From: a virus
Virus record (IMG/VR): IMGVR_UViG_3300042292_001008
Span: 1 to 28,485 of that record
Length of the DNA stretch: 28,485 nucleotides
Strand: one strand, 5' to 3'
Translations under genes and position numbers: made by a program
The notes under the pieces: model-generated
The model's database searches: none
Seen by the model: only the letters and a program-made list of their open reading frames with translations
Told to the model about the DNA's origin: nothing
Part shown: positions 1-28,485 of the stretch, piece by piece
Layout of the letters: every line of letters begins with the position of its first letter
Position numbering within the stretch: position 1 is the first letter of the stretch

Positions 1-1
1 G

Positions 2-250
2 GTGTACTACACAGGCAAAAGTCAATGTAAGCAAGAGTACAAGACAAAAGAATTAATACGTTATATAAAAGCAAGTGATAATGCAATCAAACAAGAGAGT
101 ATTATTATACAGCGTATAGAAAGTATTAATACAGTGTATAAGACTAAAAGAGAAGTCGTGTATAAATACATACATGAAAATAAGAACCAATGCTATATAG
201 CAGTTGATGGCTGTTATATAGAGAGTGATTTGTATAGGAGAATAAAATAA
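2..250 (+). CDS. Hypothetical protein, 5' end probably outside window
   Basis: An open frame runs from the left edge of the window to a TAA at 248-250. The only start-like codon near the edge is a GTG at 2-4, so the gene probably begins upstream and is partial. The visible 82 or so residues are rich in Lys, Ile and Tyr, have no membrane segment, and match no family I recognise. The TAA overlaps the ATG of the next gene (TAATG), which indicates translational coupling in a plus-strand operon. The strand is purine-rich, like the early genes at the right edge of the window. Function unknown. Confidence 0.6.
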   Translation: MYYTGKSQCKQEYKTKELIRYIKASDNAIKQESIIIQRIESINTVYKTKREVVYKYIHENKNQCYIAVDGCYIESDLYRRIK

Positions 251-627
251 TGTTTAAATTAGTATATAGCCCTACTAAATATCAAAGAGTATATAAATTT
301 GACAATTTGTTAAATTATATACCTAGACCAAATTTTACAGCAAAAGAATATTGGGACTGTATTAGTGAAAAATATAAAATTAAAACAATTAATACTAATA
401 CACTTGAATTTGTTTGTGTATCAGATGCTATTACTCATATTGAAAGATTAGTATTCCCTGTAACTAAATGTAATGAAACAGGTGAATGGATAATGACATT
501 TGATGATATAGCAGGTAACCATGGGTGGATAACTGGATTAGATAAAACTAAAATATACAATGATGAAGTATATTTAAGATATTTAATTATGTATAATAAT
601 AAACAAATAAAATTAAAAGGAGAATAA
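250..627 (+). CDS. Hypothetical protein, paralog of the next gene (MFKL family)
   Basis: This 125-residue soluble protein has no recognised domain. It is clearly paralogous to the following gene. Shared features in order are the MFKL start, a QR-YK segment, a TAK-(Y/F)W segment near residues 35-40, an E(F/Y)-SD-I-(I/K)ER core near residues 53-68, and a KC-(N/E)-T-E segment followed by a T-(F/Y)-D motif. The start is fixed by the strong ribosome site AGGAG at 236-240, and the 26 bases at 236-261 recur exactly at 618-643 before the paralog. It overlaps the upstream stop by one base. Function unknown; small accessory phage protein. Confidence 0.75.
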   Translation: MFKLVYSPTKYQRVYKFDNLLNYIPRPNFTAKEYWDCISEKYKIKTINTNTLEFVCVSDAITHIERLVFPVTKCNETGEWIMTFDDIAGNHGWITGLDKTKIYNDEVYLRYLIMYNNKQIKLKGE

Positions 628-631
628 AATA

Positions 632-1336
632 ATGTTTAAATTAATTAAAACAAAAAATAATCAAAGATTTTATAAATTAGATGAACCAATAAAGTATATA
701 GAAGAAGACCCCTATACTGCAAAAAAATTTTGGGAAGAGTTTCACGAGAGGATAACTAGAATAAAAATAAATGGGTTTCCCAATGGTTATCAACCAAGTA
801 GTCGGACACTATATGACGAATACAATCAAGAAACAATCCCAGATTTTATAGAGTATATTATTATATCAGATGGGATAGATATAAAAGAAAGGGTAGCATT
901 TATTGGTTATAAATGTGAAAAAACAAATGAAATAAGATGTACTTATCAAGATGTGGAGAAAAGAATATTTGATACTTATGAAGATATTTTAAGACGTCCT
1001 TATGATTATATAGCATATTTAGATGATGACGATAAAATATTGGAAAGAATAATTGAATTTGATAAACCACGAAAAGAATGGAATAATTTAACTAAAGATG
1101 AATTAATTGATAAGTATAAAAACTCCAACGATAAATATGATTTTGGAAAATATGTTTATGAAGAAATGCAAAAAACAATCATTATGGAACTTATAAAAAA
1201 TGATGTTGATATATTAAAACATGCTAATGATAAGATTTTAGAAGATAAAGAATTTATGCTTGAAATTCTTAAAATAAATTTTTATGCAATGAAATATATA
1301 TCATATTATCATTTTGGTTGCGATTGTGATGATTGA
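632..1336 (+). CDS. Hypothetical protein, MFKL paralog with DUF4116-like C-terminal segment
   Basis: This 234-residue protein starts at an ATG preceded by AGGAG (618-622). Residues 1-110 align with the upstream 125-residue protein: MFKL start, QRFYK, TAKKFW, E-Y-IISD-IDIKER, YKCEKTNEIR and TYQDVE. Residues 111-180 are acidic and unique to this copy. Residues about 183-224 (MELIKNDVDILKHANDKIL and following) have the pattern of DUF4116 repeats: a hydrophobic helix, an L-(H/Y)A segment, DKEFMLE and an N-A-KYIS ending. DUF4116 is an alpha-helical repeat family of unknown function seen in viruses and bacteria. The C-terminus, CDCDD, is cysteine- and aspartate-rich. The DUF4116 assignment is from motif memory and is tentative. 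Confidence 0.75.
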   Translation: MFKLIKTKNNQRFYKLDEPIKYIEEDPYTAKKFWEEFHERITRIKINGFPNGYQPSSRTLYDEYNQETIPDFIEYIIISDGIDIKERVAFIGYKCEKTNEIRCTYQDVEKRIFDTYEDILRRPYDYIAYLDDDDKILERIIEFDKPRKEWNNLTKDELIDKYKNSNDKYDFGKYVYEEMQKTIIMELIKNDVDILKHANDKILEDKEFMLEILKINFYAMKYISYYHFGCDCDD

Positions 1337-1366
1337 GATGTTCATTATTATTAAAAGGAGAATAAA

Positions 1367-1399
1367 ATGAGTGATATAAATTATGATTGTACTAACTAA
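1367..1399 (+). CDS. Ten-codon ORF with the strongest local ribosome site (possible leader peptide or frameshift remnant)
   Basis: The AGGAG at 1356-1360 sits at normal spacing from the ATG at 1367, and the segment 1356-1369 matches the initiation regions used by the two upstream paralogs. This frame reads MSDINYDCTN and stops at 1397-1399. The 192-residue gene starts in another frame at 1383, inside this ORF, with no Shine-Dalgarno of its own. The short ORF is either a coupling leader peptide or the start of a gene displaced by a small indel. Confidence 0.3.
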   Translation: MSDINYDCTN

Positions 1400-1961
1400 A
1401 AATGATATAAATTTATTAATTGAACATATTAATGTTTATAAATATATTGATAAGTTTATTATGAGTAATCTTATCAAAGCAAAAATAATGTATGAGTTTA
1501 CCTTTTTATATAAATTACATAAAGTTGACTTAGAATATAAATTTGATAGAATAATTAATAAAGAATATATAAATACAGAATACAGTGGGATTAATAGACT
1601 ACATGTATATATGAAGAAATTTATTAAAATGGAAAAAAGAAAATTATACAGCACAGAACAAAAAGCAATTACAGCACATTTAAATTTTTTATTAGATAAT
1701 TATGATAAATTTGAGCAAAATTTTACAATTATAGAAAATTTTATGGTAATATACATATTTGAACATCATACTAATTACTTGGACTTAATTTTACTTAAAA
1801 GAGAAAAATTAACTAACAAGGAAGTAGAGTACTGCAATATTATTAAAAATATATTTTACTCTAAATATAAATATGTTTATAATAATAAAAAATTTGTATT
1901 AAGTGAACTATATAAAAAATATTATCCAGACTCTTACTTTCCTTTTACTTGGAGATTATAA
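1383..1961 (+). CDS. Hypothetical protein
   Basis: This is a 192-residue basic, Tyr/Lys/Ile-rich protein without clear signal peptide, membrane helix or known motif. An in-frame stop lies at 1377-1379, so the ATG at 1383 is the earliest start in this frame. No ribosome site precedes it directly; translation may depend on the 10-codon ORF that begins at 1367 with a good AGGAG. The next in-frame ATG is at codon 27. The last base of its TAA is the A of the downstream lipoprotein ATG. Placed just ahead of the lysis genes, but no function can be read from the sequence. Confidence 0.65.
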   Translation: MIVLTKNDINLLIEHINVYKYIDKFIMSNLIKAKIMYEFTFLYKLHKVDLEYKFDRIINKEYINTEYSGINRLHVYMKKFIKMEKRKLYSTEQKAITAHLNFLLDNYDKFEQNFTIIENFMVIYIFEHHTNYLDLILLKREKLTNKEVEYCNIIKNIFYSKYKYVYNNKKFVLSELYKKYYPDSYFPFTWRL

Positions 1962-2209
1962 TGAAAATACCGTTATTAGTTACATGTTGCTTAGTAGCAT
2001 GTTCAAATAATGAACCTCCTACGTTTATAGCATCACCTACATTATTACAACCGTGTAAAGGCGTAATACATCATGATAGTAATAAACTAATTGATGTTGT
2101 TGATGATATTATTGAAAATGATAATAATCATATAATATGCCAAGAAAAATTAAAACAATGGCAATTAATGTATAATAATTATATAAAGGAATATAACAAT
2201 GTTAAATAA
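1961..2209 (+). CDS. Rz1-like outer-membrane lipoprotein (o-spanin), lysis
   Basis: An 82-residue lipoprotein. A short basic N-terminus and hydrophobic segment end in the lipobox LVAC with the modifiable Cys at 14, followed by SNNEPP and a Pro-containing linker. Residues LLQPC (28-32), then an acidic stretch and a second Cys (60) before EKLKQW, match the pattern of phage Rz1/LysC-type lysis lipoproteins. Such proteins act in the outer membrane with an inner-membrane spanin to fuse membranes in the last step of lysis, which implies a Gram-negative host. ATG 1961 is chosen over a TTG at 1949 because GGAG (1951-1954) is correctly placed for it. It lies upstream of the endolysin genes. No partner Rz is recognisable nearby. 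Confidence 0.72.
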   Translation: MKIPLLVTCCLVACSNNEPPTFIASPTLLQPCKGVIHHDSNKLIDVVDDIIENDNNHIICQEKLKQWQLMYNNYIKEYNNVK

Positions 2210-2384
2210 AAATCAATATCCAACTGATACAGTAAGATTAGAGGCAACTATAGATACAGTTATGTATAAAGATAATAGAAGAATTTCAAAAATTACTCGT
2301 GAATTTATAGAACTAAAAAAGTTTAATTTCGCAGTTGAATTATTATATGGGAATATGTTATGGTGCAAAAAGAGAGATATTTAA
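2199..2384 (+). CDS. Small hypothetical protein in lysis cassette
   Basis: This is a 61-residue basic protein that overlaps the end of the Rz1-like gene by 11 bases and the start of the next frame by up to 25 bases. AAAGGA precedes the ATG at 2199 at a suitable distance. It has no hydrophobic segment, so it is not an obvious holin, and no motif I recognise. Its position inside a tightly overlapped cassette supports expression. Confidence 0.6.
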   Translation: MLNKNQYPTDTVRLEATIDTVMYKDNRRISKITREFIELKKFNFAVELLYGNMLWCKKRDI

Positions 2385-2977
2385 AAGAGATTATGAAGAT
2401 AAAATTGAAACAAAAAACAAGAACTGCAATATTTATTATTTGTAAACACAATAGCAATAATTTTTATTTTGATACACAAATACAAATTACAAACTTACAA
2501 CTATTATATCATTTTTCTAACCATTTAAATGTACATAAAAATGTAAAAAGTGTGGTTAGCAATATGGCTGATAAAAATAGATTTGATACTGTAAGATTAA
2601 ATAATATTATTGACAAGTACGAATTACAAGATTATTTAACTAATTTATGTAAAAATGAAATTGAACTTTGTAATATTATTTATAAAAATAAGGGAGGTAA
2701 TAATCAAGATGGTGATGGATGGCTCTATAGACCTCGTGGCTTAGTTGATTTAACTTACAAGGATAATTATAGGTTATTTGGGTTACATGCTAATCCTGAT
2801 AGCATAAACAACGATTTTGATAACAATATTAATTTATTATTGAAGTATTGTGAGTATAATAATATATCTGATAATGATAATTTTACTACAATATTAAATA
2901 AATTTAAAATTAATGAATGGTTACATCAAAAGTTATTTGATGAATTTAATGAAATAGATAATAGGAGAATAATATGA
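2360..2977 (+). CDS. GH19-like protein lacking both catalytic glutamates (probable pseudoenzyme)
   Basis: A protein of up to 205 residues. ATG 2393 (residue 12, MKIKLKQK) is an alternative start that avoids most of the overlap. Residues 102-141 (CNIIYKNK, then GDGWLYRPRGLVDLT, then a G) align with the GH19 core of the next gene (ANFIYNRK, then GDGWKYRGNGLPQLT, then a G). Near the N-terminus, KHNSNNFYFDTQ (29-40) aligns without gaps to KVESSNYRVFRE (30-41) of the endolysin, so the general-acid Glu becomes Asn31 and the second Glu becomes Gln40. The C-terminal WNGGSNGL motif of the endolysin is absent. I infer a diverged tandem duplicate of a GH19 lysozyme-like domain without hydrolytic activity, perhaps peptidoglycan-binding or regulatory. 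It overlaps the endolysin start by four bases (ATGA). Confidence 0.68.
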   Translation: MVQKERYLKEIMKIKLKQKTRTAIFIICKHNSNNFYFDTQIQITNLQLLYHFSNHLNVHKNVKSVVSNMADKNRFDTVRLNNIIDKYELQDYLTNLCKNEIELCNIIYKNKGGNNQDGDGWLYRPRGLVDLTYKDNYRLFGLHANPDSINNDFDNNINLLLKYCEYNNISDNDNFTTILNKFKINEWLHQKLFDEFNEIDNRRII

Positions 2978-3582
2978 ACCAATATGAAATAAGCATTTTA
3001 AATGAACTACACAAACTAAATTACTCACATGATTTAATGGCTAGCATTTTAGCACAGGTAAAAGTTGAAAGTAGTAATTATAGAGTATTTAGAGAAAATT
3101 TAAATTATACTGATGTAAATAGATTATATAATATGTTTAAAAAAAGATTTAAAAACATTGAAGATGCAAGTAAATATTTAAGATCACCTGAAAAATTAGC
3201 AAATTTTATTTATAATAGAAAAGAATTAGGCAATACTACTTTTGGGGATGGATGGAAATATAGAGGTAATGGATTGCCACAATTAACTGGTAAAGATATG
3301 CATAAATTAGTTGGTAATATGATTGGTATTGATTTAGTCAATAATCCAGAATTATTAGGAAATGATATTGATAAAAATACCAAGGCAGTAATAGCATTTT
3401 GTGATATTAAAAATATTAAAAAATGTAGCACGATTGAAGAAGTATCAAAAAAATGGAATGGTGGTAGCAATGGATTATATGAAAGACAAAAAGAATTTCT
3501 TGATGAAAGATTTGAATTATTTATGACAGAAGATTTAAATAAAAGAACTCAAGATTTTAACAAATATTTAATTATGTTTTAA
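2974..3582 (+). CDS. Endolysin, glycoside hydrolase family 19 (chitinase-like lysozyme)
   Basis: A 202-residue enzyme with the marks of phage GH19 endolysins. QVKVES with Glu32 and, nine residues later, RENLNY with Glu41 form the expected catalytic pair. These are followed by LANFIYNRKELGN (75-87), the family core GDGWKYRGNGLPQLTG (91-106), a GIDLVNNPELL segment, and WNGGSNGL-R (161-171). The family hydrolyses the beta-1,4 glycan strands of peptidoglycan. The most common core is YRGRGLIQLTG; here RGR is RGN and the I is P. There is no signal peptide or wall-binding domain, so export would need a holin. It is the last gene before a stem-loop at the convergent junction. The start is set by AGGAG at 2963-2967. 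Confidence 0.88.
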   Translation: MNQYEISILNELHKLNYSHDLMASILAQVKVESSNYRVFRENLNYTDVNRLYNMFKKRFKNIEDASKYLRSPEKLANFIYNRKELGNTTFGDGWKYRGNGLPQLTGKDMHKLVGNMIGIDLVNNPELLGNDIDKNTKAVIAFCDIKNIKKCSTIEEVSKKWNGGSNGLYERQKEFLDERFELFMTEDLNKRTQDFNKYLIMF

Positions 3583-3584
3583 TA

Positions 3585-3640
3585 ATATATGTCAATAACA
3601 TTATTGCTATCGACATATATATACTTATTTTCTTTTTTTA
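3585..3640 (+). terminator. Stem-loop terminator at convergent gene junction
   Basis: ATATATGTC (3585-3593) pairs with GACATATAT (3612-3620), and a nested CAATAA-CA-TTATTG hairpin lies at 3593-3606. On the plus strand the stem is followed by a T-rich tail (3625-3640). It separates the plus lysis cassette from the minus membrane-protein genes. The minus-strand tail is less T-rich, so it probably acts mainly on plus-strand transcripts. Confidence 0.6.
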
Positions 3641-3852
3641 TATAATAACAATGAAGTAATAAATATTGCTATACCACTGGTTATCTGTTTATCAGATAAG
3701 ATAACTCTTAATTGATAATGAAAGAACCATTTTAAAGTATCTATTACTTCAATCCTTACAACTAATAATACTGCTATAATAAATAATGCTATTAATGTAC
3801 TATAACTACCATGTATTAGCCTTTTAATAATACCATTTATTATTTTATTCAT
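3625..3852 (-). CDS. Small two-TM membrane protein, holin candidate
   Basis: A 75-residue protein with two predicted membrane segments, about residues 16-33 and 56-71, and a strongly basic tail (YKKRK). This size, topology and charged C-terminus fit class II phage holins, which release endolysin through the inner membrane, but there is no sequence match I can name. It is the last gene of the minus-strand late operon and overlaps the upstream small membrane gene by eight bases. It lies opposite the endolysin across a terminator, an unusual but possible arrangement. Holin function is inference from topology and the absence of any other obvious holin. Confidence 0.55.
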   Translation of the reverse strand: MNKIINGIIKRLIHGSYSTLIALFIIAVLLVVRIEVIDTLKWFFHYQLRVILSDKQITSGIAIFITSLLLYKKRK

Positions 3853-3994
3853 TTATACTAATACTCATATTACCACGTTTATATTTAATTTTCTTACTGA
3901 ATACATAAAATCCTAATGCAGTTAAGCAAGAGCATATAAAAATTATAGTATATTCAGTTATTTTTGAACCTATAGTATGTAAAAAATTTATCAT
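3845..3994 (-). CDS. Small single-TM membrane protein
   Basis: A 49-residue protein starting MINFLHTIG, with one membrane segment about residues 14-32 and a basic cytoplasm-like segment KKIKYKR after it. A longer in-frame start at 4096 would run 90 bases into the upstream gene. ATG 3994 is chosen because AAGGATAA sits just ahead of it and the upstream stop (4006) is only 11 bases away. It belongs to a three-gene membrane cassette and could be a holin, antiholin or inner-membrane accessory. No family recognised. Confidence 0.5.
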   Translation of the reverse strand: MINFLHTIGSKITEYTIIFICSCLTALGFYVFSKKIKYKRGNMSISINE

Positions 3995-4005
3995 AACATT
4001 TATCC

Positions 4006-4452
4006 TTATCCTAATCGAATTATCAATCTTTGCAAAGAAAAAAAAAGAGTTATAGTTGGGTATGTAAAATATAATAATAGCCATGGATCTAAACACCAGT
4101 CTATTAATTTAATTGTATCACTACCGTAAATATTATCATGTATAAACCAACCAAAGGCGTAAGCATGGTACATAAATAATAGTATTGTTGCAAATGAGTA
4201 TAATGTATATAACATTTTATATTTTTTAGTTATTTTAAATGATAAATTAATTTCATCTTTGATAAAATAATAAATTAATATTGATATTAAATAAACACAG
4301 CACAAAATGCTCATTTTATTACAAAATGGGTCAATTAATAATGCTAATGTTTCTTTATCTGATCTTAAGTTATAGTATACATCCCACCGTCCTATAGCAT
4401 ACCAAAATAATACAATAGGTGTGAGTGTTAGCCAAATTTTATTTAATCTCAT
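4006..4452 (-). CDS. Four-TM membrane protein of unknown function
   Basis: A 148-residue hydrophobic protein with four likely membrane segments at about residues 5-22, 47-64, 80-103 and 119-141, rich in Tyr, Trp and Phe. AAAGGA precedes the ATG at good spacing. It follows a hairpin at 4477-4497 and heads a cassette of three membrane-protein genes downstream of the tail fiber. It could be a holin-like, superinfection-exclusion or host-modifying protein. I do not recognise the family. Confidence 0.65.
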   Translation of the reverse strand: MRLNKIWLTLTPIVLFWYAIGRWDVYYNLRSDKETLALLIDPFCNKMSILCCVYLISILIYYFIKDEINLSFKITKKYKMLYTLYSFATILLFMYHAYAFGWFIHDNIYGSDTIKLIDWCLDPWLLLYFTYPTITLFFSLQRLIIRLG

Positions 4453-4476
4453 TATGTTTCCTTTCTAAAAATGAGA

Positions 4477-4497
4477 AGCCTAATTTTTAATTAGGCT
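4477..4497 (-). terminator. Hairpin between 121-residue gene and membrane cassette
   Basis: AGCCTAATT and AATTAGGCT form a perfect 9-bp stem with a three-base loop. On the minus strand it is followed by TTCTCATTTTT. It lies just after the stop at 4504 and just before the ribosome site of the four-TM gene, so it should terminate or attenuate read-through into the membrane cassette. Confidence 0.6.
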
Positions 4498-4503
4498 GTT
4501 AAA

Positions 4504-4869
4504 TTAAATTAAAAATAAACTTTTGCTATTATTAAATATAAATTGTAATTTTTTTATAATTTCAATATCTTGTAATCCGTCAAATCTTATTAAATAATTA
4601 TTAACAATTGGCTTAACTTGTTCTAAATATTGATAAATATTATCAAGATTATTTACCCAATTAACAGGGAATGATATTACTATAGTTGCATTATTATTAA
4701 TTAATTTATATTTATTATAGAAATTAATAGTAAATGTAATTTGTTCTTCAATAGTTCTTACTGTATTAGTATCTCCTTGCAATTCTTTGCAATAAGCATA
4801 TTGTGAATTATTTAATAAATCAGCATTAATTTCATCTGATAAATTATTAATTGTATATAATGTTGTCAT
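4504..4869 (-). CDS. Hypothetical protein downstream of tail fiber
   Basis: This 121-residue soluble protein (MTTLYTINNLSDEINADLL start) is encoded nine bases after the tail-fiber stop, with AGGAG ahead of its ATG. It is rich in Asn and Ile and has no recognised motif or membrane segment. Small genes directly after a phage tail fiber are often fiber assembly chaperones or accessory fiber subunits. That is suggested here only by position. Confidence 0.65.
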   Translation of the reverse strand: MTTLYTINNLSDEINADLLNNSQYAYCKELQGDTNTVRTIEEQITFTINFYNKYKLINNNATIVISFPVNWVNNLDNIYQYLEQVKPIVNNYLIRFDGLQDIEIIKKLQFIFNNSKSLFLI

Positions 4870-4878
4870 AATTATCTC

Positions 4879-7800
4879 CTAAAATTTTATATGAAAATAT
4901 ACAAATTCAGTCGGTTGCATATTATTATGCGGTTGCCCACCACCTACATTATTTGTGTTATATTGATTAGCTCCTGTATCTAAACCCTGCCTATTGCTAA
5001 ACACATCGTTAGCGTCATAATCGTTAAATACATAACCTTGTACATAGTGATTATGACTTGGCATTTGATTAATAGTCAATGTATGTGTTTCAGCACCTGT
5101 AAATTTACCTATACCGTGGCTTGTACTTGCATTTGCTAATACTTTGCCTTGATAATCAGGCACATTGAATGTAGTAGCACTTGATACATTTCCAATTGTC
5201 AAAAACATAGTATGTGTACCTGATTGTGTACCGCTTGTTGCTATATATGTACTAGTAATTAAATTGGCATAACTAGTTGCTAAATTAAATGTATTAGCTC
5301 CTGTTACATTTATCCAATATGTGGTATTAGCAGATAACCCTGTAGGTAATGCACCTGTTGTTGTAAAGTATATTTTTTGTCCTGTAGTTAGCCCATGGTT
5401 AGTTAAGGTGATAACAGCAGGAGTGTTTATTGAAATAGTACAAATACCTTTCTCTGTATTTAATAAATTAAATAATGCAGAATACTCACTACGATTGTAA
5501 CTATTACCATTACATAATAAATAACCACCTATATTTGGTGATATATTTTGTATAATAGTGCCAGTTGGTACATCATTAGCGGTTGTAGGGGTGGGAATAT
5601 TTAATTGTCTAGCAATAACATAGCTATTAACCGCCATAGGTTGCATATTTCCGTTACCAGTTTCCCGAATACTAAAGTTAGTTGGTGATGTTATCGTGAT
5701 GGTATGATATAGCACACTGTTTGGCGTATATGTATTTCCACTATCTGGAGGACATATTGCTGACTCTTGACCTACAAATGCACCAGATGTTTCATTATAC
5801 CAACGAATAGTACCACCACCGCCTCCAGCAGTTCCTTGCCACACCGCAGTTAGTTCGTATGTACCAGCAGAAACAAGTCTTAAAATCCCGGTACTAGAAA
5901 GTGTAATATTACTTCCTAAAAAATTTAATATCTGACTGAATTGCATTCTACGATTTGCATCCCAAGTATTTACCCCAACAGCAGGTTTAACATAAAGATA
6001 TTGACTTACAACACTACTACCCCCCCCAGTAGGTGTACTCCACCCACCTTTTGCATCGAGGTACTTATTAGCCACCCCATCACCTGAAGCAGGTGCAGGG
6101 ACTAAACCTTTCGTACCACCAGAACCACTATCGCCTACAAAGTTATTTAAAATAGCAGTTAAATCATTTACATTCTTAACCCCAGTACCGCCTGATGCGA
6201 TTGGTAATGCAGTTGTCAATTCTATGCTATCAGAATAACCAGTTCTTGTCAACACAGTACCAAGCAGTGTACTATTAGTCTTATCAAACAATACATTATC
6301 AAGAGAATAAAAAGAACCTGTATTGGCTGTTATTTTAGCCAAATTATCAACAGTCAAACTTACCACGTGCGTACCTGATTGAGTGCCACTAGTTGCTACA
6401 AAAATATTTGTAATGTAATTAGCATAAGTAGTTGATATGTTAAATGTACTAGTATTAATTATTGTTACCCAATATGTAGTGGTAGCAGTTATCCCAGTTG
6501 GCAATGCACCTGTAGTTGTAAAATATATCTTTTGTCCATTACTTAAATTGTGATTAGCAATTGTAATAACAGCAGGCGTTGCAATGCTTATTGTAGCATT
6601 TCCAATCGAGGCAGTTGGTAATATCATTGTCGACTTAGAAATATAACAAAAAGCACCAGATGCTATAGTAACCGCTGATGTTACTCTAGATAATGTATAT
6701 ACAGGTGTATCATTAATTCCCATTAACCCCGCAAGTATATTAATTGGTAATGAATTTGTATTATTTGCAAAGGTAACTTGAGCCAATGCATTATTAATAG
6801 TTACACTTCCGATTGTGCTTCTTTCATTAAATAATACTGAACCAGAACCAGTAATTGATACTGTGCCAGCAAAAGTTGAACCTTGGCTATCGGATGAACT
6901 AACTTGTAAATATCCACTACCAGTTTTTGATAATGATGTTGTACTTGAATTATAAAGATAAGCATTTCCGGCACCTGCATGTATAAACGTATTTATATTA
7001 AGCCCAATAACCCTAATACTAGAAGCAGGATTATTTGCTGTAATTGTGCCAGTAAAATTAACTATACCAGATTGTTCTCCGTTTGGTGCTACAATACTAA
7101 TATTTTGTGCAGTAATAATTGTATTCTCAGTATAAGTGCCAGGATAAACTACAATTTGAATACCTACATTACCAGCCAATGTTACCGCCCTACCTAAAGT
7201 TAATACTGGAGTACTTGGTGTTTTGCCATCATTCGTATCAGAACCATTTGGCGATACATAATAAGTATTATTATAGGTAAAAGGTAAATCATTAACATTA
7301 GCAATTCCCAGAGTATTCGCTGAAGTTCTTTTTACCAGTCCCGTTGTTGACAATCCTGTAATTTGGTCTTGTGTAACATTTCCGCCCAATGAGGTATTAT
7401 TATTTGCAATTGTAATGCTCGAATTAGCAAGTTTAGAATTTGTAACTACATTGTTACCAATTGTTAAAGCAAGCGAACCCTCAGCATTTGTTACATCACC
7501 TGTAAAAGCAGGTACAGCGGACGTCGGTAATGTAGTCGTCGGTGTAACTTGTGTACCACTAGCATTAAATACAGATAATTGATTAGCAGTAGGCGTCGCA
7601 CTTGATGAAGTCACAGGATTTGTTAAAGCATTTTGTTTATTATTAAATGTTGTAAAATCAGTATTTGACAAATAACCTGTTTGCGTTGGGCTTGATTGAT
7701 TGATAACATTGTTATATTGTGTTTGTGTCAAATGATAATTTTGGTCGTTGCCATTGCCACCTTGAATACCCGCTAAATTATTATGATACGTAATTAGTGG

Positions 7801-9330
7801 TGTGTGGGCATGTGAATAATATTGTGCAGAATTATAATACACCGTAACAATTGTATTTTGAGTTCTTGTTGTTTTAGCATATAATTTAATTAATAATTTA
7901 TCAGTTGACAATACAGCATAACTTGTTTGAGTTCCGCTAATGCTATATTGAATAACTGTTGTAGAACCTATATTATTACTATTATTTAGTGTAAATAACA
8001 ATGTTTCCACATTAGTTGAACTTAATTTATACACCTCAGCATAAACATTAGTTGTCGCTTGAGTGCTATCTGACAATGCCCATAAATTAAACTCCCAAAT
8101 ACCCGCATTAATTATTGTTCTATTTAGTGCTGTTGCAGTAACAAAAGAACCTAACAATGAAGTATTATTATTAACCGTAGTTTGTAATTGGGCTTGAGTA
8201 CCATTTTTAGGAGTTGCCGATAAAGTTAAATAAGAATTATCTGTATCATTAGTAAAATAATAAGCACTCCCAATACCAGCTCCTATTGGTAAATTATTAA
8301 TTCTATTATTTAAATAATCTACATTATATTTCACCACTTGTTCAGTTGGTATTTTGTTATTGCTATTAGCAGTTAAAGAAGTATCTGTACTAAATGCTTT
8401 ACCACTATCTAATACTTGTCCTGTGTTATTAACAGACACAATATTATCAGCCGTAGCACCAGATATAATATTTTGTTTAGTTGTGTCAGACGGGTGAACA
8501 TGGTCGGCTCTTGCTATATTATTACTAGAACCTACTGAAACAGCACCGTCCATTTTAATATTAGTCGTATTAGTTTCAAAAGATTGGTTATATGCAGTAT
8601 TAATTGGTACATCTTGCGGATTTGCAGGGGCGTTAGTATTATTCATTTTAACAGTAAAAGCGTCCATCAATGCTAATAAAGCATTAGATATACTGTTATT
8701 ATAAACCGATACAGCAAGTACATTCCAATTTGCGGGAGTTTGTGCAGGACTATTAACTTTAGCAATAATCATATCACCAACTTTTACTGGTTGCGAATTT
8801 AAACTACCCGCTACAGAAACTATCCAAGTATCTGATTTTAATACCGCCCCACCAGTACCAGAACCGCCTGTAGTTGGATATTGATTGCTAGAAGCGTCAT
8901 AAACACCTCGGTAATCTAACAACCCCGCTACGCTTGCGTCGATGTATGTTTTTAAATCTACATTGTCAATTTTAATTAGATTTGGTAAATTAGTGTCATG
9001 TATATTAATAACATTACCATTATTATTACTAAAAGTAATATAATCATTTTGTGATTTTAATACAATATTACCTAAAATACCGTTAAATACACAACCTGCA
9101 AACGGTTCAATAGTAACAGTATTTGCTGAACTGTCTTTTTTTCTTATTAATACACGTCCCTCAGTTTGTGCTTCAAATTCTCCAACTGGAGTAGTGCTTG
9201 TTGTGTATGGTAATGTTATAATAGTATTTTCATTTGCAGTAACTGATACCTCTAATCCCCAGTTTTCCAATGAAATATCGCCTGTTGTGGCATAATTCGC
9301 TAATAAATTGTTATCAAATATATTTCTCAT
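4879..9330 (-). CDS. Tail fiber / receptor-binding protein with beta-helix and C-terminal tail-collar domain
   Basis: A 1483-residue, Asn/Thr/Ser-rich protein. The start at 9330 (MRNIFDNN) overlaps the upstream stop as ATGA and has GGAG nine bases ahead; a longer ATG at 9345 is less likely. Approximate order: an N-terminal virion-attachment region; repeats of phage-fiber type such as ADHVHPSDTTKQ and IPTEQVVKYNVD; a beta-helix region from about residue 690 (YVSPNGSDTNDGKTPSTP); then a tail-collar domain (GTIIQNISPN-GG-LLCNG, about 1260). The end is FNVPDYQGKVL, HTLTINQMPSHNH and GGGQPHNNMQPTEFVYF. The HNH/HxH and NNMQP segments are typical of collar-domain tips. A repeated module of about 80 residues occurs twice, the second copy inside the collar domain. 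It likely forms trimeric receptor-binding fibers. The host specificity cannot be read. Confidence 0.9.
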   Translation of the reverse strand: MRNIFDNNLLANYATTGDISLENWGLEVSVTANENTIITLPYTTSTTPVGEFEAQTEGRVLIRKKDSSANTVTIEPFAGCVFNGILGNIVLKSQNDYITFSNNNGNVINIHDTNLPNLIKIDNVDLKTYIDASVAGLLDYRGVYDASSNQYPTTGGSGTGGAVLKSDTWIVSVAGSLNSQPVKVGDMIIAKVNSPAQTPANWNVLAVSVYNNSISNALLALMDAFTVKMNNTNAPANPQDVPINTAYNQSFETNTTNIKMDGAVSVGSSNNIARADHVHPSDTTKQNIISGATADNIVSVNNTGQVLDSGKAFSTDTSLTANSNNKIPTEQVVKYNVDYLNNRINNLPIGAGIGSAYYFTNDTDNSYLTLSATPKNGTQAQLQTTVNNNTSLLGSFVTATALNRTIINAGIWEFNLWALSDSTQATTNVYAEVYKLSSTNVETLLFTLNNSNNIGSTTVIQYSISGTQTSYAVLSTDKLLIKLYAKTTRTQNTIVTVYYNSAQYYSHAHTPLITYHNNLAGIQGGNGNDQNYHLTQTQYNNVINQSSPTQTGYLSNTDFTTFNNKQNALTNPVTSSSATPTANQLSVFNASGTQVTPTTTLPTSAVPAFTGDVTNAEGSLALTIGNNVVTNSKLANSSITIANNNTSLGGNVTQDQITGLSTTGLVKRTSANTLGIANVNDLPFTYNNTYYVSPNGSDTNDGKTPSTPVLTLGRAVTLAGNVGIQIVVYPGTYTENTIITAQNISIVAPNGEQSGIVNFTGTITANNPASSIRVIGLNINTFIHAGAGNAYLYNSSTTSLSKTGSGYLQVSSSDSQGSTFAGTVSITGSGSVLFNERSTIGSVTINNALAQVTFANNTNSLPINILAGLMGINDTPVYTLSRVTSAVTIASGAFCYISKSTMILPTASIGNATISIATPAVITIANHNLSNGQKIYFTTTGALPTGITATTTYWVTIINTSTFNISTTYANYITNIFVATSGTQSGTHVVSLTVDNLAKITANTGSFYSLDNVLFDKTNSTLLGTVLTRTGYSDSIELTTALPIASGGTGVKNVNDLTAILNNFVGDSGSGGTKGLVPAPASGDGVANKYLDAKGGWSTPTGGGSSVVSQYLYVKPAVGVNTWDANRRMQFSQILNFLGSNITLSSTGILRLVSAGTYELTAVWQGTAGGGGGTIRWYNETSGAFVGQESAICPPDSGNTYTPNSVLYHTITITSPTNFSIRETGNGNMQPMAVNSYVIARQLNIPTPTTANDVPTGTIIQNISPNIGGYLLCNGNSYNRSEYSALFNLLNTEKGICTISINTPAVITLTNHGLTTGQKIYFTTTGALPTGLSANTTYWINVTGANTFNLATSYANLITSTYIATSGTQSGTHTMFLTIGNVSSATTFNVPDYQGKVLANASTSHGIGKFTGAETHTLTINQMPSHNHYVQGYVFNDYDANDVFSNRQGLDTGANQYNTNNVGGGQPHNNMQPTEFVYFHIKF
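5196..5444 (-). repeat. Tail-fiber repeat module, copy B (inserted in the collar domain)
   Basis: This stretch encodes TPAVITLTNHGLTTGQKIYF, then TTTGALPTG, TTYW, FN and TSGTQSGTH. It separates the LLCNG/ALFNLLNTEKG half of the tail-collar domain from the FNVPDYQGKVL half. Confidence 0.85.
6348..6602 (-). repeat. Tail-fiber repeat module, copy A (internal)
   Basis: This stretch encodes TPAVITIANHNLSNGQKIYF, then TTTGALPTG, TTYW, FN and TSGTQSGTH. It matches copy B at 5196-5444 in protein and largely in DNA. It lies after the beta-helix region. Confidence 0.85.
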
Positions 9331-9665
9331 GATAAAATACTCCATTGTGTTTCCGATATTGCTCTTACTTGATATAATTTCCCTTGATATTGAATTGTAA
9401 AATTATTAGGGTCATCGCCAAAGATTGTTTGTCCCGCACCGGGCTTTATATTAACTACCGCAGAGTTTTTACTTAATTTAACCAATTCTATCAATTGATT
9501 GACTTTATCAGGCGAGTAATTAATAACTGGTAACGTATAGTCTACGACAACTTCATTATTAAATACTTTTAAAATGTGGTCGTTAGAACTACCACCTCCA
9601 CCTCCACCACTACTGCTATAATTAAATATACCTGTTCCACCATCACCATAATTAGATATTGCCAT
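9327..9665 (-). CDS. Small Gly-rich tail-associated protein
   Basis: A 112-residue protein. The N-terminus contains a glycine/serine linker (SSSGGGGGGSS), and the C-terminal part (VVNIKPGAGQTIFGDD and following, ending QWSILS) has the pattern of the N-terminal beta region of the adjacent tail fiber (NTVTIEPFAGCVFNG). AGGAG precedes the ATG, and the stop overlaps the fiber start as ATGA, so the two are coupled. I infer a small structural protein of the fiber base or tail; no named family is certain. Confidence 0.7.
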   Translation of the reverse strand: MAISNYGDGGTGIFNYSSSGGGGGGSSNDHILKVFNNEVVVDYTLPVINYSPDKVNQLIELVKLSKNSAVVNIKPGAGQTIFGDDPNNFTIQYQGKLYQVRAISETQWSILS

Positions 9666-9676
9666 AGTATTCTCCT

Positions 9677-9698
9677 AAAAAGGGGGATTAGCCCCTTT
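9677..9698 (-). terminator. Intrinsic terminator after decoration-like gene
   Basis: On the minus strand AAAGGGG pairs with CCCCTTT around a six-base loop and is followed directly by further T residues (TTTTT in all). The AGGAG ribosome site of the 112-residue gene begins immediately after. It probably lowers fiber-gene expression relative to the capsid genes by partial termination. Confidence 0.65.
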
Positions 9699-9700
9699 GT

Positions 9701-9979
9701 TTATGCATTAACGGTTGTATTAATTACTACTGTTGCAGTGTCATTAGCAATTGTAACAGTTTTAACTATAGCAAATTCTACATTATCAGAAGCAATAATT
9801 AATAAAGTATCACCTTTTTTGAAATTTGCTCTTTTATCTAAATTATCTGTAATTGAATAGTTAAAATAATTTGCACCCTTTACAGTAGCAATATTATCTG
9901 TTGTATTATATTGAAATTCCTTAATTTGATTTAAAGGATTATCACTTTTTTGAAGCAATGTTTCTTTAGTAAAAGCCAT
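9701..9979 (-). CDS. Small virion protein, probable head decoration/stabilising protein
   Basis: A 92-residue protein (MAFTKETLLQKSDNPLN start, then FQYNTTDNIATVKGANYFN, DTLLIIASDNVEFAIVKTV). This beta-rich pattern (y-T-DniatV-g-gYFN, then a hydrophobic D-(I/L)-(V/I) segment) is common in small proteins encoded directly beside the major capsid gene in podoviruses. Their role is generally taken to be capsid decoration. It follows the major capsid gene by 15 bases, has AAGGAG at normal spacing, and ends at a terminator, as expected for a highly expressed capsid pair. Assignment is by context and pattern. Confidence 0.65.
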   Translation of the reverse strand: MAFTKETLLQKSDNPLNQIKEFQYNTTDNIATVKGANYFNYSITDNLDKRANFKKGDTLLIIASDNVEFAIVKTVTIANDTATVVINTTVNA

Positions 9980-9994
9980 TTTATAATCTCCTTA

Positions 9995-11023
9995 TTAATT
10001 AATAATTACTTTTATCATAGTATGTGGTAATGCTACTCCACAACCCATTTCTTTACGATAATACCATTTATACTGGTCTCTTTCCATGTCATGAACATAT
10101 GTATCACCAGTCATTCCTGTTTCAAGTAAGTGCATAGAATTGGTTTGAAGAAAATACATTTCATTATCAGTAATTATAGCAGTTGGATCTTTAGACATTG
10201 TTGGAGCAAAAATATCAATACTTCCATAATTAATTGCGTCCATTTTAGCAGAAATAAGATTTTTATTATTCATAAAATCACCATTTAATAAAATTCTATT
10301 TTCTAATGCTCTTATTTTTCTTAAAGTTTTATCTGAACAAATACCGATATAATGATCGCTTACTCCCATCATTGTAGAATTTTTTAGTATTGATTTTATT
10401 ACATCAAATAAATTTATACTTATATCAGCAGGTGTATCTGAATGTTCACCAGCACCATTTAAAATATAACCTCTAGTATAATTAGTTGGATCATACCCAC
10501 CGCTAAATACTTTATAAATGCTTTCTAGAGTACCTTGAGTTTTTGCATTTCTTATTTCATATATAATTAAATCTTCAAAAGACCTTTTGTATGCACTTGA
10601 TACCATACTTGGTATTTCAGACATTAATTTTTGTCCTAATGAAGTACCACCACTGTTTTGAGTACTTAACAATTGTTCTAATTTTTTTCTCGGATATTTA
10701 ATTGGAGTGTCAAAAATTCTACTACCGATATAATATTCTAAAAAATCAATTTCTTGTCCTTGAACTATTTCACCACCCATTGCTGTTCTTTCGACAGCAT
10801 CAATACCTAACATTGCAAATCCTTTTTCAGTTGTAGGTATCATTGTACGAGTTTCAATAGGTAAAATATTATAAAATATATCAGCTTTATAATCTAATTG
10901 ATATATAATATCATTAATTCTAGGTTGTGCTACTTTTAAAATATTATCTATAAGTTTAATAGATTTATTACCATCACCTGAGTAGGTTTGATCTGCTGGA
11001 GTTTGTGGGATAAAATTAGACAT
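9995..11023 (-). CDS. Major capsid protein
   Basis: This 342-residue protein lies directly after the scaffold gene and before a small decoration-like gene, the canonical position of the podoviral major head protein. The length is typical of HK97-fold capsid subunits. The sequence contains an N-terminal region about the head (DNILKVAQPRINDIIYQLD), a long E-loop-like region with FLEYYIGSRIFDTPIKYPRK, and a C-terminal MHLLETGMTGDTYVHDMERD segment. No exact family signature is nameable from memory, so the call rests mainly on synteny. AAGGAG precedes the ATG, and the gene has its own leader with alternative hairpins and a nearby extended -10 promoter. Confidence 0.82.
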   Translation of the reverse strand: MSNFIPQTPADQTYSGDGNKSIKLIDNILKVAQPRINDIIYQLDYKADIFYNILPIETRTMIPTTEKGFAMLGIDAVERTAMGGEIVQGQEIDFLEYYIGSRIFDTPIKYPRKKLEQLLSTQNSGGTSLGQKLMSEIPSMVSSAYKRSFEDLIIYEIRNAKTQGTLESIYKVFSGGYDPTNYTRGYILNGAGEHSDTPADISINLFDVIKSILKNSTMMGVSDHYIGICSDKTLRKIRALENRILLNGDFMNNKNLISAKMDAINYGSIDIFAPTMSKDPTAIITDNEMYFLQTNSMHLLETGMTGDTYVHDMERDQYKWYYRKEMGCGVALPHTMIKVIIN

Positions 11024-11040
11024 ATTTGTCTCCTTAAAAT

Positions 11041-11094
11041 ATAAAAGCCTTTGGGCTTTTATTAGTTATTAATTAATAAATACACCAAAGGCTT
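11041..11094 (-). promoter_or_regulatory. Attenuator-like leader of the major capsid gene (competing hairpins)
   Basis: Two mutually exclusive stems occur on the minus-strand transcript. Stem 1 pairs AAGCCTTTGG (complement of 11085-11094) with CCAAAGGCTT (complement of 11045-11054), 10 bp with a 30-base loop. Stem 2 pairs ATAAAAGCC with GGCTTTTAT across 11041-11062, 9 bp with a four-base loop, followed by TATTTT-like sequence and the AAGGAG of the capsid gene. Stem 1 uses bases needed for stem 2, so the arrangement is that of an antiterminator and terminator. It may instead stabilise the mRNA 5' region. Confidence 0.55.
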
Positions 11095-11124
11095 ATATAT
11101 AATAAGTTATCTTTGCATAAATAT

Positions 11125-11133
11125 ATTATATCA
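11125..11133 (-). promoter_or_regulatory. Extended -10 promoter for the major capsid gene
   Basis: The minus strand reads TGATATAAT, an exact extended -10 element, within the gap after the scaffold stop. There is no good -35 hexamer at 16-18 bases. Transcription would start around 11118 and pass through the hairpin leader into the capsid gene. Confidence 0.5.
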
Positions 11134-11150
11134 TATTTGATAAATAATTA

Positions 11151-11879
11151 TTATAAATTTTTCATTTTAAAATATATTTCTTGATTTTTTAGATCTTCTC
11201 TAGTTGGTCTATTTAATCTATTACGAATATAATCTTGATACTTTGTTTCAATTTCTTGAGGATTTTCATTTATTCCATTATTTCCTTTAGGTTGATATCC
11301 TAATGATGTTTCAGTTACTTTATTCATTATTTCATCAAGCACATTTATAAACTCAAAATCATTAGTAAGTAATTTATTTAATTTATTAATATTTTCTTCT
11401 TTTATATTAATATTTTTCAAAAAATTATTAACTTTTTCAATATTTTCACTACCGTAATTTTTTATTTTTTCATCTAATTCTTTTTGCCTTTGTTCAATTG
11501 TTGCTTGATATTCTTTATTTTTCTCTGCTACAATTTCAGAAGTATTAGTTATTAACTTATTAAATATATCTTGTGAGAAATTATTCTTTTCAGCAATCTT
11601 ACTAATAATATCAGCAACTCCTTCATCTACAACTATTTTTTCATCAATAATATACTTTTCAGGTTTACCATAAATTTTAGAATTCATTTGTTCTAAATTA
11701 GTATATGATTTTGCTAATTTGCTAATTATCTCATCATGAGAGGTTACATTTTCTCTAAATTTATTTGGTATATCATTTAACCAAGATGGATCTTGATTTG
11801 TGGTTTCATTTGTTGTAGATGAATTATCAGTAGGTGCTGTATCCACTACATTATCAGTATTAGTATTTAATATATCCAT
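11151..11879 (-). CDS. Capsid assembly scaffolding protein
   Basis: A 242-residue, highly charged and helical protein. It has a disordered Asn/Thr/Asp-rich N-terminus, then a WLNDIPNKFRENVTSHDEII segment with SYTNLEQMNSKIYGKPEKY, a central Glu/Lys-rich coiled-coil stretch (about 110-190), and a C-terminal basic region (NRLNRPTREDLKNQ). The block around WLNDIP and NLEK-like YTNLEQM is typical of T7 gp9-like scaffolds. Its location between the portal and the major capsid protein agrees. Scaffolds direct procapsid assembly and leave before DNA packaging. Confidence 0.82.
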   Translation of the reverse strand: MDILNTNTDNVVDTAPTDNSSTTNETTNQDPSWLNDIPNKFRENVTSHDEIISKLAKSYTNLEQMNSKIYGKPEKYIIDEKIVVDEGVADIISKIAEKNNFSQDIFNKLITNTSEIVAEKNKEYQATIEQRQKELDEKIKNYGSENIEKVNNFLKNINIKEENINKLNKLLTNDFEFINVLDEIMNKVTETSLGYQPKGNNGINENPQEIETKYQDYIRNRLNRPTREDLKNQEIYFKMKNL

Positions 11880-11880
11880 A

Positions 11881-12183
11881 TTATTTATCCTCTTTATAAA
11901 ATTCTATAGTTGTATATTTAATTAGTTCTTCTAATATATCCATTTGTCCGCATTTAAATAAAGCAGTTTCAGTTGCTGTTCCTATATTCTTTACATTAGT
12001 TGTATAGTGTTTATTTATTAAATACTCCATAAATATTTTACCGTATTCAGTATTAGCCCATTGCTTAAAACATAATACTGCTTTAATATTTTTTTCTTCT
12101 TTGTCAGTACACATTTTACAAATAAAATTTTTGTCACATTTGCATTTTTTATTAAACTTATTAAATAATGCTTTAAATATCAT
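11881..12183 (-). CDS. Small Cys-rich protein, Bbp19-like
   Basis: A 100-residue protein between portal and scaffold. Its C-terminal part (WANTEYGKIFMEYLINKHY ... ALFKCGQMDILEELI) has the pattern of the Bbp19 family of podoviral structural proteins: a helix with (T/S)-(E/P)-G then (F/V)L-(Y/L)L, then an (E/C)G-(R/Q)-D-(L/I)-(L/I) helix. These are commonly encoded at exactly this position. The N-terminal CKCDKNFICKMC holds four cysteines that could bind a metal ion. It starts at TAATG overlapping the portal stop. Family assignment is from pattern and synteny. Confidence 0.6.
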   Translation of the reverse strand: MIFKALFNKFNKKCKCDKNFICKMCTDKEEKNIKAVLCFKQWANTEYGKIFMEYLINKHYTTNVKNIGTATETALFKCGQMDILEELIKYTTIEFYKEDK

Positions 12184-13706
12184 TACATACCCCCGTTAGA
12201 TTGTAAATTAGGATTGCTTGCCTGTAATTGTAAGTACTGTTGTATTTGTTGTGCTTGTTCAATATGTTCTAAATTCTTTTCAATTACATCAGCATTATTA
12301 TAATAACTTGGATCTAATCCTGATGCCTCCATTATTTTCTCTGATACTTTACCTCTCATGATGGTTGAATTAATCATTACTTGACCTTGATTACCACCAA
12401 CCATATTTAAATATTGTAAAGCATTTATTGTGCCTTGTATTTCAATTTGATTATTCAATTTTGTAATTGGATTTTCATATATAATTTTATGATTTTTAGT
12501 TGAATTTTTATCTAGAACGTTAGCAACTGTTAGTAATTCTATTGTACGATTAATAATAGGTATAACTAATTCTCTAATATGTCTATTTGCAAATCCACCC
12601 AGTATATTAATTTGTTGACTTAATCTTGCTTGTACTTCAGTTGCTGTCATTTCTCTTTGTTGCTCTGATAAAGGACGTATATGTAATGAATTAATTATTT
12701 CTTGATATTTTTCATTTATATCGGCTCTTGCGAATGGTAAATTCACATTATTTGGTAATTGTTGTATGGTTGATTGATAACCAATTTGAATTATGCTACC
12801 ACTTCTAAAATCAAATCCATGATTGTTTTCAGCAAAGGTATTATCATTTGTTACTAATACTGGGTTCAGTGCCATCTCAGTACCTTTTAATATTGATTGT
12901 TCTAATTCATCAATAAGATTACAAGTAGTAAGATGTTTACATAAAATACCTCTTCCAATATTTTCATTAGAGTCTGTACTCCATCTAAATATAATAAATG
13001 GATTAGTATCCCATATTCTAACAAAATATTCAGTTTTAAACCCATCATCAGTTAGAACATATTTAAATTTTATTTTATTATTTTCATTCATTGGAATAAC
13101 ATATTCGATCAATGTTAAATCTTTATCGGTTGAAAAATTAATATTTGGATATGTTCTTAATCTATCTAAATGGCTAATTGTTCCTATATCTCTAAATACA
13201 TAATTTGGTATGCTAAAATCATCTTCTAAAAAATATAACTTACTAACATCTAATGCTTTGAAATATATTGACTTATTAATAACATTATAATTCATAAGCA
13301 ATGCACCTGTACCAGCAACTAAATCTTTAAATGCCTTTGGTACTTCTTGATAAAAATTACTATTTTCTAAATATTTAAATAATGTTTCAGATGTTTTATA
13401 AATAGTTTCTTTATTTTGTTGCTCTGAATTATCTAAATCTTCATATGCTAAATTAAAAAATTTAACTCCATATGGGAATACTAGGTTAGTTAAATAATTG
13501 GCAAATTCATCACAATATTGAGCAATATTAGTGGCGTATATTTTTGTATCAGTCCTGCCACCTTTATTTATTATGTTGCCATTTGAAGTACCCCAATTTG
13601 TATTATAATTTTGAATAAACTGATATATGCGGTTCATCATTGGTGCAAAGTCTTGATTTTCTTTCTTTGCTTGGTCATAATATTTTTTTATATCATCAAT
13701 ATTCAT
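12183..13706 (-). CDS. Head-to-tail connector (portal) protein
   Basis: A 507-residue portal of podovirus type. Visible marks include an N-terminal W followed by DTKIYATNIAQYCDEFANYL (about 56-75), the RWSTDSNENIGRG stretch, the conserved MTATEVQAR motif and a Gln-rich C-terminus. MTATEVQAR is a hallmark of this connector family. The protein forms the dodecameric ring at the capsid vertex through which DNA is packaged and ejected. ATG 13706 (MNIDDIKKYY) is chosen over a GTG at 13715 because AGGTGG is correctly placed for it and it starts right after the upstream stop. Confidence 0.9.
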   Translation of the reverse strand: MNIDDIKKYYDQAKKENQDFAPMMNRIYQFIQNYNTNWGTSNGNIINKGGRTDTKIYATNIAQYCDEFANYLTNLVFPYGVKFFNLAYEDLDNSEQQNKETIYKTSETLFKYLENSNFYQEVPKAFKDLVAGTGALLMNYNVINKSIYFKALDVSKLYFLEDDFSIPNYVFRDIGTISHLDRLRTYPNINFSTDKDLTLIEYVIPMNENNKIKFKYVLTDDGFKTEYFVRIWDTNPFIIFRWSTDSNENIGRGILCKHLTTCNLIDELEQSILKGTEMALNPVLVTNDNTFAENNHGFDFRSGSIIQIGYQSTIQQLPNNVNLPFARADINEKYQEIINSLHIRPLSEQQREMTATEVQARLSQQINILGGFANRHIRELVIPIINRTIELLTVANVLDKNSTKNHKIIYENPITKLNNQIEIQGTINALQYLNMVGGNQGQVMINSTIMRGKVSEKIMEASGLDPSYYNNADVIEKNLEHIEQAQQIQQYLQLQASNPNLQSNGGM

Positions 13707-13707
13707 T

Positions 13708-14013
13708 TTATCCACCTAAAATATTTCGAGTTGGTACATTTTGATTGACAGGTAAAAAACCACCTGCTTGTGAGGCAAGTAATAAATTGCTTTTAGTTTT
13801 TGCTAATTTTATTTGTTCAGCAGTTTTTTGTTGAGTTATTACTTGTTGCTGTGCTTCCATTTTTGCTTTTTCTTCAGCAATTTGTTTATCTTGTGCTACT
13901 CTTTGTCTATCTTGCTCTGCTTTTAATGCCTCTTGTTGTTGTCCTTGTGCTACAGCAGTACCGCCAGCTACTGTAGCACCAATTAAAATTGCTAATAATG
14001 CCGATTCACCCAT
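13708..14013 (-). CDS. Small protein with N-terminal hydrophobic segment and coiled coil
   Basis: A 101-residue protein. Residues 5-20 (ALLAILIGATVAGGTA) are hydrophobic and glycine-rich, followed by a Gln/Lys/Glu/Ala-rich helix to about residue 75 and an ending LPVNQNVPTRNILGG. The architecture resembles short membrane-active internal virion proteins, and the N-terminal part resembles the glycine-rich segment of the 194-residue ejection protein in this window. ATG 14013 is chosen because AAGGA lies six bases ahead; the ATG at 14019 abuts it. It overlaps the upstream gene. Function inferred only as virion-associated. Confidence 0.6.
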   Translation of the reverse strand: MGESALLAILIGATVAGGTAVAQGQQQEALKAEQDRQRVAQDKQIAEEKAKMEAQQQVITQQKTAEQIKLAKTKSNLLLASQAGGFLPVNQNVPTRNILGG

Positions 14014-14396
14014 AACCATTCCTTTATAAATGTTTTACACATTTGAAAAAATGTAGGTATTTTACCAAATAATAAATAATGTTTTAAATCTAATTCATTT
14101 ATTATTCTTTTATTATTTATACCTAAATACATTTTGCATAAACCTATACAATTTATAACCATTATCCTACTTTTTTTCATTTTTATTACTTTTTTTTCTA
14201 CTTCTAGACATTCATATTTAATTCTATAATCTTCAAATTGTTCTTTTGATATAACAATAGGTATATCTATTATATTTCTTTTACTGTAAAAATTAATATA
14301 ATAGTGGTTATTTAATTCATCAATAGTTATAATAAAAGTATGTAACCTATTTTTATTAATTGTACTATTCATGAAAAAAATATAATGTTTATTCAT
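13992..14396 (-). CDS. Hypothetical protein with NC-xx-K-xx-LGI pattern
   Basis: A 134-residue, basic protein. Its C-terminal half contains MVINCIGLCKMYLGINNKRI followed by LKHYLLFG. This recalls a pattern seen in small podoviral proteins near the portal: a Cys, then a helix, LGI, then an L-(Y/H)-(H/K)-L segment, possibly related to cysteine-peptidase-like folds. That similarity is from memory and no catalytic triad can be verified. It starts as ATGA over the upstream stop and overlaps the downstream gene by about 20 bases, so it is part of the head operon. Confidence 0.5.
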   Translation of the reverse strand: MNKHYIFFMNSTINKNRLHTFIITIDELNNHYYINFYSKRNIIDIPIVISKEQFEDYRIKYECLEVEKKVIKMKKSRIMVINCIGLCKMYLGINNKRIINELDLKHYLLFGKIPTFFQMCKTFIKEWLWVNRHY

Positions 14397-14674
14397 AACA
14401 TATTATCTAAATTATTTAAAAATTTATTTATTTTATCTTTATTTAACTTCCAAGTATATTTAACTATTAAACTTTGTAGTACAATTGTAATAATTTCTTT
14501 ATTTTCATATGAATTATAAATAGGTAATAATATATTAGCATAAATGTTATTAAATTTATCAATAATTTCATTATTACCAAATAAATAATTTTCATCATTA
14601 TATATATTAATATATGTATTTAACATATTAAATTTAAATAATTTATTTTCATCTATATTATCTTTTTTAGCCAT
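14393..14674 (-). CDS. Small hypothetical protein
   Basis: This 93-residue, Asn/Ile/Lys-rich protein has no recognised motif. Its ATG overlaps the HNH-like gene stop (TAATG) and its stop overlaps the next start (ATGA). The overlaps on both sides are good evidence that it is translated as part of the minus-strand head operon. Confidence 0.6.
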   Translation of the reverse strand: MAKKDNIDENKLFKFNMLNTYINIYNDENYLFGNNEIIDKFNNIYANILLPIYNSYENKEIITIVLQSLIVKYTWKLNKDKINKFLNNLDNML

Positions 14675-14925
14675 TATTTCATACCTCCATTTTTGTTACG
14701 TGCAAACGAACGATTAGTAGACTTTGACACTACTCTTGTATTTGATTTGTGATTACTACCACCTTTTGATAAAGGTTTTTTGTGGTCTACGTCTTTACCA
14801 TCACCTTTTTTCACCCTACCGTCTTTCATGGCTTCAGACCTTGCTTTATTACGCTTTGCTCTATTTTCTATTTGCTCAGGTTTACCTTGATAATTAGCAT
14901 ATTCTTTTTTATAATCTCTAGGCAT
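14674..14925 (-). CDS. Small HNH-like nuclease domain protein
   Basis: An 83-residue, strongly basic protein. GDGKDVDHKKPLSKGGSN (about 42-59) carries the DH and GG-N elements of a beta-beta-alpha-metal HNH core, followed by NTRVVSKSTNRSF. The N-terminus MPRDYKKEYANYQGKPEQI and the KARSEAMKDGRVKKGDGKDV stretch match a compact HNH family that is common in podoviral genomes. A role in DNA cleavage at packaging or in nicking is plausible; the final catalytic His of classical HNH motifs is replaced by the NRSF ending. It is the first gene of the minus operon, with AAAGGAG before the ATG and a promoter just upstream. Confidence 0.75.
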   Translation of the reverse strand: MPRDYKKEYANYQGKPEQIENRAKRNKARSEAMKDGRVKKGDGKDVDHKKPLSKGGSNHKSNTRVVSKSTNRSFARNKNGGMK

Positions 14926-14943
14926 AAATATCTCCTTTGTAAT

Positions 14944-14978
14944 ATTATATCATAATTATTACATATGTGTTATAATTA
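14944..14978. promoter_or_regulatory. Divergent promoter region with dyad element
   Basis: The minus strand reads TGATATAAT (14944-14952) and the plus strand TGTTATAAT (14968-14976), two exact extended -10 elements pointing outward. They drive the head operon (minus) and the tail/ejection operon (plus). Neither has a good -35 hexamer. An imperfect 26-bp dyad (14953-14978, 11 of 13 positions symmetric) is centred at 14965/14966 between them and could bind a dimeric regulator of late transcription. Confidence 0.55.
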
Positions 14979-15019
14979 TTATATATGATAATGATTAATT
15001 ATTTTAAAAGGATTTTACC

Positions 15020-15364
15020 ATGAGTGAAAATATAAATGAAGTATATTTAATAAATGTTACTACTGAATTAAAATACTCACAAGATTTAAAAAATACAACT
15101 TATGATTCTAAATATACTACAACTCCAAGGCAAACTATTATTACTGTTAGGGGAGTTTTAGTTGGTGATGAAAAGGTTGTAATACAAGAAAAAGATCCTG
15201 ATGGAAATTACTCTGATATAAATGCTATTGTTGCCGACGCAAATATTCCAGTTATTACAATTAATAATTACCTAATAACTTTTAGAGTAAAAAAACCTGT
15301 TACTACTAATCCTGTAGCAGTCACTATTAGACAAGAACCGCAATCAGCAATTATAGCAGTATAA
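15020..15364 (+). CDS. Hypothetical structural protein at head of tail operon
   Basis: A 114-residue, beta-rich protein (TVRGVLVGDEKVVIQEKDPDG, then YLITFRVKKPV and AVTIRQEPQSAIIAV). AAAAGGA precedes the ATG at 15020. It is the first gene of the plus-strand tail operon, immediately before tail tubular protein A. Small beta-sandwich proteins of this kind in phages are often minor head or tail components, but no family is recognised. Its stop is five bases from the next ATG. Confidence 0.6.
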   Translation: MSENINEVYLINVTTELKYSQDLKNTTYDSKYTTTPRQTIITVRGVLVGDEKVVIQEKDPDGNYSDINAIVADANIPVITINNYLITFRVKKPVTTNPVAVTIRQEPQSAIIAV

Positions 15365-15366
15365 TT

Positions 15367-15921
15367 ATGACTAAAAGCGAAATATTAGCAAGAGTTGGTG
15401 ATTTAACTGGTCAAATAACTAATAATTATCCGACTGAATTGGATAATATATATGGTAGAATTCTAAATAAATTAATTATGCAATATAATTGGAATTTTAA
15501 CATAGATAAAGCAGTGTTGGTTGTAGTTACTAGCGATAATAGTTACCATCCAGATTATCAATACCAATTCACTTTACCAACTAATTTTGGCAGGTTGAAA
15601 GACATATTTTGTAATAATACACTAATGAATGAAATTGATTTTGAAATCATGAACGGATTTATGCTAATCAATGAACCTGTTGTAAAAATATTTTATTATA
15701 AAAATAGTATTACAATGACTACATTTGATAGCATTTTTGGCGAGTTGTTAGCGGTAGAAATTGCAATAACTTATTGTGAAAAAATTGGAAGAATACAAGA
15801 TCTAGAAAAATTATTGTCTTTTAAACAAGAAGCATTACAGTTATCAAAAGATCTACAGGCTAAGAACAATAAATGTAAATATTTTAATCTTTACAGATTA
15901 GATAGGGCAAGATATAGATGA
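15367..15921 (+). CDS. Tail tubular protein A-like (adaptor)
   Basis: A 184-residue protein with the T7 gp11-like pattern. It has an N-terminal helical region, YNWNFNIDKAVL near residues 39-50 (the usual W-FA-k-a-L block), Y-YQFTLPTNFGRLKDIF (about 63-77, matching the Y-Y-LP-D-LR block), a hydrophobic middle with DSIFGELLAVEIA, and a helical end with a Lys/Asp/Arg-rich tail. The protein forms the ring under the portal and connects it to the nozzle. It has no clear ribosome site and probably depends on coupling. Its stop overlaps the next ATG (ATGA). Confidence 0.8.
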   Translation: MTKSEILARVGDLTGQITNNYPTELDNIYGRILNKLIMQYNWNFNIDKAVLVVVTSDNSYHPDYQYQFTLPTNFGRLKDIFCNNTLMNEIDFEIMNGFMLINEPVVKIFYYKNSITMTTFDSIFGELLAVEIAITYCEKIGRIQDLEKLLSFKQEALQLSKDLQAKNNKCKYFNLYRLDRARYR

Positions 15922-18900
15922 CGCAAATTAATTATACACAAAATACTTTTACTAAAGGTATTATAGATGAAAATTTATCAGCAAGAGCAGATACTAATTT
16001 TCTAATACAAGGTGCTAATGATATAGTAAATATGAGCATTACTCCACAAGGTACAATCGAGGGGAGAAATGGTATAGTTGCTAATAAAGTAGAGGCAAGT
16101 TTATTAAATAAAGCAATTGATATTACTGAAAAACAACAAATAGAAAATATAAGTAATTATACAATATATAATAATAATAATTTTATTATTGTTGCTTTTA
16201 GTATTAAGTTTAGTAATATTTTATGTATTAAAAGAAGTAATGATAAAGGTAGTTCATGGGTCAGTGAAAATATTGATATAGGTGCTTTGATTGAAGATAT
16301 AAAAATTACTAGTAATAATAATGGAAAATGTGTAATAGCAGTATCAAGTACTGGATCTCAAAATAATTTTATAAAGATATATTCACTTGAAAATTATAAT
16401 GTAAATTGGATTTTAATACAAACTATTTTTATTGAAAAATTTGGAAAAGTATTATATAGTTTTGATTATATAAATAATAATTATATACTTGTATATAGTA
16501 TTTTTATTGGTGGAATTACTAAATTTAAATTATTAAAAACTGACCTTGTAAATTGGAATAATGTTTTAGAATTTTTATCTGATGGTATTGTTTATAATGT
16601 AACAAAATCAAATATAGAACATAAATTATTTATATTATGTTTTATAAATACTGCTCCTGTTATAACAAATATTGGAAAATTAAAAATTATTAATATTGAT
16701 GATTTTAGTATGGTAAATTATAATTATGATTTTTATAATACAAATATACCAACAAATGTAAATTTTTTTATTCGTTGTAATAATGAAAATAATTATTTCT
16801 TAACAGTTATTGAAACTGATTTTAATTGGAAATTGGTAGAAAATAAAATAATTAATAATCAAATAACACAATCTGTTATTAAAGAAATAGATAAAACTAG
16901 TAAAAATATTGTTGCATTAGAATATAATTTATTTTATAATAAATTTATTATTGGATATAGTGATAGTACTAATGAAATTACTATTAATAATGAATATACT
17001 GGAGTTACAACTTTTAATTCAATAGTTCCAACAAAATATATTTCTATTAACTCACTTGGGGAAATATTTTATAGTAGTGATTATAATGAAAATAATAAAA
17101 TTATATATAAAAAATATTTCAGTTTATTAGGTTTTGAACCATTAGAAATTACACAACAAAAAAATATATCAGTTGATGATAATTTATATAGTGTAATTAT
17201 ATATCAAAATATAATAACTAAAGAAAGATATCTGCAATTATATAACATAAATAATGGTAATTATATTGCATACAAATTTAATTTATCATATAATAATTCA
17301 CTAACTAATGAAAATTTTAATATAATTAGTTTGATTAAATTAACTGATACTCAATTGTTATTCACCACTAGTTTGGCATGGTATGTAATTAATATACCTA
17401 AACAAACAATTGAGTATAATAATGATTTAAGATATTTTAAAATAACTGATGAATTTAGAAGTAGATATGGAATACAGAATTATTTATTTCAAGCAACACA
17501 ACCTGCAAATCCAGTAGAAGAATGTAATAATAATTTTACTTTAGCAACTCTTGATAAAGATAAAATAAAAACTATTATTGATATGGATACCTGTATTAGA
17601 TTTCTTATTGTAAATCTAGAAAAAAATGATAAGGATGGTATTATTGGTATTAATACTAGAGTTAAAATATATATTGATGTACCTGCAAATAATAATGTAA
17701 TGTTAAAGGCATTTTGGAAAGCAAATATTTATAAATATGCAGATATAAATTCTTTTGATAATAATAATCAAACAATATTTTTTTGTAGAGGATTATATAT
17801 TTTAACTAATGATACCGCTAATATTCTAAATAATTGGGATAAAAGTGCATTTTCTTTTGAAGTAAATGGAATTGTTATTGATGGTGCAAGTGTAAATAAT
17901 GAATTATTAATAAATTACTATAATAATCAATATGGATTAAATGGTAGTTTTGATAATGGAGATATTATATTATTTAATAATTTTAATGCATATTGTTATT
18001 CTAATAATGGTTTAGTATCATTTAAACCTATGTATCCAAGCATAATGAATAGATTTCAAAATAGATTAGTATGTAATAATACTTTATTAAATAATTATCA
18101 AATATATTTAAGTAAAATTGGAGATGAATATACATTCTTTGCTACTGATATAGAAACTGCGTCTGCTTTTAGTTTTTCATTAAATGGTAATGAAAGAATA
18201 TTACAAATAGAAACTGGTAAAAAATTTTTGATATCTAGTATTAATGGTAATTATATTGTATCTAATCCATTAAATGAAAATTTAAAACCTACCAATTTTA
18301 ATATAAATAAAATTAGTAATGTTATAATAAATAAAAATATTAAACCAGTTGAGTATGATGATAAAATATTTTATATTCAGAATATAAATAATAATATTAA
18401 ATTTATTGTTGAAACTGATAAAATAGGTGCTACAAATGAGGGTATTGCTAATATATCTAACATGGATATATTTAAAAATGCTACAATATTAGATATGTTA
18501 TCTTGTCCTAATTTAAATAACAATGGTTCTTATTTGTTTATATTATTTATAAAAAATAATAAATTACAATTATCATGCTGTTATTCAGATAAAAATCAAG
18601 AAATACTTGGTTGGACTAAATGGGAAAGTGAAATATTTAATGTAAATGGAAAAGATTTATCATTATGTAAATTAATTTATCATGATAATACATTATATAT
18701 ATCATATCAATTAAATAATAATGATAATTATATATTATATTTTAAATTAAGTAAAACTGAATTACAAGATTTAAATGTATTAGATGTAGTAGTACCAGTT
18801 GAACAAAAAGTTATAACTACTCCTATATCAATTATTGATCCTACTATTGGTAATATGATATATAAACCATACAAATTAAGTAATATTAATGTGGCTATTA

Positions 18901-19109
18901 AAAACAATAAAAATAATCAACCTATTACTATTTATTGTGATGATGTTGCAATGAATAGTAAGACTAATAATATTTATGAATTAAGAGATTATTTAGGTAA
19001 TACTGGTTATTTAAATAAAATTACTTTTAAAGTATTAAGCAGTGATGCTAAACTAGAATTATTAGGTTGGCAAACAGTTATTAATTATCAAGGAGATACT
19101 ATAAAATGA
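15918..19109 (+). CDS. Tail tubular protein B-like (tail nozzle)
   Basis: A 1063-residue protein. The N-terminus (NTFTKGIIDENLSARADTNF, then GANDIVNMSITPQGTIEGRNG) is the signature of podoviral tail nozzle proteins (F-kGei-P-l-aR-D, then N-i-PqG-leg-nG). The rest is an Asn/Ile-rich beta-repeat body with many YN and NN pairs. It assembles as a hexameric nozzle beneath the adaptor ring. It is longer than T7 gp12 (about 800 residues), so it may carry additional beta-propeller or host-contact domains. Codon use is extremely A/T-biased, more than its neighbours. Confidence 0.85.
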   Translation: MTQINYTQNTFTKGIIDENLSARADTNFLIQGANDIVNMSITPQGTIEGRNGIVANKVEASLLNKAIDITEKQQIENISNYTIYNNNNFIIVAFSIKFSNILCIKRSNDKGSSWVSENIDIGALIEDIKITSNNNGKCVIAVSSTGSQNNFIKIYSLENYNVNWILIQTIFIEKFGKVLYSFDYINNNYILVYSIFIGGITKFKLLKTDLVNWNNVLEFLSDGIVYNVTKSNIEHKLFILCFINTAPVITNIGKLKIINIDDFSMVNYNYDFYNTNIPTNVNFFIRCNNENNYFLTVIETDFNWKLVENKIINNQITQSVIKEIDKTSKNIVALEYNLFYNKFIIGYSDSTNEITINNEYTGVTTFNSIVPTKYISINSLGEIFYSSDYNENNKIIYKKYFSLLGFEPLEITQQKNISVDDNLYSVIIYQNIITKERYLQLYNINNGNYIAYKFNLSYNNSLTNENFNIISLIKLTDTQLLFTTSLAWYVINIPKQTIEYNNDLRYFKITDEFRSRYGIQNYLFQATQPANPVEECNNNFTLATLDKDKIKTIIDMDTCIRFLIVNLEKNDKDGIIGINTRVKIYIDVPANNNVMLKAFWKANIYKYADINSFDNNNQTIFFCRGLYILTNDTANILNNWDKSAFSFEVNGIVIDGASVNNELLINYYNNQYGLNGSFDNGDIILFNNFNAYCYSNNGLVSFKPMYPSIMNRFQNRLVCNNTLLNNYQIYLSKIGDEYTFFATDIETASAFSFSLNGNERILQIETGKKFLISSINGNYIVSNPLNENLKPTNFNINKISNVIINKNIKPVEYDDKIFYIQNINNNIKFIVETDKIGATNEGIANISNMDIFKNATILDMLSCPNLNNNGSYLFILFIKNNKLQLSCCYSDKNQEILGWTKWESEIFNVNGKDLSLCKLIYHDNTLYISYQLNNNDNYILYFKLSKTELQDLNVLDVVVPVEQKVITTPISIIDPTIGNMIYKPYKLSNINVAIKNNKNNQPITIYCDDVAMNSKTNNIYELRDYLGNTGYLNKITFKVLSSDAKLELLGWQTVINYQGDTIK

Positions 19110-19690
19110 TAAACACACCAAATCCAATCACAAGTGTACATGGTGCAAATGGCTTTTATGGGATACATCAAAGCCAAACACCATCTTTGTTACAAGGTTC
19201 TAGTAGTAATTTGCAATTAAGTAGAGGTCTTGCTGGATTTGGTGCAGGTATGTCATTGACAGCAGGAGTTTTAGGCGGTATAAACGCTTTTAACTCTGCT
19301 AATGCACTTAATAGTCAAATTGATGATTTAAAAAAGGCTGAACAATTAAAATTAACTCAATTAGATACAGCCCTTAATCAAGCAAAATTAGTATCTGCTA
19401 AACAAGCACAACAAACTGTATCACAACAAGCAAGTGATATTACTCAAAGTGGTATGGATATGTCAAGCAGTGTATTCTTAACTGCAATAAACCAAACTGT
19501 AATTAATCAAATGAATAAAGATTTTATTAGTAATGCAAATGTTACAGTTGAAAAATTAAATACTTTATTTGATACTAGAAATAAAATGGAAGATGTATTT
19601 CAAGCACAACAAGGTATGGTTGCACAAGGATTTGGTGGTATCTTAAGTGCAGGAATTGGAGCAGTAAGTTTAGCAAGTATTTTAGCATAA
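19106..19690 (+). CDS. Internal virion protein, gp14-like
   Basis: A 194-residue protein. It has a Gly/Ala-rich hydrophobic segment near residues 38-58 (RGLAGFGAGMSLTAGVLGG), a long Gln/Ala/Ser-rich helical region, and a second Gly/Ala-rich hydrophobic end (GGILSAGIGAVSLASILA). The layout matches the small ejection protein gp14 of T7-like phages, which inserts in the outer membrane during DNA injection. Its place between nozzle and two very large virion proteins also agrees. Start is ATGA over the upstream stop with AAGGAG ahead. Confidence 0.75.
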   Translation: MINTPNPITSVHGANGFYGIHQSQTPSLLQGSSSNLQLSRGLAGFGAGMSLTAGVLGGINAFNSANALNSQIDDLKKAEQLKLTQLDTALNQAKLVSAKQAQQTVSQQASDITQSGMDMSSSVFLTAINQTVINQMNKDFISNANVTVEKLNTLFDTRNKMEDVFQAQQGMVAQGFGGILSAGIGAVSLASILA

Positions 19691-19700
19691 AGGAATTAAA

Positions 19701-21722
19701 ATGCCAATAACTAAAGAACAAGAACAAACACAAGCAATAAATACTAATGTAGGAATTAGTTCACCTAATATTAAAACTAATCTTTATGCTTTTGAGTCTA
19801 TGAATAAATTATATGCTCAATTAGGTGAATTTGGTAGCCAAATATCTACTGAGTTTGGACATCAATATGGTAAAGAATTAGCACAAAAACATATATTAGA
19901 AGAGGTTGATAAGGGTGCTAATGGAAATTATAATAGCACAAACGCTATTATGGCTCTTACTCCTGCTGGTAAAGCATATAATCAATTAATGGAACAAGCA
20001 AAAAATACTATAATACCATCTCGTTTAAATGAACAAATTCAAGAACAATATAATACTGTATTAAATAATCCGAAAATTGAAATAAACCATAAAGTACAAG
20101 CATTAGATCAAGGATTAAATAATTTAATTAAACAGCCAAATATTGAAAGTTTAGATCCAAGTGTACAAAATATTATACATGGACAAGTATACGATGCTCA
20201 CCGCAGTATGATAAAACAACAAACTACAATGTTGACTAACCAACAACTTGACTCTACTATTAATGCATTCACTCAAAGTAAAAATAATGCTATCAATTCT
20301 AAAGATATTAATGTTGCTAATAATAATTTGAAACTTGCTTTTGATTCTGTAGATTCAGGAGTAAATGCAGGTTTGATTGATCCAGTAAAAGCAACAGCAA
20401 TGAAATCAGACGCTAAGGTTGAAGTTATAAGTGGATTTGCTATTAGTAATAATATAAATGGTGAACAATTAAAACAGTTTGGTGCTGAAAAAGGCTTAAC
20501 TACAGAAGAAATGAACAAAGTACAATATGCAATTACTGCTGATTTTAATAGAAAACAAACACAAATTAAAGCACAACAATTACAATCAGGCTTTGATTAT
20601 GAACAAAGTAGGGCAAATAGTATTATATCTGGTAAACCAATGCCGTTAGCAAATTATACTGCTGAACAAACTATAATGAATAAACATAATTTTATAGCCC
20701 ATAATCTTTATTATCAAGCAAGTACAGCCAATAGTGATGAGGCAAGACAAGAGTTATTATCAAGTAGTCAGTACCAAGGATTAGACTCAGAAGCAAAAAC
20801 TATTGTAAATTCTAATCTTGGTAAAATACAAAGAGGTAGAACTCGTGTCCCAGATTTATCTATGTATGGCATAGATCATGAAACACCATATATGACAAGA
20901 AGACAAATTGCTCAAGATTTAGATCCAACTAAATTATTTTTCCCAGATGAAATACAAAGATATAGAAATAATTTATCTGCAAACGTAAATTCATATAATG
21001 AAGTAATGAGAGATAGTGAAAAGTGGGGACCAGATAGGCATAGATTACTTGACTATTTTCTAAAAGGTGGTAGTAAAAATAGTGATGGGGATAATGACTC
21101 TAGAGTATATGAAGACCCAACTTATGTTGATGGTAAATTTATTGCGTCTAAACCTACTGGTAAATTTGGTAATGTAGCATTTCAAAGTGAACAAACTCAA
21201 ATATTGGAAGCATTTCAAAACTCTGGGTTACCAGAAGAGTATAGTAATAAAAGTGCAAGGGCAATTTTTGACCATATACAAAAAGTTGGTGATAGCAGAG
21301 GTACATATCAAGATTCAGTAAAAGTATTAAAAGACAGATATGATTATAGTAGTAATCATATTTTACATAAAGGTGATGAAGTAAAATTAAATGAAAATAA
21401 CTATTCAAATATATATAATACAATTTCTTCAAATAAAAATATAAAAAATAGGTTCCCAGATGAGAAAAGTTTTAAAGAATTTATGGATAAAGCAACAATT
21501 GTACCAGATGGAGGCACTGATTCATACTATATTGGTAATAAAGATGGTGATGGTTTACGTCTACCATATAAATTAATTGATACATTACCAATTTCTCCTA
21601 ATACTTCACTAACTAAAAAGATTTTAAAAGCAGGAAGTGGATTTATATCATATGGATCTCAAAATTTAAATTTAGCCACACAATATGCAAAAGATTTAAT
21701 ACAAGGAAATGATAATGAATAA
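19701..21722 (+). CDS. Internal virion protein, gp15-like
   Basis: A 673-residue, largely helical, Gln/Asn-rich protein (MPITKEQEQTQAINTNVGIS start). It lies between a gp14-like and a gp16-like gene, which is the standard order of the T7-type ejectosome. Features such as FESMNKLYAQLGEFGSQIS and the region HETPYMTRRQIAQDLDPTKL resemble helical tubes of gp15-type proteins, but no catalytic motif is seen. AAAGGA precedes the ATG. It overlaps the start of the next gene by eight bases. Assignment is mainly by synteny and composition. Confidence 0.72.
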   Translation: MPITKEQEQTQAINTNVGISSPNIKTNLYAFESMNKLYAQLGEFGSQISTEFGHQYGKELAQKHILEEVDKGANGNYNSTNAIMALTPAGKAYNQLMEQAKNTIIPSRLNEQIQEQYNTVLNNPKIEINHKVQALDQGLNNLIKQPNIESLDPSVQNIIHGQVYDAHRSMIKQQTTMLTNQQLDSTINAFTQSKNNAINSKDINVANNNLKLAFDSVDSGVNAGLIDPVKATAMKSDAKVEVISGFAISNNINGEQLKQFGAEKGLTTEEMNKVQYAITADFNRKQTQIKAQQLQSGFDYEQSRANSIISGKPMPLANYTAEQTIMNKHNFIAHNLYYQASTANSDEARQELLSSSQYQGLDSEAKTIVNSNLGKIQRGRTRVPDLSMYGIDHETPYMTRRQIAQDLDPTKLFFPDEIQRYRNNLSANVNSYNEVMRDSEKWGPDRHRLLDYFLKGGSKNSDGDNDSRVYEDPTYVDGKFIASKPTGKFGNVAFQSEQTQILEAFQNSGLPEEYSNKSARAIFDHIQKVGDSRGTYQDSVKVLKDRYDYSSNHILHKGDEVKLNENNYSNIYNTISSNKNIKNRFPDEKSFKEFMDKATIVPDGGTDSYYIGNKDGDGLRLPYKLIDTLPISPNTSLTKKILKAGSGFISYGSQNLNLATQYAKDLIQGNDNE

Positions 21723-24700
21723 TGCTCCATTTTTATCTAAACCAACTATGGAAGATAATAATAATATGGTTAAAACTGATGAAGTTAAACCATTTTTATC
21801 TAAACCAACTATGGAAAATAATTCACCTAAACCAACATATGAGGCTGAATACGTACCTGCTCCTGTTAAACCTGAATCATATCTTGATAAAATTGGCATA
21901 TGGGACTTGGCTAAACAAGGTATTAAAGATGGATGGGAACAAGGTAAACAAGATGTCAATGTAGAAAAAACAGCAGAACAGTTAGCCTTTGATACTAAAG
22001 AGGCACTAATGGGGGCTAAAGCCTCTGCTATTGGATTTCTAAATATGGTGCCAGGATTTAATGAACCAGTTGTAGATCATGATAATTTAGCATTTCAATT
22101 AGGTAAAGGTGTTACTGATGCTATTGGGTTATTAGTACCAGTAGTTGGAGTTGAGGCTACTGGTGCTAAACTTACAGCAACCGCTCTAAAAGGGGTTACA
22201 GAGGCTCTAGGAGGTGGTGAAAAAGTTTATGAGGCATTGAGTAATAACTTCCTTAATACACTCGTGGTGAAAGGAGCAAGGGCTACTATAGGAGGTGCAT
22301 TATTTGGTTTAGAAGAGGCATATCATAATCAAGCAAATAATAATGTAGTAGATTATGAAAAATCAATAAGAGAAAATGCTTTATTTGGATTGGCAGGTGC
22401 GGGAGTATTTCATTATGGTGAAAATATTTATGCTAAATATATGAATAAAGAATTACCAGATTTTATGAGTAATATAAATAAAATAGATGGTGGTGCAGAA
22501 TATAAAGGTAGCACACTTACTACTGAAAGAGTACCAGATGTAGAACAACCTATTGTAAATGCTGAACCAGTTGCGGGGATTATAACTAAAGAACCAGATA
22601 ATATTCAAGAAATTATAAATAAACCAGAAACAGAGGGTGAGGTTGTAGTTGATAAAATGTTAGAAAAGAAACCACCATTAGTATTTGCTGATGTTAAAGA
22701 TCAATTAAAAGAAGAACTTGGGAATAAATATAAAAAATATGCAAATTATAAAGATAATAAATTATCACCTAAAGTACAAAGTGATTTTGAAAATAGAATA
22801 AATAATTTATTTGAAGAAAAACAAGCAGAAGTAGCAAAATATAATGAACAAGTAGATAAAAACCTTGAACAACAAAGAAAACAAGCACAAAATCTTATTG
22901 CTGAAAATAATGCTAATAAAATAATTAGTCAGCATGGTTCATCAGAAGAAATTTATGCACATGTACAATCACAAAGAATTGCTAGATTAAAAGAATTTGA
23001 TAATGTTTGGGCTAATGCATTAGAAAAACATGGAGTTAAAAATGCAGAAGCAATATTAAGTAATAAACAATTTGAACTGCCAATTATGAAATTAGTTAGA
23101 GGATTTTCTACTGGTAGTAAAGAATTAAATGAAAATCTTATGCCTATTGCTAATGCTATCAATGATTATAATAATCATATATTTCAATCAATGAAAGAAG
23201 TAAATCCAGAAATTAGAGAAGTAAAAGGATATGTAGGTACAGTTACTCATGATAAAAGATTAATTAATAATAATTTAGAAGAATGGGATAAATTTGTTAG
23301 TGATGCAGGATTAATGCAACAACCACTTAGTAAAGAAGAAAAAAAAGAGTTTATAGACTTAATAACTAGAATAAAAAAAACTGCTTCAGAACAATTAAGG
23401 ACTTATGACTTTGCTATGAGACGTTTTAAATTCAATTCACCAGATGCTGAATTTGCATATAATAATCAATTTGGTAATGCTGATACTTTATTTAATAGAG
23501 TAAAAAGCATTGGTGATGTGGCTTCTACAAGAATATCAGCAATTAAAACATTAGGAGCAGATCAAGAATTAACTTTATCAAAAATAGGTCAAATATTAAA
23601 AGATCCTGATGGTGCTCAAAAGATTGCTAATACATTATTCCCAGTAACGCTTGGACATTTTAATAATCAAGCACAAATAATAAATGCAATAAATTTATCA
23701 TCAAAAGCAAATAGATTATTAACTAGTGTGCTAAATCCAAATCTTCAAATCTTTAAATATATTTTTGAAGATATGACAAATAACTTTACTAATGTAATGA
23801 GAAAAAGCAGTATTTTAAATGCAATAAAAGATACTTTTAATTTTAATACTCCTGAATTTGTTAAAGAATTATCATCACTAAATGAATTTGACAAAAGGAC
23901 AATCAAAGGATTGATGAGTGAATTAAAAGTTGCTAATGAAAAAGCAGTAAATAAAGGTATGAATTTTTTTGAAGTTGGTGGTAGTAAAGCAGATAATTAT
24001 GGGAGTTTTTTAGAAAATATTAATTCTAAAATCAATGGTTCACATACAAATGATACTATACTTCGTAATAAAGCAGGCACATCATATGCTACATTGCTTA
24101 GAAATCTAAATAAAAGTGGCAAACTTCAAGAAGAATTCCCAACTATTCCACCTGAATATTTAGAAAAGTTTATTGATAAAGATGGTAATGTAAATCCATT
24201 TCTTAATAAAGAATTACAAGATGCCAAAACAAAACAATATTCAGAAGATATTGCTTCAAAATATATTAAATTTATTGAAGATGTAAATCCAGTATATACA
24301 AAATCAAGTATCATTGCAAGTGCTGATTCAGTTGCCTCATTATTACCTGTTAAAATGACTAGATGGACACAAACAGTTACATCAAGAACAATGCTACCAC
24401 TAATGAAAGAGTTTGCTACTAGTAAAGGACTTAGTAAAGCAGTAGCAGGTGGTAAGTGGGTTATGTATGCCTCTACAATGACTGCAATATCAGAAGCATT
24501 TAGGGCGGTTGATGATTGGATTGATGGTAAAGAACATAAAGTAAATTATAATGACTTAATTAAAGATTTCTTAGCATTTGGCACATTTGGTGGTATGTAC
24601 TGGACTTATAAATTATCATATAGTAAATCAATAGCACTTGGTAAAGCAGGTTACTATGGTACTAAAGCAAGCCTATACGATGATCAATACTCAGATAAAC

Positions 24701-24795
24701 AATTTGAAGATTATATGAAATCAAAAGAAAATATGAAAAATGCAAGTTATATATTTAGAACTTATTGTGCAATTCATGATAAATTTATAAAATAA
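21715..24795 (+). CDS. Internal virion protein, gp16-like (large ejection protein)
   Basis: A protein of 1026 residues when started at ATG 21715; the ATG at 21709 lies only two bases from the AAGG site. The N-terminus has two copies of PFLSKPTME spaced 21 residues. A Gly/Ala-rich hydrophobic stretch follows (about residues 95-185, with FQLGKGVTDAIGLLVPVVG and ATIGGALFGLEEAYH), then a charged coiled-coil region and a long helical body. The C-terminus carries RWTQTVTSRTMLPLMKEF and MYASTMTAISEAFRAVDD, typical of large ejection proteins. No lytic transglycosylase motif of T7 gp16 is visible. It ends three bases before the next promoter. Confidence 0.75.
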   Translation: MNNAPFLSKPTMEDNNNMVKTDEVKPFLSKPTMENNSPKPTYEAEYVPAPVKPESYLDKIGIWDLAKQGIKDGWEQGKQDVNVEKTAEQLAFDTKEALMGAKASAIGFLNMVPGFNEPVVDHDNLAFQLGKGVTDAIGLLVPVVGVEATGAKLTATALKGVTEALGGGEKVYEALSNNFLNTLVVKGARATIGGALFGLEEAYHNQANNNVVDYEKSIRENALFGLAGAGVFHYGENIYAKYMNKELPDFMSNINKIDGGAEYKGSTLTTERVPDVEQPIVNAEPVAGIITKEPDNIQEIINKPETEGEVVVDKMLEKKPPLVFADVKDQLKEELGNKYKKYANYKDNKLSPKVQSDFENRINNLFEEKQAEVAKYNEQVDKNLEQQRKQAQNLIAENNANKIISQHGSSEEIYAHVQSQRIARLKEFDNVWANALEKHGVKNAEAILSNKQFELPIMKLVRGFSTGSKELNENLMPIANAINDYNNHIFQSMKEVNPEIREVKGYVGTVTHDKRLINNNLEEWDKFVSDAGLMQQPLSKEEKKEFIDLITRIKKTASEQLRTYDFAMRRFKFNSPDAEFAYNNQFGNADTLFNRVKSIGDVASTRISAIKTLGADQELTLSKIGQILKDPDGAQKIANTLFPVTLGHFNNQAQIINAINLSSKANRLLTSVLNPNLQIFKYIFEDMTNNFTNVMRKSSILNAIKDTFNFNTPEFVKELSSLNEFDKRTIKGLMSELKVANEKAVNKGMNFFEVGGSKADNYGSFLENINSKINGSHTNDTILRNKAGTSYATLLRNLNKSGKLQEEFPTIPPEYLEKFIDKDGNVNPFLNKELQDAKTKQYSEDIASKYIKFIEDVNPVYTKSSIIASADSVASLLPVKMTRWTQTVTSRTMLPLMKEFATSKGLSKAVAGGKWVMYASTMTAISEAFRAVDDWIDGKEHKVNYNDLIKDFLAFGTFGGMYWTYKLSYSKSIALGKAGYYGTKASLYDDQYSDKQFEDYMKSKENMKNASYIFRTYCAIHDKFIK
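21727..21816 (+). repeat. 27-bp direct repeat in 5' end of gp16-like gene
   Basis: Twenty-seven identical bases occur at 21727-21753 and 21790-21816, a period of 63 bases (21 codons), encoding PFLSKPTME twice. Confidence 0.9.
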
Positions 24796-24797
24796 AC

Positions 24798-24826
24798 TTG
24801 ACATTGGTTGTATGTTATGGTATAAT
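24798..24826 (+). promoter_or_regulatory. Consensus sigma70 promoter reading into ncRNA candidate
   Basis: TTGACA (24798-24803), a 17-base spacer, and TATAAT (24821-24826) are both perfect matches to consensus at the ideal spacing. The predicted start (about 24832-24834) falls exactly at the foot of a 13-bp stem. No coding gene follows on this strand. Confidence 0.85.
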
Positions 24827-24831
24827 ATCTA

Positions 24832-24934
24832 TGTATTTAATATTCCACATTCACTATTTTCTACAAATATGAAAAAATATTAAATACAACGTAATCAGCA
24901 TTAAATGGGCAGTCTGTCTCAAGCTGTCCATTTA
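24832..24934 (+). ncRNA. Candidate structured small RNA
   Basis: Transcription from the consensus promoter would begin with TGTATTTAATATT (24832-24844), which pairs perfectly with AATATTAAATACA (24876-24888) around a 31-base loop. A second stem follows: TAAATGGGCAG (24902-24912) with CTGTCCATTTA (24924-24934), 11 bp including one G-U, with an 11-base loop. No frame longer than ten codons with a ribosome site lies here. No T-run terminator follows the second stem, so the 3' end is unknown. The transcript could continue as an antisense RNA to the convergent terminase gene. Function unknown. Confidence 0.55.
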
Positions 24935-24978
24935 TGATAAAAAATTAACTTACTTACTTACTTAGTTATGCTTGAAAT

Positions 24979-25036
24979 TGATGATGTATTTAATTTTGTA
25001 TAATTGCAACATTAATATGAGGGGAATACATCATCA
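24979..25036. repeat. 12-bp perfect inverted repeat beside terminase stop
   Basis: TGATGATGTATT (24979-24990) and AATACATCATCA (25025-25036) are perfect complements around a 34-base loop. The right arm ends two bases before the terminase TAG (25039-25041). No T-run follows on either strand, so it may be an mRNA 3' stabilising stem rather than a classical terminator. Confidence 0.7.
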
Positions 25037-25038
25037 CC

Positions 25039-26424
25039 CTAAAATTTATTCTTAAAGTTATAACTTTTTTCATAATTAATAACCATATGTCTAATATTAT
25101 TAAACTCCCATTCTTTTAACCCCATAATAAGCGTTCTCATACCATCAGGTGCATGGCTATGTTCATGTCTTATCCTATTATATTTAGTATCGGTTACATA
25201 CCTTTTAATTTCTTCTATCTCCCTACCACATCCTTTAGAATTAAACCGTATACTATGCCACATCCGCCTTATATAATCAATATCTTCTAATAAATCACTA
25301 CTTCTTCTCACAATACGACAATTTAATTCACGGTTCATAATATTAAACCTACTATTACCACTTGTTTGTTCCAACTGCATAGCATCATGCGGTAGGTATA
25401 CTACATAGTTATTTGTGTTGAGGTTAGATAACATTGATTTTATCTCATTAATAATAACTGATATGCTACAATTGCGATAACTATTACTCGCAATAAAATA
25501 TATCTTATCATCAATTAAATGCCCATACCATACCACAGTAGCGTCAGTCATCCCCAAATCTAACCCAATATATAACTTTTTGTTACTACAATACCCAACA
25601 TCTGCCAATATAGGACTAGGATATATAGCACCCTCATCCGCACTATCCCAATCACATAAAAACTCCTGCCTCTTCAAATTCTCATCCATCGGTATAGCGT
25701 CATACTCATCCTGTGTCATTATACCCAAATCAAATACATCTTGCTTCATTACCAACCAATCAGGATACTTATCTGGATTATTTGTTATCATATTATACAA
25801 CTCATACATGTGATTCCTACCCCTCACAGTACTACATATAAACATCCCCCCATTCTTCTCCTTTACCATAGGTAATAAATTCCCATACTTTTCCATCCCA
25901 TTATCCTTGATCAATGCAAACTCATCTAATACTATATTCTTGAACCCTGCACCCGCCTTGTTATCCTTTACCAATCCCTCAAACTTGATCCCACTTATAA
26001 CCTCTTTCGTGTTGAAGTGATAATTTAACTCTAACGGATTACTACTAAACTTACTTATCCCACTAGCAATATCAATTAATTTAAACCCATTGTTCATCAC
26101 ATTTTCTATATATATCTCCCTCACCTGATTTTCAAATGGTGCAAATATACAACTCCTCATCCTACCTATACCACTTATTAACCCATTAACAGCCAATGCC
26201 CTCTCCCTACATAACATCCCATGTTGTAAATGAAACATCAATGTACTCTTACCCAACCTCCTAGCCCATATTAATAATAAATTCTTATACCGATACTCCA
26301 CCTTACCATTAATAATACTACACTCCATCATCCGCCTATACACATCCCACTGATAATCACGTAATATCCTCTTACTTAAATCAGTCGCATCATAGTTGTT
26401 ATTAATACTACTCCTTACCCTCAT
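25039..26424 (-). CDS. terL: Terminase large subunit
   Basis: A 461-residue packaging ATPase/nuclease. Walker A is WARRLGKST (53-61), Walker B is NIVLDE (163-168), and the coupling motif is CSTVRGR (197-203). The nuclease half shows GLDLGMTDA with Asp289, YLPHDAM with Asp347 and HAPDGMRT with Asp427, the acidic residues expected of the RNase H-like fold. It cuts concatemers and drives DNA through the portal. Start is TAATG over the upstream stop. The gene is on the minus strand, apart from the head operon. Its coding strand is noticeably G-rich and C-poor compared with the capsid genes. Confidence 0.93.
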   Translation of the reverse strand: MRVRSSINNNYDATDLSKRILRDYQWDVYRRMMECSIINGKVEYRYKNLLLIWARRLGKSTLMFHLQHGMLCRERALAVNGLISGIGRMRSCIFAPFENQVREIYIENVMNNGFKLIDIASGISKFSSNPLELNYHFNTKEVISGIKFEGLVKDNKAGAGFKNIVLDEFALIKDNGMEKYGNLLPMVKEKNGGMFICSTVRGRNHMYELYNMITNNPDKYPDWLVMKQDVFDLGIMTQDEYDAIPMDENLKRQEFLCDWDSADEGAIYPSPILADVGYCSNKKLYIGLDLGMTDATVVWYGHLIDDKIYFIASNSYRNCSISVIINEIKSMLSNLNTNNYVVYLPHDAMQLEQTSGNSRFNIMNRELNCRIVRRSSDLLEDIDYIRRMWHSIRFNSKGCGREIEEIKRYVTDTKYNRIRHEHSHAPDGMRTLIMGLKEWEFNNIRHMVINYEKSYNFKNKF

Positions 26425-26846
26425 TACTTATTACCACCTAAATTACTCAATAAACTATCCCGTATATTCAATATACCATCACTACTAACTTCCTTACTCA
26501 TCATATTTAATAAATACTTTATACTCTCAATCAAATCCTTGTTACACTTATCCTTACTTAATATTAATAACTTCCTAGGGGCTATTATATTCTCAAAATA
26601 CCGATATACCCCATTTATACCATCCATAAACTCTTTGTCCTCATTTATAATCATCTCATTCTCATAATCATTCATACCCATCAAACTACTAAATACCCAA
26701 GTTTTCTTATCCAACGGGTTTATTAACTTATCCTCTACAAACTCATCTACCACCTTATTATATAACTCTAACTCACTATTTATCTCACCCAAAAATGTAT
26801 AAAATAAATAATTGTACCTTATAACAAATTTTAATTTTTTATCCAT
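26424..26846 (-). CDS. Probable terminase small subunit (by position)
   Basis: A 140-residue acidic, helical protein directly upstream of and overlapping the large terminase gene. This is the usual place for the DNA-recognition subunit. No helix-turn-helix is certain by eye: residues 20-45 (NSELELYNKVVDEFVEDKLI) and the end (ILNIRDSLLSNL) are helical. The first codons lie inside one copy of a 23-bp direct repeat whose other copy contains the upstream AAGG. If it is the small subunit, those repeats could be recognition sites, which is inference. Confidence 0.55.
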   Translation of the reverse strand: MDKKLKFVIRYNYLFYTFLGEINSELELYNKVVDEFVEDKLINPLDKKTWVFSSLMGMNDYENEMIINEDKEFMDGINGVYRYFENIIAPRKLLILSKDKCNKDLIESIKYLLNMMSKEVSSDGILNIRDSLLSNLGGNK

Positions 26847-26871
26847 ATTAATTGTACCTTATAACAAATTT
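26809..26871. repeat. Two 23-bp direct repeats spanning the small-terminase start
   Basis: Bases 26809-26831 and 26849-26871 are identical (they contain TAATTGTACCTTATAACAAA), with a 40-bp period. One copy encodes residues about 6-13 of the putative small terminase; the other is its 5' untranslated region with the ribosome site. Confidence 0.9.
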
Positions 26872-26896
26872 ATGTAAATCTACCTTAGTTGTATAT

Positions 26897-26905
26897 ATTA
26901 TACCA
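26897..26905 (-). promoter_or_regulatory. Extended -10 promoter for terminase operon
   Basis: The minus strand reads TGGTATAAT, an exact extended -10, about 50 bases upstream of the putative small-terminase start. The -35 region is T-rich (AATTTT) rather than consensus. An 18-bp GC palindrome lies a further 45 bases upstream. Confidence 0.5.
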
Positions 26906-26950
26906 CATTTTCACCAAAAAAAATTGAGATGTTTTGACTAGTTTGATTTG

Positions 26951-26996
26951 CCCCCGCAATTGCGGGGGGTACCCCCTCAATATTTCATTAAATATT
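26951..26996. repeat. GC-rich overlapping palindromes plus AT hairpin
   Basis: CCCCCGCAATTGCGGGGG (26951-26968) is a perfect 18-bp palindrome. It overlaps GGGGGTACCCCC (26965-26976), also perfect, so the central G-run can pair with either C-run. AATATTT-CATT-AAATATT (26979-26996) follows. The GC block is the most GC-rich stretch in the window. Confidence 0.9.
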
Positions 26997-27097
26997 AAAT
27001 CATAAGGTACCCCTATGTATATGTACAAGTACATAAGTACATTAGGGCATTATAAATAATTTTTTATAAATAAAAAATAATTTAACTACTATCACGC

Positions 27098-27139
27098 CCC
27101 CTGAAAGGTTGTGAGAATGTAACCAACTGGGGATTTTTT
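27098..27139 (+). terminator. Terminator-like hairpin with T6 tail
   Basis: CCCC (27098-27101) pairs with GGGG (27129-27132), and inner GGTT (27107-27110) with AACC (27121-27124), separated by small internal loops. ATTTTTT follows (27133-27139). It points on the plus strand, toward the early genes, and could block read-through from upstream. Confidence 0.4.
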
Positions 27140-27176
27140 ATCATAAATGAAAGTCACAAATGAATAACTTTACCAT

Positions 27177-27206
27177 AATTCACTATTACTATTATAATAG
27201 TGAATT
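27177..27206. repeat. 12-bp-stem palindrome
   Basis: AATTCACTATTA (27177-27188) is the exact complement of TAATAGTGAATT (27195-27206) with a six-base loop; ACTATTATAATAGT inside it is also palindromic. It is an operator- or cruciform-like site. Confidence 0.85.
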
Positions 27207-27240
27207 GTAAAAATTACCAAATTTGTAAAAATCTTGTCAA

Positions 27241-27300
27241 GTTTTTTTTTATTTTTTTGCATTTTTTTGCTTTTTTTAACTTTTTTTAACTTTTTTTGAC
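27241..27300. other. Helically phased T-tracts (predicted intrinsically bent DNA)
   Basis: Six runs of seven to nine T (27242-27250, 27252-27258, 27262-27268, 27271-27277, 27281-27287, 27291-27297) recur at about 10-bp steps. A-tracts in phase with the helical repeat are established causes of strong static curvature. Confidence 0.85.
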
Positions 27301-27331
27301 CCCAAACCGAGCCACTCAAAAAATACGCGAT

Positions 27332-27466
27332 TTTTATTCACAAATCACAATCGATTTTCATATTTGATAAATTTTTCAAGTTTTTCAAGTTTGAAAAATT
27401 TCAAAAAATGTTCATAGAAAGGCTTTTTTTTCAAATATGATAATAATTTGTGATTTGTGAATAAAA
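27332..27466. repeat. 135-bp nested inverted repeat (origin candidate)
   Basis: Outer arms TTTTATTCACAAATCACAA (27332-27350) and TTGTGATTTGTGAATAAAA (27448-27466) are perfect 19-bp complements. After a 7/7 internal loop come TCATATTTGA (27358-27367) and TCAAATATGA (27431-27440). Inside, AAATTTTTCAA (27369-27379) pairs with TTGAAAAATTT (27391-27401), with tandem TTTTTCAAG copies. It follows the bent-DNA tract. Confidence 0.9.
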
Positions 27467-27627
27467 TTCGGATTAATTTATTTATACGATTTATTCTTAA
27501 TAATTATTATATATTATATACTATATATATACTATATAAATAAAAAGTAGTATTTTAAATAGTATATATTTATATATTAAATAAGTACTTCTCAGCAACC
27601 GAACAAAAAAAAAAAAAGCAGATTGCA

Positions 27628-27663
27628 TTTTTCAAGTATGATAAATTTTTCATATTTGAAAAA
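27628..27663. repeat. Second copy of the TTTTTCAA(A/G)TATGA motif as an inverted pair
   Basis: TTTTTCAAGTATGA (27628-27641) and TCATATTTGAAAAA (27650-27663) are complementary over 14 bp apart from one G-T position, with an eight-base spacer. An identical-type motif TTTTTCAAATATGA occurs at 27427-27440 in the larger repeat. It sits just upstream of the first early promoter. Confidence 0.85.
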
Positions 27664-27670
27664 CAACCTA

Positions 27671-27700
27671 TTGACAACCATATCAAAAGTATGATATAAT
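27671..27700 (+). promoter_or_regulatory. Early promoter P1 (consensus sigma70, extended -10)
   Basis: TTGACA (27671-27676), an 18-base spacer and TGATATAAT (27692-27700) give a perfect -35 and extended -10. It directs transcription to the plus-strand early genes through a leader of about 270 bases holding a CAATAATATTATTG palindrome (27819-27832). Confidence 0.85.
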
Positions 27701-27891
27701 AATATATTTTACTAAAAAATATATTAATAAATTAATAAAATTATAATAAAAATAGTATCAATGAACTGATAAAATAAACAATAATTTACTTACAACTAAA
27801 AAAATATAAATAATATAGCAATAATATTATTGTGTAAAATCAATAACTTATAAGAATAATACAAATAATTACAATTATTTTATATAAATAC

Positions 27892-27921
27892 TTGACATTT
27901 TATAATTGCTTATGTTATAAT
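27892..27921 (+). promoter_or_regulatory. Early promoter P2 (consensus sigma70, extended -10)
   Basis: TTGACA (27892-27897), an 18-base spacer and TGTTATAAT (27913-27921) again match consensus fully. It starts about 50 bases ahead of the first early gene and is the second of two tandem promoters. Confidence 0.85.
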
Positions 27922-27978
27922 ATTGTATTAGTTGAGCAAATCAAGTAATTAATAAATAATTTTAAATGGAGTAATAAA

Positions 27979-28185
27979 ATGATCGAGTTGAGATGTTTAG
28001 ATAATAATAATGATTTGAATGATGATGACATCATTCACAACCTAAAAAATAAAATAATTATGCTAAATGATTTTATAATTATTAATAAAAATAGTAATGA
28101 CTATGTTTGTAAAGTAGTTCATTATGATTATTTAAATGATTTTAGTACTGAGCAGTTGTTAAAAATTGAGTATAGAAAATTTTAA
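27979..28185 (+). CDS. Early hypothetical protein 1
   Basis: A 68-residue acidic protein (MIELRCLDNNNDLNDDDIIHN start) without recognisable motif or membrane segment. It is the first gene after two tandem consensus promoters. ATGGAGT at 27967-27973 provides the ribosome site. The leader at 27960-27983 is repeated almost exactly before the next gene (28180-28203). Early podoviral genes of this size commonly encode host-takeover proteins, but nothing specific can be read here. Confidence 0.7.
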   Translation: MIELRCLDNNNDLNDDDIIHNLKNKIIMLNDFIIINKNSNDYVCKVVHYDYLNDFSTEQLLKIEYRKF

Positions 28186-28198
28186 ATGGAGTGTTAAA

Positions 28199-28450
28199 AT
28201 GATAAGTAAAAATAAGTTAGTTAAGTTATTAAATAATAAAGACTCTAGAAATGAGTATAGGTTTTATAACAATGCTTTATATAAGAATGATGTGCATTTT
28301 AAAAGTAGTTTAGCAGTTGATTGTATTATCAAGAAATGTTATTATAATTTGTTGTTAAGGTTGTTGCGAAAGGATGTAAGGCGTGCTGATATTTATAATG
28401 AAGTTGTTCACTTTTTGATTTGTTATGATGATGAAGAGGAGTATATATAA
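28199..28450 (+). CDS. Early hypothetical protein 2
   Basis: An 83-residue basic protein (MISKNKLVKLLNNKDSRNEY start). A longer frame can start at a TTG at 28166, but ATG 28199 has TGGAG at correct spacing and the same leader as the first early gene, so it is preferred. The middle (YNLLLRLLRKDVRRADIYNEV) is a basic helix. The TAA overlaps the next ATG. No known family. Confidence 0.7.
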   Translation: MISKNKLVKLLNNKDSRNEYRFYNNALYKNDVHFKSSLAVDCIIKKCYYNLLLRLLRKDVRRADIYNEVVHFLICYDDEEEYI

Positions 28451-28485
28451 TGATTGTATTTAATAATTTTAATAGTGATAGTTGT
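28450..28485 (+). CDS. Early hypothetical protein 3, truncated by window end
   Basis: ATG 28450 overlaps the upstream stop (TAATG) and is preceded by GAGGAG. Twelve codons (MIVFNNFNSDSC) are visible with no stop before the right edge, so this is the start of a third gene of the early operon. Function cannot be judged. Confidence 0.6.
   Translation, partial: MIVFNNFNSDSC

Follow-up and report, generated by a model that had tools for sequence, protein, structure and literature searches.

The window analyzed here is the whole of one virus record, 28,485 bases long, from an AT-rich phage (27% G+C). It contains a tailed-phage structural gene set comprising a tail fibre, a portal, an HNH-like protein, tail proteins, endolysin-like genes and a large terminase. 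Two adjacent plus-strand genes (2360-2977 and 2974-3582) share the endolysin family phrog_181, the match of the first being partial, and are likely a tandem duplication in which one copy has diverged. The gene order between positions 4879 and 26424 is unusual: the portal and head genes are on the minus strand, and the tail genes are on the plus strand between them and the terminase, which is again on the minus strand. The terminase matches Terminase_6N at its cut-off and belongs to the phrog_2 large terminases; its nuclease-like residues D289, D347 and D427 are conserved, and the usual place of the small subunit is occupied by a 140-aa gene. In the relatives that we looked at, the gene after the terminase is on the same strand as the terminase, whereas here the terminase faces the end of the plus-strand tail/internal-protein operon, whose last gene had no match in family searches. 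The candidate RNA described below sits in the convergent gap between the stop codons of these two genes (24796-25038, 243 bases). The coordinates of all features are given in Table 1.

Table 1. Promoters, hairpins, predicted RNA and flanking genes in the 28,485-base window.
Feature	Position	Strand	Remarks
Last gene of tail/internal-protein operon	21709..24795	+	Stop codon 2 bases 5' of the -35
Sigma70-type promoter TTGACA-N17-TATAAT	24798..24826	+	Full consensus, extended -10 (TATGG)
TRTGNTATAAT copy	24816	+	Sole copy of the seven without a gene behind it
Predicted transcription start (G)	24833	+	7 nt 3' of the -10, standard -10 to +1 spacing
Predicted small RNA, ~105 nt	24833..24940	+	3' end inferred
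Hairpin H1	24832..24888	+	13-bp perfect stem at predicted 5' end; smaller hairpin inside 31-nt loop
Hairpin H2	24903..24933	+	Highest GC content among the gap's hairpins; probably a weak bidirectional terminator or the RNA 3' end
Hairpin H3	24979..25036		12-bp perfect stem just past terminase stop codon
Terminase large subunit	25039..26424	-	Convergent with candidate RNA
TRTGNTATAAT copy	26907	-	Before terminase operon (unit start 26846-)
Second full-consensus promoter	27671..27700	+	TATGA-TATAAT, upstream of plus-strand genes at 27979
Third full-consensus promoter	27892..27921	+	TATGT-TATAAT, directly upstream of gene at 27979
TRTGNTATAAT copies	27690, 27911	+	Before plus-strand genes (unit start 27979+)
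TRTGNTATAAT copy	14966	+	Before plus-strand tail operon (unit start 15020+)
TRTGNTATAAT copy	14954	-	Before minus-strand head operon (unit start 14925-)
TRTGNTATAAT copy	11135	-	Before capsid-position gene (unit start 11023-)

The phage represents a lineage without a close relative in the collections that we searched (IMG/VR, GenBank phages and GTDB genomes). Among GenBank phages, the closest relatives of the terminase and portal are ~21-25% identical and come from phages of Vibrio, Pelagibacter, Alteromonas and Stenotrophomonas, while the capsid-position and internal-protein genes had no matches; at the DNA level, the same phages gave only matches of ~60 bases that were AT-rich or promoter-like. 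Searches of IMG/VR with the terminase, portal, capsid and internal protein, from which near-identical records were possibly omitted, found no close relative, and neither did a search of GTDB genomes with the terminase. The matches of a terminase profile search were only 22-27% identical, and at the loci found in this way the terminase and portal were the only genes of the window with a match.

The initial annotation had described a perfect sigma70 promoter with a 17-base spacer, one of only three in the window, that fires into about 240 bases with no gene. All of these points were confirmed. The -35 (TTGACA, 24798-24803), the 17-bp spacer and the -10 (TATAAT, 24821-24826) are exact, with a TG one base 5' of the -10. 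Promoters that match at 12 of 12 positions occur at 24798, 27671 and 27892, all on the plus strand and all with an extended -10 of the form TATGN; dinucleotide shuffles contained 0.148 such sites on average, and none of 1000 shuffles reached three. Reading through the plus-strand frames in 24833-25038, we found the longest to be 10-12 codons, without a ribosome-binding site.

The longer motif TRTGNTATAAT is present in seven copies in the window, against 1.7 expected, and all seven are intergenic, that is, within the 6.4% of the window that lies outside the gene set used; these statistics are descriptive, because we defined the motif after looking at the sites. Six of the copies precede transcription units, so the copy at 24816 should also drive something. 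Only three (24816, 27690 and 27911) have a TTGACA -35, and the other four, including the terminase promoter (TGTGG-TATAAT at 26907), have no good -35. Judging from its distribution, TRTGNTATAAT looks like the promoter signature of this phage, and by sequence the promoter at 24798 shares its class with the pair before the genes at 27979. The pattern suggests that the phage has two promoter classes, early and late: the three TTGACA-bearing sites would be host-polymerase promoters used early, and the sites lacking a -35 may be used later or with the assistance of a factor.

Three hairpins follow the promoter at 24798. The arms of H1 (TGTATTTAATATT/AATATTAAATACA, at 24832-24844 and 24876-24888) form the 13-bp perfect stem that had been reported, but the proposal that transcription begins exactly on its first base needs a slight refinement: because the likeliest +1 is G24833, the stem starts at or one base before +1. 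Shuffling the gap 20,000 times produced a stem of 12 bp or longer that began within 24830-24835 only twice. The reported second stem corresponds to H2, which contains one G-U pair where the opposite strand would carry an A-C mismatch. H3 had been missed; it belongs either to the terminase mRNA, as its 3' UTR, or to the 3' part of a longer form of the candidate RNA. DNA-pattern searches for H1 and for the H2 loop gave zero matches, and the H1 arms do not recur in the window in clear excess, as the copies of a repeated operator would.

The predicted fold of 24832-24960 has an energy of -28.5 kcal/mol, compared to -11.9 +/- 2.7 for shuffled sequences (z = -6.1), and none of 200 shuffles equalled it. 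The minus strand folds almost equally well (-26.5); for the whole gap the z-scores are -5.0 on the plus strand and -2.0 on the minus strand, with slightly different end points, which points to a mild folding advantage of the plus strand, as does the G-U pair of H2. By composition-adjusted energy the candidate ranks about 12th among all 110-nt segments of the 28,485 bases, so its predicted fold is strong but not unique against this background. The leaders behind five of the six other TRTGNTATAAT promoters fold weakly; a stem at +1 is thus not a general trait of the phage.

The 3' end of the candidate RNA is unsure because the U-tract tails of H2 score poorly (1.8 and 1.7, one on each strand), although the stem itself is good. 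When we searched IMG/VR for the H2 stem pattern (AAATGGNCAG...CTGNCCATTT) we obtained 49 loci, representing 34 distinct hairpins on unrelated viral contigs. Most of these (23 of 34) are located between predicted genes, six of them convergent, and many start 8-20 bases past a stop codon. Since hairpins of this pattern are mainly intergenic and often placed just after a stop codon, the role of a terminator would suit H2, and it is built like one, though probably a leaky one.

Several other sites in the window have unusual structure or repeats. In the leader of the capsid-position gene (11024-11135, minus strand), promoter and ribosome-binding site are separated by a strong hairpin, AAGCCTTTGG...CCAAAGGCTT, which is among the strongest folds in the window. 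A gene-free, AT-rich stretch of 1.1 kb with poly-T runs (26847-27978) contains long inverted repeats (44 nt, 86% complementary, 27328-27371/27427-27470) and GC-rich hairpins at 26946-27055 (-42 kcal/mol on the minus strand), and is possibly a replication origin or packaging region. A match to mir-3012 in this stretch (27159-27220) was far under the gathering score, and we regard it as a chance hairpin. An exact 23-bp direct repeat, TAATTGTACCTTATAACAAATTT, at 26809-26831 and 26849-26871, occurs on either side of the start of the gene that occupies the small-terminase position and could be a binding site for packaging or autoregulation. The 17-mer CATTTATGATAAAAAAT is identical in the tail of the candidate RNA (24929-24945, plus strand) and upstream of the terminase operon (27149-27133, minus strand); a looser form of it is in no excess in the window.

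We propose, with moderate confidence, that the gap is occupied by an independent small-RNA gene of the phage, transcribed by the host RNA polymerase into a stable, untranslated RNA of ~105 nt. That a structured, promoter-driven RNA has gone unannotated here, as the initial annotation proposed, is well supported at the sequence level. Host RNA polymerase would initiate at about G24833, presumably early in infection. The first bases of the RNA would be locked in the 12-13 bp stem of H1, which may protect the 5' triphosphate against degradation. Transcription would then stop, perhaps incompletely, at H2, leaving the stable RNA. Its likeliest job is regulatory: the RNA would be present from the start of infection and could act in trans, by pairing with phage or host RNA or by binding protein. 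A pairing scan of the RNA against the translation starts of the window's genes gave nothing above a shuffled RNA. As a side effect or second role, transcription together with H2 and H3 may keep apart the late operon and the terminase operon, which converge here. A more ambitious version of this proposal, which we consider doubtful, is that the RNA from this gap represents a new sRNA family of phages, expressed early, sealed at the 5' end and made by the host polymerase, that controls the late switch or terminase expression or rewires host RNA. If the small RNA is real, the phage sets an early RNA against its packaging genes. Phage small RNAs are seldom annotated because gene callers pass over them; through the grammar of its promoters, even one genome can point to such an RNA when a motif found ahead of the other main transcription units is also found ahead of a gap without a gene.

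The poor U tract of H2 and the uncertain 3' end make serious rivals of two other readings, in which the hairpins are mRNA ends or the transcript is a leaky antisense RNA. According to the first, which we rate as possible though on the unlikely side, H1, H2 and H3 close the 3' ends of the two convergent operons, acting as two-way terminators or mRNA 3' stabilizers, and the RNA itself has no function; the promoter would be incidental, weakly used or the relic of a lost gene. The setting fits this, in that convergent transcription units flank the gap, the window's other convergent gap (3583-3624) likewise has a hairpin, and six of the seven perfect stems of at least 11 bp in the window are in non-coding gaps. 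The good folding of both strands is also what strand-symmetric hairpins would give, and stems of the H2 type are mainly intergenic in unrelated phages. However, termination needs no full-consensus, extended -10 promoter, and everywhere else in the window the motif heads genes. The position of H1, on the start site and upstream of H2, also argues against a termination zone, as do U tracts that are poor on both strands.

The other rival, which we think improbable, is that transcription from 24798 crosses leaky hairpins into the opposite-strand terminase genes and represses them early on, either through collision of polymerases or through antisense pairing, with the transcript possibly ending at a plus-strand terminator-like site at 27098-27138. 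Antisense control of the terminase had been suggested in the initial annotation, and the geometry permits it: the RNA and the terminase gene are read towards each other. The promoter at 24798 is also closer to consensus than the terminase promoter, H2 and H3 lack U runs, and at 27098-27138 a plus-strand hairpin is followed by ATTTTTTATC with no plus-strand gene ahead of it. Non-coding antisense transcripts are known, moreover, from the structural region of Pseudomonas phage LUZ100 (PMC10134795). Yet ~100 bases separate the end of the predicted 105-nt RNA from the terminase stop codon, and because the RNA ends before the coding sequence, antisense pairing could come about only by read-through or by overlap with the terminase 3' UTR. 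The site at 27098-27138 folds no better than its shuffles (z = -0.24), and two or three strong hairpins between a promoter and the gene that it is meant to repress would be an odd design.

A packaging RNA of the phi29 type, forming part of the DNA-packaging motor, had also been suggested, but it shares with the candidate only a position beside a packaging gene, and we reject it in practice as having almost no chance of being correct, given that Rfam searches gave nothing credible, whether run over the whole window at the gathering score or over both gaps at permissive E-values, that the predicted fold is a row of hairpins rather than the packaging-RNA junction, that the terminase, with its conserved nuclease-like residues, is not a gp16-type ATPase as in phi29, and that the 140-aa gene fills the usual small-subunit position.

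Comparison with better-known systems places the stand-alone small RNA that we propose among RNAs of familiar kinds. Self-standing phage RNAs that are read against a neighbouring gene are known, namely OOP, aQ and sar (PMC12197685). Lambda OOP RNA, like aQ and the P22 sar RNA, is short, has its own promoter and runs opposite to a neighbouring phage gene (PMC12197685), but we found no sequence kinship between these RNAs and the candidate, and OOP pairs with cII mRNA whereas the candidate is predicted to stop short of the terminase coding sequence. Prophage anti-sRNAs of the AgvB type, which act in trans, are likewise phage small RNAs that are not antisense to their neighbour (PMC12197685); the candidate differs in that the pairing scan above singled out no partner for it. 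In LUZ100, gene-free transcription similarly runs against late structural genes (PMC10134795), although those transcripts were demonstrated by sequencing, the candidate RNA is a prediction, and the two phages are unrelated. Two-way terminators between convergent phage arms are also known (PMC9022519), for example the bidirectional terminator of Enterococcus phage Sigurd, which like the hairpins here lies between two convergent units (PMC9022519); the present gap differs in its weak U tracts and in carrying, besides one such hairpin, two others and a full-consensus promoter. Because OOP, aQ and sar, the LUZ100 transcripts and two-way terminators are all known, the candidate RNA would belong to a kind that is already known in phages.
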